Below, piece by piece: positions 1 through 64,000 of a DNA stretch of 64,000 bases. The position numbers and the translations under genes were made by a program. Numbering within the stretch: the stretch's first letter is position 1; each line of letters starts with the position of its first letter. The notes beneath the pieces are model-generated. The model was not told the DNA's origin. It did no database searches and was given only the letters and a program-made list of their open reading frames with translations. Source of the DNA: Ferrigenium straubiae (GTDB lineage: Bacteria > Pseudomonadota > Gammaproteobacteria > Burkholderiales > Gallionellaceae); contig JAHQXD010000001.1 in NCBI GenBank assembly GCA_019449655.1, positions 810,950 through 874,949 of the forward strand, given 5' to 3'.

Positions 1-517
1 CGCTGGCCTTGCCGTCCTTGCCGATCAGCAGGGTCTCGTAGGGAACGGGCTCGTCGCTTTCCATGCCGGGCGAACCGGGCGGCATGGAAGGCACGGCCAG
101 GCCGATGGCCTTGGGGCGTTCCTTGAGCAGGCGCTTGATGTCTGCCGCCGGCACATGGCCTTCGATCAGGTATTGCCCGGCCTTGGCGGTATGGCACGAG
201 CCATATTGGCTGGGCATGCCCAGCTTCTTGCGCGCTGCAGGGATGTCGTTCACGTCATGCAATACCACCTTGAAACCGCTCTTCTGCAGATGCTCCGCCC
301 AGGTTTTGCAGCAGCCGCACTGTGCGCTCTTGTACACCTCCACGGTGGGCAACTGCTCTGCAGCCTTCGCGGCAGCCTGTGCCGTGCCTTGAGGCTGCGC
401 CCAACCGGAAAGAGAGAAGGCCAATGCGGCGCACAGCACCATGCCCTGCAGCAAAATGTATTTCTTCGGATAAATCCCGGTCAATGTCCTGGCAAAACTC
501 GCTTGATTCGTCTTCAT
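1..517 (-). CDS. DUF411 metal-binding protein, C-terminus cut by window edge
   Basis: The reverse strand reads from an ATG at 517 through 172 codons and runs off the left edge. An N-terminal hydrophobic segment (about residues 26-42, ending near GWAQ) looks like an export signal. It is followed by the DUF411 core: VEVYKSAQCGCCKTWAEHL with a CxCC cluster, a HDVND motif, and GSCHTAKAGQYLIEGHVPA, with the DEPVPYETLLIG block at the cut end. DUF411 proteins are small periplasmic proteins often found with copper or other metal-resistance genes. That role is an inference here; a second Cys/His-rich exported protein lies directly upstream on the same strand, which fits a metal-handling pair. The family assignment is firm; the bound metal is unknown. 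Confidence 0.85.
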   Translation of the reverse strand, partial: MKTNQASFARTLTGIYPKKYILLQGMVLCAALAFSLSGWAQPQGTAQAAAKAAEQLPTVEVYKSAQCGCCKTWAEHLQKSGFKVVLHDVNDIPAARKKLGMPSQYGSCHTAKAGQYLIEGHVPAADIKRLLKERPKAIGLAVPSMPPGSPGMESDEPVPYETLLIGKDGKAS

Positions 518-638
518 GATTCAAATCCTTAAAAGTGATCGATAAGCAGGCGCCGTACGGCTGCCTGATGGTTCCGGGCGAGGCCTTGTGCCGGAAAATC
601 CGGCGCGCTTGCGAAAAAACAGGGGCACTCTTCCCGCA

Positions 639-1043
639 TCAGCGGCGGGCGAGAGGCGGAGGGTCGAGCGGAGTCGAGGTGATGGATTGGAACTGCGCCG
701 TAGCGGGCAGGTACAGCATGGCCGATGGTTGGGCCCCCATCACTTCGATGGATGCGGCAGCCAAGTATCCGCAGCAGGCCAGGTGGCAGGTGCCGCAATC
801 ATCGCCGGCATTGCCCTGGTGGCTAGTGGATTGATCCTGTTCCGCGGCAAGCTGGTCATGGTGCGCGTGCTGCTGCACGGTCGAAGCGCAGTGCAGCTCA
901 TCCTGTTGTGCAGCAGTGGAATGACAGTCGCCACGCATCGCCTGCATGGCAACCGACATGGCCAGCGCATTACCGCTGAAGAGCGGCAGCCAGATGGCCA
1001 GGATCACTGCGATAAATTTTCGGGTGGCGCGGAACATGGGCAT
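639..1043 (-). CDS. Small exported Cys/His-rich protein (DUF2946-like)
   Basis: A 134-residue protein read from the ATG at 1043; a second ATG at 1037 is equally possible. Residues 9-28 (KFIAVILAIWLPLFSGNALA) look like a cleavable signal or membrane anchor. The mature part is rich in His and Cys: CHSTAAQQDELHCAS, QQHAHHDQ and, near the C-terminus, CGTCHLACCGYL. This layout resembles DUF2946/CopB-like small copper-associated proteins, but the match is by pattern only. It lies upstream of the DUF411 gene in the same direction, with a gap of about 120 bp. Copper or other thiophilic metal binding in the periplasm is the likeliest role. Confidence 0.6.
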   Translation of the reverse strand: MPMFRATRKFIAVILAIWLPLFSGNALAMSVAMQAMRGDCHSTAAQQDELHCASTVQQHAHHDQLAAEQDQSTSHQGNAGDDCGTCHLACCGYLAAASIEVMGAQPSAMLYLPATAQFQSITSTPLDPPPLARR

Positions 1044-1125
1044 AGCTTGGCAAAGGCCGGCGGTTCTGTCAAATGAATACGGAATTCGGACATGGCCTGG
1101 CAAGTAAAGTTCGCCAAAAAATCAG

Positions 1126-1195
1126 TTCACCACGAAGAACACAAAGGGCGCGAAGAAGAACTTTACAGCTGCCTTCATTCCGGCCTTCGTGGTAG
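1126..1195. repeat. CACGAAG inverted-repeat element, copy A
   Basis: The left end reads TTCACCACGAAGAACACAAA and the right end carries the inverse, GGCCTTCGTGGT. It is one of four such elements in the window (others at 14470, 52750 and 53486), all between genes. Internal sequence differs between copies; only the ends are shared. It looks like a non-coding miniature or REP-like repeat. Confidence 0.6.
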
Positions 1196-1199
1196 TGGA

Positions 1200-2288
1200 T
1201 TATTTTTTCCCGGCACGAAAACCGCGCACCACGCTGCTCACAGTGCTCAGGATGAACAGCGCCAGCGCCGCCGCATTCAGCAATCCGCCGAGGCTTTGCA
1301 GTTCCGGCTGCATCAGCCCGCTGCCCGCGAGGCGCACCAGCAGTGATGCATGCAGCACCAGCAGCGGCAGGTAGAAGGTCCAGTGATAAGGCATCCTGAC
1401 CTTCACCACCGCTGGAAAAATGATCGGCGCGTGGCCGAACACCATGGAGAACACGAAACCCAGCAGGATAGCGTGCAGCACCGCATCGTAGGCCGCGCCC
1501 GTCAGGCTGCCGGCGGCGAGCAGCGCGAGGCTGCCGGCGGCGAGCCAGGCATAGCCGGAAAGCAGGCACACGGCGATGAAGCGGGTCAGGCCTTTTTCCT
1601 TTACCGTGCGGCGCGCGACATCCTGGCGCAGCAACCACAGCGCCAGCCCGAGCAGCCCGATGCCATACACGGCGGCGCCGCTGCCGGTCACATTGAGGAG
1701 AGCGCCCGCCACGAGCACGGCAAGGATGACCTTGAAGATTTTCTTGGCGCCGGGCGAAGGCGGCAGGAAGCGCGACAGTTCCAGACGTTCGCCGGCAATG
1801 GTCAGCACCAGGAAGTTTACCCACAGCGCCACCACCGCAGGCACCGCGGCACCGGCCAGCCACAGCAGGTTGCCGGCCAGCCAGCTCAATGCGCCGAGCG
1901 CCATGGTGACCATGAACAGTTCGCGCTGGCGCAGCGTGATCAGGGTAGTCCCGGTGAGCAGCACGGCGCTGCCGAGCGCCATGGCCGATGCGCCTATCGC
2001 AACCGGGAAGCCTGCCAGGATGGAAACGCCGCCCAGCCCGGTCAGCAGCGGGCCCGCATAGGCCCAGCGTCGGCCCAGCGCAACCGCGCGCTCCAGGCCG
2101 ATCACGGTGCCGAGGAAGCCGCACACCATCAGCGGCCCATGCAACAAGACCAGTTGCGCCGTCGGTGCCGGCACTCCCCAGCCCAGCCGCGCGAGACCGG
2201 CCAGCACACCCGACGCCAGGGAAACAAAACCCAGGATCAACAGCGGCAGGCGGAACGGAACGCCCAAACCACCGGGTTGTGCGGTCAT
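1200..2288 (-). CDS. Polytopic membrane protein, NnrS-like
   Basis: A 362-residue protein that is almost entirely hydrophobic, with roughly 10-12 predicted membrane segments and no soluble domain. Conserved-looking histidines sit in membrane contexts: LLHGPLMVCGFLGTVIGLE near residues 49-67, AVLHAILLGFVFSMVFGHAP near 272-291 and LLVLHASLL. This fits the NnrS-type family of haem/copper membrane proteins connected with nitric oxide stress, but sequence identity cannot be judged by eye. A GGGAG ribosome site precedes the ATG at 2288. The DUF59 gene lies 58 bp upstream on the same strand, so the two may be co-transcribed. Confidence 0.65.
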   Translation of the reverse strand: MTAQPGGLGVPFRLPLLILGFVSLASGVLAGLARLGWGVPAPTAQLVLLHGPLMVCGFLGTVIGLERAVALGRRWAYAGPLLTGLGGVSILAGFPVAIGASAMALGSAVLLTGTTLITLRQRELFMVTMALGALSWLAGNLLWLAGAAVPAVVALWVNFLVLTIAGERLELSRFLPPSPGAKKIFKVILAVLVAGALLNVTGSGAAVYGIGLLGLALWLLRQDVARRTVKEKGLTRFIAVCLLSGYAWLAAGSLALLAAGSLTGAAYDAVLHAILLGFVFSMVFGHAPIIFPAVVKVRMPYHWTFYLPLLVLHASLLVRLAGSGLMQPELQSLGGLLNAAALALFILSTVSSVVRGFRAGKK

Positions 2289-2346
2289 GCCCTGCTCCCT
2301 TGGCGCAGGCTGGCAGTTATTACACTTGAGGTTCTCATCATCACCA

Positions 2347-2694
2347 TCAATTCAAATCCGGGCTTTCAACGGCTCCGTTCCAGCCAAAATATTTGCGCGC
2401 ATGTTCGCTCATCTTGTCCGCGCTCCACGGCGGATTCCACACAAGGTTGAGCTCGATTTCAACGTCCACCGGCACCACTGCCTCCAGCGCATGCCGCGCG
2501 TTGTCCAGGATCATCTCTCCCATCGGGCAGGCCGGCGTAGTCATGGTCAGATCGACATGCAGCTTTTCGTCCGAAATCTCCACGCCGTAGATCAGGCCAA
2601 GATCGACGATATTCATCCCGACTTCCGGATCGATGACACTGCGTAGGGCGAACAGGACTTCTTCTTCGGTGGGCATTCTTGATGGTGTGGACAT
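2347..2694 (-). CDS. DUF59 / MIP18-family iron-sulfur assembly factor
   Basis: A 115-residue protein with the full MIP18-like pattern: TEEEVLFALRSVIDPEVGMNIVDLGLIYGV at residues 9-38, then LTMTTPACPMGEMILDNA with the conserved cysteine, and ending ELNLVWNPPWSADKMSEHARKYFG. This family (SufT, PaaD, MIP18) helps load Fe-S clusters onto target proteins in the cytoplasm. It stands alone here, away from any suf or isc operon, and is followed by the NnrS-like gene, so it may serve a particular metalloprotein. The short divergent gap to the FecR gene (2695-2765) probably holds both promoters. Confidence 0.88.
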   Translation of the reverse strand: MSTPSRMPTEEEVLFALRSVIDPEVGMNIVDLGLIYGVEISDEKLHVDLTMTTPACPMGEMILDNARHALEAVVPVDVEIELNLVWNPPWSADKMSEHARKYFGWNGAVESPDLN

Positions 2695-2765
2695 CGCTCG
2701 ATCTATTGAGACATATTTGCGGCGTATTCTAACCCATCGCGGCCGACTACTCCGAGGGAGGAAGC

Positions 2766-3710
2766 ATGAAAAGACTGTTCACCCTACTGGCGATGCTGAT
2801 GTTGCCTCTCGGCAATGCTCATGCCACGGAGCTGTTTGCCACCGTCGATTCCCTCTCCGGCAGCGCTTCCGTATCGGACCCTGCCGGGCAACGCAGCGAT
2901 ATTTTCTCCGGGCAGCAGATATACGAAAAGCAGACCATCAGCACCGCAGCGGACGGCGAAGTGCATCTCGCCACCGTGGACGGCGGGATCGTCGCCATAC
3001 GCCAGAACACCGAGTTTCGCGTGGACGAATACAAGGCCGACGGCAGCCCCGGCGACAAGATTTTCATGTCCCTGATCAGGGGAGCGATACGCTCCATCAC
3101 CGGCTGGATAGGCAAGCACAACGCACCCGCCTATCGCATCACCAAGCCTACCGCCACCATCGGCATCCGTGGCACCGACCATGAAACCGCCGTGATCGAG
3201 GGCGCCGATGGCGACGAGCCGGGCACCTACGAGACGGTCAACGAAGGCGCCACGGTGCTGAAGACGCAATACGGCGAGAGCGAGGTGACGCCGAAAAAGT
3301 TTGCCTTCGCCCCCAGATTCCGCACAGTCGCGCCTTTTCTCCTGGCCCGCAAGCCGGATTTTTTGGTAAAGCGCAAACTGAAGACCGAGGAACGCATCGA
3401 GAAGCGCAAGGAGTCGCTGCGTGACCACATCGAGCAGATACGCGAGGAGCGCATCAAGCACCTGAAAGAAATCCGCAGCGAGCGCCCCAAGGCGACGAAA
3501 GAGGAACGCGCAAAGTTGCACGCCGAGCGGCAGAAACAGGCCGGGCAGCGCCGCGAGGCCCAACGCAAGGAAGCCAGGCCGCGGCGCGAAGAAAAACCGA
3601 ATGCCCCGCGCGTACGCCACGAAAAGAACAAGGAGACAACCCAGGGCAGCGCCCGCGAAAAGACCGAACGCCGCCTCAGCGAACCACAGCGCCGCCCGGA
3701 AAAGAATTAA
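2766..3710 (+). CDS. Exported FecR-domain protein with long charged tail
   Basis: A strong ribosome site (GGGAGGAAGC) precedes the ATG. Residues 1-21 form a signal peptide ending in AHA. Residues about 23-150 match the FecR/peri-plasmic signalling fold: VDSLSGSASVSDPAG, GQQIYEKQTISTAADGEVHL, and RITKPTATIGIRGTDHETAV. From about residue 200 onward the protein becomes an extremely charged Arg/Lys/Glu-rich helix (KRKLKTEERIEKRKESLRDH and so on), which could reach across the periplasm or bind polyanions. There is no adjacent sigma factor or TonB receptor, so classical FecR signalling is unlikely. Related stand-alone FecR proteins are common in betaproteobacteria and have no settled role. Confidence 0.8.
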   Translation: MKRLFTLLAMLMLPLGNAHATELFATVDSLSGSASVSDPAGQRSDIFSGQQIYEKQTISTAADGEVHLATVDGGIVAIRQNTEFRVDEYKADGSPGDKIFMSLIRGAIRSITGWIGKHNAPAYRITKPTATIGIRGTDHETAVIEGADGDEPGTYETVNEGATVLKTQYGESEVTPKKFAFAPRFRTVAPFLLARKPDFLVKRKLKTEERIEKRKESLRDHIEQIREERIKHLKEIRSERPKATKEERAKLHAERQKQAGQRREAQRKEARPRREEKPNAPRVRHEKNKETTQGSAREKTERRLSEPQRRPEKN

Positions 3711-3976
3711 GGATGGTCGGCGGCCATCTCAGGCCACCAGCATTCGCTCTCACGCGACCCAATTAATCGAACTCAAATAGCCGCTTTCGGGATGGCGAAG
3801 AACATAGCTCGACGGTCAGCTCCGAGCCAGTTGCGGTCGTGTAGGCAGCTGTCGTCGAGTGGCCGGTTCTCGGTCGTTGCAGCCGTCAAGTGCCAGTTAG
3901 ACAGACTTCCGCTCTTATGCGCATACCCGTCATTCGCGAAGATCTCACTGATACGCCGTGATTTTCGTCAGGCAGG
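3711..3976. other. Intergenic stretch, no gene seen
   Basis: Short stop-rich frames only. The segment at about 3912-3955 (ACTTCCGCTCTTATGCGCAT onward) weakly resembles one at about 8047-8087, on the other side of the restriction-island remnant. No promoter or terminator was recognised. Confidence 0.4.
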
Positions 3977-5014
3977 CTATTGATCTTTGTCGTCTGGCTT
4001 GTGTTCGACCTCAATCTGTTTGATCACCCGGTCAAAATCGCTCTCGAACAGCCGATCCTGCACGACACGGTATTTCTCGAACTCGCTTTCGGCGTGTGCT
4101 TTGGCCATTTCAGTGGAAACCTTGCCGGCATCTGGTAACACATTCCGCTCAGTAAACTCCAGAAAAGCATCCAGCCGCTTGGCCCAGTCTTCCATCGTCA
4201 TCGGGATATTGCGGCGAGCACGATCTTCGGCCAGATCGAGGTATGCGTTCACGATACGCCCGAGGGATTCCAGCTCTTCCCGGGAAAGATAGTTCTTGGC
4301 GACAACAACGTCAGTCTTGATGATCTTGCCGCCGGGGGCATTCTCCCAAGAGGTCAGGCCCATATGCGGCTTGCCGCTGTCGGCACGCTGCACAATCAGC
4401 TCGGCGGCAGTGTGCCCATGGATGGCGAAATGCAGCTTGTTCTGTACCTTGGCGAAGAAGGCTTTGGTAGTGGGCGCATCGCGGTTGTAATCCACCGCCG
4501 TGGCGTAGATGTCGGTGATCTTTTGATAGAACTTGCGCTCGGACAGCCGAATCTCGCGAATCTCGGCCAGCAGGCGCTCGAAGTAGTCCTCGTTCAGGAA
4601 AGAGCCATTCTCCAGGCGCTTCTTGTCCAGCACAAAGCCCTTGATGGCGAACTCGCGCAGCACACCCGTGGCCCACTGGCGAAACTGGGTGGCGCGCACC
4701 GAGTTGACCCGATAGCCGACCGAGATGATGGCATCGAGATTGTAGTGGTTAGTGGCGTAGGACTTGCCGTCGGCGGCAGTTACCCGGAATTTCCGGATAA
4801 CTGAATCTTCGCCCAGCTCACCGCTGGCAAAGATGTTCTTCAGGTGCTCGCTGACCGTGCGCACATCCACCGCAAACAGCTCAGCCATCAGCTTCTGCGT
4901 CAGCCAGACGGTTTCGTCCTCATATCGCGCCTCGATGCTCTGCTCACCGGCCTGAGCGGTGAAGATCAGGAACTCGGCTGTGCTGTTGCGGATGAGCTTG
5001 CTGCTGTCGGTCAT
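3977..5014 (-). CDS. rhuM: RhuM-family protein of a restriction island
   Basis: The ATG at 5014 gives a 345-residue protein beginning MTDSSKLIRNS. It has the RhuM (virulence protein RhuM/Fic-DOC-associated) pattern: ETVWLTQKLMAELFAVDVRTVSEHLKNIF (about residues 34-62), SVIRKFRVTAADGKSYATNHYNLDAIISVGYRVNS and RATQFRQWATGVLREF. The first part resembles a DNA-binding helix-turn-helix. RhuM genes are frequent passengers of type I restriction loci; their biochemical role is not known. It starts 16 bp after the stop of the ATPase gene upstream and is probably co-transcribed with it. Confidence 0.9.
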   Translation of the reverse strand: MTDSSKLIRNSTAEFLIFTAQAGEQSIEARYEDETVWLTQKLMAELFAVDVRTVSEHLKNIFASGELGEDSVIRKFRVTAADGKSYATNHYNLDAIISVGYRVNSVRATQFRQWATGVLREFAIKGFVLDKKRLENGSFLNEDYFERLLAEIREIRLSERKFYQKITDIYATAVDYNRDAPTTKAFFAKVQNKLHFAIHGHTAAELIVQRADSGKPHMGLTSWENAPGGKIIKTDVVVAKNYLSREELESLGRIVNAYLDLAEDRARRNIPMTMEDWAKRLDAFLEFTERNVLPDAGKVSTEMAKAHAESEFEKYRVVQDRLFESDFDRVIKQIEVEHKPDDKDQ

Positions 5015-5030
5015 GTCGTGCCTCGTGATT

Positions 5031-7649
5031 CTACGAAAGTGTAGTATCCAGCTGCTCAAGAGCGATCACGATTTCGCCTACTATAATCTGGTCGAATTCG
5101 GGCAAATCAGTTTCGTCGTGCGTACCTTTATTGAGATAAGTCCATGGAGGCTGATTGGCATCCGTACCTAACAATTTTGAGAGCGAATTTACTATTTGCT
5201 CTTTGTTCAAAATTTCCGCTTTTGAAGATTTGAATTTCGATTTCAAATTATCAGCAAGTGACCTTAAATCCCAAGGCTGATTGGGTGCTCGTCGAGATAC
5301 ACTGATTGGACTGTCAGATTTGTCGCTATGCTTGCCATAGTGATACCACGCTTTTTCACACAAGTTCTCCAGCCCTCGTCGTGCGGACATGAGTGAGTCA
5401 CGGTATTCACCTGTGTCATAAAGCTCCCGCGCGGCCAGCACATAATTTTTTGGTCTTTTTAAAGAATGAACCTGAATATGGTGCTGTCCATGGTTAGAGG
5501 CAAAAATATACGACTCGGCAATTTTTGCAGCCTCCTTACCAATAAGCTGATGCGTGCTGTTAAAAAACTCCTCACCGTGAATAGCGAGAATAATTTGTTT
5601 ACCTTTGAAGAAATCATCGACAAATAGCGTTTCACGAATCGTGCGGCGATGCTCATCGTCAATGGCATTTACCGGGTCATCAAAAATCAAGATGGGGCAA
5701 TTTTCTTTTATGTTCTTTGCCATCAATATCGCCAAGCCTATACAGCGAATATGCCCCTCGCTTAAGACATGCAAGGCATCAAACCATCGAGTTGGTTCAG
5801 TTTGAAATGAAATTCTTAGTCGCTCATTTTGCGATAAAGGCAAACGAACAGATGACAGCTTTTCGTTGGGTAAGTCATTTCGATTAAAGGCGTTGTAAAG
5901 CTCAACCACTTTATCGCCCAAATCGGCGACCAACTGCGCAGGTAATTTGTTTTTGTAGTCGTTTAATTTGGCAACAAAGCTGGCATAGGCGTGGGCAATG
6001 GCTTTGTTTTTTGCGACCACCCCAATTTCTGTCGTTGCATCTACAATCAGCTGCGCGTTTACTGCCTCGAAATTGGCAATAGCCTGATCCGCTGAAGTGA
6101 TAGCAGTATCGGCAGTTGTGCGGCGCGTCTGCAATTGCGTAATTTTCGTATCGAATTCACGTAGCCTTGTAAGTTGCTGCTGTTTGATTGTACGTTGCTG
6201 AGCGGCTTGGTCTATCGCCTTATCTGTTTCTTCGAGCTGTCGAACTTGGGCTTCCAAGTGTTGCCATGGTGTGAATCCATCACTCAAAGTTTGATGCAGG
6301 TAATTCCACCAACCAACGCTGACGGATGAAACATGATAAGCGGACAACACGTTATTGGGCTGGAGGCGCTCAATACAAGCTGCCACGACTTGCGCAAGTG
6401 AATTCAGCGATTGGTTTATCTCGACATTGAGTTGATGCAGCTCTTGTTGCAACTGCGCCAAGTGCTGAAGTTTTTTCAGTTCGCCGCTGGCATGCGTGTA
6501 GGGATTTACTGTGACTTGTTGCAAAGAGGTTTTACACGCTGGGCAATGTGATGGGCTGCTGGCTTGCACTTGACTAACCGCTTCGTACAACTGTTTAAAC
6601 GATACTTGTTGACCAGCCTCTTTCAGCGCCTGTTCTTTAGCGCTGGCATTCGCTAGATTGCTGCGAATCCCTTGTTGAAGCCCTTGCAAGTTTGCGATGG
6701 TTAATTGGCTTTTTGCGGCTAGAGGCTGCTGTAGCTCACTTTCAATGAATTCAATTCGCCCCGAGTTTTCATCATCGCCCCGCAGCTCCATTACCATTTG
6801 CGCAAAGGTAATACCCTCACGGTATTGGCTAGCCAGCGCAATTTCTTCTGAATCCAACCTCTTCAATTCTTCGGCATTGGCTTTTCTTTGCTGCTCAGAA
6901 CCTGCGAGGGATTGTCGTTTTTGTTTTAGTACCTCCGCTTTTTTTCCGATCAAATCAATGTATTTGTTGCCATCAATATCAGGGCTGAAATTACGCACAA
7001 ACTCATTAAATGAATCCAGTCCAAACAATGTAGAAATCAGCTCGGTTTGCTTGGCTGGCGTTTGCGCGGCGATGCGCGAAAAGTTATCAATACGGTTTTT
7101 TTCTACAAAACAGAAGCGATACACCGCTTCATTGGCCTGAACCACTGACTCTTGCCCTTGGCTATCCGTTGCCCAAATCACTGGTGCGGAAAAAGTGTCG
7201 GTATGAGCATTCTTCAGGTAATCGTTCTGTTCGCGAAAGCGTTTGCTTTCGGCATCGGCAACGCTACCCAGCAAGCCGTATTCCAGCGACTCGCAAAAAC
7301 TCGACTTTCCGGTGCCGTTTGGGCCATAAATCAGCACCAACGAACTGGAAAGATCAAAATTTTCTGGTTTGGCAAAGCCACGAAAGGGACCGACACGAAG
7401 GCTTTTTAACTGACGTATCGCGTTGGTGTTAGCGACGGGTTGAACTTGTGTCAGTTGAATATCCGCGCTGATGGTATCCCAGTACGTTTGGGCCAACTCG
7501 ACAAATTTCTTGACTCGCTGCCCTTGTGCTGTTGTGAGTGGAAGCAAGTCCCCCCAATGTTGCAACACGAGATTAGCTACTTTGCGCATGTCTGGCGCGG
7601 TGGTGGCGCCCAATGTCTGCGAGAAACGACGGTATTCGGAAAGAATCAT
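5031..7649 (-). CDS. Rad50/SMC-like AAA ATPase with zinc hook
   Basis: An 872-residue protein. The Walker A motif is GPNGTGKSS at about residues 108-116. A long coiled-coil region follows, split by a zinc-hook CxxC (SHCPACKTSL, near residue 370). The C-terminal half has the ABC-type region SEGHIRCIGLAILMAKN followed by Walker B CPILIFDDPVNAIDDEH (about 653-669). About 200 further residues of unknown type follow. The N-terminal 80 residues precede the ATPase head and are not typical of Rad50/SbcC. Its ATG overlaps the stop of the hsdR remnant (ATGA). RloC-type anticodon nucleases share the zinc hook and linkage to type I restriction loci, but the Arg-Glu-His nuclease triad could not be placed. 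A defence or DNA-repair role is inferred. Confidence 0.75.
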   Translation of the reverse strand: MILSEYRRFSQTLGATTAPDMRKVANLVLQHWGDLLPLTTAQGQRVKKFVELAQTYWDTISADIQLTQVQPVANTNAIRQLKSLRVGPFRGFAKPENFDLSSSLVLIYGPNGTGKSSFCESLEYGLLGSVADAESKRFREQNDYLKNAHTDTFSAPVIWATDSQGQESVVQANEAVYRFCFVEKNRIDNFSRIAAQTPAKQTELISTLFGLDSFNEFVRNFSPDIDGNKYIDLIGKKAEVLKQKRQSLAGSEQQRKANAEELKRLDSEEIALASQYREGITFAQMVMELRGDDENSGRIEFIESELQQPLAAKSQLTIANLQGLQQGIRSNLANASAKEQALKEAGQQVSFKQLYEAVSQVQASSPSHCPACKTSLQQVTVNPYTHASGELKKLQHLAQLQQELHQLNVEINQSLNSLAQVVAACIERLQPNNVLSAYHVSSVSVGWWNYLHQTLSDGFTPWQHLEAQVRQLEETDKAIDQAAQQRTIKQQQLTRLREFDTKITQLQTRRTTADTAITSADQAIANFEAVNAQLIVDATTEIGVVAKNKAIAHAYASFVAKLNDYKNKLPAQLVADLGDKVVELYNAFNRNDLPNEKLSSVRLPLSQNERLRISFQTEPTRWFDALHVLSEGHIRCIGLAILMAKNIKENCPILIFDDPVNAIDDEHRRTIRETLFVDDFFKGKQIILAIHGEEFFNSTHQLIGKEAAKIAESYIFASNHGQHHIQVHSLKRPKNYVLAARELYDTGEYRDSLMSARRGLENLCEKAWYHYGKHSDKSDSPISVSRRAPNQPWDLRSLADNLKSKFKSSKAEILNKEQIVNSLSKLLGTDANQPPWTYLNKGTHDETDLPEFDQIIVGEIVIALEQLDTTLS

Positions 7650-7903
7650 GCTGCGCCCTCTTTTTGCAACGGTACGCGCGACAAATCCACCACAACAAGT
7701 GGTTTGCGGTCTTTGCCCAGCAGGACGTAGTCGCTGAACTGATGGCCTTCATATTTGGTGCACGGCTCAGCAACATCGTCAGGCAGACTGGTCAGAATGT
7801 CGAACTCTTCGACGACTTGCGCAGGGTCTTTGACGTTCCAGCCGGGCGCACCGAGCTGGGCATCAATCAGCTCAGCACGTGTTTGAGCCTCTGTTATAGC
7901 CAT
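7646..7903 (-). pseudogene. hsdR: Truncated hsdR (type I restriction R subunit), N-terminus only
   Basis: The 85-residue reading frame starts MAITEAQTRAELIDAQLGAP and continues GWNVKDPAQVVEEFDI and EGHQFSDYVLLGKDRKPLVV. This is the usual start of HsdR proteins, just before their PD-(D/E)xK nuclease core. Homology stops near residue 70; the frame ends in SRVPLQKEGAA and a stop that overlaps the ATPase start. A normal HsdR is 800-1100 residues, so more than 90% is missing, and no hsdM or hsdS is present in the window. An in-frame internal deletion or a recombination joint is the simplest explanation. It may still provide translational coupling for the ATPase. Confidence 0.75.
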
Positions 7904-8248
7904 GTGTCAATTCCCCTTTTTCCTGCACCGCTTATGCTGCGATTCGCGGCGAATACTAAAGGGTAACGGACTGATGCGCCAGCAAATGAAGTGGATTTGA
8001 AGTGATGCTTACGTAGTCTTGTCCATTTTTGAGCGCACAGCCTGAACTTCCGCTTCGGGGGCGATATCTGTCATTTCCGACTATCTGGTTTATGCTTGCC
8101 TAGCCCAATCCAGTGACACCATTTTCACGCTTTTAAAAGACTGCAGGAACCGGCAGACGGGAAAACATTGCTACATTGCCATCATCTGATTTTCCATTTT
8201 GCCGTTGCCGCGCTATCATGTGCGTAATTTGACCACGCCGTACCACCC
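7904..8248. other. Intergenic stretch between restriction remnant and EEP gene
   Basis: No open frame of merit. It should contain the promoter of the leftward hsdR'-ATPase-rhuM unit and that of the rightward EEP gene. A short sequence at about 8047-8087 weakly repeats one at about 3912-3955, so the two may mark the borders of the accessory block. Confidence 0.4.
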
Positions 8249-9028
8249 ATGAGTACGTTCAAAGTCCTTCAGTTCAACATGCAGTTCGGCCAAGGCTGGG
8301 ATGATGCTTATCCCGACCGTGCTTCCGTCGACCTTGAGTTGACCATTTCGGAAATCCTCAGCCACGATGCGGATGTTGTGCTGCTGCAGGAGGTGGAGCA
8401 TGCCCAGACCGGTGGCGTGCAACGCAATCCACCGCCCAATTACACAAGGCTGAAAGCGGCGCTTAAGGGCTATGACGGCTATTTTTCCTATCCGAAAGCC
8501 GACCCACGCGAGTTGCCTTTCGGCATAGGGCTGGCCATCTTTTCGAAAACGCCGTTGCGCGACACCTTCCGCTTCGACCTGCCGTCGCCGCCGATCGAGT
8601 TCGAATTCCTGGGCGAGAAGAAAACGCCCACCGACCGCCTGCTCATCGGCGCAAAGACCACGCTTGCCGGCCGCGAACTCCAGCTTTTCAATACGCATCT
8701 CCTGGCGTATTTCATGCTCAACTCGTCAAGCGAGGATCATGTCGAGCAGCGCACGCTGGTTGTCGAGCAGTTGCGCCGCACGAACGGTCCCGCGCTGCTC
8801 GGTGGAGATTTCAACGTCAGCAATCATGGCTCGCTGGTCAAGCAGTTTACCGAAGCCGGCTATCAGACCGTGCAGTCGGAAGAGATCACGTGGCGCCGCC
8901 GCCCCTATGTGCTCGACCATATTTTCTACAACCGGCACCTGCAGCCGGTGCGCCATGCCGTGCAGCCGACCATGTCTTCCGATCACCACATGCTGGTGGT
9001 GGAGTTCGAGTTTCTGGACCTGGCGTAG
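8249..9028 (+). CDS. Endonuclease/exonuclease/phosphatase (EEP) family protein
   Basis: A 259-residue cytoplasmic protein with the ordered EEP motifs: FKVLQFNMQFGQG at the start, DVVLLQEVEHA (catalytic Glu, about residue 50), LFNTHLLAYF, GGDFNVSNHG (Asp-x-Asn, about residue 190), LDHIFYN and SDHHMLVVEF at the end (catalytic Asp-His). This fold covers Mg-dependent nucleases, sphingomyelinases and inositol phosphatases, so the substrate cannot be told. All catalytic positions look intact and there is no signal peptide. It appears to be a single-gene unit. Confidence 0.85.
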   Translation: MSTFKVLQFNMQFGQGWDDAYPDRASVDLELTISEILSHDADVVLLQEVEHAQTGGVQRNPPPNYTRLKAALKGYDGYFSYPKADPRELPFGIGLAIFSKTPLRDTFRFDLPSPPIEFEFLGEKKTPTDRLLIGAKTTLAGRELQLFNTHLLAYFMLNSSSEDHVEQRTLVVEQLRRTNGPALLGGDFNVSNHGSLVKQFTEAGYQTVQSEEITWRRRPYVLDHIFYNRHLQPVRHAVQPTMSSDHHMLVVEFEFLDLA

Positions 9029-9283
9029 CGGCACAAGCCACAACTCAAGACGGCGAAAACCAGCCTCGATTCCGGCTTGGCCATACCGGTCAGTCACCCG
9101 GCAAATCGTTCACTGCAAACGGTGTTGACGTTCATATTCCGTTTCACCCTCCCAACCAGGGCAACCATGCTTTATCTAACAGCATGATTTTCCGATCAAT
9201 CGGGTTTCCGGCACAGTAAATGCTCGTTTATTTGGCGTAGGCGATGTTTTGCGTCGCCCTGATCGACTAAAGGAGTAATTATC

Positions 9284-9655
9284 ATGAAACCAAACAAATT
9301 GATTGCGACACTGATTGCAGCCGCCTTGCTGCCTGCCTCTGTCTATGTCAGCGCGGATGAAATCACCACCGGCTTCGAGCGAGGCATGTATCGCGGCATG
9401 TATTGTGGACCGTCAGCCTCCACGGTAGTGATTACCCAGGAAGCTGCCGCAAAAACCGATCCGATGGAAGAAGAGGTCAATGCCCTGGTGAACAGCACCA
9501 GCGATCCGGTATTGGCCAGTTATTACCGTGACCTGTATCGCGCGCCTGCCGCGTTCGAAGCCGCAGAGTTCGTCAGGACACCCGATCCGTATATGGATGC
9601 GATCAGCATTGCCCTCTGGGGTAAAACCGAGCGGGGCACCACTCATATCTGTTAA
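9284..9655 (+). CDS. Small exported protein of unknown function
   Basis: A good ribosome site (AAAGGAG, 8-9 bp before ATG) and a clear signal peptide (residues 1-24, ending VSADE) support a real gene. The mature protein of about 99 residues has no family pattern recognised here; it contains two cysteines (YCGPSAS and the C-terminal TTHIC). A rho-independent terminator follows at once, so it is a single-gene unit. Confidence 0.6.
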   Translation: MKPNKLIATLIAAALLPASVYVSADEITTGFERGMYRGMYCGPSASTVVITQEAAAKTDPMEEEVNALVNSTSDPVLASYYRDLYRAPAAFEAAEFVRTPDPYMDAISIALWGKTERGTTHIC

Positions 9656-9671
9656 CGGTTGTGATGCGCTT

Positions 9672-9703
9672 TGCCCTTGGGCTCCGGCCCAGGGGCATTT
9701 TAT
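9672..9703. terminator. Bidirectional terminator hairpin
   Basis: The stem TGCCCTTGGGC / GCCCAGGGGCA has one mismatch and a short loop, followed by TTTTATT on the plus strand. It closes the small exported-protein gene and overlaps the very end of the convergent SNF2 gene. Confidence 0.7.
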
Positions 9704-12700
9704 TGAGCCAGATCTTTTGCAGTCTCCTCGTCTTCCGGCAGCGGCGCGAGCAATGCGGCAATGTCGGCCTCGCCAAATTTGGCCAAGCTGTTGACATCTT
9801 CCGACAGGATGCCGGCGGCGAGTTCGGCTTTCTTCTCCTGCAGCGCCAGGATTTTCTCCTCGATGCTGCCCGCCACGACCAGCTTGTAGACGAACACGTT
9901 TTTCGTCTGGCCGAGGCGGTGCGCGCGATCGGTGGCCTGGTTTTCCACCGCAGGATTCCACCACGGATCGTAGTGGATCACCGTGTCGGCGGCGGTCAGG
10001 TTCAGCCCTACTCCGCCCGCCTTGAGGCTGATGAGAAAAACCGGCACCTCCTCATCCTGGAAACGGCGCACCACCTCTTCGCGGTTCTGCGTGTCGCCGG
10101 TGAGCTTCACGTAGTCGAGCTTTTCGCGCGTCAGTTCCGCCTCGATCAGCTCGAGCATGGAGGTGAATTGCGAGAACACCAGGATGCGCCGCCCTTCGCT
10201 GACCAACTCCGGCAGCATTTCCATCAGCAGGTCGAGCTTGGCGCGCTCCTTCACTTTCTTGGCGCTGGCCAACTTCAGCAGGCGCGGGTCGCAGCATACT
10301 TGGCGCAGCTTGAGCAGCGCGTCGAGGATGACGATGTGGCTGCGCGAGAGTCCCTTGGCGGCGATTTCCTCGCGCACGCGCTGATCCATCGCGATGCGCA
10401 CCGCCTCGTAGAGATCGCGCTGCGCGCCTTCCAGTTCGACGCTGCGCACAATCAGGGTCTTGGCAGGCAGCTCCTGCGCGACATCCTCCTTGCGCCGGCG
10501 CAGGATGAAGGGCCGGACGCGCCGCGCCAGCAGGTCGCGGCGCTGGGTATTGCCCTGCTTCTCGATCGGGTTGCGCCAAATCCTGGTGAACTCTTTCGAC
10601 GTGCCGAGCAGGCCTGGCAGCAGGAAATCGAACTGCGCCCACAGCTCGCCCAGATGGTTTTCCAGCGGCGTGCCGGTGAGGCACAGGCGGTGCCGCGCGT
10701 TCAGCTTGCGCACCACCTGCGCCGCCTGGCTGGAGACGTTTTTCACCGTCTGCGCCTCGTCCAGGATCAGCAGGTGGTAGGCATGCTCCGCGAGCGCCTC
10801 TTCGTCGCGCCACAGCAGCGGGTAAGTGGTGAGGATCACATCGTGCTCGGGAATCGCGGGGAAATGCTCTGCGCGTTCCTTGCCGTGCAGGGACAGCAGT
10901 TTGAGTTGTGGCGCAAAGCGCTCCGCCTCGCGCTTCCAGTTGAAAATCAGCGAGGTGGGCAGCACCACCAGCGAGGGCTTGTCCATGCGCCCGCTCTGTT
11001 TTTCGAGCAGCAGGTGCGCCAAGGCCTGCGCGGTCTTGCCCAGCCCCATGTCGTCGGCCAGGATGCCGGCCAGCTCCTGCTCGCGCAGGTACTGCAGCCA
11101 GGACAGGCCTTCGAGTTGGTAGGGGCGCAGTTGCAGCGCGAAGCCTTGCGGCGCAGCGACCGGCTTGATGCCGGCCGCGTTCCTGAGCTTGTCGGCAAGA
11201 CCCGTCACGGCGGCCGCGCCCTTGAACTGCCAGCGCTCCATCCCGGTAAGGTCGCCGATGCGCGCCACGTCGTAGCGCGACAGGCGGATTTCATCGCCAC
11301 TCCTGCCGCCCTCGAACAACTCGATCAACGTGCGCGCCAGCGGTTTGATGCGCCCGGCGGGAGCCAGCACCTTGCCGCCCTCTTCGAGCAGCAGTTCGAT
11401 GGGTTCGTCATCGTCCATTCTTTCGAGCCGGATGGCGTCCAGCCAGCGCGGGTCGACCCTGAACAGCTCATGCAGCAGCGGCGCCAGCGGCAGGCGCCGG
11501 CCATTCACCACGATGCCCATGTTCAGGCTGAACCAGCCGTCTTCCCGCTCGCCGAACTCCGCTTCCCATGCCTCCACTTCGAGCACATGGTGACGGAAGC
11601 CCTGCGGGATGATGACTTCCCAGCCCGCCTTGTGCAGCCGCGGAATCATCTCCTGCATGAAGGATGGCCAAGCCTTCTCGTTTTCCAGCACGAAGACCGG
11701 CCGCTCGCCGATGTTGCCGGACAGGCCGAAGCCCGGCATTTCCTCCAGCCCGTATGCGCCGAGCGTGTTGAGGAAACGTTTCTCCGCCTTCGAGTCGCGC
11801 ATCACCCGCACCGTCTCTCCGTTCTGCAGCGTGGCAAATTCGCCCGGATGCCCCAGCGGCAGGATGGCCTCGCCGTAACGGAAGCGGACGCGCGCGAAAT
11901 CCAGTTCGCGCGTGCCGTAGCGATAGCCGCGGAAGCTGCCCATCCATAAGGGTTCGGAAGTATCCAGCAGCAGCATCGGCGTGAGCGGGCTCTTGAGCGT
12001 GCGCAGCCGCCCCGCACTGGGCGGCGGCAGGTCGGGCACCAGCTCGCGCAACACCTCGGATACCACCGGGACATCGATCTCGGCGAGTGGCGGCATCTCG
12101 AGCAACTGCGCGACCTGGGCGGGCGTCTGGACGGTCTGCAACTGCCCGGCTTCGCCGCTGGCGACATCGACATACCAGGTCGCCTCGCTGAACGGGAACA
12201 CCTCCAGCGCCGCGCCGCTGACTATCCTGGGCGCCATCCGCCCGGCATCGTCGACGCCCCATTCCAGTTGCGCCTTGCGCACCCTGCCCTGCCTGAGGTG
12301 CACCGGCTCCGACTTCAGGTAGCGGTTGCCCGCTACCTGCCCGATGAAAAACAGCCGCCCGCTCGCCAGCAGAGATGCCATGATCTCGTTGCCGCGCACG
12401 CCCTTGACCGGAAAATAGCCGTACCTGTCGCGTTGCTGCCACAACAGGCGCAGGATGGGCAGGTCTTCTTCGGTAACGAACTGCGGCGGCTTGAGCAGGG
12501 CGCGCTCGACGTTGCTCCATTCCTCGAGCCGGCCCGCCAGCCGCCCCTCGGCATCCAGCTTGCCCTTGTAAGTGCCGAAAATATAGTCGCCCGTGTAGGT
12601 GGAGCGGGTAAGCGCATAGCACAGCTTCTCGGGTCGCGGCGCAGACTTCGCGGTTTTCTTCGGCTGTGCCCTCGCCGTGCGCCGGAAGGATTCGATCCAC

Positions 12701-13017
12701 TCCAGCACGGCATGGTTGACGGCGGGCGGGCGCGGCAGGGCCAGCGCCGACAGCAGCACCGCCGCGCTGTGTTTGCATTTCCACCTCACCGGGCAGTTGC
12801 ACGTCGGCTCGATATGCAACTCGCCTACCTTGCCGACACTGAAGGATATCTCCACCTGGTAGGGATGCGCCGCAGTTCCCTTCACCTCGGCGACGATCTT
12901 GTCGGGGCGGACTTCGAGGTGGCCGATCGAATTCAGGTAAGCCTTGGCCTTCTGGATTTCGCCCGGCTCATACCAGCGGATGACATCCTTGATGGTGTAA
13001 GACTGCGAAAGTGACAT
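9700..13017 (-). CDS. SWIM zinc-finger SNF2-family helicase
   Basis: A 1105-residue protein. A SWIM zinc finger (CNCPVRWKCKHSAAVLL) is near residues 75-90. After a middle domain of about 450 residues, the SNF2 ATPase has motif I (ILADDMGLGKTAQAL, about 655), motif II (LILDEAQTVKN, about 752; DEAQ rather than DEAH), TGTPLENHLGELWAQFDFL, and in the second lobe VFSQFTSMLEL and ATDRAHRLGQT (about 1030). Bacterial SWIM-SNF2 proteins are RapA/HepA relatives thought to remodel nucleic acid-protein complexes; the substrate is not established. The gene stands 22 bp downstream of der on the same strand. Confidence 0.9.
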   Translation of the reverse strand: MSLSQSYTIKDVIRWYEPGEIQKAKAYLNSIGHLEVRPDKIVAEVKGTAAHPYQVEISFSVGKVGELHIEPTCNCPVRWKCKHSAAVLLSALALPRPPAVNHAVLEWIESFRRTARAQPKKTAKSAPRPEKLCYALTRSTYTGDYIFGTYKGKLDAEGRLAGRLEEWSNVERALLKPPQFVTEEDLPILRLLWQQRDRYGYFPVKGVRGNEIMASLLASGRLFFIGQVAGNRYLKSEPVHLRQGRVRKAQLEWGVDDAGRMAPRIVSGAALEVFPFSEATWYVDVASGEAGQLQTVQTPAQVAQLLEMPPLAEIDVPVVSEVLRELVPDLPPPSAGRLRTLKSPLTPMLLLDTSEPLWMGSFRGYRYGTRELDFARVRFRYGEAILPLGHPGEFATLQNGETVRVMRDSKAEKRFLNTLGAYGLEEMPGFGLSGNIGERPVFVLENEKAWPSFMQEMIPRLHKAGWEVIIPQGFRHHVLEVEAWEAEFGEREDGWFSLNMGIVVNGRRLPLAPLLHELFRVDPRWLDAIRLERMDDDEPIELLLEEGGKVLAPAGRIKPLARTLIELFEGGRSGDEIRLSRYDVARIGDLTGMERWQFKGAAAVTGLADKLRNAAGIKPVAAPQGFALQLRPYQLEGLSWLQYLREQELAGILADDMGLGKTAQALAHLLLEKQSGRMDKPSLVVLPTSLIFNWKREAERFAPQLKLLSLHGKERAEHFPAIPEHDVILTTYPLLWRDEEALAEHAYHLLILDEAQTVKNVSSQAAQVVRKLNARHRLCLTGTPLENHLGELWAQFDFLLPGLLGTSKEFTRIWRNPIEKQGNTQRRDLLARRVRPFILRRRKEDVAQELPAKTLIVRSVELEGAQRDLYEAVRIAMDQRVREEIAAKGLSRSHIVILDALLKLRQVCCDPRLLKLASAKKVKERAKLDLLMEMLPELVSEGRRILVFSQFTSMLELIEAELTREKLDYVKLTGDTQNREEVVRRFQDEEVPVFLISLKAGGVGLNLTAADTVIHYDPWWNPAVENQATDRAHRLGQTKNVFVYKLVVAGSIEEKILALQEKKAELAAGILSEDVNSLAKFGEADIAALLAPLPEDEETAKDLAQ

Positions 13018-13039
13018 GGTTTAACCTGCGTGAGCCAGG

Positions 13040-14440
13040 CTATCCATACAGCTTGCGCCCACGGATGCGCGCGCGGTGCGCCCGGCGCTGCTCGGCCTCG
13101 GTGAGCGGCCTGGGCTTCTTGCCCTCGAACGGATTTTTGCTGGAGTTGTATTGAATCCTGAGCGGCGTGCCCTGCAGCTTGAAGGCATCGCAGAAGGTAC
13201 GCTCCAAGTAGCGCGTGTAGCTCGCCGGCACATCGTCCAGCCCGCTGCCGTGGATCACGATCAGCGGCGGGTTGCTGCCGCCCTGGTGGGCATAGCGCAT
13301 CTTGGGGCGGAAGCGCGAGCCTTTCGGCGGCTGCTGCTTCTCGAGTGCGGCGATCAGGACGCGCGTGAGCTTGGGCGTCGGCAGTTTCGCCATCGCCGCC
13401 GCGTAGGCCTCGTCCACCGACTTCAGCACCTTGTCCACGCCGCTACCGTTCAGCGCCGAAATGTAGTGCAGCTTGGCGAAGCTCAGGAAATGCAGCTTGC
13501 GCTCGATGTCGTTCTTGACCTGCCCGCGCTGGTGCTCGTCCAGCCCGTCCCATTTGTTGACTGCCAGCACCAGTGCGCGCCCGGCCTGGAGCACGAAGTC
13601 GGCGACATGCGCGTCCTGTTCGGTGATCTGATCCTGCGCGTCCACTACCAGCACCACCACGTTGGCGTCTTCAACGGCCTGCATGGTTTTGATCACGGAG
13701 AACTTCTCCACCGCCTCGTCGACCTTGCCGCGCCTGCGCACCCCGGCGGTGTCGATGATGGTGTATTGCTTGCCGTCGCGCTCGAAGTCGATGTAGATGG
13801 AGTCGCGCGTGGTGCCCGGCTGGTCGAACGCGATCACGCGCTGCTCGCCGAGGATGGCGTTCACCAGCGTAGACTTGCCGACATTCGGCCGTCCGACAAT
13901 GGCAAGCTTCGGAGGCTTTTCTTCAGTGGATTCTTCCTCGGCTGCCTCAGGAAAATTCTCCAGCGCAAGCTCGACCACCTCCTCCACGTTGTCGCCATGC
14001 GCCGAGGAGATCGGCAAGGGTTCGCCCAGGCCAAGCTCGAAGAAATCGGCGGCGACCCTGGTGCGCTGCATGCCCTCCGCCTTGTTGACCAGCAACAGGA
14101 TCGGCTTGCCGGTCTTGCGCAACTGCCCGGCGATGATCGTATCCTGCGGCGTGCAGCCCGCGCGGCCATCGACCAGGAACAGCACCACGTCGGCCTCGTC
14201 CACCGCCTGACGGCTCTGCTTGGCCATCTCGTACAGGATGCCTTCCTTGGCGACCGGCTCCAGCCCGCCGGTATCCACCACCAGGTAAGGGCGGTCGCCC
14301 ACCCGGCCGCGCCCGTAATGGCGGTCGCGGGTCAGGCCGGGCAGATCGGCGACCAGCGCATCGCGGCTGCGCGTGAGGCGGTTGAACAGGGTGGACTTAC
14401 CCACGTTCGGACGGCCGACTAATACGAGTGTAGGTAGCAT
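13040..14440 (-). CDS. der: GTPase Der (EngA), ribosome assembly
   Basis: The 466-residue length is normal for Der. Two tandem G domains are visible: GRPNVGKST at residues 8-16 with DTGGL and NKAEG, and a second GRPNVGKST near residue 183 with DTAGV and NKWDG. A KH-like C-terminal domain follows ([20 protein letters not shown]), ending in a basic tail. Der acts in maturation of the 50S subunit. It is the last of the ndk-to-der gene run; the 164-bp gap to bamB contains an inverted-repeat element (14470-14602), so read-through from bamB may be modulated. Confidence 0.97.
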
Positions 14441-14469
14441 GTCGAAAGAATCAATTAGGAAAAAAACAT

Positions 14470-14602
14470 TTCACCACGAAGCACACGAAGGGCACGAAGG
14501 TTTCTCATGGCGCTTGAGTAACACAGGCCAGATTGCCGAAAAGCAATCCAGCCCTGAAATCGACTTGCCCTTCTTCGTGTCCTTCGTGTGCTTCGTGGTG
14601 AA
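14470..14602. repeat. CACGAAG inverted-repeat element, copy B
   Basis: The best-preserved copy. The left end contains TTCACCACGAAGCACACGAA and the right end its near-perfect inverse (CCTTCGTGTGCTTCGTGGTG), separated by about 75 bp. It fills nearly all of the bamB-der gap. As RNA the ends would pair into a stem of more than 20 bp. Confidence 0.75.
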
Positions 14603-14604
14603 GA

Positions 14605-15768
14605 TTAATGAATGGACAGCGAATACAGGCCGCCGTCGCGCGTCTGCACCAGCAGTCCGTTGTCGAGTTCGATCGGCGCGACCTGGATCGCGCTGCCATC
14701 CAGCTTGATGCGCGCGGCGAAGCTGCCGTCCTCGCGGTTCAGGCCGTGCAGGTAGCCCTCGAAATCACCCGCCACGACGAAATTACCCAGGGCATACGGT
14801 GTGGCGGTATCGCGCAAAGACAGCTTGTCGTTCTTCCATATCGTGCTGCCGCTGGTCTTGTCCAGAGCAATCACCGCGCCCTTCGCGTCGCTGAGATAGA
14901 GGTACTTGCGCAGCAGCATCATGCCCTTGTCGCTTCCGATGTCCCGGTTCCACAGCGGGCTGCCCTGCGCAGTATCGAAGCACGCCACGCGCCCCTGAAA
15001 GGCGATGGCGCAAACCTGTTCGTCGTCCGCCACCGGATTGCTGGTGATGTCGCTGATGCGCTCCAGCTCGGTCGCACCGCGCGGCTGCGACACCGATACT
15101 TCCCACATTCCCGAGCCATCCTTGATTTTCATGGCAACCAGCTTGCCGCCGGCGAATCCGGCGAAAGCCGCATCGCGCTGCAGCGTCACCCCGCTGTGGC
15201 TGCGCACCACCAAGGCCGGCGTGCTGCGCTCATACAGCCACTCGCGCTTGCCATTCGCCGCATTCAGGCCGGCAACACGCCCATCGCCGCTGCGCACGAT
15301 CACCACGCCTTCCGCCGCCTGTGGCGCGCTCAGCACCTCGCTGGAAACCTTGCTCTTCCAGCGCAGCTTGCCGTCTTCGCCGTAAGCCAGTACCTCGCCC
15401 TTGTCGCTGCCGACGAGCACCAGCCCCTCGCCGGCGCCCACACCGCCGCTGATGGTAATGCCGGTGTCAACACGCCACACTTGGGCACCGGTGGCGCGAT
15501 TCAGCCGCGTCAGCGCCCCTTTGCCGGATGCGCCATAGATGGCGTCCCGGGTCAGCGCAGGCTGCAGCAGGCTTGCACCGGAATCGCCGAGATCGGCATG
15601 CCAGCGCACCTCGAACCTGGCGGTCTCGGCGAATTCCGCCAGTTTGGCCGGATGCGTCGCGTCATCCTTGTTGCCGAACCAGTCGTTCATGGTCGACTTC
15701 ACGGACGAGCAGCCGCCCAGCGCAAGCAGGGCGAACAGCAACGATAGATGCGGCAGCTTCAGTCTCAT
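14605..15768 (-). CDS. bamB: Outer-membrane assembly lipoprotein BamB
   Basis: A 387-residue protein with a lipoprotein signal peptide (lipobox LGGC, Cys near residue 20). PQQ/beta-propeller repeats run throughout, for example ATGAQVWRVDTG, ANGKREWLYERS, AQGSPLWNRDIG and TSGSTIWKNDKL. BamB is the propeller subunit of the BAM complex, which inserts beta-barrel proteins into the outer membrane. Its start overlaps the upstream yfgM-like stop by 4 bp (ATGA), giving translational coupling, as in many betaproteobacteria. Confidence 0.95.
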   Translation of the reverse strand: MRLKLPHLSLLFALLALGGCSSVKSTMNDWFGNKDDATHPAKLAEFAETARFEVRWHADLGDSGASLLQPALTRDAIYGASGKGALTRLNRATGAQVWRVDTGITISGGVGAGEGLVLVGSDKGEVLAYGEDGKLRWKSKVSSEVLSAPQAAEGVVIVRSGDGRVAGLNAANGKREWLYERSTPALVVRSHSGVTLQRDAAFAGFAGGKLVAMKIKDGSGMWEVSVSQPRGATELERISDITSNPVADDEQVCAIAFQGRVACFDTAQGSPLWNRDIGSDKGMMLLRKYLYLSDAKGAVIALDKTSGSTIWKNDKLSLRDTATPYALGNFVVAGDFEGYLHGLNREDGSFAARIKLDGSAIQVAPIELDNGLLVQTRDGGLYSLSIH

Positions 15769-16403
15769 TTCGCTTCCCCGAGTGCGTCCAGTTTCATCTC
15801 GATCAGGTTGCGGTACATGCTCTTGGCATCGGTTTTTTCGTAGGCCAGCTTGTAGGCGGAACGGGCCTCGTCTTTCTTGCCCTGCGCGCTCAAAATATCA
15901 CCCCGCAGGTCGGCATACATGCCATCGAACGAGGCCGGATGCTTGTCCCCCAGCAGCCTCAGCGCATCGTCGTATTTTTTCTCGTCCAGCAGCACCGCGG
16001 CCAGGCGCAGGCGCGCCACGTCTTTCAGGCCATCCTCCCCGGAGTGGTCGATGACCCATTGCAGCTGCGTCCTGGCGCGTGCCGTATCCTTACCCTGTTC
16101 GTTCACCTGCGCCGCCCACAATGCGGCGCGCGGGGCATATCCGCTGGTGGCATATTTTTCCATCACCATGGTCGCGGCATCGTTGACGCGCTTGGCATCA
16201 TTACTTCCCAGCTGCTTGACGAACTCGGCGAACAGGGTCGCTGCTTCGCTGGCCTGCCTGTGCTGGTAGTACTGCCAGCCGCGCCAGACGCCCATTGCGA
16301 CAACCAGGGCGAGCAGCACCCCCAGCAGCTTGTTGCCGTTTTCCTTCCACCACGCCTTGAGCGCATCGAGTTGTTCCTGTTCCTGCAAGTCCAGTGCCGC
16401 CAT
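15765..16403 (-). CDS. YfgM-like TPR membrane protein
   Basis: A 212-residue protein with a short cytoplasmic start (DLQEQEQLDALKAWWKENGN), one membrane segment (about residues 24-43) and a periplasmic TPR-like helical domain (LGSNDAKRVNDAATMVMEKY, RLRLAAVLLDEKKYDDALRL, LRGDILSAQGKKDEARSAYK). This matches YfgM, an ancillary protein of the SecYEG/PpiD translocon region. Its position between hisS and bamB is the conserved one, and it overlaps bamB by 4 bp. Confidence 0.9.
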   Translation of the reverse strand: MAALDLQEQEQLDALKAWWKENGNKLLGVLLALVVAMGVWRGWQYYQHRQASEAATLFAEFVKQLGSNDAKRVNDAATMVMEKYATSGYAPRAALWAAQVNEQGKDTARARTQLQWVIDHSGEDGLKDVARLRLAAVLLDEKKYDDALRLLGDKHPASFDGMYADLRGDILSAQGKKDEARSAYKLAYEKTDAKSMYRNLIEMKLDALGEAK

Positions 16404-16412
16404 GATCCACTC

Positions 16413-17681
16413 CTACTTGATAATCCCGTTAACCGTTGCGATGAGGCTCTGCACGCCCACCCGCACCTGTTCGCCGCCCCGCATCGGCTTGACGCTGACC
16501 TCGTCGGCCTGCGCCTCGTCGTCCCCGATCACCACCGCGACGCGCGCGCCGCTGGCATCAGCCTTCTTCATCTGCGACTTGAAACTGCCGCCGCCACAGT
16601 GCAGCAGCACGCGCAGTTTATCGTCGCGCAACAGCTCCGCCACGCGGCTGGCGAGTTGGCTAGCCAGCTCGCCCTGATGCACCACATACACATCAACTTC
16701 CGCCTTGGGCAGCGCCATGCCGTCTTCCTGCAACAGCGCCAGCAGGCGCTCCACGCCCATCGCAAAACCCATCGCCGGGGCCGGTTTTCCGCCGATCTGT
16801 TCGACCAGCCCGTCGTAGCGCCCGCCCGCGCAGACCGTGCCCTGCGCGCCGAGGCGCGTGGTCACCCATTCAAACACGGTGCGGTTGTAGTAGTCCAGCC
16901 CGCGCACCAGATTCGGGTTGATCTCGAACGCCACGCCGTGGCGGCGCAAAATCGCCTGCACTTCGTCGAAATGCCTCAGCGCGTCCTCATCCAACTCGTC
17001 CGCCAGCCCCGGCGCGCCCGCAACCAGTTCCTGCATCGCCGGGTTCTTGCTGTCCAGGATGCGCAGCGGGTTGGTGTACAGGCGGCGCGTGGCATCCGCA
17101 TCCAGCACCTCCCGGTGCTGCTCGAAATAACTGATCAGCTTCACGCGATGGCGATGCCGCGAGGCCGCATCGCCCAGCGTGTTCAACTGCAGCGCGACAT
17201 CGCGCAGGCCGAGCCTGCGCCACAGCCGCGCGCACATCAGGATCTGCTCGGCGTCGATGTCCGGCCCGGCGAAGCCCAGCGCCTCCACGCCGACCTGGTG
17301 AAACTGCCGGTAGCGCCCCTTCTGCGGCCGCTCGTGGCGGAACATCGGCCCGCTGTAATACAGACGCTGCGGCGCGTTGTACAGCAGGTTGTGCTGCAGC
17401 ACGGCGCGCACGCAGGAGGCCGTGCCCTCCGGGCGCAGCGTCAGGTGGTCGCCATTCAGCGCATCCTCGAAGCTGTACATCTCCTTCTCGACGATGTCGG
17501 TGACCTCGCCGATCGCGCGCTTGAACAGCGCGGTCGGTTCGACCAGCGGCATGCGGATGTTGCGGTAGCCGTAGCCGTGCAGCCAGTCGCGCACCTCCGC
17601 CTCGAACCAGAGCCAAAGCTCGGCCTCATCCGGGAGGATGTCGTTCATGCCTTTTACGGCTTGCAGTGTTTCGTTGCTCAT
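16413..17681 (-). CDS. hisS: Histidyl-tRNA synthetase
   Basis: The ATG at 17681 starts [19 protein letters not shown], the normal HisRS N-terminus, and gives 422 residues. An upstream frame extension only translates an intergenic repeat. Class II motifs are visible: motif 2 [20 protein letters not shown], the histidine-specific [15 protein letters not shown], and motif 3 [14 protein letters not shown]. The C-terminal anticodon-binding domain begins near [12 protein letters not shown]. It lies 9 bp before the yfgM-like gene. Confidence 0.97.
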
Positions 17682-17693
17682 AAATTTAGAATC

Positions 17694-17774
17694 TGTGAAA
17701 GGTGAAACGTGAAAGGTGATGCCCACCCGGCGCCATCGCGCCCCCTCCCTGCCGGGAGGGTTACGTTTCACATT

Positions 17775-17790
<16 letters not shown>
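17694..17790. repeat. GTGAAA inverted-repeat element between ispG and hisS
   Basis: The left arm reads GTGAAAGGTGAAACGTGAAA and the right arm the inverse (CGTTTCACATTTCACTTTTC). A GGGAGGG/CCCTCCC REP-like core lies between them at 17741-17760. The right arm overlaps the last codons of ispG and supplies its KREK-stop end. It lies just upstream of the hisS start and would form a long hairpin in the leader. Confidence 0.6.
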
Positions 17791-19007
<1,217 letters not shown>

Positions 19008-19009
19008 GC

Positions 19010-19915
19010 CTATTCCAGCGTCAGCCGCGCCACTTCGTTCGAAGAACTGATAAAAGGCGTCAGGTCGATCTGCTTGCCGCGATAATAAAGCCGTGCCGAT
19101 GCGGCATGACCGATCACCAGCGAGAACGGCCCCTGCCCCTTCAGGCGCAATTCACTGCCGGGGAGATTGACCTGCGACGACAGTATCTTGTCATCCTTAC
19201 CCCTGATTTCCGTCCAGGATTCTTCGCCGAACGTCAGGCGCAGCGTGGCAGACTGCAGCGGTATGTCGGGCTGCGCCGCCGGTTTTTCCGCCTGGGCTTG
19301 TTGCACAGCCGGAGGCGTTGCAGCCTTTGCTGCCGGAGCCTGCGCTTCCGTCGAAGATCGTGCCGTCATTGCCGCAGGCGGCACGGCCGCCTCGGCAACC
19401 GGCGATGCCGGAATAACCTCCACCCTCTCGGGCAGGGCAACCGGTGTTTCAACCTGCGCCGCTTCGGGTTTCGCGGGCGGTGTCGTGAAATTCCATACCG
19501 AAAACGCGACCACCACCACCGACAGCAGCAGGGCCGCACCCAGCCAGATCAGGTTTTGCCGCTGCGGAGAAGACGCAACGGGGAATGGCGCTTCGACGGA
19601 ATTCGGCACCAGCGACTTCTGGGATGCATTTTCCTGTGGCACGGACGCCAGCAGCGGCTGCGCATCCAGTTGCAATATCTTGGCGTAGCTGCGCACAAAG
19701 CCGCGCACGAACGGCATCTCGGGCAAACTCCGGAAATCCTCGGCTTCCAGCGCCTCGATCTGGCGCGGCGCGAGCTTGGTCTGCCCGGATACATCCGCGA
19801 CGCTCAGGCCGAGACGCTCGCGCGCCTCGCGCAGCGTCTTCCCCAATGGAAGCGCCGCTGCGGGTGCAGGGCTCTCGCCTTGGCCGGCGCTGTTTTCTGG
19901 AATCTGTTCCATCAT
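19010..19915 (-). CDS. rodZ: Cytoskeletal/cell-shape protein RodZ
   Basis: The start MMEQIPENS at 19915 overlaps the pilF stop (ATGATG/TGA) and gives 301 residues. The N-terminal helix-turn-helix domain ([20 protein letters not shown], then [18 protein letters not shown]) is followed by one membrane segment (about residues 118-138), a Pro/Ala-rich linker and a C-terminal beta domain ([20 protein letters not shown]). This is the RodZ architecture: a membrane protein that binds MreB and helps set rod shape. Confidence 0.92.
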
Positions 19916-20679
19916 TCTCCGCGCATGAGTAATTGGGTTTCGCGCGCGTCGGGGTAACGCTTGCGCAACTGCGCGCCATAGCTGGCCTCGGCATTGCGGT
20001 CGCCGACCTTGCGCTCGATGCGCACCGCAAGCCAGAGCTGTTCCGCCGTCAGACTGTCGGATTTCTCCGAAAATTTCACAAGGTATTGCTTGGCGGCGGT
20101 GTAATCGCCGCTGCCGAAACTCAGCTCCGCCATCGCCAGCAATGCCTGCGGCAAGTCTGGCTGCACCTGCAGCGCGCGTTTCAGGAACTCCTCGGCATCC
20201 TTGCGCTCGCCCGCTTTCTTGTAGCACAGCCCGGCGTTCAGGTAGGCGCGCTCCGGCGTCCCGTACAAGGGGTTTTTCAACGCCGACATGAAATGCGGGA
20301 TCGATTCTTTTTCCCTGCCCTGCTCGCACAAAAACCAGCCATAGTTGTTGTGCGTTTCGGAATCGTTTTTGTCGAGGCGCAGGCTCTGCTGGAAATCCTC
20401 CTCGGCTTCCTTGTACTCGCGCAGGGCCATATGGATCAGGCCGCGCACGTTATAGGCCGGCGCGTAGTTCTGGTCAGCCTGCAAGGCCACATCTATTTCG
20501 CCCAGCGCAACGCCCATCTGCGCGCGCTCGTAATACATGCCCGCCAGCTGGGTATGCACCTTTGCGCTGGCGCTGGCGCGCACCTTGAGCTGATCGGGGG
20601 CCGACTGCCCTCCGCCGGAGGGCGTGCCGCAACCCGCCAGCACGGTCAACGAAAACAGAAGGGCAATCAGTTTTTTCAT
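19912..20679 (-). CDS. pilF: Type IV pilus biogenesis lipoprotein PilF/PilW
   Basis: The ATG at 20679 begins MKKLIALLFSLTVLAGCGTP, a lipoprotein signal with the acylated Cys at residue 17. TPR repeats follow (QLAGMYYERAQMGVALGEID, AYNVRGLIHMALREYKEAEE, NNYGWFLCEQGREKESIPHF, AYLNAGLCYKKAGERKDAEE). PilF/PilW is the outer-membrane pilotin needed for PilQ secretin multimers. Its place between rlmN and rodZ is conserved in beta- and gammaproteobacteria. Confidence 0.93.
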   Translation of the reverse strand: MKKLIALLFSLTVLAGCGTPSGGGQSAPDQLKVRASASAKVHTQLAGMYYERAQMGVALGEIDVALQADQNYAPAYNVRGLIHMALREYKEAEEDFQQSLRLDKNDSETHNNYGWFLCEQGREKESIPHFMSALKNPLYGTPERAYLNAGLCYKKAGERKDAEEFLKRALQVQPDLPQALLAMAELSFGSGDYTAAKQYLVKFSEKSDSLTAEQLWLAVRIERKVGDRNAEASYGAQLRKRYPDARETQLLMRGE

Positions 20680-20697
20680 CGGCTTACCTCGGCTCAT

Positions 20698-21783
20698 TTA
20701 TCTGTGCAATGCCACCGGACGCTGCACGGTTCTTCTGGTTTTATCCTGCACCACCCCGGCCAGTTGTCCGCATGCCGCGGCAATATCGTCGCCGCGCGTC
20801 TTGCGCGTGGTGGCCACGATGTCCGCCTCCATCAGCACGTCGCGGAAGCGGCGGATCGCCTCCGGCTTCGAGCGCCGGTAAAGCGTTTCCGGGAACGGGT
20901 TGAACGGGATCAGGTTGAACTTGCACGGCACGTCGCGCACCAGCCGCACCAGCTCGCGCGCCTGCTGCTCGCTGTCGTTCACGCCGTCCAGCAGCACATA
21001 CTCGAAGGTGATGAAATCGCGCGGCGCTTTTTCCAGGTAGCGCCGGCAGGCCGCCAGCAGTTCCTTGAGCGGATACTTCTGGTTGATCGGCACCAGCACG
21101 TCGCGCAGCTTGTCGTTCGGGGCGTGCAGCGACACCGCCAGCGCGACCGGGCATTCGTCGCGCAGCCGGTCCATCGCCGGCACGATGCCGGAAGTGGACA
21201 CCGTCACGCGGCGGCGCGACAGCCCGTAGGCGTGGTCGTCCAGCATCAGGCGCAGCGCGCTCACGGTGTGGTCGAAATTCAGCAGCGGCTCGCCCATGCC
21301 CATCAGCACAACGTTACTGATCTTCCAATTATTATCAACGTCCTTGCCAAGCTCACGGTTCGCCCACCAGAGCTGGCCGATGATCTCGGCCGTCGAAAGG
21401 TTGCGACTGAAGCCCTGCTTGCCGGTCGAACAGAACGCGCAGTCCAGCGAGCAGCCCGCCTGCGTCGAGACGCACAGCGTGCCCCTGCTCTCCTCGGGAA
21501 TGAACACGGTCTCGACCGCGTTGCCGGTGCCCATGTCCAGCAGCCACTTGCGCGTGCCGTCGTCCGACAGCTCCTCGCGCATCACCCTGGGCGCCTCGAC
21601 GCAGGCGATCTCTTTGAGTTTTTCGCGCAGCGACTTCGCAAGGTCGCTCATCGCATCGAAATCGGACTCCCCGGACTGGTAGATCCAGCGCAGCACCTGC
21701 CGGGCGCGGAACGGCTTTTCGCCGTGTTCCGCGAACCAGGCAGTCAGTGCTGCGGGATCGAAGTCGAGGAGGTTCTGCTTCAT
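20698..21783 (-). CDS. rlmN: Dual-specificity 23S rRNA/tRNA adenine-C2 methyltransferase RlmN
   Basis: A 361-residue radical-SAM enzyme. The cluster motif [20 protein letters not shown] (CxxxCxxC) and [10 protein letters not shown] are clear. A late cysteine in [13 protein letters not shown] is the expected methyl-carrying residue that pairs with the one near the cluster. It methylates A2503 of 23S rRNA and A37 of some tRNAs. It follows ndk by 12 bp. Confidence 0.97.
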
Positions 21784-21795
21784 CGTGCCAGAGGC

Positions 21796-22221
21796 TTAGC
21801 GGGAATGGATGTTCTTCGTCGCAAAGAAATAGGCGATCTCGGTCTTCGCGTTCTCGGCGGAATCCGAACCATGCACCGCGTTCGCGTCGATGCTGTCGGC
21901 GAAATCGGCGCGGATCGTGCCCTTGTCGGCCTTCTTCGGATCGGTCGCGCCCATAAGGTCACGGTGCTTCAGCACGGCGTTCTCGCCTTCCAGCACCTGG
22001 ATCATCACCGGGCCGGAGATCATGAAACTCACCAGGTCCTTGAAGAATGGGCGCTCGCGGTGCACCGCGTAAAAGCCTTCTGCCTCGGTGCGGGTCAGGT
22101 GGCGCATCTGCGCGGCAACGATCTTCAGCCCGGCATTCTCGAAGCGGGTGTAAATCTGGCCGATGACATTCTTGGCCACGGCATCGGGTTTGATAATCGA
22201 CAGGGTACGTTCAACAGCCAT
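21796..22221 (-). CDS. ndk: Nucleoside diphosphate kinase
   Basis: 141 residues. It starts [20 protein letters not shown] and contains the catalytic-histidine motif [20 protein letters not shown]. Ndk balances nucleoside triphosphates by phosphate transfer from ATP. It is the first gene of the minus-strand run down to der, so the main promoter should lie just above 22221. Confidence 0.97.
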
Positions 22222-22618
22222 GCTATTTCTCCAAACGGTTAAAGTTAATCAGGAATTTCCAACCCGCGATTCTATCAGGCTTTGCCTGCCGTGTCGCAGG
22301 TGGCAAGCCTTATGACCGGAGCGTTTCGCGGAGACTCAGGAGGCCAAAATAGGCCGTTGGGCATATTGACTGGCTAGCGGGATGCTGGAACACTGTGCCA
22401 GACTTAAAGATGAGGGAAAGATGCAAAAACATAATGTGAAGCTAACCCTTTAATGGCCGTGGTGCGCATCGTCAAAAACTTCTATTTCCATTGCCCGCCA
22501 AAAGGGCGCAATGATTCATGCTTCCGCGCGCGCTGCGCGGCCACTCTCGACGAAATGTTTGAACTGCCGGTGACTACCGTATGTTGCGGGAAATATAACG
22601 CCATGGAATATGGAGAAC
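22222..22618. other. Intergenic stretch upstream of ndk
   Basis: It should hold the ndk operon promoter. A short plus-strand frame (22453-22677) has no recognisable features or good ribosome site and overlaps a better minus-strand frame. Nothing else is evident. Confidence 0.4.
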
Positions 22619-22903
22619 CTATATGCAGAACGCACGGCGCAACTCGTCCCTTGAACAGCCCTCGGGAAGGCTGTTGAGTATGGAAATGATCACATTCATA
22701 CCCATAGCCCAAGTTGTAGCGTCGTTCTGCTTAAAACAGCCGTGCATCTTTTGAATAGTGTCCCAAAGCTCACAATACTCATACGGTGCTGTGAAAATCT
22801 GCTGAAAACGTTCCCGAGCCAGAATCCAGCCCATCCCAGCAACATCTCCCTCTACTCGCCCAAAATCTGCTGGTACCACTTGCGGAATCAACTTTTTTGT
22901 CAC
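22619..22903 (-). CDS. Small hypothetical protein after the DsbG-like gene
   Basis: A 94-residue frame with a GTG start, MTKKLIPQVVPADFGRVEGD, 41 bp after the stop of the DsbG-like gene and in the same direction. The composition is that of a normal soluble protein (AGMGWILARERFQQIFTAPY, then CELWDTIQKMHGCFKQNDAT), with three spaced cysteines. No family is recognised. An operon with the thiol-disulfide protein is plausible. Confidence 0.45.
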   Translation of the reverse strand: MTKKLIPQVVPADFGRVEGDVAGMGWILARERFQQIFTAPYEYCELWDTIQKMHGCFKQNDATTWAMGMNVIISILNSLPEGCSRDELRRAFCI

Positions 22904-22944
22904 GGCCTGACTTTATGATCGTCCAAGACAAAGAAAGGCCGATC

Positions 22945-23526
22945 TCACCGCAAAACTTTGGCAAGTTCGGATTGCTGCGGGACACCAGTGAAGATACGGA
23001 CATCGTCACCAGCATCTTTGATGTAAATAAACTTCGGTACGCCCCTCGGCGCATATTTTGCGATTTCATCAAGAAAGTCAGCACTGTCGCTCACCTGACT
23101 GAATTCGCGCGGTGATGGAGATACATCTGGGGATTTTCCACGCATTACCAAATCAAGGCCCTTAGCTCCGCCCTTGAGGACGGCCGCCGCCTTCTGTCGG
23201 CTACTCTCGGTTACTCTGGGCAGCACACCCACCGGTATCCATCGAATCTGCACCGTCACCGGATTCAATAACTGCTGTGCCTTAGCGTACAGGTCACGCG
23301 AATATGGGCAATTCGGATCGACATAGGCATAAACGATCCGCGCTCCATCGCCTTGGGCGATCCATGACGTTCGAGAGAGCCCATCCCATATCCGGGCATC
23401 GGCGCCAGTCAGTGCAGACCCATCCGCCGCCGCAGACGAGGCAAAAGCAGCCATGAGTAGAACCGCAACATTAGCAGCAAGCATCTTCATGCTCGACATC
23501 TTGAATATATAACTGAAAATTCGCAT
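22945..23526 (-). CDS. DsbG/DsbC-like exported protein with CPYS active site
   Basis: A strong ribosome site (GGAGGAG, 8 bp upstream) supports the ATG at 23526, giving 193 residues. A signal sequence spans about residues 12-35 (MKMLAANVAVLLMAAFASSA). The thioredoxin-like core has IVYAYVDPNCPYSRDLYAKA, which corresponds to the DsbG/DsbC motif CPYC, but the second cysteine is a serine. The cis-proline loop is seen in APRGVPKFIYIKD. Isomerases normally need CxxC, so this protein may be a monothiol reductant, a chaperone or an inactive relative. No other cysteine is evident in the mature chain. Confidence 0.75.
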   Translation of the reverse strand: MRIFSYIFKMSSMKMLAANVAVLLMAAFASSAAADGSALTGADARIWDGLSRTSWIAQGDGARIVYAYVDPNCPYSRDLYAKAQQLLNPVTVQIRWIPVGVLPRVTESSRQKAAAVLKGGAKGLDLVMRGKSPDVSPSPREFSQVSDSADFLDEIAKYAPRGVPKFIYIKDAGDDVRIFTGVPQQSELAKVLR

Positions 23527-23639
23527 TTCTTTACTCCTCCAAAATTATGGCGCACAGTGTTTCAGCATTCCCGGCATAAATCAATATGCCGGATTGCATA
23601 TATATTTCGATCTATGCTTATTTTGTTAAACCACGAGTT

Positions 23640-23755
23640 AATGGGGCAGGCTCAAATCATCTTGAAATTGCATGTGGGCGGAATGCCTTTCTCTGCAAGC
23701 TAAAGGGGTCAGACTCGAATTATTTTGAGATTGCAGGAAGACGAAAAGCCTTGTT
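23640..23755. repeat. Two imperfect tandem copies of a ~62-bp unit
   Basis: GGGGCAGGCTCAAATCATCT at about 23643 and GGGGTCAGACTCGAATTATT at about 23705 begin units that stay similar for most of 62 bp (TTGAAATTGCA versus TTGAGATTGCA, then similar GCCTT segments). The second copy runs to the end of tilS. The AGGGGTCAGACTCGA core resembles sequences seen near REP-associated transposases, but no transposase is present. Confidence 0.5.
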
Positions 23756-25149
23756 CAATCCCGCAACGTCACCGTAACACCCGCCTCGCCTTTTGCGGCC
23801 TGATACTCCGCCGCAATCGCCACGCCCGGCACGCAAACCAGCTCGTCGCCACAATACAGCAGCGGCAGGCGTTCGCGCCGCCAGGGCGGGACATGGTGTT
23901 CCTGCAGGAGGTTCTTCAGGGTGCGCGTCGCGGCGTTCGGGTGCGGGCGCAGGGTCTCGCCGCCGCCGCGCAGGCGGAGGGTGACCGGTGCGCCTTGCAG
24001 CTTCGCGATGCTGATGCCCGCCCCTTCCGTCCGCTCAAAGCGCAGGCGGGCATGCAAGGCGGTCCAAGTCAGCTCGGCCTCGCCCTGCCACGGCAACACC
24101 AAGTTCGGGTCGAACTCGCCGAGGGTGCGTAGCGCATAGACCCTGCCTTGGTAGCGATGTGCTTCCCAATCACCAAAAGCGACACACACCGCCGCATCCT
24201 GCCGCGCTTCGCATAGCTGGTGCAGCATGTCGTCGAGCTGCACGGTCTGCGGCATCGGCGCGCCGCACTGATGCAGGAAATAGCGCAGCAGATTTTTGGC
24301 GCGGGGGCGGGAGAGGGATTGGAGGTGCGTGATTTCGAGAGCACCCTCTCCCCTACCCCCTCCCCCGCCTGCGGGGGAGGGGAATGAATCTGGTGCGTCG
24401 AGCCGCGCGAGGTCGTCGAGCAGCTCGCTCGCCTCGGCGAAGTGTTGCGCGCTGCGCGCGAGGGTGTCGCGGCAGGCGGGGAATCTTTCTTCCAGGAGCG
24501 GCAGCGCGCGGTGGCGCAGGAAGTTGCGCGGGTAGCTGTCGTCGGCGTTGCTCTCGTCCTCGATCCAGCGCAGGCCTTGCGCCGCGGCGTAATCGAGGAT
24601 TTCCCGGCGCGAGCAGTGCAACAAAGGGCGGAGCAGAGTGGGAGATTGAGTTTTATCACCCTCTCCCCCGCCCTCTCCCATCGAGGGAGAGGGAGTGCGC
24701 ATCGCAGGCATCGCGGCCGCGCCCTTGACCCCCGCGCCGCGCAGCAGTTGCAGCAGCAGGGTCTCGGCCTGGTCGTCGGCGTGGTGCGCGAGCGCGACGA
24801 AGTCTGCTGGCTGCTTCGCGAACGCCGCATGGCGCAGTTTGCGCGCGGCCGCCTCGATGCCGTGTTCGCGCAGCGGGGCGATGTCCACATGCTCGACCCG
24901 CAGCGGGATGGCATAGCTCGCGCAGACCTCGGTGCAGAACGCCGCCCAGCTATCGGCGTTGGGGCTGATGCCGTGGTGGACATGCAGGGCGGAGAGTTGC
25001 CAGGAGAAGCGCGGCGCGAGTTGGTGCAGGAGATGCAGCAGTACGACTGAATCGACCCCGCCGCTCAGGCCGACCAGGATGGAACTGCGCGCGGGAAGGA
25101 GCTGCGCAAGCTGTGCCGCGAGGCGTTCGACGAGGTGATTATGTGACAC
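23755..25149 (-). CDS. tilS: tRNA(Ile)-lysidine synthase with two in-frame repeat insertions
   Basis: A 464-residue protein. The N-terminal PP-loop ATPase motif is LVGLSGGVDSVVLLHLL (SGGVDS near residue 30), followed by HVHHGISPNADSW and ALAHHADDQAETLLLQLLRG. The C-terminal domain ends LRLRGGGETLRPHPNAATRT. TilS modifies C34 of the tRNA that reads AUA, so it is essential. Two stretches are GC-rich REP-like sequence translated in frame: SPSMGEGGGEGDK (24658-24695) and SFPSPAGGGGGRGEG (24342-24385). They probably form tolerated loops. Confidence 0.95.
   Translation of the reverse strand: MSHNHLVERLAAQLAQLLPARSSILVGLSGGVDSVVLLHLLHQLAPRFSWQLSALHVHHGISPNADSWAAFCTEVCASYAIPLRVEHVDIAPLREHGIEAAARKLRHAAFAKQPADFVALAHHADDQAETLLLQLLRGAGVKGAAAMPAMRTPSPSMGEGGGEGDKTQSPTLLRPLLHCSRREILDYAAAQGLRWIEDESNADDSYPRNFLRHRALPLLEERFPACRDTLARSAQHFAEASELLDDLARLDAPDSFPSPAGGGGGRGEGALEITHLQSLSRPRAKNLLRYFLHQCGAPMPQTVQLDDMLHQLCEARQDAAVCVAFGDWEAHRYQGRVYALRTLGEFDPNLVLPWQGEAELTWTALHARLRFERTEGAGISIAKLQGAPVTLRLRGGGETLRPHPNAATRTLKNLLQEHHVPPWRRERLPLLYCGDELVCVPGVAIAAEYQAAKGEAGVTVTLRD
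24342..24385. repeat. REP-like palindrome inside tilS (copy 1)
   Basis: The sequence CACCCTCTCCCCTACCCCCT is followed by CCCCCGCCTGCGGGGGAGGG, which forms a hairpin. It is translated in frame as a Gly/Pro-rich loop of TilS. Related intergenic copies occur at 17741-17760, 29102-29136 and 40036-40073. Confidence 0.65.
24658..24695. repeat. REP-like palindrome inside tilS (copy 2)
   Basis: ACCCTCTCCCCCGCCCTCTC followed by GAGGGAGAGGG gives an imperfect palindrome inside the tilS frame, translated as SPSMGEGGGEG. It belongs to the same family as copy 1. Confidence 0.6.
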
Positions 25150-25199
25150 AGGCAGACATCCTGCGCAACGCCGCTATCGGGTCGCGCAGCAGGTTTCCT

Positions 25200-26168
<969 letters not shown>

Positions 26169-26207
26169 GTTTGGTCCCGTGTTGCTCTTTTATGCGGCGC
26201 GATGATA

Positions 26208-27740
26208 CTACAAACCGAAGAACCGCTTGACGGTTGCGAGCACTTCGCCATGCTGGTGGTGGATTACCTTGTGCTTGGATTCCTCGTCCAGGTTCTGCAT
26301 CGCGCTGTCCAGTTGCAGGCGGCGCGCCACCAATATGTGCGATATCTCTTCAGCGATGCTGGGGCGCGCCAGCAGAATTTCCTCGAAGGCCTCCTTGTCG
26401 AGGCGGTAGCATTCCACATCGGTCCTCGCGATGACCGTCGCCACGCGCGGCGAACCTGTCATCAGGCTCATCTCGCCGAAGAAGGCGCCGTTGGAGAGCA
26501 CGTTCAGGCTGCGTTTCTCGCCGCCCGCTCCTTCCAGGTACACCTCCGCCTCACCGCTGATGATGATGAACAGCCAGTGCTGCGCGGGCGTGCCCTGCCT
26601 CGCGATGACGTTGCCCTTGGCGAACGGGGCGTATTTCAGGCGCTCCGCCAGCTTGCGCAGCTCGTCGTCCGTCATCTGCGCGAACAGCTCGACGCGCTTG
26701 AGCGTCTTGATGCGGCGCAGCAGTTCGCGCTGGCGCATCGCCTCCTCGTATTTTTCGCTTTCCTTGATGTAATGGACGTTCTGCTCTTCCACAGCAAGCT
26801 TGATGCCGGCGCGCTCCAGCGCAGTGTAGACATGCCAGCGCACCGACGCATCGGTGGAATCGTCCGCCGCGAGGTCGGTCAGCCAGTAGCGCAGTGCGTA
26901 GCGGGCACAGCCCTTGTCCATCTCCATGAGCACGCAGTTCGGCTGGGGAGCCTTGGACACGTTGTCGATCTCCGCCTGCAGGATGGCGCTCTCCACCGCG
27001 TTGACCACGCGGGTCGGCGTCACGCCGAGGTGGACGTTGAACCACACCCAGCGCCGCCATTGCACCGGCTGGTCGGTGCGCCGTCCGAGTACCAGGAACT
27101 TGTTCTTCATCAGCTGGCTGTTGGGGAACACCACGGTTTCCCAGTTGCGCGTCTCGACCAGCGTGGAGCGCCAGCGGATATCTACCACGCGGCCGGAGAT
27201 GTCGTCCACCTTGATCCAGTCGCCGATCTGGATGGAGTTGTCGAGCTGCAGCGCGAGGCCGCCGAGGATGTTGCCCAGCGTATCCTGCATCGCGAACGCC
27301 ACGACGGCGGTGATCATCGCCGAGGTCGCGACGATGCTGCCCAGGTCCAGCCCGGCGTAGCGCAGCCGCACCAGCCCCCAGGCGATGTAGCCGATGATGA
27401 CGAAGATGTCCTCGGCGATGCGCGGCGGCATGATGCGCATCAGCGGCAACGCGATGCGGAACACCACCAGCCCCCATAGGCGGATCACCGCGATACCCGC
27501 GCAGATCAGCCCCGCCTCGTGGAGCACGGCGGCGGCGGCGGCAAATTGCAGCGCGTGAATCAGGCCGCTGGTAAATTGCAGCGCCAGGCTGGCGAAGAAG
27601 AAGGCCAGCGTGTTCAGGACGCTCTTGCGCTCTTCCTTCAGGAAATGAAACAGCAGGAAGGCCAGCGCCAGCGTCATCGCCAACACCGGCAGCGACTCTT
27701 CGCGCCAGAAAAACTGCATCGCGGTATTCAAGAAAGGCAT
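26208..27740 (-). CDS. MscS-type channel with C-terminal cyclic-nucleotide-binding domain
   Basis: A 510-residue protein. About four membrane helices fill residues 10-180. The MscS pore/beta region reads DTLGNILGGLALQLDNSIQI, GDWIKVDDISGRVVDIRWRS and NWETVVFPNSQLMKNKFLVL. After the vestibule a cNMP-binding domain follows (about residues 355-480): RQGTPAQHWLFIIISGEAEV and the phosphate-binding cassette GAFFGEMSLMTGSPRVATVI. Such fusions (MscS-CNBD, as in bCNG channels) are gated or modulated by cyclic nucleotides more than by tension. It stands alone, 39 bp upstream of accA. Confidence 0.9.
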   Translation of the reverse strand: MPFLNTAMQFFWREESLPVLAMTLALAFLLFHFLKEERKSVLNTLAFFFASLALQFTSGLIHALQFAAAAAVLHEAGLICAGIAVIRLWGLVVFRIALPLMRIMPPRIAEDIFVIIGYIAWGLVRLRYAGLDLGSIVATSAMITAVVAFAMQDTLGNILGGLALQLDNSIQIGDWIKVDDISGRVVDIRWRSTLVETRNWETVVFPNSQLMKNKFLVLGRRTDQPVQWRRWVWFNVHLGVTPTRVVNAVESAILQAEIDNVSKAPQPNCVLMEMDKGCARYALRYWLTDLAADDSTDASVRWHVYTALERAGIKLAVEEQNVHYIKESEKYEEAMRQRELLRRIKTLKRVELFAQMTDDELRKLAERLKYAPFAKGNVIARQGTPAQHWLFIIISGEAEVYLEGAGGEKRSLNVLSNGAFFGEMSLMTGSPRVATVIARTDVECYRLDKEAFEEILLARPSIAEEISHILVARRLQLDSAMQNLDEESKHKVIHHQHGEVLATVKRFFGL

Positions 27741-27770
27741 GCTTGTTCCTTGTGCTCGGATGGCGGCATT

Positions 27771-28826
27771 TTACATCATCGAATATCGGGCGAGCGGCTT
27801 GGCGCGCCGCCAAAATGCCCAAGTGCAGACCTGAGTCAACGACAAGCGACGGACATGGTCGCCGCCGAGGACATCCACCTGCAACTGCGCGATCTTCCCG
27901 GCGCGCAGCGCATGCCATAGCGGCTGCGCATAAGCCGTCTCGAATTCCTGCAACGCGGTGCGCCAAGCAGCCAGGTCGCCGCCCCGCAAAGCCGAACGCA
28001 GGCCCGTCCAGACCAGCAGTTGCCTGTCGCCATTTCCCTCGCCGCGCCATTGCGCCGGCCACCCCGCAAAGGAAGCCCCTGCAGCCGCAGCGAACATCTC
28101 GGCCAGCGGTTCGTCCGAACTCACGCTGTCATAATTTTTCTGCAATGGCTCAGCGAAACTACAGCCGCCGCCCCACAGCCACAGACTGTTGAGCGGCAAT
28201 GCACCCCGCGCCTCGCGGTCCTCGTTCGCGGGATGGGAGTGCAGCAGCATCTGGATTTCGTTGAACATCCGATGCCAGTGCGCGGCCTCCTTGCCGCTCG
28301 GCAGCAGGCTGCGCACGTTGCGCCCGGCCGCCTGCGACAGCGGCACGGTCTCGATATCCGGCAAGCGGTCGAGCCGCAGATACCAGCGCTGCGGATGCGG
28401 CGCGAAAAACTCCATGCCCTGCCCGGCGAAATGCTCGTTCAGCGCGGCACACAGTTGCGCGGCCTCGCCCACGCTGACCTCCACCTCCGGCAGCAGGACC
28501 AGTTGGTCGCGCTGCAAACGCAGATACACCGGATCGGCGCGCAGCCAGCAGCCCTCGTCAAGCCCATCGAACGCGGCGGAAATCGGCGCAACCGGCGCAT
28601 CCGCCCCGCAAGGCACGCCAAACAACTCGTACAGATAATTTTCCAGGGAAGCCCGTTCCTCCGCTCGCCCTGAGCCTCCTGAGCTTGCCGAAGCAGCAGC
28701 AGACCCTGTCAAAACTCCGCGCGCCAGCATCTTTTCCAATGCCGGCAGGCGCAAATCCGCACAAACCTCGGCGGCAAAATCCGCCGGCAAAAACAAATCG
28801 CAAACCATCAGATGAATTTTTTTCAT
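27771..28826 (-). CDS. RpfE-like conserved cytoplasmic protein
   Basis: The ATG at 28826 gives MKKIHLMVCDLFLPADFAAE and 351 residues. It resembles the betaproteobacterial RpfE-type proteins, often found near recJ, whose biochemical role is unknown. Recognisable stretches are NSLWLWGGG, NYDSVSSDEPLAEMFAAAAG and a C-terminal QLQVDVLGGDHVRRLSLTQ. Residues about 45-54 (ASSGGSGRAE) come from a dispersed CCTGAGCTTGCCGAAG-type repeat lying in frame. The family assignment is from memory of the pattern. Confidence 0.65.
   Translation of the reverse strand: MKKIHLMVCDLFLPADFAAEVCADLRLPALEKMLARGVLTGSAAASASSGGSGRAEERASLENYLYELFGVPCGADAPVAPISAAFDGLDEGCWLRADPVYLRLQRDQLVLLPEVEVSVGEAAQLCAALNEHFAGQGMEFFAPHPQRWYLRLDRLPDIETVPLSQAAGRNVRSLLPSGKEAAHWHRMFNEIQMLLHSHPANEDREARGALPLNSLWLWGGGCSFAEPLQKNYDSVSSDEPLAEMFAAAAGASFAGWPAQWRGEGNGDRQLLVWTGLRSALRGGDLAAWRTALQEFETAYAQPLWHALRAGKIAQLQVDVLGGDHVRRLSLTQVCTWAFWRRAKPLARYSMM
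28665..28694. repeat. CCTGAGCTTGTCGAAG-type repeat inside the rpfE-like gene
   Basis: Contains CGCCCTGAGC and CCTGAGCTTGCCGAAG, matching the intergenic copy TTCACCCTGAGCTTGTCGAA at 28901-28920. It is translated in frame. Confidence 0.55.
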
Positions 28827-29270
28827 GGCAGCAAGTTTATCATTTGCCCGAAAAACCATTTCCGGCAAGGCAGACTTGAAGGAGACACTAGCGAAATCCG
28901 TTCACCCTGAGCTTGTCGAAGGGCTCACCACTAACGGAAGACTTTCAGCGCGCCCTGAAAAATATCAAGCCAGGTTGACAGCAATACCGCCACCTCCTAA
29001 AGTTCACCGGCTTGCGCAACCGCCGCAGCCTATCGCCCCGCAAAGTACGGCGCGAAGACGGCGGGAAATCAGCACAGGAGGCTGGCGCAACTCCCTCATT
29101 AGCCTCCCCCTTGCAGGGGAGGATAGGGTGAGGGTAGAACCGTTCCGCTCACGCGGATTTATCGTTATTCAGGTGATAACAATTGCTGGCCTCCATCCAC
29201 CTCAATCGTGATGCACGGACAATGGCCCATGCTCATGCACGTGCGATGCTTAGCCTCGAATCTAAATCCT
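28827..29270. other. Repeat-rich intergenic region before the tracrRNA gene
   Basis: No credible open frame. It holds a CCCTGAGCTTGTCGAAGGG repeat (28905-28923) and a REP-like CCTCCCCCTTGCAGGGGAGG hairpin (29104-29123), plus the presumed promoter of the rpfE-like gene. It separates housekeeping DNA from the CRISPR locus. Confidence 0.5.
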
Positions 29271-29271
29271 G

Positions 29272-29370
29272 AAAAGTAAAGCCCGGCAGGTTTCCCCGCC
29301 GGGCTTGGATACAGAATCTTTCGATTCTTTATTGTAGCAACGGCTCTCACCCCGGATAAGCTACGGTGCG
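29272..29370 (-). ncRNA. tracrRNA of the type II-C CRISPR system
   Basis: Read on the minus strand. The anti-repeat (29331-29366) is complementary to the CRISPR repeat in two blocks: TTGCTACAA pairs with the repeat start, and GTAGCTTATCCGGGGTGAGA pairs with its second half (about 21 bp with one G-U), leaving a small bulge between. A nexus hairpin AGAATCGAAAGATTCT follows. A terminator hairpin comes last: GCCCGGCGGG, GAAA loop, CCTGCCGGGC, then TTTACTTTT. This is the expected tracrRNA layout and closely parallels the Neisseria type. The 5' end is inferred from the -10 box just upstream. Confidence 0.92.
29281..29304 (-). terminator. tracrRNA 3' terminator hairpin
   Basis: A ten-base-pair stem with one G-U pair, a GAAA tetraloop and a T-rich 3' tract on the minus strand. 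It doubles as the last stem-loop of the tracrRNA. Confidence 0.88.
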
Positions 29371-29371
29371 A

Positions 29372-29401
29372 ATCATAAGGGAGAAAACGAATGGCAAGCA
29401 A
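29372..29401 (-). promoter_or_regulatory. Predicted tracrRNA promoter overlapping the cas9 start
   Basis: The minus strand has TATGAT at 29377-29372 as a -10 box, 2 bp from the predicted RNA 5' end region, and TTGCTT at 29401-29396 as a possible -35 box with 18-bp spacing. The -35 box lies in the first codons of cas9 and the -10 in its leader. This is a consensus match only. Confidence 0.5.
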
Positions 29402-32400
29402 GAAGAAAAATCTCGGCCCGCTGACTTTCGGTTTGGACATCGGTATTGCTTCGGTCGGATGGGCGGTGCTGGGCGAAAACCGCATCATTGATCTCGGGGT
29501 GCGGTGCTTCGATGCGGCGGAGGATCCTAAAACAGGCGACTCCCTGAATGAACATCGCCGCCTAATGAAAACACAGCGTAACCGCTTACATAGGCGTGTA
29601 CTCCGCCTCAAGAAATTACGCCGCCTGCTTCGTGACATAGGCGCTGTCCCTAATGCGAACATAGAAAACTTCACTACCACCTCAAGCAAAAAAGGCAACC
29701 CTGCAAGATCAGAGCCTTGGGAACTGCGCGCCAAGGGACTGGATGAAAAACTTGATGGGGCTGACTGGGCGCGGGTGCTTTATCACATCATCAAGCATCG
29801 TGGTTTTTATGCCGCAAGAAAATCCGAGACCGTGGACGACAACAAGGAGGGTGGCAAACTTACCAAGGGAGTAAAGCGCACTGCCGCCCTTATGCAGGGC
29901 AAATGGCGCACTCTGGGAGAAATGGCCGCAAAAGATGAGGCCTTTTTGCAGACCAAGCGCAACAAGGCTGGCAGCTACCTCAACAGCTTCTCCCGCAGTT
30001 TATTGGATGAAGAACTCCGCAAGCTCTTTGAGTCCCAGCACAACTCAGGCAACCCATATGCTTCCGCAGAGCTGGAGCAAGCCGTTCTCGAATTGCTCTG
30101 GTATCAGAAACCCTCCATAACCGGCAAGGCTATGTTGGAAATGATTGGTCGCTGCACCTTCGAAAAAGACGAATACCGTGCCCCCAAGAGAAGTTTCAGC
30201 GCAGAAAGATTCGTCTGGCTATCGTCGAAGTTAAACAACATCAAGATTATTCAAGCTGGCGAAAGAAGATCACTGACCCCCGGCGAACTACAAGTTGCGA
30301 AGGATTTGCCTTACAGGCTTGCAAAAGTCACCTACAAGCAATTACGCCGAGCCATTGGACTCAGCGATTCGCCAAATGCCGGATTTGCGGGGCTTCCCTA
30401 CAGCATAAAGAGAAACAAGAAAGGCGAACTGGTTGACCCCGAGGAAGCCACGCTGATCGAATTGAAAGGCTGGCATGATCTCAAGAAGGAATTGGATAAC
30501 GAAGCGACCAGACACGCATGGGAACGGCTAAGTGGCAATGCCCTGGCAGGCAACCCAATTGAAATGGATGCCATTGCGCTTGCTCTTTCTATTTACAAGA
30601 GCGACGAAGAACTCAAGCTGGAACTGGCCAAACTTAATCTTGATGCAGTAACTATCGAAGCAATTCTGAGAGTGGATTATTCAAACTTCATCCAACTTTC
30701 CAACAAGGCGATTACCAAGTTGATGCCACACCTTGAAGCGGGGCTTCGCTACGACGAGGCATGCTCGCAGGCAGGTTACAACCACGCCAAACCCAACGAA
30801 GAAACCTCATGCAGCAAATACCTGCCAGCCTTCAATTTAAAGGAAATCCGCAACCCTGTGGTATTCCGCGCACTGAATCAAACACGCAAAGTGCTGAATG
30901 CTCTGATTGCAGACTACAGGTGTTCGCCTGTGGCTATCCATGTCGAACTGGCACGCGACCTTTCAAAGACGTGGGAGGAGCGCAAAGAAATCGAAGCCGG
31001 TCAAAAGGAATTCCAGGTAGAGAAACAGGCCACCGTAGATTACTTCATCGAGCAGGTTGGGCGTTCGCCAAAAGGCGATGAATTGCTGAAAATGCGGCTC
31101 TATCGAGAGCAGGATGGGCAGTGCGCCTATTCCTTGCATCCATTGGCGCTGGATGGAGACATTCGCCGCATCTTCGAAGACAACACCACCCAGATTGATC
31201 ACATCCTGCCCTACTCTCGCTCTTTTGACGACAGCCAGAACAACAAGGTGTTGGTTCTCACCAAACAAAACCAGAACAAGGGAAACCAGACTCCTTTCGA
31301 GTTTATGGATGGCGTAAATCAAAGCTCGCAATGGCGGAATTTCGAAGCATGGGTACGGGGCCACAAAAATATCCGCAAGGCCAAGCGGGATCGCCTGCTG
31401 CGTAAGAGTTTCACTACAGAAGAAGCCGAAGGGTTTAAATCGCGCAACCTCAACGATACCCGCTATATCACCAGATACTTTGCGGATTATGTTCGACAGC
31501 GCCTCCAGTTCGCACCGGATGCAAGCGGCCAAATAAAACCGCGCGAAAGCCGCGTGCTCTGTCCGGCTGGTGGCTACACCAACTTTCTGCGCGCCCGCTG
31601 GGGATTAACAAAGAACCGCGCGGCCAGCGACCTGCACCACGCATTGGATGCCTGCGTAATTGCGGCAGCCACACGGTCACTGCAAAAGCGCGTGAGCAAT
31701 TTTTCCCGCAAGGGTGAACTGGTCCAACTCCCGGACGGAACATTCGCCGACAAGGAAACCGGAGAAATTCTTAACGCAGAAACTGCAACAGCACTCGGCG
31801 AGCGCTTCCCGCAACCGTGGCCGCATTTCCGGGAAGAAGTTCAGGCACGGCTCTCCGCAAACCCGAGTGAAATCATCCGCGAGTATTTCTCAACCTACGA
31901 CGAATCAGTGCTGGCAGGCCTCAAGCCCGTGCTAATTTCACGAGCCATCAAGCACCGTGCTGGAGGCCCGGTGCATCAGGACACGGTACGCTCAAAAAAA
32001 TCGCATCTCGGCAAAGATACCAGCAGTAAACGCGTGCGACTGGAAGGCCTAAAAATAGCTGATCTGGACAATATCGTGGGTGCTCACGATGGGCGCAATG
32101 AAGCCCTAATTGATATTTTGCGTAATAGGCTGGAAGCCCATAAAGGTGACGGAAAGAAAGCTTTCGGCCCCAACATGCCGCCAGTCCACAAGCCGCGGCG
32201 GGATGGCACACCCGGCCCGCTGATTCGGGCAATCAAAATTAAGGATGTCCAGAAAGGTGGGGTTCCAGTTCGAGGAGGTATCGCCGACCAAGCCAGCATC
32301 TGGCGTGTGGATGTATTCCACAAAACAGGCAAGTTTTATCTCATACCGATCTATCAATCGGACCGCAGAAAAAATGGTGTGTTGCCAAGCCGTGCCGCAA

Positions 32401-32723
32401 CAGCCAATACGCCACGTGATGAGTGGACAATGATTGATGAAAGTTTTGATTTCAAATTTTCACTGTTCCCAAATGATCTAGTTAAACTCAAAAATCGGAA
32501 CACCACATTTTTCGGATATTTTGTCGGGCTGGGTGTTGCAACGGCAAGTATTTCGATCAGATCACATGACAACAATGAGTCCATAGCCACTGGAAAAGCC
32601 TGGCAAGGTGTATGGGTAAATCTCGGCGTAAAAATCGGCATCCGGTCCTTTGAAAAATTTCATGTAGATGTGCTGGGAAACTTCTACCCCGCCCCGCCGG
32701 AGAAACGCCGTGACTTGGCGTAG
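29391..32723 (+). CDS. cas9: Cas9 endonuclease, type II-C
   Basis: A 1110-residue protein, the compact size of type II-C Cas9. RuvC-I is FGLDIGIASVGWAVL (D16). The arginine-rich bridge helix is RRLMKTQRNRLHRRVLRLKK (about 61-80). RuvC-II is AIHVELARDL (E519). The HNH domain is TTQIDHILPYSRSFDDSQNN (H604) with NKVLVLTKQNQNKGN. RuvC-III is SDLHHALDACVIAA (H750, D753). All nuclease residues look intact. The C-terminal third carries the PAM-interacting region. An AGGGAG ribosome site precedes the ATG. It overlaps cas1 by 14 bp, and base composition is less GC-rich than the flanking housekeeping genes, which suggests acquisition by transfer. Confidence 0.97.
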   Translation: MASKKKNLGPLTFGLDIGIASVGWAVLGENRIIDLGVRCFDAAEDPKTGDSLNEHRRLMKTQRNRLHRRVLRLKKLRRLLRDIGAVPNANIENFTTTSSKKGNPARSEPWELRAKGLDEKLDGADWARVLYHIIKHRGFYAARKSETVDDNKEGGKLTKGVKRTAALMQGKWRTLGEMAAKDEAFLQTKRNKAGSYLNSFSRSLLDEELRKLFESQHNSGNPYASAELEQAVLELLWYQKPSITGKAMLEMIGRCTFEKDEYRAPKRSFSAERFVWLSSKLNNIKIIQAGERRSLTPGELQVAKDLPYRLAKVTYKQLRRAIGLSDSPNAGFAGLPYSIKRNKKGELVDPEEATLIELKGWHDLKKELDNEATRHAWERLSGNALAGNPIEMDAIALALSIYKSDEELKLELAKLNLDAVTIEAILRVDYSNFIQLSNKAITKLMPHLEAGLRYDEACSQAGYNHAKPNEETSCSKYLPAFNLKEIRNPVVFRALNQTRKVLNALIADYRCSPVAIHVELARDLSKTWEERKEIEAGQKEFQVEKQATVDYFIEQVGRSPKGDELLKMRLYREQDGQCAYSLHPLALDGDIRRIFEDNTTQIDHILPYSRSFDDSQNNKVLVLTKQNQNKGNQTPFEFMDGVNQSSQWRNFEAWVRGHKNIRKAKRDRLLRKSFTTEEAEGFKSRNLNDTRYITRYFADYVRQRLQFAPDASGQIKPRESRVLCPAGGYTNFLRARWGLTKNRAASDLHHALDACVIAAATRSLQKRVSNFSRKGELVQLPDGTFADKETGEILNAETATALGERFPQPWPHFREEVQARLSANPSEIIREYFSTYDESVLAGLKPVLISRAIKHRAGGPVHQDTVRSKKSHLGKDTSSKRVRLEGLKIADLDNIVGAHDGRNEALIDILRNRLEAHKGDGKKAFGPNMPPVHKPRRDGTPGPLIRAIKIKDVQKGGVPVRGGIADQASIWRVDVFHKTGKFYLIPIYQSDRRKNGVLPSRAATANTPRDEWTMIDESFDFKFSLFPNDLVKLKNRNTTFFGYFVGLGVATASISIRSHDNNESIATGKAWQGVWVNLGVKIGIRSFEKFHVDVLGNFYPAPPEKRRDLA

Positions 32724-33615
32724 CGTCGTCATCTCCCGCCCCGCCAAGCTCAAGCGGGATCATTACTCGCTCGCCATCGAGCAGGAGCAGACCGCCTGCG
32801 TGCCGTTCGAAGACATTGCGGTGATCGTACTCAACCACCGCGAGATCACGCTAACCCACCCAGTGCTGTCAGCCTGCGGCGAGTATGGCATCAGCCTGTT
32901 CGCCACGGGCGATACGCACCATCCCAGCGGCGTGTTCCTGCCCTTCCTGCCGCATTCGCGCGCCACGCGCTGGCTGCGCCTACAACTCGACCTGCCGCGT
33001 CCCATCGCCAAGCAGACATGGGCAGCCATTGTGCGCAAGAAGATCGCTAACCAGGCCACCGTGCTGCGCATGGCCGGACGCGACAGCGCAGACAGGCTGG
33101 ATTCCTATGCTCGGCGGGTGCGCTCGGGCGATGCAGACAACCTCGAAGGACAGGCCGCCTTCTTCTACTTCACACAACTGTTCGGCAAGGACTTCCGCCG
33201 TGACCAAGCGCGCTTCGCCAATGCCGCGCTGGACTATGGCTATGCCGTGCTGCGCGGCACAATTGCGCGCGGTCTGGTGGCGCATGGACTGATGCCTTCC
33301 ATTGGACTGTTCCATGCCAGTGAGCAGAATGCCTTCAACCTCGCAGACGACGTGATCGAACCTTTCCGCCCGCTGGTGGATCTGTTCGTGCACAGGATGA
33401 TTCCGCAGCCCGACGACGAACTGCATCCCGAAGACAAGGTTGCCTTGGTGAGCCTGCTCAACGTGGATGTGGGCATGCCGCGCGGCAAGATGTCCGCGCT
33501 CTCTGCCATCGAGCATATGATCGAAAGCCTCGCCCGCATCTATGACGGCGGCAGTGAATCGCTGTTGGAAGCGCCCGGCATCATTGGACTGGAGCAGCAC
33601 CGGCTGGAGTGTTGA
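32710..33615 (+). CDS. cas1: Cas1 integrase, type II
   Basis: A GTG start at 32710 (MTWRSVVISRPAKLKRDHYS) matches the usual type II Cas1 start and overlaps the cas9 end; the frame opens earlier but without homology. 301 residues. Expected metal ligands appear in NLEGQAAFFYFTQLF (Glu), GLFHASEQNAFNLADDVIEPFR (His, Asp/Glu). Cas1 with Cas2 inserts new spacers next to the leader. It forms a tight cas9-cas1-cas2 operon. Confidence 0.96.
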   Translation: MTWRSVVISRPAKLKRDHYSLAIEQEQTACVPFEDIAVIVLNHREITLTHPVLSACGEYGISLFATGDTHHPSGVFLPFLPHSRATRWLRLQLDLPRPIAKQTWAAIVRKKIANQATVLRMAGRDSADRLDSYARRVRSGDADNLEGQAAFFYFTQLFGKDFRRDQARFANAALDYGYAVLRGTIARGLVAHGLMPSIGLFHASEQNAFNLADDVIEPFRPLVDLFVHRMIPQPDDELHPEDKVALVSLLNVDVGMPRGKMSALSAIEHMIESLARIYDGGSESLLEAPGIIGLEQHRLEC

Positions 33616-33618
33616 GCC

Positions 33619-33951
33619 GTGAGTACGGAGACCCGACGATTCATGCGCCTGCTCGTATTCTTCGATCTCCCGGTGGTTACCAAGGCGGAACGCCGCGCCT
33701 ACACCATATTCCGCCGCTTTTTGGTCAACGACGGCTACGACATGATCCAGTTCTCGGTGTACGGTCGCATCCTGAACGGCAACGATGCGCTGGAAAAACA
33801 CTACAAGCGACTGGTAGATAACCTGCCGCCCGAAGGCTCGGTGCGCTGCCTGAGCGTGACGGAAAAGCAATTTGCCAGCATGAAACTGCTCGTCGGCCTG
33901 CCACTTTTTCAGGAAAAAGCCATCAAGGCCAACCAAATGCTGTTGTTCTGA
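33619..33951 (+). CDS. cas2: Cas2, CRISPR adaptation subunit
   Basis: A GTG start 3 bp after cas1. 110 residues with the ferredoxin-like start MRLLVFFDLPVVTKAERRAY, FRRFLVNDGYDMIQFSVYGR and SVRCLSVTEKQFASMKLLVG. Cas2 bridges two Cas1 dimers in spacer integration. No csn2 or cas4 follows, which defines subtype II-C. Confidence 0.95.
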   Translation: MSTETRRFMRLLVFFDLPVVTKAERRAYTIFRRFLVNDGYDMIQFSVYGRILNGNDALEKHYKRLVDNLPPEGSVRCLSVTEKQFASMKLLVGLPLFQEKAIKANQMLLF

Positions 33952-33966
33952 ATCCCTTTCAGGAAG

Positions 33967-33998
33967 CAAAACGCCCACCCAGCCTAAGCTGGGCGGGC
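33967..33998 (-). terminator. Terminator between cas2 and the CRISPR array, acting leftward
   Basis: An inverted repeat GCCCACCCAGC / GCTGGGCGGGC with a CTAA loop. On the minus strand it is followed by GTTTTGC, while on the plus strand no T-run follows. It therefore fits termination of a transcript coming from the array, and supports minus-strand transcription of the repeats. Confidence 0.65.
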
Positions 33999-34013
33999 AT
34001 CTGCGTAAGGCCT

Positions 34014-34787
34014 ATGGTAGCTCATCCGGGGTGAGAGAGGGAGCTACAACGTCGCAAATGGCGCAAACAAGGGTGTTCCGATGGTAGCTCATCCGGGGTG
34101 AGAGAGGGAGCTACAACATCTGTTGTTGAGTACCATATCCCCAAGCTATGGTAGCTCATCCGGGGTGAGAGAGGGAGCTACAACGGTTCTGTTCAGCAAT
34201 ATCCCGCATCTGACATGGTAGCTCATCCGGGGTGAGAGAGGGAGCTACAACCTGAAGCCAGTTATTACCATACTGGGCAAAATGGTAGCTCATCCGGGGT
34301 GAGAGAGGGAGCTACAACTTGTCCCGCTAATTCAACTGGCACCTCTTCATGGTAGCTCATCCGGGGTGAGAGAGGGAGCTACAACCCGTAGTTGTAAATA
34401 TACTGCGCTGAAAAAATGGTAGCTCATCCGGGGTGAGAGAGGGAGCTACAACAATCCCTGGTTCGATAGCGATACAGTCTTGATGGTAGCTCATCCGGGG
34501 TGAGAGAGGGAGCTACAACCCAGTCCGCCGAAGTACCGCCTCGCGACATATGGTAGCTCATCCGGGGTGAGAGAGGGAGCTACAACCGCGCAAATAGAGA
34601 GCATGGGAGCTGAGGAATGGTAGCTCATCCGGGGTGAGAGAGGGAGCTACAACTGCTTTAACGCTCGCAACAATTTTGTACCCATGGTAGCTCATCCGGG
34701 GTGAGAGAGGGAGCTACAACTGGGCAATAAGAACAGCGTCAACATCGACAATGGTAGCTCATCCGGGGTGAGAGAGGGAGCTACAAC
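34014..34787 (-). CRISPR. CRISPR array: 12 repeats, 11 spacers
   Basis: Twelve identical 37-bp repeats start at 34014 and every 67 bp to 34751, and all 11 spacers are exactly 30 bp. In crRNA sense (minus strand) the repeat begins GTTGTAGCTCCCTCTCTCAC and ends GATGAGCTACCAT, very close to the Neisseria type II-C repeat. Orientation follows from the repeat start, the tracrRNA anti-repeat and the terminator to the left. No terminal repeat is degenerate. The leader-proximal, newest spacer should be on the right. Confidence 0.98.
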
Positions 34788-34906
34788 GCCGGCCGGACGA
34801 CCCCGCAAGGGGGCAATCCGGCCATCGTTCCCGCTTCGCGGGGCTTGGCAAGAAACCGTACCCCGTAACAGTGGTTGTGGCCTGCAAAAGCTCGTCAGCT
34901 AACGAA
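34788..34906 (-). promoter_or_regulatory. Putative CRISPR leader with hairpins
   Basis: This 119-bp gap between the array and the parE-type gene is where the leader should lie. It contains a strong nested palindrome (GGCCGGA...TCCGGCC enclosing CCCCGCAAGGGG, 34791-34820) touching the first repeat, and a second hairpin (CCCGCTTCGCGGG, 34833-34845). No convincing sigma-70 promoter was seen on the minus strand. Confidence 0.45.
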
Positions 34907-35200
34907 TCAGCGCCGCTCCGCCCAATACCCAGGGCGGCGGCGTTGATGTGCAACCGCGATCACTCTTACAAATGATCCTTGGATTCGAAAAACTAATGTA
35001 TACGGGAAACGCTTGAAATATAGCCTGGTTGTTCCATGCTGGCCGGATGCGCCGATGCCGGGTTGTTCGGCGGCCAGTTGTGCGATACGCCGCAATTCCT
35101 GTATGAACGCGCGGCTGGGCAATGTGCCACCATTATCTCGATACCAGCGGGTTGCCTCCTCTACTTCGGCAAGCGCCTCTGAGTTGAACGAGAGGCGCAC
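34907..35200 (-). CDS. RelE/ParE-family toxin
   Basis: A 97-residue basic protein with the ParE pattern: FNSEALAEVEEATRWYRDN at the start, AFIQELRRIAQLAAEQPGIG in the middle and RLYFKRFPYTLVFRIQGSFV RVIAVAHQRRRPGYW at the end. ParE toxins poison gyrase and RelE toxins cleave mRNA; the pattern here (R-F-P-Y-x-L-V-F) is ParE-like. The gene follows its antitoxin by 2 bp and ends beside the CRISPR leader. Confidence 0.88.
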   Translation of the reverse strand: MRLSFNSEALAEVEEATRWYRDNGGTLPSRAFIQELRRIAQLAAEQPGIGASGQHGTTRLYFKRFPYTLVFRIQGSFVRVIAVAHQRRRPGYWAERR

Positions 35201-35202
35201 GA

Positions 35203-35451
35203 TCAGCGTGCGTTATCAACGATGGCTTCAAGGCGAGCAAAAACCTCTTCCGCCGGTATCCAGACCGTTTTGCCTGCATCCATATCTGCCACACGCCGGG
35301 CGATTTCTTCATCCCATGCTTTGGCGATGGCTTCGGGTGTATCGTCAGACTCGCTTTCCAGGCTAACGATAAGGCGGTGGATCAGTTCGCCGCGTTCCTT
35401 GGGCGAGAGTTGCAAGGCTTCAGCTTCCAGCTTTTCCAGGATTTGTGCCAT
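35203..35451 (-). CDS. Addiction-module antitoxin
   Basis: The ATG at 35451 follows GGAGG at a 5-bp spacing and gives 82 residues: MAQILEKLEAEALQLSPKER, then LIHRLIVSLE and DEEIARRVADMDAGKTVWIPAEEVFARL. This is the short acidic antitoxin family typically paired with ParE (putative addiction module component). The VWIPAEEV motif is typical of the toxin-binding tail. Confidence 0.88.
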   Translation of the reverse strand: MAQILEKLEAEALQLSPKERGELIHRLIVSLESESDDTPEAIAKAWDEEIARRVADMDAGKTVWIPAEEVFARLEAIVDNAR

Positions 35452-35688
35452 GAGATCCTCCAAAACATAGATATTTCCGCCGGCATCATATCACCCATAA
35501 ACGAAGCCGATGACCCCATCATTTTTTCCGCCCTCCAGCACTGGAGCCATTGCCCGCGCCAGTGAGCCTGACTCACCTGGAGCAGGCATTCGACCGCACC
35601 CATATATGCGTGGCAAGCGCGGTCGGGCCTAGTTGCATCCGCCGCCTTGTGGCACACTTACGCCCGTTCCAATTATTACAGCCCTATC

Positions 35689-36933
35689 TTGCAACCCTAC
35701 GAACTGTTCATCGGCCTGCGCTACACCCGTGCCAAGCGGCGCAACCATTTCATCTCGTTCATCTCGCTGATTTCCATGCTCGGCATGGGGCTGGGCGTGA
35801 TGGCGCTGATTGTGGTGCTGTCGGTGATGAACGGCTTCCAGAAGGAAATCCGCGCGCGCATGCTGGGCGTGTCGCCGCATGTGGAGGTGGTCGCGGACGG
35901 CGGGCGGCTGCATGACTGGCAGGCCGTGCTGGACAAGGTCGCGCAGTACCCACAGGTCTCCGCCGCCGCACCGTATGTCGCCGGACAGGGCATGCTGTCG
36001 TTCGGCCAGAGTGTGCAGGGCGTGATGGTGCGCGGCATAGACCCGCAGCAGGAAACCGCCATTACCGGGCTCTCCGACAAGATGAAGGTGGGCGCGCTGG
36101 GCAATCTGCGCGGCGGGGAATTCACCATCGTGATCGGCTCCGACCTCGCGCGCGCACTCGGCGTGAAACTCAACGACAAGATCATGCTGATCGCCCCGCA
36201 GGGGCAGATCACGCCCGCCGGCATGATGCCGCGCCTCAAGCAGTTCCGCGTGGCGGGCATCTTCGAGATCGGCATGGCGCCCTACGACAACAGCCTCGCG
36301 CTGATCCACATGAATGACGCGCAGAAACTGTTCCAGCTCGGCGACGCGGTAACCGGCATCAGCGCCAGGCTGCACGACATCGACCTCGCGCCGCGCGTGG
36401 CGCGCGAGCTGCAGAGCCAGCTGCCGGCCGACCTGTACGCCAACGACTGGACGCACCAGAACAGCAATTACTTCCGCGCGGTGCAGATGGAAAAGAAGAT
36501 GATGTTCATCATCCTGTCGCTGATCGTCGCGGTGGCAGCGTTCAACATCGTCTCCACGCTGGTGATGGCGGTTACCGACAAGCAGGCCGACATCGCGATC
36601 CTGCGTACCCTTGGCGCGTCGCCGCGCAGCATCATGAAAATCTTCATCGTGCAGGGGGTAGTGATCGGCGTGATCGGCACGCTGCTCGGCAGCCTCAGCG
36701 GCATCGCGCTGGCACTGAATCTCGACGTAGTGGTGCCGTTCATCGAGCGCCTGTTCGGCGTGCAGTTCCTCGCCAAGGACGTGTATTACATCACCGAGTT
36801 GCCGTCCGACCTGCGCTATCCCGAGGTCGCGGTGGTCGCTTCCATGTCCTTCCTGATCAGCCTGCTGGCGACGCTCTATCCGAGCTACCGTGCTTCCAAA
36901 ACCCAACCTGCGGAGGCATTGCGCTATGAGTAA
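35689..36933 (+). CDS. lolC: Lipoprotein-releasing ABC permease LolC
   Basis: The TTG at 35689 gives [20 protein letters not shown], the normal LolC start, and 414 residues; the frame opens 42 bp earlier with another TTG. Four membrane segments are visible: one near residues 23-47 and three in the C-terminal FtsX domain ([55 protein letters not shown]). The large periplasmic loop lies between. LolCD(E) extracts lipoproteins from the inner membrane for LolA. The start lacks a good ribosome site. Confidence 0.93.
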
Positions 36934-37621
36934 GAAGCAGGATTCAGGAAACGTGATCTCCTGCCGCGGCCTGCGCAAGACCTTCACCATCGGCAAGGAG
37001 GATGTGCCGGTGCTCAAGGGCGTCGATCTCGACGTGCGGCGCGGCGAGCGCGTCGCCATCGTCGGCGCGTCCGGTTCGGGCAAGAGCACGCTGCTGCACC
37101 TGCTCGGCGGGCTGGACAAGGCCAGCGGCGGCAACGTGCAGGTGCTCGGCCAGGAAGTGGAGCAGATGAATGAGGCTCAGCGCGGCGAGTTGCGCAACCG
37201 CGCGCTCGGCTTCGTCTACCAGTTCCACCACCTGCTGCCGGAATTCACCGCACTGGAAAACGTCGCGATGCCGCTGCTGATCCGCGGTATGAAGAAACCC
37301 GAGGCCGAGCCACGCGCCGCGGCGATGCTGGAACAGGTCGGGCTGGCGCACCGCCTGCGCCACCACCCCGCCGAACTCTCCGGCGGCGAGCGCCAGCGCG
37401 TCGCCGTGGCGCGCGCGCTGGTCACCGAACCGGCCTGCGTACTGGCTGACGAGCCCACCGGCAACCTCGACCGCAACAGCGCCCAGGCGCTGTTCGAACT
37501 GATGCAGCAGCTCAACGAAAAATTCGACACCAGCTTCATCGTCGTCACCCACGACTACGAACTGGCGGGGCGGATGCAGCGCCGTCTGCGGCTGCTGGAC
37601 GGCGTGCTGCTGGAAGGGTAG
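36926..37621 (+). CDS. lolD: Lipoprotein-releasing ABC ATPase LolD
   Basis: The ATG at 36926 lies inside the last codons of lolC (8-bp overlap) and gives 231 residues. Walker A is [18 protein letters not shown], the ABC signature [15 protein letters not shown] and Walker [12 protein letters not shown]. It powers LolC. No lolE-like second permease is adjacent, so LolC may act as a homodimer (LolF-like arrangement), as in many betaproteobacteria. Confidence 0.96.
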
Positions 37622-37645
37622 CCCGGAGCACACTGAGCAAACCGC

Positions 37646-40033
37646 TCAGGCGAACTTCCTCAAGGCCGCGCAGGCCACCCCGTAGATCAGCACTGCCAGC
37701 AAAATCACCGCGGCAAAACCCAGATGTATCGCCAGCAGCGTGGCGAGGACCGCACCCACCACCGAGGCGAAGCCGTTGATCGCCCACGCCCAGGGAATGG
37801 CACTCTCGGCGGTGCCCGCGAGCCGCATCATGCCGGTCGGGAACGGCACGCCCATGCATGTCGCCAGCGGCGCGATCAGCGCAACGGAGATGATGATCTT
37901 CGCCGCGTCGGAGAGATGGATCAGCGAGCGGAACAGGCCGGGCAGGAAGGCCAGATAGAGCAGCGCCAGGACGCCCATCGCGACTACCGCAATGAGGACC
38001 TTGTTCGCCGTCTGCCAGCGCCCGGCAAGCCAGCTTCCCGCTGCAGCGAACACCAGGAAGGCGCATAGCACCACGGCTACCGCGTACAGAGGGTGCGCGA
38101 GGAACAGCACGAATTTCTGGATGAAGGCGATCTCCATGAACATGAAAGCGAAGCCGATCGCGAGGAAATACAGCGCCACCGGCGCACCGGGCAAGGTGCG
38201 CCGGCAACTCGACAGCGCAAGCGGCACCAGGATCAGCAGGACGCTTGCCGCAATCGCCTGCAGCAGCGTCGCAACCAGCAGCGGATAACTCCAGTCGAAC
38301 AGCGACATGCCGCCCCGCTCGCGCAGGGAGAAGATTTCTGCCGCGGCCTTCCATTTGAAGAAGCGGAAGAAATGCGGCCGGTCGTCGGTCGCCGGCTTGA
38401 TGAAGAACTTGTACTGGTTGATGAAATCCTGACGCTGCGGACTCAGCAGCGCAACGGCGCCCTCGAAAAAATAGGGCTGCGGCAGGATGTTGTAGCGGTT
38501 CGCCTCACCGGCTTGCATGCCGGGATGCCAGGCCAGGTCGAAGGAACGCGCGCGGCTGAATTTTTTGATTGCTGCGATTTCGCGTGCGGTGAAATCACCG
38601 TTCTTCACCAGCAGCGTGACGGTCTTCCAGCCGCGGATCATCGCCAGCCGCGCGGCGGGATTGGGCACGCCATTCTTCTCCAAAGCAGATACCGCCGTGG
38701 CGAACAGTTTCAGCGCATCACGCGGCGGCAGCACGAGCCAGCGGGTGACGGCGAGCATGCCTCCCGGTGCGAGGCGGTTCAGGTAGGCCTGGAGCGCCTC
38801 GACCGTGTAGAGATAGTTTTCGCTCAGGCCATACAACCCGGCCGAGGCGGTGCCGAACGAATCGAGCAGCGCCACCTGGATCAGGTCGTAGCGCTGATCG
38901 CTGGCATTAACGAAGCCGCGCACCTCGGCTTCGTATACACGCACGCCGGGCTGGCCGTAAAGATTGCCGGAAAAGTCGCGGAAACGCTGGCTGACCAGAT
39001 CGCTGACGTTGTGGTCCAACTCCACCGCATCGATCACGGTGCTGCGATAGTAGAGCGCCTGCAGCACATCGCTGCCGGCACCGGCACCCAGCACTAAGAC
39101 GCGCGGCTTCACAAGCAAATGATACGGCAGCGCCGAAGTGAGCTGGCCGAGATAGGCCAGCGGCGCGAGATCGCCATCGAATCTGGTCAATGCCGACGGC
39201 CCGTCGCCGTCGACGAACACACCCAGCTGGGGCGGCGGCTCCATCGTGGCATTGAGGCTCATCCCCGGCGCTTGGCGCAGCGGCACGCGGGTATTTTTCA
39301 CGACCGTGACCTGCCCCAGCGGACTCGTGCGCTCCTCGACCACCCGCGCCCCGGTAATGTTCAGGGCCTGGCTCAGGTCCTTGTACGGAGAGGGCTGCAG
39401 TTGGATGCCGGGCAGCGCCACGGCGGCCAGCACGGCCAGCCCGGCGAACACCCCCGTCAGCCATCTCGGCCGCAGCTTCAGTTCGGCGGTGGCGATCGCG
39501 GCGGCCAGCAAAGCCACCGACTCAAGAACGGTCAGCAGCCGCTCTGGCGGCACGAGGAACAGCGCACCGATCACGCCCAGGCTGCCCGCTCCCGCACCGA
39601 GGATGTCGCAGGTATAAACGCGCGGTGCCTCTCTGCCGAAGCGCGAGAAGACCAGGCCGATGCCCATCCCTCCGCAGAAGAACGGCAGCATCATCAGCAG
39701 GTAAATGGCGAGCAGCTTGGCGGGCTGGGTCTTGTCCCACAGCAGCTCGAGCGGATTGAAAGGCACCTGCTGCGCCAGCAGAAAAGCCGCGGGCATCAGC
39801 ACAGCTAATGCGACAGCGGCCGTGACATATACCGCGCCGAAGTATGGAGCGATTTTTTCCTTGAGCAGGATCAGCAAGCTGCCGCTCGCCCCGTAGCCCA
39901 GCATCGCCGCGCTGATGATCATGTAGGCAAAGTGGTGCCACAGCACGATGCCGAACAAACGCGTCAGCAACACCTCGTAGGCGAGGACGCAGGCGGAGAG
40001 CAGGCCGATGGCGATGTAGGGCGGACGGTTCAT
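37646..40033 (-). CDS. Membrane protein with spermidine-synthase-like domain
   Basis: The ATG at 40033 (MNRPPYIAIGLLSACVLAYE) gives 795 residues; the frame upstream only translates a REP-like repeat. An N-terminal block of about six membrane helices is followed by a Rossmann domain of the spermidine-synthase type (PRVLVLGAGAGSDVLQALYY RSTVIDAVELDHNVSDL, near 330-365) and a second set of about six helices. The polyamine-synthase active-site signature is not obvious, so the reaction is unknown. It follows the pcm-like gene on the same strand and converges with lolD. Confidence 0.8.
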   Translation of the reverse strand: MNRPPYIAIGLLSACVLAYEVLLTRLFGIVLWHHFAYMIISAAMLGYGASGSLLILLKEKIAPYFGAVYVTAAVALAVLMPAAFLLAQQVPFNPLELLWDKTQPAKLLAIYLLMMLPFFCGGMGIGLVFSRFGREAPRVYTCDILGAGAGSLGVIGALFLVPPERLLTVLESVALLAAAIATAELKLRPRWLTGVFAGLAVLAAVALPGIQLQPSPYKDLSQALNITGARVVEERTSPLGQVTVVKNTRVPLRQAPGMSLNATMEPPPQLGVFVDGDGPSALTRFDGDLAPLAYLGQLTSALPYHLLVKPRVLVLGAGAGSDVLQALYYRSTVIDAVELDHNVSDLVSQRFRDFSGNLYGQPGVRVYEAEVRGFVNASDQRYDLIQVALLDSFGTASAGLYGLSENYLYTVEALQAYLNRLAPGGMLAVTRWLVLPPRDALKLFATAVSALEKNGVPNPAARLAMIRGWKTVTLLVKNGDFTAREIAAIKKFSRARSFDLAWHPGMQAGEANRYNILPQPYFFEGAVALLSPQRQDFINQYKFFIKPATDDRPHFFRFFKWKAAAEIFSLRERGGMSLFDWSYPLLVATLLQAIAASVLLILVPLALSSCRRTLPGAPVALYFLAIGFAFMFMEIAFIQKFVLFLAHPLYAVAVVLCAFLVFAAAGSWLAGRWQTANKVLIAVVAMGVLALLYLAFLPGLFRSLIHLSDAAKIIISVALIAPLATCMGVPFPTGMMRLAGTAESAIPWAWAINGFASVVGAVLATLLAIHLGFAAVILLAVLIYGVACAALRKFA

Positions 40034-40035
40034 GG

Positions 40036-40073
40036 CCCTCTCCCCAGCCCTCTCCCGCAAGCGGGCGAGGGGG
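40036..40073. repeat. REP-like palindrome
   Basis: CCCTCTCCCCAGCCCTCTCC followed by GCAAGCGGGCGAGGG; the same family as the two copies in tilS. It sits between the pcm-like gene and the membrane protein gene, directly before the start codon of the latter. Confidence 0.65.
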
Positions 40074-40100
40074 ACAAGGACTCGCTGCGCGAGTTTCATG

Positions 40101-40826
40101 TTAATGCCCGCCGGTCAGCGGAACGAAACGCACCGGCAGAATCTGGCGGTTGGTCAACGAGCCATCTTTCTTTTTCTCCACCAGCATCAGGTACTGGGTC
40201 ATGAATTGGGTGCCGAGCGGAATCACCATGCGCCCGCCCGGCTTGAGCTGTTTTATCAGGGGCGGCGGCACATGACTGGCGGCAGCCGTGACCATGATCG
40301 CGTCGAACGGCGCCGCTTCCGGCCAGCCGTAGTAGCCGTCGCCCACCCTGGTCTGCACGTTGCGGTAGCCGAGCGCCATCAGCCGCTCGCCCGCCTCCAT
40401 TCCGAGCGGCTCGATGATTTCGATGCTGTAAACCGACTTGGCCAGTTCCGCGAGAACCGCCGCCTGGTATCCCGAGCCGGTGCCGATCTCGAGCACCTTG
40501 TCGCCCGCCTTGACCTTCATCAGGTCGGTCATCAGCGCCACGATGAAGGGCTGCGAAATCGTCTGCCCGTGGCCGATCGGCAGGGGACGGTTGAGGTAGG
40601 CTAGGGTGGCAAGCGCGCCAGGCACGAAGCGGTGGCGCTCCACTTTTTCCATCGCCGCAACGACGGCTGGACTGAGCGAGGGACTGCCGCTGTATGGGGC
40701 TGTGGCGGCGGCATCGGCTACTACCTCCTCCACCATTTTGCCGCGTGCGGCATCGAACGATCCTGCCTGCGAGGGAACAGCCCAACAGAAAAAAATGAAG
40801 AAGCCGGAGGCAAGATGGGGTTTCAT
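40101..40826 (-). CDS. Protein-L-isoaspartate O-methyltransferase with signal peptide
   Basis: A 241-residue PIMT. The SAM-binding motif is KVLEIGTGSGYQAAVLAELA (about residues 110-130), preceded by the family motifs RHRFVPGALATLAYLNRPLPIGHGQTISQP. Residues 1-22 (MKPHLASGFFIFFCWAVPSQ) form a plausible export signal, which classical cytosolic Pcm lacks. It would repair isoaspartyl residues in envelope proteins if truly exported, though SAM is not expected in the periplasm. It may instead be membrane-tethered. Confidence 0.85.
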   Translation of the reverse strand: MKPHLASGFFIFFCWAVPSQAGSFDAARGKMVEEVVADAAATAPYSGSPSLSPAVVAAMEKVERHRFVPGALATLAYLNRPLPIGHGQTISQPFIVALMTDLMKVKAGDKVLEIGTGSGYQAAVLAELAKSVYSIEIIEPLGMEAGERLMALGYRNVQTRVGDGYYGWPEAAPFDAIMVTAAASHVPPPLIKQLKPGGRMVIPLGTQFMTQYLMLVEKKKDGSLTNRQILPVRFVPLTGGH

Positions 40827-40907
40827 GTCGCCCTCAAAACCGTCGCGTTTAATCTCGCGTAATCTGCGGACAACTGGTTTTCCGGGTTCATCAAGCCGGG
40901 TACGGGA

Positions 40908-41495
40908 TCATTTCCGCCGGAACAACCCGACCAGTTCGGACCGGTCGAGCACATGGCCCTGCATGGCCTTTTCCAGAGCCGCCTTGGTGGGATGTTTCAA
41001 ATCCGGCAGCAAGACATCCAGCGCATACAGCTTGAAAAAATAGCGATGCTCGCCGATGGGCGGGCATGGCCCGCCGTAGCCGGTGCTCCGCCAGTCGTTG
41101 AGTCCCTGCAGGATTCCGCTTTGACTGCCCTCTACCGCGATCCCCTCCGCCAGGCCGACCGCACTGGTGGGGATGTTGTACAGCACCCAGTGAACCCAGG
41201 TCATTTTCGGGAAAGCCGGATCGGGCGCATCCGGGTCATCGACGACCAGCGCCAGGCTCTTTGCCTCGGCCGGCACGCCGCTCCAGACGAGCGGCGGGGA
41301 AACGTTCATGCCATCGCAGGTATGGCGCGCAGGAATCGCGCGGCCATGCACGAGCGACGGCGAATTGAGGGTCATGGGCATGGCAGTCTTCTCCTTTCCG
41401 CCCGCCGGCAGGCTGGCTGCCGCGGCGGAGATGCAGAGCACGATTCCCGGAATGACCGCCCATATCCAGGGGGCGTGCCGGAATCCGGCCTTCAT
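40908..41495 (-). CDS. YbhB/YbcL-family PEBP-like protein, exported
   Basis: 195 residues with an N-terminal hydrophobic signal (about 10-27). The PEBP fold motifs are visible: NSPSLVHGRAIPARHTCDGM NVSPPLVWSGVP, LVVDDPDAPDP, WVHWVLYNIP and GYGGPCPPIGEHRYFFKLYALD. Bacterial members bind small ligands or phospholipids and have no agreed role. The gene ends a run of stress genes on the minus strand and starts 4 bp after the end of an Hsp20 gene, so the two are probably co-transcribed. Confidence 0.88.
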   Translation of the reverse strand: MKAGFRHAPWIWAVIPGIVLCISAAAASLPAGGKEKTAMPMTLNSPSLVHGRAIPARHTCDGMNVSPPLVWSGVPAEAKSLALVVDDPDAPDPAFPKMTWVHWVLYNIPTSAVGLAEGIAVEGSQSGILQGLNDWRSTGYGGPCPPIGEHRYFFKLYALDVLLPDLKHPTKAALEKAMQGHVLDRSELVGLFRRK

Positions 41496-41498
41496 GCC

Positions 41499-42005
41499 TC
41501 AGGACACCGGGATAGCTCTGCCTTTTTCGCTTGCCACCTTCGGCAGGCGCACGCTCAACACTCCGTTCCGGTAACTCGCTTCCGCCCTGTCCGCATCCAC
41601 ATTGCGAGGCAAAGGGATGGTGCGCTGGAATGTGCCGTAGGCACGCTCCATGACATGGTAGGTACTACCGCAGGTTTCGCGCGCAAAGCGCTTTTCCCCG
41701 CTCAGATGGAGCATGTTGCCCTCGATCATGATGCGGCAATCCTCCTTCTCCACTCCCGGCGCCTCCACCCGCACCACGATTTCCTTATCCGTCTCCTCCA
41801 CTTCTCCCGCCAGCAGGCTCCAGCGCGGAAAGGCAGCGAGCGCACCGCTCTCCTGGGGAGCTTCGCTCCTGTTGCTGCGGGAGAAATGCGTCAGAGCGTC
41901 GCTGCTGCGGCTCAATAGTTCGCGCCAGCCTTCCGACAGGTTCTCCCAAGTGCGGCCGAGCTCGCGCCCGATGTTTTTTCCCGCCTCTTTCAGTGTATCC
42001 AGCAT
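41499..42005 (-). CDS. Small heat-shock protein (Hsp20/alpha-crystallin), copy 1
   Basis: The ATG at 42005 gives MLDTLKEAGKNIGRELGRTW and 168 residues. The alpha-crystallin domain spans about 75-168: KEIVVRVEAPGVEKEDCRIM, GEKRFARETCGSTYHVMERA YGTFQRTIPLP and the closing ASYRNGVLSVRLPKV. The C-terminal RAIPVS carries the IxV/I motif used in oligomer formation. The N-terminal helix is unusually amphipathic and contains two Trp residues. It acts as an ATP-independent holdase. Confidence 0.93.
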   Translation of the reverse strand: MLDTLKEAGKNIGRELGRTWENLSEGWRELLSRSSDALTHFSRSNRSEAPQESGALAAFPRWSLLAGEVEETDKEIVVRVEAPGVEKEDCRIMIEGNMLHLSGEKRFARETCGSTYHVMERAYGTFQRTIPLPRNVDADRAEASYRNGVLSVRLPKVASEKGRAIPVS

Positions 42006-42060
42006 GATCGCGCTCCTTGTTTCAAGGTTGAAATGGATATGCAGCGGTATAGCCCGACGC

Positions 42061-42438
42061 CTATTCTTCGGCTTCAGCCTCCGCCTCGCCGCCTTCGCCC
42101 CTGCGCCTCGGCTCGTGCGCCTTGATGTCGCCGCGAATCTTGCGCGCATAATCCTCAAGCCTGCGTTTTGCCGCGTCGAAGGCATCGCGCAGGGCCACGT
42201 AAACGTCTTCGGCATGGTCGCGATTCACCACGATCTCGCTGCCCGGCACGCCGATGTCGATGCGCACGTTGAACTGCTTGCCCTGCTGATGATGCTTGTG
42301 CGGCACCTCGACCACCACGCGGCAGGAGGTGATATGTTTGAAGAATTCTTCGAGCTTGGCCACCTTGTCGCGGATATGCGTTTCCAGCGCCTCCGAGTGC
42401 TCGACATCGCGGAGAGTGAGCTGCAATGGGGTCTGCAT
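42061..42438 (-). CDS. HPF/RaiA-family ribosome-associated factor
   Basis: 125 residues. The RaiA/HPF fold is visible as LQLTLRDVEHSEALETHIRD KVAKLEEFFKHI, CRVVVEVPHKHHQQGKQFNV RIDIGVPGSEIVVNRDHAED VYVALRDAFDAAKRRLEDYARK. The tail is Glu-rich. These factors hibernate or protect ribosomes in stress. There is no long C-terminal domain, so it is the short form. Distinct rpoN-linked hpf genes are usual in proteobacteria, so this is likely an extra, stress-specific copy. Confidence 0.88.
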   Translation of the reverse strand: MQTPLQLTLRDVEHSEALETHIRDKVAKLEEFFKHITSCRVVVEVPHKHHQQGKQFNVRIDIGVPGSEIVVNRDHAEDVYVALRDAFDAAKRRLEDYARKIRGDIKAHEPRRRGEGGEAEAEAEE

Positions 42439-42465
42439 GGGTGCCTCCTTCAGATTCGATGCGGG

Positions 42466-42915
42466 TTAACGACGATTCGCCATTTCCTTTTTCTGTTCGC
42501 GCTTCACCAGCTTGGCAAGCAGGAGTAATTCATCAGCCAGAAGCTCCAGCAAGTCGTCCACGGCAAGAATGCCGACCAACCCGCCGTTGCCATCCACCAC
42601 CGGCAGGCGCCGCACGCCCCTGGTGCGCATGTACTGGATTGCCTCGAACACGCCGATGTTTTCCGTCACCGTGGCGAGGTCGGACACCATAATGTCCCCG
42701 ACTGTAATGGCCGACGGATCGAGCCCCGGAGCCACGATTTCCACCACCAGGTCGCGGTCGGTAACGATGCCGACCGGAACCCGGAAGCCGCCGCGTTCCT
42801 CGACCACCACCAGATCGCCAACGTGGTGCTGGCGCATGAGCTGGGCTGCTTCCAAGGCGGATTGGCCGGCCTGCACGATGACGACTTCGCGGTTGCAAAT
42901 TTCACCAACAGGCAT
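42466..42915 (-). CDS. CBS-domain pair protein
   Basis: 149 residues consisting of two CBS domains: SALEAAQLMRQHHVGDLVVV ... VGIVTDRDLVVEIV and MVSDLATVTENIGVFEAIQYMRTRGVRRLPVVDGNGGLVGILAVDDLLELL. CBS pairs bind adenosine nucleotides and act as energy sensors. No catalytic domain is attached. It lies 28 bp upstream of the HPF-like gene, which fits joint use in starvation or dormancy. Confidence 0.92.
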   Translation of the reverse strand: MPVGEICNREVVIVQAGQSALEAAQLMRQHHVGDLVVVEERGGFRVPVGIVTDRDLVVEIVAPGLDPSAITVGDIMVSDLATVTENIGVFEAIQYMRTRGVRRLPVVDGNGGLVGILAVDDLLELLADELLLLAKLVKREQKKEMANRR

Positions 42916-42986
42916 GATGACCTCCCTCTCGTTTATCGGCCGGCATCACGGACAAAAATCCCGATCCGGCCGGAAAATACCGCACC

Positions 42987-44102
42987 TTAATCGGCCTGCA
43001 TGGCAGGCTGGCGGGCATGCAGAAACCAGCGATCCAGCACCACATGACGGGTAAACCATTTGTTGCCCAGCAATGCCTCGGCAAGAAAATTGCGCAGGAA
43101 TTCAGGCATGGCGCCGTTGGGCGCCGCCGCGGGGCCAAAGTACTCATCCAGCCGGTTGGCGTAAGGCAGCAGTTGATCGCGGCTGTAGTCCTCCCTGGCT
43201 GCCAGGATGGCAGCAGCAGCCATGAGGCCGGACTCCACCGCCGGCCGTATTCCCTCGCCGCTTTGCGGATAGGCCAGCCCGGCCGCATCGCCGACGAGCA
43301 GCATGCCGTCGTCGACCCGTTTGCGCGCCGTGCGCCCGTAGAGCTGGTAGGCATGACCGTGAAAACTGTCCGGGATGTCCTGCGGAATTCTGCCGCGCCG
43401 CTTGAGGAATTCGCAGAATTGCTTGAGTTGCTCCGGAAGGTGATTGCTGTCTTCCCGGCCCAACCCGATGTTCAGGTGATTGCCTTTGCGGAAACACCAT
43501 CCGTACCCCTTGAGATCGCGGCAGAAATAGAGCTCCGGGGTGTCCGGCTGCACCTGGCAGTCATAACGTTGCAGGCGGCTCATCTCGAACTCGATTTCCT
43601 TTGCCGCGATGATCGGTTCGCCTGCTCCCGGATTCGCTCCCAGTAGGCGCGCCACCGGGCAGAAGTGTCCGCCCGCGCCGATGATCACGGGAGTCGTAAT
43701 GGCATCGTTGACGACCCATTGCTTGCGGTCGCGGTGCAGGGATTGCAGCGCCTGCCCGAGTTGCAGGCGCGCTCCCGAACGCTGCAGCAGATAGTCATCC
43801 AGTTCGTAGCGGCGTATGCCGTAGCTGACCGTGGCCGGGTAGCGGGTCTCGATGTCCGCGCCATCGATCAGCCCGGTGCGGAAAGCCGTGATCGGCTGCA
43901 GCACGTGCCGGCGGCCATAATCCCCGGCATCCAGCTGCAGCGCCTCCACCACCGCCGGAGTAATCCATCCGGCGCAGACCTTGTCGCGCGGGAACAGCGC
44001 CTTGTCCATCACCATCACGTCGATGCCATGGCGGCGCAGCTGCCAGGCGCAGCTTGAGCCTGCGGGGCCACCTCCGACGACGAGCGCGTCACAGCTTTCC
44101 AT
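42987..44102 (-). CDS. Geranylgeranyl-reductase-like FAD-dependent oxidoreductase
   Basis: The ATG at 44102 (MESCDALVVGGGPAGSSCAW) gives 371 residues. The FAD-binding GxGxxG motif is at residues 9-14, DKVCAGWITPAVVEAL is the family substrate-side motif and DGMLLVGDAAGLAYPQSGEGIRPAVESG is the second FAD motif. The family reduces isoprenoid or menaquinone side chains. The start lies within the last codons of cfa (14-bp overlap), so both are co-translated and probably act on membrane lipids. Confidence 0.88.
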   Translation of the reverse strand: MESCDALVVGGGPAGSSCAWQLRRHGIDVMVMDKALFPRDKVCAGWITPAVVEALQLDAGDYGRRHVLQPITAFRTGLIDGADIETRYPATVSYGIRRYELDDYLLQRSGARLQLGQALQSLHRDRKQWVVNDAITTPVIIGAGGHFCPVARLLGANPGAGEPIIAAKEIEFEMSRLQRYDCQVQPDTPELYFCRDLKGYGWCFRKGNHLNIGLGREDSNHLPEQLKQFCEFLKRRGRIPQDIPDSFHGHAYQLYGRTARKRVDDGMLLVGDAAGLAYPQSGEGIRPAVESGLMAAAAILAAREDYSRDQLLPYANRLDEYFGPAAAPNGAMPEFLRNFLAEALLGNKWFTRHVVLDRWFLHARQPAMQAD

Positions 44103-45408
44103 GCGGCTCTCCTCCGGAGGCATGCTGCGGTTCGTACAGGTGTCGCCGCGTCCATGGAATCCGGTTGTTGTACGCGCGGGCGAAAGCCACCTGGAACAGC
44201 TGCATACCGCCAGCCTTGAAGGCGGTGAGCGATCCGGCGAGATACAGGCGCCACGCCCGCGCAAATGCCGGGTCGAACATTTCCGCCACACGCCCGGCAT
44301 TGTCCTCATAACGCTGCAGCCAGTGCTCCAGGGTCATGGCATAGTGCAGCCGCAAATTTTCCACATCCAGGATCGAGAAATCGTAGGGTTCGAAGATCTG
44401 CATCATCTGCGCCAGACTCGGCGGATTGGCACCGGGGAAAATATGGCGCTCGGTCCATGCGTCCATGGGGCGGGGGTAATTCAGGCCTATGCTGTGGATC
44501 AAGCCACGCCCGTCATCCTTGAGGCTGCGGTCAATGACCGCTCCCAATTCCCGGTAATGACCCGCCCCCACATGCTCCAGCATGCCGACGGAAACAAAGG
44601 CATCGAATTCGCCGCGCACGTTGCGGTAGTCGTCCTCGATGAACTCGACCTGCCCATCCAGCCCTTCGTCGCGGGCGCGCTGCCGTGCGAAGGCAATCTG
44701 CTCTTTGGATATGTTGTAGGCTTTCACAGATACGCCATAGTGCCCGGCCATATGCAAGGCCAACGCCCCCCAGCCACAGCCCGCCTCCACCACTTTTTCG
44801 CCCGGTTGCAGGCGCAGTTTGCGGCAGACGTGATCCATCTTGGCGAGCTGTGCCTCTTCGAGGGGGGTTTCCTGGCTGGGGAAATATGCGCAGGTGTACA
44901 CCATTCTCTCGTCGAGCCAGAGCCGGTAGAAATCGTTGCCGATATCGTAGTGGTGGCAGATATTGCGGCGTGCACCGGGGATGGTGTTGCGCCGCGCATC
45001 GTAGAACGGGGCCAGCAGTTTTTTCCCGATCTTCTCCTGGGTGTGCAGGGGCCAGGCCCGATAGACCGCCTCGAGGAAATCCAGCAGATTTCCCTGCACC
45101 TCCACGCGCTGCGCCGAGTACAGCTCGCCGAAGTAAAGCTCAGGATCGGCAACCAGTTTCAACAGTGCGCCGCGGTCGCAAACGAGGACTCGCGCTATCG
45201 CATTTTCCCCATGCTCTGGAATTCCCTGGCCATTCCATAGCACGACCTGAACCGGAGGATTGCCGATGGCGCGCATCATTCTCGACAACAACTGTTTTTC
45301 CATGGCAAAGACCATATTGCCGCGTGCCCGGTACCGCTCCCCTGCCGGTGCCAGATAATTGATACCGTCTATCGGTTTGTCTGCCAGGCCGGCTTGCTCT
45401 TGTCCCAT
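44089..45408 (-). CDS. cfa: Cyclopropane-fatty-acyl-phospholipid synthase
   Basis: The ATG at 45408 follows GAGGAG and gives 439 residues. The SAM-binding motif is KVVEAGCGWGALALHMAGHY (about 195-214), preceded by ICHHYDIGNDFYRLWLDERM VYTCAYF and followed by VSVGMLEHVGAGHY and FPGANPPSLAQMMQIFE. It adds a methylene bridge to unsaturated acyl chains in phospholipids, a classic stationary-phase and stress modification. It overlaps the geranylgeranyl-reductase-like gene. Confidence 0.95.
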   Translation of the reverse strand: MGQEQAGLADKPIDGINYLAPAGERYRARGNMVFAMEKQLLSRMMRAIGNPPVQVVLWNGQGIPEHGENAIARVLVCDRGALLKLVADPELYFGELYSAQRVEVQGNLLDFLEAVYRAWPLHTQEKIGKKLLAPFYDARRNTIPGARRNICHHYDIGNDFYRLWLDERMVYTCAYFPSQETPLEEAQLAKMDHVCRKLRLQPGEKVVEAGCGWGALALHMAGHYGVSVKAYNISKEQIAFARQRARDEGLDGQVEFIEDDYRNVRGEFDAFVSVGMLEHVGAGHYRELGAVIDRSLKDDGRGLIHSIGLNYPRPMDAWTERHIFPGANPPSLAQMMQIFEPYDFSILDVENLRLHYAMTLEHWLQRYEDNAGRVAEMFDPAFARAWRLYLAGSLTAFKAGGMQLFQVAFARAYNNRIPWTRRHLYEPQHASGGEPHGKL

Positions 45409-45669
45409 GCTTTGCTCCTCGCAATCATGTCGCGCCGCCACCGTCAGGCCTGTCTCGCCATGGTGCCGCGCAGACCGGCCACCATGCTCCCGAAGAGAAA
45501 TAGCTTGCTGTTTCCGGCTTTCGCCATCGGGCGAAAACGAAGGATGTTCACCGGGTGAATATCCGTTGCCTGCAGTCCGGTTGCTTCCAGAAAACAGTCA
45601 GGCGGAAAATCGGGATAAAACCCGGGCTGTTTCGACAGAGGTGAATACAGGCTTTGCAAGCCAGTTCAC

Positions 45670-46176
45670 CTAGTGCGTCCAGCTTACGCGCAACAAGTTC
45701 TGTTCCGGGTTGTAGTGGAATTCCAGTTCGCCCTGATAGGCATGATGCAATGCCTCGCCCATGCCACGAGCGAGATGGATATCGGTGGTGGTCACGAGCG
45801 TCGCACCGCCTTTCTCCTCCTCAACCGCCATGATGCGTTTGAGCGGATGCTCCGCCCGTTCGTGTTTTTCATGGTTGCGCACGAGATGCATGATTTCATC
45901 GCGGTGGGACTGGAAGAACTCACCTTTCAGGGTGAGGTATCCGGCGGGATAATGGTCGTGGATACGATGGCAGGCAGGACAGATTTCCCGATGCGCGTCT
46001 GCCGGAGCTGCGAGCCACTGCCAACGCCCTTCATGAAAAACCGCACCGCATAGAGAGCAAACGGTAGGCTCCTGCAGCTTGCCCTTGGCCTTGTAGGCAT
46101 CATGCACGCGCTCCTGGAAAATGCCATCGTGCCGCTGGATTTGACGGAAACCGTCGTAAGTGGCTGGGTGTCTCAT
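45670..46176 (-). CDS. Zinc-ribbon protein, BCAM0308-like
   Basis: The ATG at 46176 (MRHPATYDGFRQIQRHDGIF) gives 168 residues. Two CxxC pairs form a probable zinc ribbon: TVCSLCGAVFHEGRWQW and EICPACHRIHDHYPAGYLTL. The C-terminal half reads EEEKGGATLVTTTDIHLARG MGEALHHAYQGELEFHY, which resembles the end of NMD3-like proteins. I recall the pattern from a BCAM0308 family of unknown function. It belongs to the stress cluster and is flanked by cfa and a small exported protein. Confidence 0.75.
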   Translation of the reverse strand: MRHPATYDGFRQIQRHDGIFQERVHDAYKAKGKLQEPTVCSLCGAVFHEGRWQWLAAPADAHREICPACHRIHDHYPAGYLTLKGEFFQSHRDEIMHLVRNHEKHERAEHPLKRIMAVEEEKGGATLVTTTDIHLARGMGEALHHAYQGELEFHYNPEQNLLRVSWTH

Positions 46177-46254
46177 AATAAATTTTCCCTGATAGTTGAT
46201 CGCATGGTCGCCCATGCCTCTTACCCACACTTCATGGTGCACTCGCCTGGCTGA

Positions 46255-46587
46255 TCAGTAACCGCCGGGAGAACCCCCACCCATGCCCCCGCTCCTGGCC
46301 GGAGGGTCGTCAGGGAGAGTCACTCCGCGTTTACTGGCTCGTTCCTTCATGCGCTCGTGATGCTCCTTGCGGATTTGCTCGCGTTCTTCGGCAGTTTTTG
46401 CGGCACGCATTTTGGCGCGATGCTCGGAACGCTCCTTCCGCATCATCAACTGGCTGCCGTATACCTGCTCCTGTTTTTGCGCCTTGGATTGCCGTTGTGT
46501 GCCTTCCTTGTCGTCTGCCAAAGCAGAACCGCCCGTAAACGCCAAAGCGCCGCTTATTGCAGTTATCGCCAATATTCGCTTCAACAT
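46255..46587 (-). CDS. Small exported basic protein
   Basis: 110 residues. A signal peptide (1-24, ending ALAD) precedes a highly charged helical region (RKERSEHRAKMRAAKTAEER EQIRKEHHERMKERASKR) and a Gly-rich tail. No family is certain; the helix-rich charged mature chain recalls Spy/CpxP-type periplasmic chaperones, but the LTxxQ motif is absent. A GGAG-type ribosome site precedes the ATG. Confidence 0.65.
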   Translation of the reverse strand: MLKRILAITAISGALAFTGGSALADDKEGTQRQSKAQKQEQVYGSQLMMRKERSEHRAKMRAAKTAEEREQIRKEHHERMKERASKRGVTLPDDPPARSGGMGGGSPGGY

Positions 46588-46680
46588 GATTTCCTCCAGT
46601 AAATTGTGCCTTGCATATCTTGTTCAGCCGCCATATTGGCTGCGTGCAATTCCGTGAGTGTCTTCCGGCGGCGCCGCATT

Positions 46681-47148
46681 TCACGAAATGTGGATTTCCT
46701 TGCGTGCAGACCCGGATTTCCTGGGCAAGGTAAGCTCGAGCACGCCGTTGCTGTATTTGGCCTCAACCTTGCTCTGGTCAATCTCGTCAGCCAGACTGAA
46801 ACTGCGCGAGGCCATGCCGTAACTGCGCTCGCAGCAGATCGTCCGTTCGCTTTCCTTTGCCTCCTTTTCCTGCTTGATCTCGGCGCTGATGGAAACCTGG
46901 TTGCCATCTATGGTCACGTGGATGTCATCCTTGTTCACGCCGGGAATTTCCGCCTTGACCAGGTATTTTCCATCCGCCTCTTTCACATCCATCCTGATCT
47001 GCGGCTCGAAATCCACCCCTTCGCGAAATAACGGGCGCATCATGAACCTGTTAAAGATATCGTCCATACCACCGAATGGGTCGAAACGCTTGAGTAGCGA
47101 GGAACGCGGGAAATCGTTGAATGGATCATGGCGTGTGATGCCGTTCAT
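46681..47148 (-). CDS. Small heat-shock protein (Hsp20/alpha-crystallin), copy 2
   Basis: The ATG at 47148, with AGGAG upstream, gives MNGITRHDPFNDFPRSSLLK and 155 residues. The alpha-crystallin domain is at about 50-155: PQIRMDVKEADGKYLVKAEI PGVNKDDIHVTIDGNQVSIS, CCERSYGMASRSFSLADEID and KYSNGVLELTLPRK, ending with the motif EIHIS. It lies 32 bp downstream of the cold-shock gene. Unlike copy 1 it is of the IbpA/HspA class common next to other stress genes. Confidence 0.95.
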   Translation of the reverse strand: MNGITRHDPFNDFPRSSLLKRFDPFGGMDDIFNRFMMRPLFREGVDFEPQIRMDVKEADGKYLVKAEIPGVNKDDIHVTIDGNQVSISAEIKQEKEAKESERTICCERSYGMASRSFSLADEIDQSKVEAKYSNGVLELTLPRKSGSARKEIHIS

Positions 47149-47180
47149 GCTGTTTCTCCTTGTCGATGTCGATAAAACAA

Positions 47181-47387
47181 TCATTGAGCCATTTGAATGT
47201 TGGAAGCCTGCTTGCCCTTGGGACCCTGCACTACGTCAAAGCTGACCTTCTGGCCTTCCTTGATGGACTTGAAACCATTCATGCTGATCGCGGAAAAGTG
47301 CGCGAACAAATCTTCGCCGCCATCATCGGGGGTGATGAAACCAAATCCCTTTGCATCGTTAAACCATTTAACTGTACCGGTTGCCAT
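47181..47387 (-). CDS. Cold-shock domain protein (CspA family)
   Basis: 68 residues, [20 protein letters not shown] through QASNIQMAQ. The RNP motifs KGFGFI and DLFAHF are intact. Such proteins are RNA chaperones. An AGGAG ribosome site lies 6-10 bp upstream. A long leader reaching into the 47388-47655 region is possible, as is usual for csp genes, and would overlap the doubtful small frame annotated there. Confidence 0.97.
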
Positions 47388-47391
47388 GTGA

Positions 47392-47655
47392 CTATCTCCT
47401 TGCTGATAAAACAGGAACATTCCTGCGATTTTGCACGGTACTGCCGTCGAGGCAGCTCGCAAAAAAAGCCTGGCTACCCGTGTTTGCGTTGGAGTGTTTT
47501 TCCGCCGGTAGCTGTTTGTTGATCAGGGGGCGCACCACTTTTTGCGAAGTGGCATCCGTATCCTCGACAAACGACCATTCGCTGGACCAGCAAATGCTCC
47601 CGCCACACCGTTTGCCGGCATCCCTGGTCTCGGTTGCAGTCATATTGCGGTTCAT
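47392..47655 (-). CDS. Doubtful small frame upstream of csp
   Basis: The 87-residue frame starts [20 protein letters not shown] after a fair ribosome site (AAGGAG, 8 bp before ATG) and ends just before the csp ribosome site. The protein has no family pattern. The region may instead be the csp mRNA leader, so the coding call is weak. Confidence 0.3.
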
Positions 47656-47876
47656 ACTCCCAACTCCTTTCGTAGCCGCCGTGAGAAAATCGGGTGCAGA
47701 TATCCGGATTCACTCGTCGCATGCGGTGGTGCGGCAATTAAAAATCACTTCAGAGGGAGGTTGATTATGCTCGGATGAGCAATAGTGGCACATCGGGAAT
47801 TACTGATTCTGCCATCGGTATAAATGCCGATAGGGGTAGGGATTTCTCTAACCGGTGAGCAAGTTAACTTGATGAA

Positions 47877-48512
47877 TTACTGAAATAAATCATACTGGAC
47901 GGCATAGCGCACCAGTTCCGCCGTGCTGCCGGCCTTCATCTTTTCCATCAGGTGCTGCTTATGGGTGCTCACCGTCTTGTTGCTGATGGCAAGCTGATCG
48001 GCAATTTCGTTGACCCGCTTGCCCGCAATCAGCATGCGAAACACTTCAAATTCCCGGTCCGAAAGCAGGGCATGAGGCGCGCGCTGTTCGGGAAATACCG
48101 CATCGAACGCGAGTTGTTCGGCCAATACAGGATCGATATATTTGCCGCCGCCAGCCACCTTGCGTATGGCTTCGAGCAGGATTTCCGGATCGCTGTCCTT
48201 GACGATGAAACCGGCGGCCCCGGCCTTGATCGCGCGAAAGGCCACCTGCGACTCGTTGTGCATGCTGAAGACAAGAATGGGCAAGGTTGCGCGATATGCC
48301 TTGATGCGTTCGATCAGGTCCATGCCGCTGACGCCAGGCATGACCAGATCCATCATCAGCAAATCGAAATGCGCGGGACTGCGCAGGTGCTGGATGACCT
48401 CAGCACCATCGGCCGCCTCCGCCGTCACATCGATATCCTTGGTCAAAGCGAGGACTTTTTTCAGTCCTTCGCGCACAATGGCATGATCGTCGACAATCAA
48501 CAGGCGAATCAT
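47877..48512 (-). CDS. LuxR/NarL-type response regulator, orphan
   Basis: 211 residues. Receiver domain: LLIVDDHAIVREGLKKVLAL, LLMMDLVMPGVSGMDLIERI (phospho-Asp near 54), FSMHNESQ and FIVKDSDPEILLEAI (Lys). The HTH LuxR domain is LSDREFEVFRMLIAGKRVNE IADQLAISNKTVSTHKQHLM. No sensor kinase is adjacent. Its place next to the csp/Hsp20 genes suggests, but does not show, that it controls the stress cluster. Confidence 0.93.
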   Translation of the reverse strand: MIRLLIVDDHAIVREGLKKVLALTKDIDVTAEAADGAEVIQHLRSPAHFDLLMMDLVMPGVSGMDLIERIKAYRATLPILVFSMHNESQVAFRAIKAGAAGFIVKDSDPEILLEAIRKVAGGGKYIDPVLAEQLAFDAVFPEQRAPHALLSDREFEVFRMLIAGKRVNEIADQLAISNKTVSTHKQHLMEKMKAGSTAELVRYAVQYDLFQ

Positions 48513-48700
48513 AGGGTGACCCCTTGTGTTTGATTGGAATGCGGAGAAAAACTACGCTTCCTTTCGACCGCGTGCTGCAATTTCAATCTTTCCAGCAGGG
48601 AAGAATACACCATGTGTGCGGCAAAAATCACCCCGCGCAACAGAAATATCCGATTCCAACTTCTGTCCGCGCACATGAGGCGGCCGCCAGCTGCCGCAAC

Positions 48701-50056
48701 TCAGGGCCGGCCAAGCAGCGCGAGCATCGCCTCGACGTCGGTGATCTTGTCACGGGGAGCGCCGCGCCGCTCCCCGCGCGCCACCTCCACGTCATCGAGC
48801 CTTTTCCAGTCATCGAAAGAGACGATTTGCACCCCGCGCTCACGCAGCAGGAAATCGATCGTTTCGGGCTCCGGCAGCTCCCGCGCCTCGAGTCCCGCAC
48901 CGTCGGCGATCATGTGCTCCACGACATGGGCGGATGCACCCTTGTGCGAGCCGATGAGCCCATGCGACCCGGTACGCGCCCAGCCGACAACGTATTCGTT
49001 GGCAACCACGGCGCGGCTGACGGGGTCGATGACACGCCCGTCTTCGTTGGCGATGACCTGCGCCGTTTCGTCGTGCGGGACCCCGGCGATCCGCTTCGCG
49101 GCAAACCCGATCGCGGGCAGCACCATCCCGACATCAAGGGTCTCGACCTCGCCGGTGCCGCACGCGATAACCGTCCCATCCGGCCGGGTTTCGAGGCAAT
49201 TCTTTTCGAGCACCAGACCTGCTACCTTGCCGTCGGCATCGGCGATCACCTCGGTCGGCGAGACGCGAAAGCGCAGGTGCAGTTTTTTTGCTTTCGCAGC
49301 AGGCTGCCGCACGGCGAAGGACTGGAGGATCTTCAGGTTCTTCTCCTGCTGCGAATTAGCCTCTGCATCAGGAATGGCGCAGCCCGCGAGTTCTTCGGGT
49401 GCGACAACCGGATCGACATCTTCCATCTCGCCGAACTCCTTGAGTTCGGGCGGCGTAAACGAGGCCTGCTCCGGCCCGCGCCGCCCGAGGATGAAAACCT
49501 CGCGCACCCGGCTGTTGCGCAGCGCCTCCAGCGCATGTGCGGCGATATCGGTTTTTTCCAGTTCGGCAGGGGTGCGCAGCAAAATCCGGGCAGCGTCGAT
49601 GGCGGCGTTGCCGTTGCCCACCACCGCGACGCGCGACACCGACAGATCGATCTGCGCGTGGCGGTAGTCGGGATGCCCGTTGTACCAGCCTATGAATACT
49701 GTCGCCGGGGTACAGCGCGGGATGCCTTCCCCAGGAATGCCGAGGCGGCGATCTGCCTCGCTGCCCACCGCGTAGACGATCTGGTGGTAGTGGCGGCGCA
49801 AATCCTCCACCGTCATGTCACGCCCGAGGCACACATTGCCCAGAAACCGGAAGGTGGGGCGCGCGGCGGTCTTGTCGTAAACGCGGGAGACAGTCTTGAT
49901 GCTCGGATGATCGGGTGCAACGCCACCCCGCACCAGCCCGTACGGGGTGGGGAGGCGATCGAACATGTCGACATGGACGACTGTATCAGTGCGCCTGAGC
50001 AGCGCCTCTGCGGCATAGAAGCCGGCAGGCCCGGAACCGATGATCGCGACGCGCAT
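48701..50056 (-). CDS. Adrenodoxin-reductase-like ferredoxin-NADP+ reductase
   Basis: 451 residues. The FAD motif is VAIIGSGPAGFYAAEALLRR, then FDRLPTPYGLVRGGVAPDHP. The NADP motif is RVAVVGNGNAAIDAARILLR. The C-terminal part has GLIGSHKGASAHVVEHMIAD. This is the FprA/adrenodoxin reductase pattern, an enzyme that moves electrons between NADPH and a ferredoxin. No ferredoxin gene is adjacent. Spacing from the doubtful frame upstream is 25 bp. Confidence 0.9.
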   Translation of the reverse strand: MRVAIIGSGPAGFYAAEALLRRTDTVVHVDMFDRLPTPYGLVRGGVAPDHPSIKTVSRVYDKTAARPTFRFLGNVCLGRDMTVEDLRRHYHQIVYAVGSEADRRLGIPGEGIPRCTPATVFIGWYNGHPDYRHAQIDLSVSRVAVVGNGNAAIDAARILLRTPAELEKTDIAAHALEALRNSRVREVFILGRRGPEQASFTPPELKEFGEMEDVDPVVAPEELAGCAIPDAEANSQQEKNLKILQSFAVRQPAAKAKKLHLRFRVSPTEVIADADGKVAGLVLEKNCLETRPDGTVIACGTGEVETLDVGMVLPAIGFAAKRIAGVPHDETAQVIANEDGRVIDPVSRAVVANEYVVGWARTGSHGLIGSHKGASAHVVEHMIADGAGLEARELPEPETIDFLLRERGVQIVSFDDWKRLDDVEVARGERRGAPRDKITDVEAMLALLGRP

Positions 50057-50081
50057 GTATCACCTCCACGGCGAGTGAGAA

Positions 50082-50360
50082 TTATCCGCTATGCTGTGCG
50101 CTCCGTAAGACAGACGCCGACAGCTGATCTTCCTCATACACCCATATCAATTTCGGAATGCTACCGGTATCGTGCCATTCATCTGCATAATGCTGGATGG
50201 CAACTTGGCTTACCAAAATACCCCGTCTCACCCCCTCGGTAGCGAGATCTTCAACTGTCAGACGCGCAGAGCCGGCGGCACCGGTCTGGTGGAATGCCTG
50301 ATGAAAACCATCGGGTGCCCATGGGCGCTGTCCTTCGGCGATACGCGCTATTGCAAACAC
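50082..50360 (-). CDS. Small hypothetical frame upstream of the FprA-like gene
   Basis: A GTG at 50360 gives 92 residues (MFAIARIAEGQRPWAPDGFH onward). The frame continues upstream as IRIGELFYGR without an ATG before a stop, so it may be the remains of a longer gene or use a rare start. Composition is protein-like (VSQVAIQHYADEWHDTGSIP KLIWVYEEDQL). No family is recognised. Confidence 0.35.
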   Translation of the reverse strand: MFAIARIAEGQRPWAPDGFHQAFHQTGAAGSARLTVEDLATEGVRRGILVSQVAIQHYADEWHDTGSIPKLIWVYEEDQLSASVLRSAQHSG

Positions 50361-50426
50361 CCGTCCGTAAAAAAGCTCGCCGATCCGGATCAGTCATAAC
50401 AGATTCGCAGACTTTCCGTATGGCCT

Positions 50427-50798
50427 TTAAAGTCCGTTAGGGCCGCTGCCCCCGCTATCCCGATCCTTGAACGAGCAAGTGCCTTCTTGGATATGCCCCT
50501 TGTAATGATCCTCGAACGCATGGCAGATGTCCGGCTTGAATAGCCACTCCAGTTCGGACGAGGCATAACGCGTCACGTCAACCGGAAACTCCTGCTCCTG
50601 GTAGACCTCGACGATCTGCACCTCGCCGGGCTTGATGCCTTTCTTGTGCAGGTATTCCACCAGGCCGCAGATCGTGTCCGCCTGATAGGAGTTGTACTCC
50701 TCGCTCCCCTCGAACAGACGCACCCTCGCCTCGTAGGTATAGGGCAGGCTCTTGTCGTACTTTGATTTCGGACCCAGTATTTTTTCAATCAAACCCAT
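50427..50798 (-). CDS. Conserved-looking hypothetical protein
   Basis: 123 residues, MGLIEKILGPKSKYDKSLPY at the start, with GGAGAAC-type ribosome site just upstream. Features include YTYEARVRLFEGSEEYNSYQ, ADTICGLVEYLHKKGIKPGE and VEVYQEQEFPVDVTRYASSE. It is acidic and soluble. I recall similar short proteins in sulfur- and iron-oxidising proteobacteria, without known function. It sits downstream of the pyruvate-kinase-like gene on the same strand. Confidence 0.7.
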   Translation of the reverse strand: MGLIEKILGPKSKYDKSLPYTYEARVRLFEGSEEYNSYQADTICGLVEYLHKKGIKPGEVQIVEVYQEQEFPVDVTRYASSELEWLFKPDICHAFEDHYKGHIQEGTCSFKDRDSGGSGPNGL

Positions 50799-50825
50799 GG
50801 CAGTTCTCCTTTCAGGATAACTATA

Positions 50826-52703
50826 TCACCAATGCAGCGCACGGAACTGCGCGGTCTTTTTCAGCTGATGGTGCTGCATGCGGCTCACCACGTTGTCCAG
50901 GATATCCAGCGCGTGGAATAGATACGGCCCCTTGTTGAGCATCACGCACTCGGCGCGCTCCGCCATCGCGGCATCGGTGATCTCGGCGCGCGACGGAATG
51001 TCCTGCTTGACCATGTTCTCCAGCACCTGCGTCGCCCAGATCACCGGCACATGCGCCGCCTCGCACAGCCACAGGATTTCCTCCTGGATTTCCGCGAGCC
51101 GGTCGTAGCCGATCTCCACCGCCAGGTCGCCGCGCGCGATCATCACGCCGAACGGGTGCCGCCCGGCGCCGTGGGCGATGATTTCCGGCAGGTTGCGCAC
51201 CCCGGCTGGCGTCTCGATCTTGGCGACGATGCCCATGTCCGGCTTACCGCGCGCGCGCAGCTCGGCGCTCAGCCTGTCCATATCTTCCGCGCCTTGCACG
51301 AAGGATAGCCCGACGAGGTCGGCGATCTCCACGGCACAGTCCAGCGCGCTCAGGTCGTCGTCGTTCAGGATCGGCAGTACGATCTTGCTGTCGGGGAAAT
51401 TGAGGCCTTTCTCCGCGCCGATAACCTCTCCCTGCTGGCGCGCGCGCGTGATGCGCAGGCACGCGCCCTTCTTGTCCACTTTCTCGATGGCCGCACCGAT
51501 GCGCCCATCGTCGATCCACACCTTGTGTCCGGCCTTGAGAAAGGCGAACACCCCGGGCTCGCTGCATGAGATATGCGCCGGCTTGATGATCTTGCCGTCG
51601 GTATCGCGTTTTTCCGGCTTGCCCGCAACATCCTCGCGCGTGAGCAGCAGCAGGTCATCCTGAAACACGCGTATCTTCGCCGGCGGCGGGACGAACTCGC
51701 CGCTCGGCGCCGTGGCGGCGGCGCCCTTGTTGCGCTTGGCTTCATGCCGCAGGGATGTGCCGATGCCGATATACGCGCCCGCTTCGCAGGTGGCCAGCAC
51801 CTCGATGGGCGACAGCCGTTCCGCAACCAGCAGGCGGCGCTCGCGCTTGCGCAAATCCTCAAACAGGATGCTGTCCCCAGGCTTTATTTTTTCCAGCCAC
51901 GCGGCGGGAACGCTGAGGCGCGCCGGGACGCGCTGGCCGATCTTATTGACCGCTGCGCCGCAGCCGGGCGCGCCGGATGCATCAAGGATCACACGGGCCG
52001 GCTGCACCACCCGGCCGCGCTCGTCGCGCTTGATCCCGAGGTGCAGCACCGTCGGGCCGGCAGTCACGAATGAAGTGCGCAATTTGGGCCCGGCCAGATC
52101 CATCAAAACCCTGCACGGCCGCCCGGTTTCCTTTTCCGCGCGGCGCACATGCGCGGCCATGTTGCGCCATGCCGCATCGTTGTCGTGCGCGCAGTTGATG
52201 CGCGCGCAATCCATGCCGCGCACCACCAGGTCACGCACGTACAGGTATTCCTCGGCCGCCTCGCTCGGCAGCGTCACCATGAAGCGCGTCCAGCGTTTCT
52301 GCGGCGGCTCTCCGAGCAGCAGGGCGGTATGCCGTTTCAGCAGGGCCTGTTCGCGCCCGATGGCACGCGCCGAATCCGGGACATAGCGCACCGGCCGCGC
52401 CTCGCCGACCATATGCCGCAGCACCTGGATCACCGAGTCCAGCGTCGGCAGCACATGCGCCTCGCAGCGCCCCAGCGACGACAGGCCGAGCATGGCGAGC
52501 TGCTGCTGCAGGGCGCGCAGGTCATGGCGGCGCAGGCCGACATAGGCGGCGAGATTGGCTGCGCTGGGAATGAAGGTGCGGTTTTTCAGGTGCGGACGCC
52601 ACTTGCGCAGCAAGTCCTGCTGGGTTTCTTCCACATCGGCGCGCAGGGTCTGCACCGCCTCCAGCAGTTCGCGCAAATCGAATGTCGCTCTCGTGTAAGC
52701 CAT
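50826..52703 (-). CDS. Large, atypical pyruvate kinase
   Basis: The ATG at 52703 (MAYTRATFDLRELLEAVQTL) gives 625 residues; the frame before it only translates repeat sequence. The first 150 residues are a non-kinase helical extension. The TIM barrel follows (RFMVTLPSEAAEEYLYVRDL VVRGMDCARINCAHD, then MDLAGPKLR), with a large insertion in the B-domain region. The signature MGIVAKIETPAGVRNLPEII and MIARGDLAVEIGYDRLAEIQ EEILWLCEAAHVPVIWATQV LENM are close to canonical. The C-terminal regulatory domain of ordinary enzymes is missing. Catalysis is probable but not certain. Confidence 0.82.
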   Translation of the reverse strand: MAYTRATFDLRELLEAVQTLRADVEETQQDLLRKWRPHLKNRTFIPSAANLAAYVGLRRHDLRALQQQLAMLGLSSLGRCEAHVLPTLDSVIQVLRHMVGEARPVRYVPDSARAIGREQALLKRHTALLLGEPPQKRWTRFMVTLPSEAAEEYLYVRDLVVRGMDCARINCAHDNDAAWRNMAAHVRRAEKETGRPCRVLMDLAGPKLRTSFVTAGPTVLHLGIKRDERGRVVQPARVILDASGAPGCGAAVNKIGQRVPARLSVPAAWLEKIKPGDSILFEDLRKRERRLLVAERLSPIEVLATCEAGAYIGIGTSLRHEAKRNKGAAATAPSGEFVPPPAKIRVFQDDLLLLTREDVAGKPEKRDTDGKIIKPAHISCSEPGVFAFLKAGHKVWIDDGRIGAAIEKVDKKGACLRITRARQQGEVIGAEKGLNFPDSKIVLPILNDDDLSALDCAVEIADLVGLSFVQGAEDMDRLSAELRARGKPDMGIVAKIETPAGVRNLPEIIAHGAGRHPFGVMIARGDLAVEIGYDRLAEIQEEILWLCEAAHVPVIWATQVLENMVKQDIPSRAEITDAAMAERAECVMLNKGPYLFHALDILDNVVSRMQHHQLKKTAQFRALHW

Positions 52704-52749
52704 GTCTGCCCCGCTTATTGATCCGACACAAACTACAGAAAAAAACTGT

Positions 52750-52867
52750 TTACCACGAAGGGCACGAAGAACACGAAGAGAGCCGGATGACTTTTCAAAG
52801 CGCCGATCCATTCTTGCGGGGAAGTCGCCGTGCCGCAATACACTGAACCCTTCGTGCTCTTCGTGGT
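52750..52867. repeat. CACGAAG inverted-repeat element, copy C
   Basis: The left end TTACCACGAAGGGCACGAAG matches copy B and the right end CCCTTCGTGCTCTTCGTGGT is its inverse. It fills the gap between the pyruvate-kinase-like gene and the DUF2062 gene. Confidence 0.7.
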
Positions 52868-52877
52868 GCAGGTCTTA

Positions 52878-53426
52878 CTACCCCTCAGCCATCCGCCGCC
52901 GCTTCCTGGCGCGCCACTTCAAGATCACCGCCGCGCGCCACGCCAAGCGCACCGCGAAGTATCCGGCGACAGACAGCCCCAGGGCAAGCAGCGGCAAGCC
53001 GATCAGGAAGGGCTTGCCGAGCATCGCCAGCCAGTCCCACAGGCCGGTCGCCCAGTTGTTCCAATGCAATTCCGGAAACGACGGTTGCACCACTGCCGCA
53101 CCGCTGCGCACGCCGCTCACCCACGCACCGAGTTCGTATGCCAGCAAATATAGCGGCACGATGGTGAAGGGGTTGGTGTACAGCGTGGTGAATGCCGCCA
53201 CCGGCAGATTGACGCGCAGCAGCACCGCCAGCAGCACTGCGGAAATCATCTGCAGCGGCCCGGGGATCAGCCCGCAGAACAGGCCGATCGCCACCCCGCC
53301 CGCCACCGAACGGCGATGCAGATGCCACAGGTTGGGATGGTGCAGCCAGCTGCCGAACGGCTTGATCCAGGGATGGCTTTTCACCATCTCGTGGTGCGGC
53401 ACGAATCTGCGGAAAAATTTGCGCAT
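52878..53426 (-). CDS. DUF2062 membrane protein
   Basis: 182 residues. The conserved block SVAGGVAIGLFCGLIPGPLQ MISAVLLAVLLRVNLPVAAF TTLYTNPFTIVPLYLLAYEL gives two or three membrane segments and the TNP/NP motif of DUF2062. A basic tail ([13 protein letters not shown]) ends the protein. Role unknown; often near glycosyltransferases or efflux genes. It ends beside repeat copy C. Confidence 0.88.
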   Translation of the reverse strand: MRKFFRRFVPHHEMVKSHPWIKPFGSWLHHPNLWHLHRRSVAGGVAIGLFCGLIPGPLQMISAVLLAVLLRVNLPVAAFTTLYTNPFTIVPLYLLAYELGAWVSGVRSGAAVVQPSFPELHWNNWATGLWDWLAMLGKPFLIGLPLLALGLSVAGYFAVRLAWRAAVILKWRARKRRRMAEG

Positions 53427-53756
53427 GGCTTCATTCTACCAGCCGTCCTGCCCGCATAATCCCGGAAACCCGAAAACGGCGGCCAAACCACGAAGGCTAC
53501 GAAGAACGCAAACACTGTGAATCCCGTCATTCCTGACTTGACCATGAATCCAGCTAAAACCAATATCGGCGTACTCTGCGCGCCACCGGATGCCGGTCTG
53601 GCCGTCACCCCGGCGCAGGCCGGGGCGGTATGGCAGTGCTACTTAATTCGTGCTGCATGATCTCCGTGTCCTTCGTGGTGAAGGGTTCTGGATAAAAGCC
53701 CCGTTTCATCAAATATGAAATAATGCGCACCTCATTCGCATTCTCGACGACCGGAC
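53427..53756. repeat. CACGAAG element copy D within a repeat-filled gap
   Basis: The left end (about 53486, ACCACGAAGGCTACGAAGAA) and right end (about 53666-53683, GTCCTTCGTGGTGAAG) bound a copy of the same repeat. Inside it is a second palindromic sequence, GTCACCCCGGCGCAGGCCGG (53603-53625). The gap also holds the divergent start regions of DUF2062 and the CDF gene. Confidence 0.6.
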
Positions 53757-54662
53757 ATGCCACCTACCTCACTGAAACGCTACGCCTACCTTTCCATTGC
53801 CGCCGCGCTCGCCACCATCCTGCTCAAGGGCGTGGCCTGGTGGTTGACCGGCTCGGTCGGCCTGCTGTCCGACGCACTCGAGTCCTTCGTCAACCTCGCC
53901 GGAGCGCTGATGGCGCTGGCCATGCTGTCGCTCGCGGAAGCGCCCGCGGACGAAGAGCACGCGCACGGGCACGGCAAGGCTGAATATTTCTCCAGCGCCT
54001 TCGAAGGCTTCCTCATCCTCGTCGCCGCGGCCAGCATCGGCTACGCGGCGGTGAACCGCCTGCTCCATCCGCAGGCGCTGGAATCCGTCGGCATCGGCCT
54101 GGCCGTATCGGTGGTCGCCTCGCTCATCAACCTCGCCACCGCGCGCATCCTGATGACGGTTGGGCGCCAGCACAATTCCATCACCCTGGAGGCGGACGCC
54201 CACCACCTGCTCACCGACGTGTGGACTTCCGTGGGCGTGATCACCGGCGTCGGGCTGGTGTGGCTGACCGGTTGGCTGTGGCTCGACCCGGTGATCGCGC
54301 TACTGGTCGCCGCGAACATCGTGTGGACCGGCTGGCAACTGCTGCACCGCTCCGCCTCCGGCCTGATGGACGAGTCGATTCCGGAGGAACGGCGCAAGGC
54401 CATCGAGGCCGTGCTCGAAGACTACCGCCGGCAGGGGCTGGATTTCCACGCCCTACGCACCCGGCAGGCCGGCATGCGCGCCTTCGTCACGCTGCATGTG
54501 CTGGTGCCCGGCGCGTGGACGGTGCAGCAAGGCCACGACTGGCTGGAAAAAATCGAAACCGACATCATGCATGCCGTGCCCCGCGCCCATGTGACCACCC
54601 ATCTCGAACCGCTGGAAGACCCCACGTCCCTGTCCGACGAGGCGCTGGATCGCATCGCTTAG
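53757..54662 (+). CDS. Cation diffusion facilitator (CDF) metal transporter
   Basis: 301 residues with six membrane segments. Metal-site motifs are [20 protein letters not shown] (helix 2), a His-rich loop [20 protein letters not shown] and [16 protein letters not shown] in helix 5. The C-terminal cytoplasmic domain has [22 protein letters not shown] and H(A/V)TTHLEP. It exports Zn, Co, Fe or similar divalent ions using the proton gradient. The exact metal is not clear. Confidence 0.94.
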
Positions 54663-54740
54663 GAAGAATCCGTAACACCTCAAGCCGCGCTGCCGTTTTT
54701 TTGTGGCCATTCCCTTGCCGACTTTGCGCTAATCTAGTGC

Positions 54741-55511
54741 ATGGTCGTCTTCGCCATTTTCTTCACGCTGGGCGTGTGGCTGCTGCAACAGCAGGCCGCA
54801 TTGCCTGATTTTGCGTGGGCGTGGCTGCTGCCGCTCTTCCTCTTCACCCTTTTCTTCCTGCCCCGCGACAAGCAGCTTGCCCGCTATCTCCGCTTCCTGC
54901 TGCTCGCCGCCCTGGCCTGCGGGGCAGGCTTTTACCACGCCGCCTGGCAGGCCGGAGAGCGCCTTGCCGTGAGCCTGCCGGATGAATGGCAGGGGCGCGA
55001 CATCGAGGTGGTCGGCGTGGTCGCAGAGCTGCCGCGCCGCCACGAGCGTGGTTTGCGCTTCGGCTTCGACGTGGAGCAGGTCGTCACGCCGCAGGCCTTC
55101 GTGCCGCCGCGCATCTACCTCAGCACCTATTCCGACGACAAGACGGAGCCGTTCGAACTCAAGGCCGGGGAGCGCTGGCGGCTCACGCTACGGCTCAGGC
55201 AGCCGCACGGCACGGCAAACCCGCATGGTTTCGATTTCGAGCTCTGGGCGCTGGAACGCAACATCCGCGCGACAGGCTATGTACACAACAAGGGCGATAA
55301 CCGGCGCATCGACGAACTGGCGGACGGCCCCGGCTACCGCGTCGAAACCTGGCGCGAGGCGGTGCGCGACAGGTTCGATGCCGCGCTCGGCGGCGCGCCC
55401 TATGCCGGGGTGTTGAGCGCACTCGCGATCGGCGACCAGAACAGCATCCCGCCAGAGCAGTGGCAGGTGTTCACGCGCACCGGGGTCAACCACCTCATGA
55501 GTATTATGTAA
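54741..55511 (+). pseudogene. comEC: comEC, interrupted after residue ~256 by an integrated element
   Basis: The N-terminal third of ComEC/Rec2 is intact: two membrane helices, the DUF4131 domain (DIEVVGVVAELPRRHERGLR, LRQPHGTANPHGFDFELWALERNIRATGYV) and the start of the competence domain (YAGVLSALAIGDQNSIPPEQ WQVFTRTGVNHLMSI). ComEC normally continues LMSISGLH; here the frame ends MSIM-stop at 55511 and AT-rich foreign DNA begins. The usual length is about 750-800 residues. ComEC is the inner-membrane channel for transforming DNA, so natural uptake is probably lost while the element is present. The 3' part is not in the window. Confidence 0.9.
55500..55510. other. Left attachment junction of the integrated element
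   Basis: ComEC homology runs to the codons for LMSI (ending near 55505) and is replaced at once by non-homologous AT-rich sequence containing the serine recombinase 60 bp later. The crossover dinucleotide must lie in this interval. The right junction is outside the window. Confidence 0.7.
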
Positions 55512-55569
55512 CCATTAAAACATCTTTTCTGTACAATTCAATTTTACGTAACCCCTGCCAGAGCGAAGA

Positions 55570-57318
55570 GTGCCAAAAGCATATTCATACATCAGATTTT
55601 CATCAACAATCCAGCAAAAGGGCGATTCGCTAAAGCGACAAACCGTCCTTCGAGAAGTGTATTTAGCACAACATCCCGAACTCGAACTGGACACTACTCT
55701 GAATCTGACGGATTTAGGTGTTTCAGCATACGACAAATCAAATATTACAAAGGGAGCATTAGGGTATTTTCTAACGGCGGTCAAGGAGGGGAAGATTGAG
55801 CAAGGCTCATATTTGCTGGTTGAAAGCTTAGATAGATTATCTCGTGCTCAAGTAATGGATGCTCTTGAGGTTTTCTTAAGCATTTTAAATGCAGGGATCA
55901 CAATAGTTTCACTTACTGATGGGATGGTCTACAGCAGACAAGATGTGAACGATAATTTTACGAGTTTGATTATGTCTATCGTAATCATGAGTCGAGCTAC
56001 AGAGGAATCAGCTGCAAAAAGTGTACGAATACGTCGCAACTGGGATGTTAAACGAGAAAATATAGATAAAAAGCGATTGACTGCTCGCTGTCCATATTGG
56101 ATGAAGCCGACTTTAGATGCAACAGGCTTTGAACTTATTCCAGAACGTGTGAAAGTAGTTAAGAGAATTTTTGATATGGCAAAAGACGGGATTGGAAATA
56201 GCACTATAACGAAGCGATTGAATGAAGAAGGAATACCACCATTTTCCAGTAAAACAAATGGCTGGAACCCTTCGTATATTCAGAAAATGTTTAGCAGCAA
56301 AGCCTTGTATGGTGAGTTTCAAATGCATTTGCAACGCAACCGTGAGATTACTTCAGTATGCGAGCCAATAGCTAATTACTATCCAGCTATCATGAGTAAA
56401 GAAGAGTGGTTATTAGTTAATTCTATCCGTGTTGATAGGCGGACAAGAGGTGGTGTAAGCAAGGGTAAGAATTTGAGCAATTTGTTTTCTGGGCTACTGC
56501 GTTGCGGGTACTGTGCTGGTTCGATGGTAATGGGTGGATATGTCAATAAAAAACCAGATGGGACACGTCGAGAAGCGAAGTATGTTGCTTGCAGCAATGC
56601 TCGCCGTGGCTTGGGTTGCCGTTTTATACAGTGGGATTATTCAGAGCTTGAGCTTCAAATTATCAACTTCTGTAGATCGGTAGATTTCGCCGCTGCAATG
56701 AATAAACAATCTACAAGTAGTGCGGAAATTGAACATGCTCAAAAAAAGGTAATTGGCATAGAAGTCGAAATAGCAGATCAAGAATCAAAACTGAACAATC
56801 TGCTTGTTGCGATTGAGGATAATAAGGATGCAATACCAAAAACAGTAATGCGACGAATTTCTGAAATTGAGGTTGAGCTTACAAGCTTGAAAAATGAAAA
56901 GGAGTTGGCAGAATTTAACGCAGCTCGACTTGCATCTAATGCAGCAACACAGTCTCTGCAACAAGATGCCATAACTGAGTTAACTAAGCAGCTTAAAAAG
57001 CTGGACGGGACAGAACTCCACGATTTACGAATCAGGTTGTCAGAACGGATAAAAAGAGCAATTTTGCAGATTTATTTGTTCCCTATTGGCAGTTGGATTT
57101 CAGACGAAAAGCGTAAATTACAAGAAATTGAATTCCTTAAACTGGGCTTCACAAAAAGGCAGATTAAAAAGTATCACGATAGTTTGGGTGCGGCATCAGT
57201 AAAGGCAAACAGATTCATATTCATATTTTTTGAGAATGGAGAAAATCTGCGTGTGAGCGAAAATAATGTATTACACAACTTCAAACTTCTTTCAATTGAC
57301 GAATATCTGAAGCAATGA
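55570..57318 (+). CDS. Large serine recombinase (integrase)
   Basis: A GTG start gives 582 residues. The N-terminal resolvase domain has YSYIRFSSTIQQKGDSLKRQ (catalytic Ser near 11), LVESLDRLSRAQVMDALEVF and AAKSVRIRRNWDVKR. A recombinase domain follows (GFELIPERVKVVKRIFDMAK, then NEEGIPPFSSKTNGWNPSYI), then a zinc ribbon (LLRCGYCAGSMVMGGYVNKK ... ACSNARRGLGC) and a coiled coil (about 380-470). This is the layout of phage-type large serine integrases. It lies 60 bp from the comEC junction and transcribes into the element, as expected for the enzyme that integrated it. Confidence 0.93.
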   Translation: MPKAYSYIRFSSTIQQKGDSLKRQTVLREVYLAQHPELELDTTLNLTDLGVSAYDKSNITKGALGYFLTAVKEGKIEQGSYLLVESLDRLSRAQVMDALEVFLSILNAGITIVSLTDGMVYSRQDVNDNFTSLIMSIVIMSRATEESAAKSVRIRRNWDVKRENIDKKRLTARCPYWMKPTLDATGFELIPERVKVVKRIFDMAKDGIGNSTITKRLNEEGIPPFSSKTNGWNPSYIQKMFSSKALYGEFQMHLQRNREITSVCEPIANYYPAIMSKEEWLLVNSIRVDRRTRGGVSKGKNLSNLFSGLLRCGYCAGSMVMGGYVNKKPDGTRREAKYVACSNARRGLGCRFIQWDYSELELQIINFCRSVDFAAAMNKQSTSSAEIEHAQKKVIGIEVEIADQESKLNNLLVAIEDNKDAIPKTVMRRISEIEVELTSLKNEKELAEFNAARLASNAATQSLQQDAITELTKQLKKLDGTELHDLRIRLSERIKRAILQIYLFPIGSWISDEKRKLQEIEFLKLGFTKRQIKKYHDSLGAASVKANRFIFIFFENGENLRVSENNVLHNFKLLSIDEYLKQ

Positions 57319-57475
57319 TTTTGGTGACCTTAGAGGCATTAATTGTAACGAGTTAAGGAATTCCATTGCGATGATGAGAAAGTGCCCCAAAACGTCACCA
57401 GTGATGCTCTACGGTCAAGATTAAGATCGACTCTGCAAGACAGTTAGCAATGTTCCAATTTGAACAGTGCCAAAG

Positions 57476-57508
57476 AAAATGCCCTGCTTGTTATCGACAG
57501 GGCATTTT
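57476..57508. terminator. Terminator between integrase and leftward small-gene operon
   Basis: AAAATGCCCTG and CAGGGCATTTT form a perfect 11-bp stem around an 11-nt loop. A/T runs on both sides make it usable in both directions. It lies between the integrase and the convergent ribbon-helix-helix gene. Confidence 0.8.
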
Positions 57509-57512
57509 CGTT

Positions 57513-57665
57513 TCATCGTTGCGTGTTCGCTTCCTTGAATTTCCATAGAGCATGGCGATAAATGAAAGCTGGTGAAGTTCGCCATTTCTTAGCGTAATCG
57601 AGTACCCAGTTATGTAGCTCGACGGGCAGTCTAATGCTGGTTGAATGTTGATCAGGTTTTGTCAT
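57513..57665 (-). CDS. Ribbon-helix-helix (Arc/CopG-like) small protein
   Basis: A 50-residue protein read on the minus strand: MTKPDQHSTSIRLPVELHNW, then VLDYAKKWRTSPAFIYRHAL and a short charged tail. The STSIRLPVEL beta strand followed by two short helices is the ribbon-helix-helix pattern of Arc, CopG and MetJ repressors. AAGGA stands 5-7 bp before the ATG. Its start is 2 bp after the stop of the 59-residue protein, making it the third gene of an operon. It may repress that operon or regulate replication. Confidence 0.65.
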   Translation of the reverse strand: MTKPDQHSTSIRLPVELHNWVLDYAKKWRTSPAFIYRHALWKFKEANTQR

Positions 57666-57667
57666 GG

Positions 57668-57847
57668 TTATTCCTTTATAGCGACGAGGGTTAATGTGCC
57701 AGATGTACTTATTAGCGACTTGATATTGGCGATGAATACATTTAATTCTTTTTGATCTCGTACTTCGTTACAGATTATTTTCTTCACGCTGATTGCGTTG
57801 ATAGCTTTCACTAAATCGTTCCTGTTATTGATTTTGACTTGAAGCAT
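57668..57847 (-). CDS. Small protein, paralogue of the neighbouring 75-residue protein
   Basis: A 59-residue frame on the minus strand with AAGGA before its ATG: MLQVKINNRNDLVKAINAIS, then VKKIICNEVRDQKELNVFIA and NIKSLISTSGTLTLVAIKE. It aligns along its length with the gene just upstream: both open M(L/I)QVK and both end in a L-x-S-x-I-x-S-(S)GTLTL segment. No family is known to me. It lies between the 75-residue gene (9 bp) and the ribbon-helix-helix gene (2 bp). Confidence 0.6.
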   Translation of the reverse strand: MLQVKINNRNDLVKAINAISVKKIICNEVRDQKELNVFIANIKSLISTSGTLTLVAIKE

Positions 57848-57856
57848 ATGGATTCC

Positions 57857-58084
57857 TTAGTGATTAGACATAGTTGCTGTCAGGGTTAACGTTCCAGAAG
57901 ATGAATCGATCAGTGATTCAAGCTCGTCAACGAAACGTACGAAATCTGTTTTGCTAGCAATTTTGTTCATCTTGATGTTCTCTACGTTACTGGCATAGAT
58001 GACGTCCAGTAAATATCTGGCGTTCTTTATATTGATGCTAATCATGTTGAGTTCTCGTTGGTCTTTAGTTTTGACTTGAATCAT
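57857..58084 (-). CDS. Small protein, first gene of a three-gene operon
   Basis: 75 residues, MIQVKTKDQRELNMISINIK, then NARYLLDVIYASNVENIKMN and LESLIDSSSGTLTLTATMSN. A strong ribosome site (AAAGGAGATCAAC) precedes the ATG. It is a longer paralogue of the next gene, so the pair arose by tandem duplication. The fold seems to be alpha/beta with a C-terminal strand. Function unknown; position next to an iteron-like tract and a Rep gene suggests plasmid-type maintenance. Confidence 0.6.
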   Translation of the reverse strand: MIQVKTKDQRELNMISINIKNARYLLDVIYASNVENIKMNKIASKTDFVRFVDELESLIDSSSGTLTLTATMSNH

Positions 58085-58452
58085 GTTGATCTCCTTTATT
58101 GGTTGTTGTTATTGGATTACTGAATGAGTGAGTGACTGTGCTTGTCTGTGCTTGTCAGTATCGTTCAGTGTGTGTGTCTCTTGTCTGTGCTTGTCTGTCT
58201 CTATCTGTCACTGTCTGGATTGATCAGTCTTGTTACATGGTTCCAGTGATTAAGTAATCCAGTAATCCAGTGTTTACAGATATTCTAGATACACTTAATC
58301 CTATGGGGTTTCACCATAAGATTTCACTTTGCTCAATAATATATTTGCCGAGTTCGCCTCAGGCTTCACGTACTAATAATGTAGAGTGGCAGCATTCAAA
58401 CTGCCGATTTGAAACAGATAATGTATTTACCGAGATCGTCGGCGTTCAAGAT
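58085..58452. repeat. Repeat-rich non-coding tract, possible replication origin
   Basis: From 58130 to 58225 the plus strand is built of short direct repeats related to TGTGCTTGTCTGTGCTTGTC, with variants GTCTCTTGTCTGTGCTTGTC and CTGTCTCTATCTGTCACTG. Further on AAGTAATCCAGTAATCCAGTG repeats AATCCAGT. It lies immediately downstream of the Rep-like gene. Such tracts resemble iterons or other origin repeats. The + frame at 58270-58488 was not accepted as a gene. Confidence 0.5.
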
Positions 58453-58908
58453 TTAAAGCATGACAATGTTCAAATTGTCGTTTCGTAGCAAATAATTCGT
58501 GTCTTTCACGATGTAAGCTATTCGTCCAGCGGCTTCACCAATGTCCTGTACGTCAACCATCGTTCCAAAATGATCGAAGAATCCAATTGTTTTGTACCAG
58601 TGCTTGCGGACATAACTATTCATTTCAGGCAATGTTCTGTCTGTTTCATCTTGAAGAGCTACGATTAAATGAGCGTGTAGCATTCCGTCTACTTTGCCAG
58701 TTTCAATTGCTGCGATGATTTTCAGACGTTTTTCTTTACGTTTATATGCTCGGCTGTAGCAGAAATCGTTCAACTTATGAGCGATTTTGCTCAAGTCTTG
58801 CTCGAACTGAATCACGTCATTTTTAAAAGCATTCAGCGTGATGAAATAGCCTTTGGAATCGATAGAAAACTCGCTCGACAAGTCGGAAATCAGTTTATTT
58901 TTGTCCAT
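58453..58908 (-). CDS. Small HUH-type replication/relaxase-like protein
   Basis: 151 residues with three ordered motifs of HUH endonucleases: motif 1 GYFITLNAFKN (about 20-30), motif 2 DGMLHAHLIVAL (His78-x-His80, metal ligands) and motif 3 GRIAYIVKDTN (Tyr132-x-x-Lys135). HUH Rep proteins nick an origin and start rolling-circle replication; this one is short, like those of small plasmids and filamentous phages. It suggests the element can replicate, or once did, as a circle. A repeat-rich tract lies just downstream. Confidence 0.65.
   Translation of the reverse strand: MDKNKLISDLSSEFSIDSKGYFITLNAFKNDVIQFEQDLSKIAHKLNDFCYSRAYKRKEKRLKIIAAIETGKVDGMLHAHLIVALQDETDRTLPEMNSYVRKHWYKTIGFFDHFGTMVDVQDIGEAAGRIAYIVKDTNYLLRNDNLNIVML
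58462..58479. repeat. GACAAT palindrome at the rep gene end
   Basis: GACAATGTTCAAATTGTC is an inverted repeat (GACAAT ... ATTGTC, 6-nt loop) inside the last codons of the Rep-like gene. The same arms with a 3-nt loop recur at 59569-59583. Confidence 0.5.
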
Positions 58909-58965
58909 TTTTCAGCTAGTCACTGTATTTAATTGTGTATAGATGTATTTATACGAGACGCACGG

Positions 58966-59002
58966 AAAAGCGAGCAATATTTCAAAAATATTGCTCGCTT
59001 TT
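58966..59002. terminator. Strong terminator hairpin
   Basis: AAAAGCGAGCAATATTT and its exact inverse form a 17-bp stem with a 3-nt loop, ending in TTTT on either strand. It follows the stop of the 162-residue gene and precedes the rep promoter. Confidence 0.8.
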
Positions 59003-59018
59003 ATTCAACGATAATTGC

Positions 59019-59507
59019 TTAGGACTTGGAGCAATTCTTTATCGATTCAAGAATCCACTCAGCAACTTCTGGATTGCCAGTTTCTGAATAATATTCGTAA
59101 TCATCGTAGCTACAGATTTTCACGAAATACTCATTAACGAAGCAATCGAATCCATTTTGCTCATTTACTAAAGCAGCAGGAAGCACTGAAATTTCATTTT
59201 TTTGAAGTTTCAGCAAATCTAGATAAATTTGATAAGCGAGACACGTATAACCAATTTCATAAACCAGCCTTGCGGAGTCGATTGAATGAATTTTTGAGAA
59301 TTCGTAATTTCGTTCAAGAGCAGCGTTAAATTCAATTTCGCACTTTTCGTGAGGATTTTGAATTCCAAATAAATCTACGATTTGCTGAGCTGAGGTGAAA
59401 TCATTGCTGGTGTCATCGAAATTCCAGATAATTTTATTAATTCCGAACGGAAAACCAGTTAAATGGGTCTTTGTTGCGGCGTTGAATATTGCGGTATTTT
59501 TACTCAT
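59019..59507 (-). CDS. Hypothetical protein of the integrated element
   Basis: 162 residues, acidic, no membrane segment: MSKNTAIFNAATKTHLTGFP, then FGINKIIWNFDDTSNDFTSA, and a C-terminal CSYDDYEYYSETGNPEVAEW. AAGGAG precedes the ATG. It is followed by its own 17-bp hairpin terminator and preceded by palindromes shared with the next gene upstream, so it is a separate regulated unit. No family is recognised. Confidence 0.65.
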   Translation of the reverse strand: MSKNTAIFNAATKTHLTGFPFGINKIIWNFDDTSNDFTSAQQIVDLFGIQNPHEKCEIEFNAALERNYEFSKIHSIDSARLVYEIGYTCLAYQIYLDLLKLQKNEISVLPAALVNEQNGFDCFVNEYFVKICSYDDYEYYSETGNPEVAEWILESIKNCSKS

Positions 59508-59568
59508 TTGAAACTCCTTTATTGAAGGTAAATATTCAGATAACTCGTTGATATAACTTATTTAACCT

Positions 59569-59583
59569 GACAATTACATTGTC
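59569..59583. promoter_or_regulatory. GACAAT-TAC-ATTGTC palindrome upstream of the 162-residue gene
   Basis: GACAATTACATTGTC is a perfect two-arm palindrome 62 bp before the gene start. On the minus strand TTGAGA, a 17-bp spacer and TAAATA give a possible promoter spanning it, so the palindrome could be an operator. Confidence 0.45.
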
Positions 59584-59585
59584 TC

Positions 59586-59619
59586 AAATAAGCGAATTAA
59601 CAAGAATTGCCGTTTATTT
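59586..59619. promoter_or_regulatory. Palindromic operator-like element, copy 1
   Basis: AAATAAGCGAATT and AATTGCCGTTTATTT surround AACAAG. The core GCGAATTAA...GAATTGCCG is shared with copy 2 at 60192-60225. It lies about 80 bp upstream of the 162-residue gene. Confidence 0.55.
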
Positions 59620-59787
59620 GTTCTTTTAACCTGTTAATGTTTAATATGCCTTGACGATGAAAATCATCAACAAAATGACTGCTCAGAACCAGCGTTAAAC
59701 TGTCTATGTGTTGCTGGCGTAATTGTTTGATGCGGAGTGCTGCCTGCCGTGTGGATAGCGGCAATTTGACGATGGTGAATAGAACAA

Positions 59788-59835
59788 AAAACGACCGATT
59801 AATGACAGGTAGATTTGTCATTAATCGGTCGTTTT
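59788..59835 (-). terminator. Perfect 20-bp terminator hairpin
   Basis: AAAACGACCGATTAATGACA and its exact inverse are separated by 8 nt. On the minus strand the hairpin is followed by TTTTTTG, ideal for rho-independent termination of the 81-residue gene ending at 59866. Confidence 0.85.
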
Positions 59836-59865
59836 GACGCAAAGTTTATTTGCGTCGTTGGCGGA

Positions 59866-60111
59866 CTATGACCGCAAATCAACTCTACAACTTACCTCTT
59901 TGAGTATTTTGGGTAGTAGTCGGCTTGGATATTTCTTTATATATTCTTCGGCAATGGTCATCAAAAATGGTGTATGTAAAATTATGCCATTTTCGACAAA
60001 TTTTCTAGCTTCAGGGCGTTGTATACAATGAATTGGCAATTTGAATTCGGAAGTTAGTTTGTTAAGTTCATCAAGTTTTGCTACTGTTAATTTTTTTCTA
60101 AATACGCTCAT
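59866..60111 (-). CDS. Hypothetical 81-residue protein
   Basis: MSVFRKKLTVAKLDELNKLT, then SEFKLPIHCIQRPEARKFVE and a basic end (KKYPSRLLPKILKEVSCRVD). It is followed by a strong terminator and preceded by a divergent promoter region with an operator-like palindrome. No family is recognised; the size and helical content would suit a small regulator or antitoxin. Confidence 0.55.
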   Translation of the reverse strand: MSVFRKKLTVAKLDELNKLTSEFKLPIHCIQRPEARKFVENGIILHTPFLMTIAEEYIKKYPSRLLPKILKEVSCRVDLRS

Positions 60112-60191
60112 TTTAAATCTCCATTATGTTAGTTAAAAATCGAACAAGCAATTCATTAACTGCATGTTTTCTCGACTTAATTAAGTATACG

Positions 60192-60225
60192 ATTTAAGCG
60201 AATTAAACTGAATTGCCGCTTAAAT
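60192..60225. promoter_or_regulatory. Palindromic operator-like element, copy 2
   Basis: ATTTAAGCGAATT and AATTGCCGCTTAAAT surround AAACTG. It shares the core with copy 1 and lies between divergent genes (81 bp from the leftward start and 38 bp from the rightward one). The similarity continues for about 15 bp on the right (CTGTTAAT in both). Confidence 0.6.
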
Positions 60226-60262
60226 TAACCTTTAAACTGTTAATAAGTGCTATGCTTCGGCT

Positions 60263-61123
60263 ATGGAAACCACTAAGAAAAGACCGTCAGGCAGACACTT
60301 TCCCTACCAGCACCCGACTTTCGGCACGAAAAGCAATCCAAAGACCGAATCGGCTTGGAAAAAGTCGGTGTATTACTGGTGGTGGGCGTACCTGAAGCGG
60401 AACGCTGAATACGTCGCTTGCTGTGAGAGTGGCGGCAAAGGAAAGATGGCAGCTTTGTATGCTGACTTCGGTGATATTCGAGGCAATGACTTCAAGGCAT
60501 GGTGGGACGAAAAGCCCTTGCCGTTCGATGATAAACGAGGAGCTCAGCTTTTTGCGGAGCCACGGGCAGAAGATAGTTTCAGGGTTCTCCAGAAGGACGA
60601 GGTGGTCGCTGGTGACAGCGGGACGCTGGTCTTAAGTATTCCCCTTAACCTGCCGAAGAAATTCCTAGAACAGCATTTTAGGAAGCTTCTGAAAATTCAT
60701 CATGAGGGACTGGACGTACAACCCAAGGGCGATGACAAGCGGGGGCATCAGTACGCCAAGCACAGCAACGCAACTTACAAATTCGTCGGTCAGCCAAATC
60801 CAGCAGGATTGGAGCTTACGCTGAAGATTTATGACTTCTGGATGGAGAATCCAGAAATGAAACTATGGGAAATTGGAAACGCCCTGCCCAAATTTATGGT
60901 TGCTCATAAGATCAAGTCGTCCGATAAGAATTCAACGGACAACAAGAATGTACTGGCAGCATCTGTCAGCCGCTATCTACGAAATGCTAAAAAAGATATC
61001 GAAGCAACGGGCAGAGGATGCTTTCTTTCAGAGAGACCGAAACCGAAACCGAAAGAGAAGAAAGTAACGACTGGCAGAGTGCATTTGCTCAGCGATCCGC
61101 CGAGCGTTCCAAAATCCTCCTAA
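60263..61123 (+). CDS. Hypothetical protein, possibly DNA- or nucleic-acid-associated
   Basis: 286 residues, soluble and basic at both ends. The start METTKKRPSGRHFPYQHPTF leads to an aromatic block (WKKSVYYWWWAYLKRNAEYV). The middle has LSIPLNLPKKFLEQHFRKLL KIHHEGLDVQ, and the end is Lys/Pro-rich (SERPKPKPKEKKVTTGRVHL). The gene is the only plus-strand one in this part and faces an operator-like palindrome. I recognise no family; phage or plasmid proteins of this size are sometimes structured like this. Confidence 0.6.
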   Translation: METTKKRPSGRHFPYQHPTFGTKSNPKTESAWKKSVYYWWWAYLKRNAEYVACCESGGKGKMAALYADFGDIRGNDFKAWWDEKPLPFDDKRGAQLFAEPRAEDSFRVLQKDEVVAGDSGTLVLSIPLNLPKKFLEQHFRKLLKIHHEGLDVQPKGDDKRGHQYAKHSNATYKFVGQPNPAGLELTLKIYDFWMENPEMKLWEIGNALPKFMVAHKIKSSDKNSTDNKNVLAASVSRYLRNAKKDIEATGRGCFLSERPKPKPKEKKVTTGRVHLLSDPPSVPKSS

Positions 61124-61232
61124 CGATCTTTTGTGTGCTGAGTTTTTCTGAGGTGTTGCGGTCTGTTGCTTTGCTTTCGGCAATCTTCTTCTGTTCGGCG
61201 TTGTAGATAACCCATTCTTTGAATCCCATCAT
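61089..61232 (-). CDS. Small 47-residue protein, possible tail of the restriction cassette
   Basis: An open frame with a good ribosome site (AGGGAGAAG before ATGATG): MMGFKEWVIYNAEQKKIAES KATDRN, then TSEKLSTQKIVRRILERSAD. It is Lys/Arg/Glu-rich and helical. Its last 35 bp overlap the convergent 286-residue gene. It is the fourth frame downstream of the methyltransferase, on the same strand, but a 95-bp gap separates it from vsr. Confidence 0.45.
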   Translation of the reverse strand: MMGFKEWVIYNAEQKKIAESKATDRNTSEKLSTQKIVRRILERSADR

Positions 61233-61327
61233 TTTGCTTCTCCCTAAATATTTTCACGGGCAATGAAGTATGCCACTATTAATATTTATCTAACCACTCA
61301 ACAGTTATGAGTAGTTCGAAGCTAATT

Positions 61328-61750
61328 TCAATTCATTGGCTTTGTCAGTTTGGCAGCCAATTTGCTCACAGTTTTGGGCAGAGTTTTGTTAATCTCACAT
61401 TCCCAAACAACCAGAACTCTCCAGCCCATTTTCTTTAGTGCTGCTTTAGATTGACGGTCTCTTTCAACATTCCGTTCCAATTTTGATACCCAATACTCGA
61501 CCCTAGACTTTGGCATTCGTCCACCTTTACACCCCTTATGCTGATGCCAGAAACAGCCATGTACAAAGATCACGGAATGGTATTTTGGCAAAACGATGTC
61601 TGGTTTACCTGGCAAACTAGCTACACATAACCTAAAGCGGAATCCCAAGCGGTGCAAAGCCGACCTAACCAATATTTCAGGTAAAGTGTCTGACGATCGA
61701 ACTTTGCTCATTATTTCACTGCGTTTACTTGGAGAAAAACTGTCAGCCAT
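61328..61750 (-). CDS. vsr: Very short patch repair endonuclease Vsr
   Basis: 140 residues. The Vsr pattern is complete: SKRSEIMSKVRSSDTLPEIL, GKPDIVLPKYHSVIFVHGCF WHQHKGC and YWVSKLERNVERDRQSKAAL KKMGWRVLVVWECEI. Asp51 is at the same position as in the E. coli enzyme. Vsr nicks T-G mismatches made by deamination of 5-methylcytosine, so it protects sites methylated by the adjacent C5-methyltransferase. It lies 20 bp after the putative restriction gene. Confidence 0.95.
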   Translation of the reverse strand: MADSFSPSKRSEIMSKVRSSDTLPEILVRSALHRLGFRFRLCVASLPGKPDIVLPKYHSVIFVHGCFWHQHKGCKGGRMPKSRVEYWVSKLERNVERDRQSKAALKKMGWRVLVVWECEINKTLPKTVSKLAAKLTKPMN

Positions 61751-61770
61751 AAGGTCGCTTCCACAGACAG

Positions 61771-62526
61771 TTACAGCACCGAATAAAAAGTGTCATCAAA
61801 TCCAATTTGCTTCAGAACCGCCTCGCTAGAAATTTCTTTGGGCTTTTTGATTGAAAGTTTTAATACATTAAGAGGAACATCTTCGACTATGGTGAATTGT
61901 GAACCATGAGGCTGCCAAGTGAATTTGTGCACGCCTTGTGAGTTAAAGCCTTCAAGGTTGTTATTTTTATTCCATTTCCAAGAATACTGATCCACCGGAT
62001 AGAGGTCTGTATCAAATTCGAAGACCGCCACCTTAGAAAGGTCTTTATCCTTAATTAGGACAGCCGTTCTCAAATTGGTGAATTTTGCCCTTACCTCTTT
62101 AACTCTACTATTCCATATTTCAAGCACCATCCCGCCAACCAAATTTGGATCATGTTTCTTTCTGTCAACCGCTTTATCGAAAGAGTACGCTGGGGAGTTT
62201 CTTCCCGAAATCAATCTCACGGTTCGATTAGTTTTCTTAGTTGGAGATGTTGCAACCTTGCCCTTAACAGTTTTTGCCCCCCAAGCTGTAGACGATTGAA
62301 TATGAGTTATATCGTCCAAGCCCACATTGGATGGTGACCATTGGGCATTTATGCATTCCGCAAAAATTCTCTCCCAATCTTTCCCCTCCAAGTCGGCATT
62401 ACTTCGAGTGGCAAGATGCACACAAATGTGCTGCGCTAGCTTCTTCTTAAATTCTGCGGGAAACGAATTTAACGGGTATAGCGGGTTGCTTTTGACGGCT
62501 TTTCTTAATTTGGGTATCTGATTCAC
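61771..62526 (-). CDS. Putative type II restriction endonuclease
   Basis: 251 residues of no recognised family, placed between a C5-methyltransferase and vsr, where restriction genes usually sit. A possible PD-(D/E)xK core can be traced: Glu in DWERIFAECINAQW, Asp in NVGLDDITHIQ, and Lys in AWGAKTVKG. The position and this spacing are the evidence; the nuclease call is inference. It starts MNQIPKLRKAVKSNPLYPLN. Confidence 0.55.
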   Translation of the reverse strand: MNQIPKLRKAVKSNPLYPLNSFPAEFKKKLAQHICVHLATRSNADLEGKDWERIFAECINAQWSPSNVGLDDITHIQSSTAWGAKTVKGKVATSPTKKTNRTVRLISGRNSPAYSFDKAVDRKKHDPNLVGGMVLEIWNSRVKEVRAKFTNLRTAVLIKDKDLSKVAVFEFDTDLYPVDQYSWKWNKNNNLEGFNSQGVHKFTWQPHGSQFTIVEDVPLNVLKLSIKKPKEISSEAVLKQIGFDDTFYSVL

Positions 62527-62652
62527 TTTGGGTAACCTTCGGACTGAAAGATATCAGACCTCAGACTACCTCATTTATATCAAATACTGAAAGCATCCTT
62601 TATGTGCATTTGGTATTCCTGCCAACCAAGGATATCGCCCTTTAGGATAATT

Positions 62653-63594
62653 TCATCTTTTCGATTTACTTGGATTCTTGTGCTTAAGCATTTTGATCAT
62701 CTCGCCAGCAATGTATTGAATTACGGGGACAGAAACAGAATTCCCAGCTACTTTCCTAAGCTGTGAATAAGGGATGTTGATCTTAAAATCATCTGGGAAG
62801 CCTTGCAAACGCAACATTTCTCTATCGGTGAGCCTTCTTACCCCATTGACGACCAGATAGTTATAACTGCCCCCTGCCCTCAATGCGCATGAATAAGGCA
62901 AAGCGGAAATGTTGCCTCCTATGTTTTCATGCCATATAGATGGGTAAGGCGCATTTGGTTTTACTGCCTTTATACGCTTTTCTTTCAACCGCTCGCTCAG
63001 AAAATAGTTAGCATCAACCTCGCCATCCGGCAGTAGCACTTCTGATAGAGGCTTGTAATAACCCAAAGGCTTGGGAAATTCAAAGGGGAGCTGATCTAAG
63101 AATCCGACAATGTATATCCGCTCACGTTTTTGCGGAAGACCGTAGTCAAGGGAGTTCAAGACTTTAGAATAAACTGTATAACCGATTTCCCTAAGCCTTT
63201 TCATAATGACAGAGAATGTTTGCCCCCCATCATGAGTTGTTAATCGCTTAACATTCTCTAACAAGAAAGCCCGTGGTCGTTTTTCAGCAAGAATAGCTTC
63301 AATGTTAAAAAACAAAGTGCCTCTGGTGTCAGAAAACCCCAAGCCCTTCCCGGCTATTGAAAATGGTTGGCACGGAAAACCAGCCAATAAAATTTCGTGA
63401 TCAGGAATCTCTTTAGGCGGGATTTCGTTGATGTCCCCGAATGGCTTATGCCCAAAGTTCTCTTCATACATAGCTTGAGCGTATTTATCCCACTCGGAAG
63501 CAAGTACGGTGACGCATCCATGCGCCTCAAAGCCCAATCGAATCCCACCGATGCCAGCGAACAAATCGATGGTTCTAAATTTTTTAGCTGTCAT
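62653..63594 (-). CDS. DNA (cytosine-5) methyltransferase
   Basis: The ATG at 63594 gives 313 residues; an ATG 12 bp further upstream is possible. All core motifs are visible: I (TIDLFAGIGGIRLGFEAHGC), IV (LLAGFPCQPFSIAGKG, catalytic Cys75), VI (AFLLENVKRLTTHDGG), VIII (LPQKRERIYIVGF), IX (RRLTDREMLRLQGFPDDF) and X (VAGNSVSVPVIQYIAGEM). The target-recognition region between VIII and IX is about 80 residues. It is the modification half of the cassette with the putative nuclease and vsr; the target site cannot be read from sequence. Confidence 0.95.
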   Translation of the reverse strand: MTAKKFRTIDLFAGIGGIRLGFEAHGCVTVLASEWDKYAQAMYEENFGHKPFGDINEIPPKEIPDHEILLAGFPCQPFSIAGKGLGFSDTRGTLFFNIEAILAEKRPRAFLLENVKRLTTHDGGQTFSVIMKRLREIGYTVYSKVLNSLDYGLPQKRERIYIVGFLDQLPFEFPKPLGYYKPLSEVLLPDGEVDANYFLSERLKEKRIKAVKPNAPYPSIWHENIGGNISALPYSCALRAGGSYNYLVVNGVRRLTDREMLRLQGFPDDFKINIPYSQLRKVAGNSVSVPVIQYIAGEMIKMLKHKNPSKSKR

Positions 63595-63682
63595 TATGCG
63601 ATGCAAACAGTGAAATCATTTTGATAAAAAATTGCCATATAATGAAAAACTATATTCATAATATTTAAGCGGGTACCAAAAT

Positions 63683-64000
63683 ATGATTATGAAAATTCAA
63701 TCCAAAGACGAATGGACTGCATTCAAACAATGGCAAATAATGGAACTGAGTCTCTCCCCCAAGGTTGCGGCAGATAATCTTTCTAGGTGCAGGCGCATTG
63801 AGAAAATATTTTCAATTAACCTCAAGGCTACAACACGCAATGAGAAGGACTATCTCATTTTGATGGATAAAATTGGTATCTATGCTCATAAAACCAGTCG
63901 AAGCAGATTCTCAGCCTATGCTTTATCAGCTTGCTTAAGGAGTGCGGCAAAAAAATACGCATTATTTTCTTGGGGCGAAAAAATTTCTAAATACCCTCGA
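63683..64000 (+). CDS. Unknown protein, open to the right edge
   Basis: From the ATG at 63683 (or 63689) 106 codons run to the window edge without a stop: MIMKIQSKDEWTAFKQWQIM, then VAADNLSRCRRIEKIFSINL and a basic end. It diverges from the methyltransferase with an 88-bp gap that must hold both promoters. Composition is that of a real soluble protein. It resembles no family I know; a regulator, a recombinase N-terminus or further cargo are possible. Confidence 0.6.
   Translation, partial: MIMKIQSKDEWTAFKQWQIMELSLSPKVAADNLSRCRRIEKIFSINLKATTRNEKDYLILMDKIGIYAHKTSRSRFSAYALSACLRSAAKKYALFSWGEKISKYPR

Follow-up and report, generated by a model that had tools for sequence, protein, structure and literature searches.

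A large serine recombinase element interrupts comEC at conserved codons in Ferrigenium straubiae, and its integrase has relatives in comEC and comM of other proteobacteria

The window analysed here, a stretch of 64,000 nucleotides from Ferrigenium straubiae, contains a comEC reading frame that breaks off within conserved codons directly before a large serine recombinase (LSR) gene. The locus raises the question of whether a mobile element has integrated site-specifically in comEC, and of what this means for the gene and for the element. Transformable species require ComEC to import DNA, and comEC mutants have served as a non-transformable control; for comM it has been asked whether mobile elements single out competence genes deliberately, and the question is still open (PMC11472951).

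Results

The ORF at 54741-55511 (+) encodes the N-terminal part of ComEC, with a DUF4131 domain at residues 25-182 (Pfam, E 3.7e-34) and a match to only the first 28 of the 270 positions of the Pfam Competence profile. A sequence-only reading of the window had described a normal ComEC frame broken inside the LMSISGLH codons, with an LSR gene directly after the break. Both points were confirmed: the break was mapped to 55500-55501 within these codons, and the LSR gene starts with GTG at 55570, 58 bp past the ComEC stop codon. Host sequence runs up to ...AACCACCTCATG-AG (codons AAC CAC CTC ATG AG), AG being 55500-55501; the translated product ends in ...TGVNHLMSIM-stop, and the final codons of the truncated ORF (TATTATGTAA) are element-derived. 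The features around the two junctions are as follows.

54741-55501, + strand: 5' part of comEC, 253 whole codons and the first 2 bases of a Ser codon, cut by the insertion
55500-55501, + strand: attL crossover dinucleotide AG, placed by the AG at both ends, the symmetric attP arms and agreement with 12 other insertions
55502-55524, + strand: P' arm of attP, TATTATGTAACCATTAAAACATC, an inverted repeat of the far-end arm (16/16 bp, 6-2-6 spacing)
55502-64000 in the window, no strand: integrated element, 12,672 bp in total, continuing to the equivalent of position 68173
55570-57318, + strand: large serine recombinase (integrase), 582 aa, with Resolvase, Recombinase and Zn_ribbon_recom domains (Pfam) and a match to the PHROG 95 integrase (E 1.6e-72)
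68172-68173 in window numbering (L003 15122-15123): attR partner AG, shared by both ends

The right junction and the 3' part of comEC were looked for beyond the window. Searching the host genome (2.66 Mb assembly, 99.99% complete, 5 contigs) with the Competence profile recovered the missing half at G000:C4:879115 (profile positions 25-267, E 2e-52), on the same contig and strand and 12,672 bp away, at about window position 68172. The 3' fragment is thus present at the other end of the element. A complete second comEC, which would have spoken against the earlier reading, was not found in this genome by the same search; the profile matched at two places only, with the complementary pieces 1-28 and 25-267. 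The attR sequence is ATGTTTTAATGGTTACTTTATT-AG-CATCTCCGGCCTGCATATC. When the flanks were joined at this AG, which both ends share, they gave an open ComEC frame of 793 aa that reads NHLMSISGLHI, and both halves are fully open in this genome. The two profile pieces complement each other, the joined reading frame is uninterrupted, and 12 other genomes show the same junction; the split is therefore far beyond chance.

The reciprocal join yields a predicted attP, ATGTTTTAATGGTTAC-TTTATT-AG-TATTAT-GTAACCATTAAAACAT, whose arms form an inverted repeat (16/16) centred on AG. Such inverted-repeat arms around a 2-bp core common with attB place the enzyme among the large serine recombinases; all three Pfam domains scored above their cut-offs in the one 582-aa protein, and its ORF is intact. 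A crossover at AT rather than AG would also be in frame, but it was rejected for its asymmetric attP arms, AG giving the 6-2-6 symmetry and agreeing with the relatives. When the element was scanned for arms at attP spacing, only attP and one other place were found, the latter a terminator-like palindrome. A long perfect palindrome between two element ORFs, at about 59787-59836 of the window, is probably a terminator. No tRNA was found near the insertion.

The GC content of the element is 41.9%, against 64% in both flanks. The following genes were annotated within the window part of the element.

58453-58908, - strand: small Rep/G2P-like protein (REP_ORF2-G2P, E 3e-6, at the family cut-off)
61328-61750, - strand: Vsr mismatch endonuclease, cargo (Pfam Vsr, E 5.7e-30; PADLOC Vsr)
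61771-62526, - strand: 251-aa orphan between Vsr and the methyltransferase, a candidate restriction endonuclease by position only
62653-63606, - strand: type II C5-cytosine methyltransferase, cargo (DNA_methylase, E 8.6e-89; PADLOC MTase_II)

The methyltransferase, Vsr and the orphan likely form a type II restriction locus, with the endonuclease assigned by position only; the orphan had no match in Pfam, NCBIfam, PHROGs, PADLOC, PDB or plasmids. Further cargo comprises a winged-helix protein of replication-initiator type, an IHF-beta-like protein with an extended tail, an SNase-like nuclease and a DUF6641 protein. The element also carries a second recombinase, a tyrosine recombinase of 200 aa that consists of the catalytic domain alone (L003 11680-12282, window equivalent 64730-65332), a 57.5% relative of which lies near a comM-inserted element of Afipia (L077). 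Among the element ORFs scanned, PHROGs, Pfam and NCBIfam revealed no capsid, packaging or lysis genes, and no relaxase accompanied by type IV secretion genes was found, only the small Rep/G2P-like protein and no secretion genes. No directionality factor was recognised in the element. A prophage was considered and rejected, as capsid and lysis genes were not recognised and the integrase has none but distant relatives in viral contigs (no more than 43% in a segment); the attP pattern had no match in viral contigs. Since no capsid or lysis genes were recognised, we regard the element as a small integrative island and not as a recognisable prophage.

Named genomes were scanned for relatives of the integrase with an alignment of four sequences as query, which gave 80 loci; the seeds were biased, being two members from comEC, one from comM (G297) and a further relative that was later found in comM (G320). 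The closest relative within the order (53%, genome G330) lies in comEC at the same codons, with the halves on two contigs. All relatives with 48-53% identity are in comEC at these codons, namely in a marine gammaproteobacterial MAG, Rhodocyclaceae UBA2250, Dechloromonas hankyongensis, STC_100 (two copies), an Azonexaceae MAG, a Methylobacter MAG and a Gallionella MAG. In addition, comEC is split by a second clade in Paraburkholderia tagetis, Duganella aquatilis and Herminiimonas, and by an alphaproteobacterial clade in Microvirga, Bosea and Methylobacterium. Integrases occupy the same comEC codons in 13 genomes including the host's own, and the earlier proposal that conserved motif codons serve as attB holds. 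Among the 12 genomes that contain the related loci, profile searches detected no intact comEC; most had complementary 5' and 3' pieces, Gallionella had the 3' piece only, and the 5' piece of Microvirga was recognised through its DUF4131 domain. Halves on one contig are about 18 to 34 kb apart, and 69 kb apart in STC_100, which has two integrase copies. Little of the present element's cargo recurs in the relatives, so the common part consists of the integrase and the att sites.

In the integrase tree, the window protein falls in a clade of nine rows (SH-aLRT 99), all in comEC. Over the whole tree, comEC targeting requires at least three changes, and a single comEC clade was rejected (p-AU 0.02). 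With its precise insertion at a comEC site that is conserved between hosts, and with no intact second copy of the gene, the element would belong with the integrative elements of comK, comYC, comM or comEC type that disrupt competence genes.

Several comEC loci showed further peculiarities. Two identical integrases (L065 and L066, JAQTWB010000006.1) lie about 34 kb apart in one split comEC whose halves are 68.75 kb apart; the second integrase is preceded by exactly the sequence that attL and attR predict for attP, and the pair is therefore an apparent tandem double insertion. Extra attP-like palindromes, GTTTTAATAG-22 nt-CTATTAAAAC or near, occur beside the real att sites in L056 (3377-3418), L063 and L064 (near attL) and L066 (9866-9907); they may be left over from further elements or be sites where regulators bind. 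In Dechloromonas hankyongensis (L157), the 3' comEC open frame has only 236 codons, versus about 520-540 in most of the clade, a sign of post-insertion decay.

All 13 flank pairs, our own and the 12 others, gave in-frame DNA when joined, reading HL(M/I/V)(S/A/V)ISG(L/S)H or, in alphaproteobacteria, YH(I/V)VSISGLH. Within the two beta/gamma clades, the codon that comes next after HL(M/I/V) always supplies the core with its first two bases, whichever codon that is; AG (AGC/AGT), TC (TCG/TCC), GT (GTG) and GC (GCG) were seen, the 2-bp core varying with the codon of the host. The core of the alpha clade lies one codon earlier, as the GT of GTC. The polarity of integration by serine integrases is set by the core dinucleotide alone. 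The reversed orientation of the element in Gallionella (TC core, seen at one junction only) and in P. tagetis (palindromic GC core) fits this rule.

An 81-bp comEC query matched in 49 of 61 same-genus genomes, among them the host's own with its split site. The site was empty in all 29 congener loci inspected, each with an open frame of more than 500 codons across it, and the core position was AG in 24 and TC in 5 of them. No integrase relative was detected in the 60 host relatives searched (36 of the same genus).

A second competence gene, comM, is split by or abuts the integrase locus in 41 of the 80 family loci, with insertion at about residues 211-217 (36 loci) or at residues 31-37 (5 loci). 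Where both comM halves are present, the majority of joins map to the HNLL codons immediately ahead of the Walker A motif; for L112 the automatic search returned no join, and for L111 the join was implausible. Competence genes thus account for 55 of the 80 loci (14 comEC and 41 comM), the remainder being only partly identified, and some members of the wider family adjoin genes unrelated to competence. Two integrases of a rhizobial clade of the wider family (L117, L120, L126, L128) adjoin flagellar genes, a possible further target: flagellin in L120 and a FlgE-like ORF in L126, the match of which ends inside the D2 domain. In Bosea, two near-identical integrases have different neighbours, an SPFH/Band 7 gene in one locus and comM in the other (L136 and L137).

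Discussion

Taken together, the best explanation is, with high probability, a precise site-specific integration in comEC by the adjacent LSR, and the structure of the junctions strongly supports integration by attP x attB recombination. An attP with palindromic arms and a central AG would be recombined conservatively with an attB in the comEC codons HLM-S-ISGLH by the element's own, presumably active LSR, a member of a proteobacterial LSR family that would use conserved comEC or comM codons as attB. Integration would leave one AG at each end. Recombination of attL with attR, which would need a directionality factor, could excise the element and restore wild-type comEC exactly, so that the interruption may be reversible.

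ComEC is cut just inside its channel domain and there can thus be no full-length DNA-uptake channel while the element is integrated; loss of ComEC function in this state is near certain. Whether competence would be affected depends on the host, in which comM, dprA and pilQ are present and no ComEA was found above the cut-off. Given this ComEA result, the host may not be naturally competent; most congeners likewise gave no ComEA above the cut-off, which was exceeded in only 3 of 21 genomes tested. As the element sits in a DNA-uptake gene and its integrase family is mostly found in comEC or comM, it probably keeps out incoming DNA by which it could be removed. The likely benefit to the element would be protection against deletion by transformation, a hypothesis put forward in PMC4774983, with which the concentration on two competence genes is consistent, though it is not proof. 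We consider it an even matter whether one LSR family across alpha-, beta- and gammaproteobacteria is specialised on the transformation pathway, with attB in comM (either right ahead of Walker A or close to the N terminus) or comEC (HLMSISG), more than one switch between the genes and a 2-bp core following host codon choice, disabling transformation being the selected reason because transformation can cure the element.

Only somewhat less probable is that comEC and comM were chosen solely for their conserved, near-universal codons, which offer a stable address in a dispensable gene, competence loss being a tolerated side effect. In its favour, each of the two genes is hit in codons that rank among its most conserved, competence may always have been absent from this host, and the wider-family members beside unrelated genes would fit as well. 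Against it, two genes of a single pathway account for 55 of the 80 family loci, comEC targeting arose more than once (at least three changes; p-AU 0.02 for one clade), and competence genes are also targeted by unrelated elements (PMC4774983). The use of both genes could, on the same explanation, stem from similar half-sites (comM CAC AAC CTG CTG ATG, comEC AAC CAC CTG ATG AGC); this resemblance is weak, since the half-sites are not aligned at the core. A dead remnant, no longer able to excise and leaving comEC a plain pseudogene, seems unlikely to us. It would agree with the lack of a recognised directionality factor and of capsid or type IV secretion genes, which means that transfer would need a helper, and the 236-codon 3' frame of Dechloromonas indicates that fixation and decay do occur; the integrase ORF, however, is intact, attL and attR are exact and neither comEC half has lost its frame. 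An assembly artefact or a chance joining of unrelated sequence beside comEC is scarcely credible even in an assembly of 5 contigs, for both junctions lie within one 1.12 Mb contig with a common 2-bp core and a perfect palindromic attP, and 12 other genomes have the same arrangement.

A single recombinase family in both comM and comEC of distant hosts makes purposeful targeting testable, and, since the gene is nearly universal and its att sites are short, they are candidates for new integrase/attB pairs. Serine-recombinase insertion in Streptococcus comEC and insertion in comM are known already. Our literature search on serine integrases with comEC attB or comM, which was not exhaustive, returned nothing on this LSR family, and one proteobacterial LSR family using both genes is, as far as we found, undescribed.

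Among known systems, the A118-type prophage of Listeria, which splits the competence gene comK at a fixed att site, concerns a regulatory gene of a Firmicute and is a full prophage with proven excision, whereas here an uptake-channel gene is interrupted by a small island without recognised phage genes, the excision of which we infer. The elements phi1207.3 (Tn1207.3) and phi10394.4 of Streptococcus pyogenes resemble ours at the gene level, being serine-recombinase elements in the comEC coding sequence; phi1207.3 and its relatives use a fixed GA dinucleotide in comEC, which is left at both ends (PMC4260502). However, phi1207.3 is a 52 kb conjugative prophage with three serine recombinases (PMC4260502), and the present element is a 12.7 kb island. 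Kinship with its end recombinases Orf56 and Orf57, which are thought to drive integration, was rejected, as they are only 23-24% identical to this integrase. Both elements carry a C5-cytosine methyltransferase, that at 62653-63606 being 46.5% identical to SpyIM of phi1207.3; this likeness is probably a coincidence, because the restriction subunits annotated beside SpyIM are much longer than the 251-aa ORF. In pneumococcus, a mefA cassette in comEC inhibits transformation, as cited in PMC4774983. The mobile elements in comM, such as the AbaR islands of Acinetobacter baumannii and those of CF65_00446 type, disrupt a competence gene at a conserved site like the comM members described here (PMC4774983, PMC11472951); unlike the LSR family, AbaR islands are Tn7-like transposition elements, and comEC is not a target of the comM elements. 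In proteobacteria, comEC is also interrupted in Variovorax, but by a prophage with a tyrosine integrase (VAI-C_pp_2; PMC9658991), and in Piscirickettsia salmonis by various transposable elements at non-identical positions and with eroded frames (PMC12955456), in contrast to the exact and recurrent junctions of the family described here.
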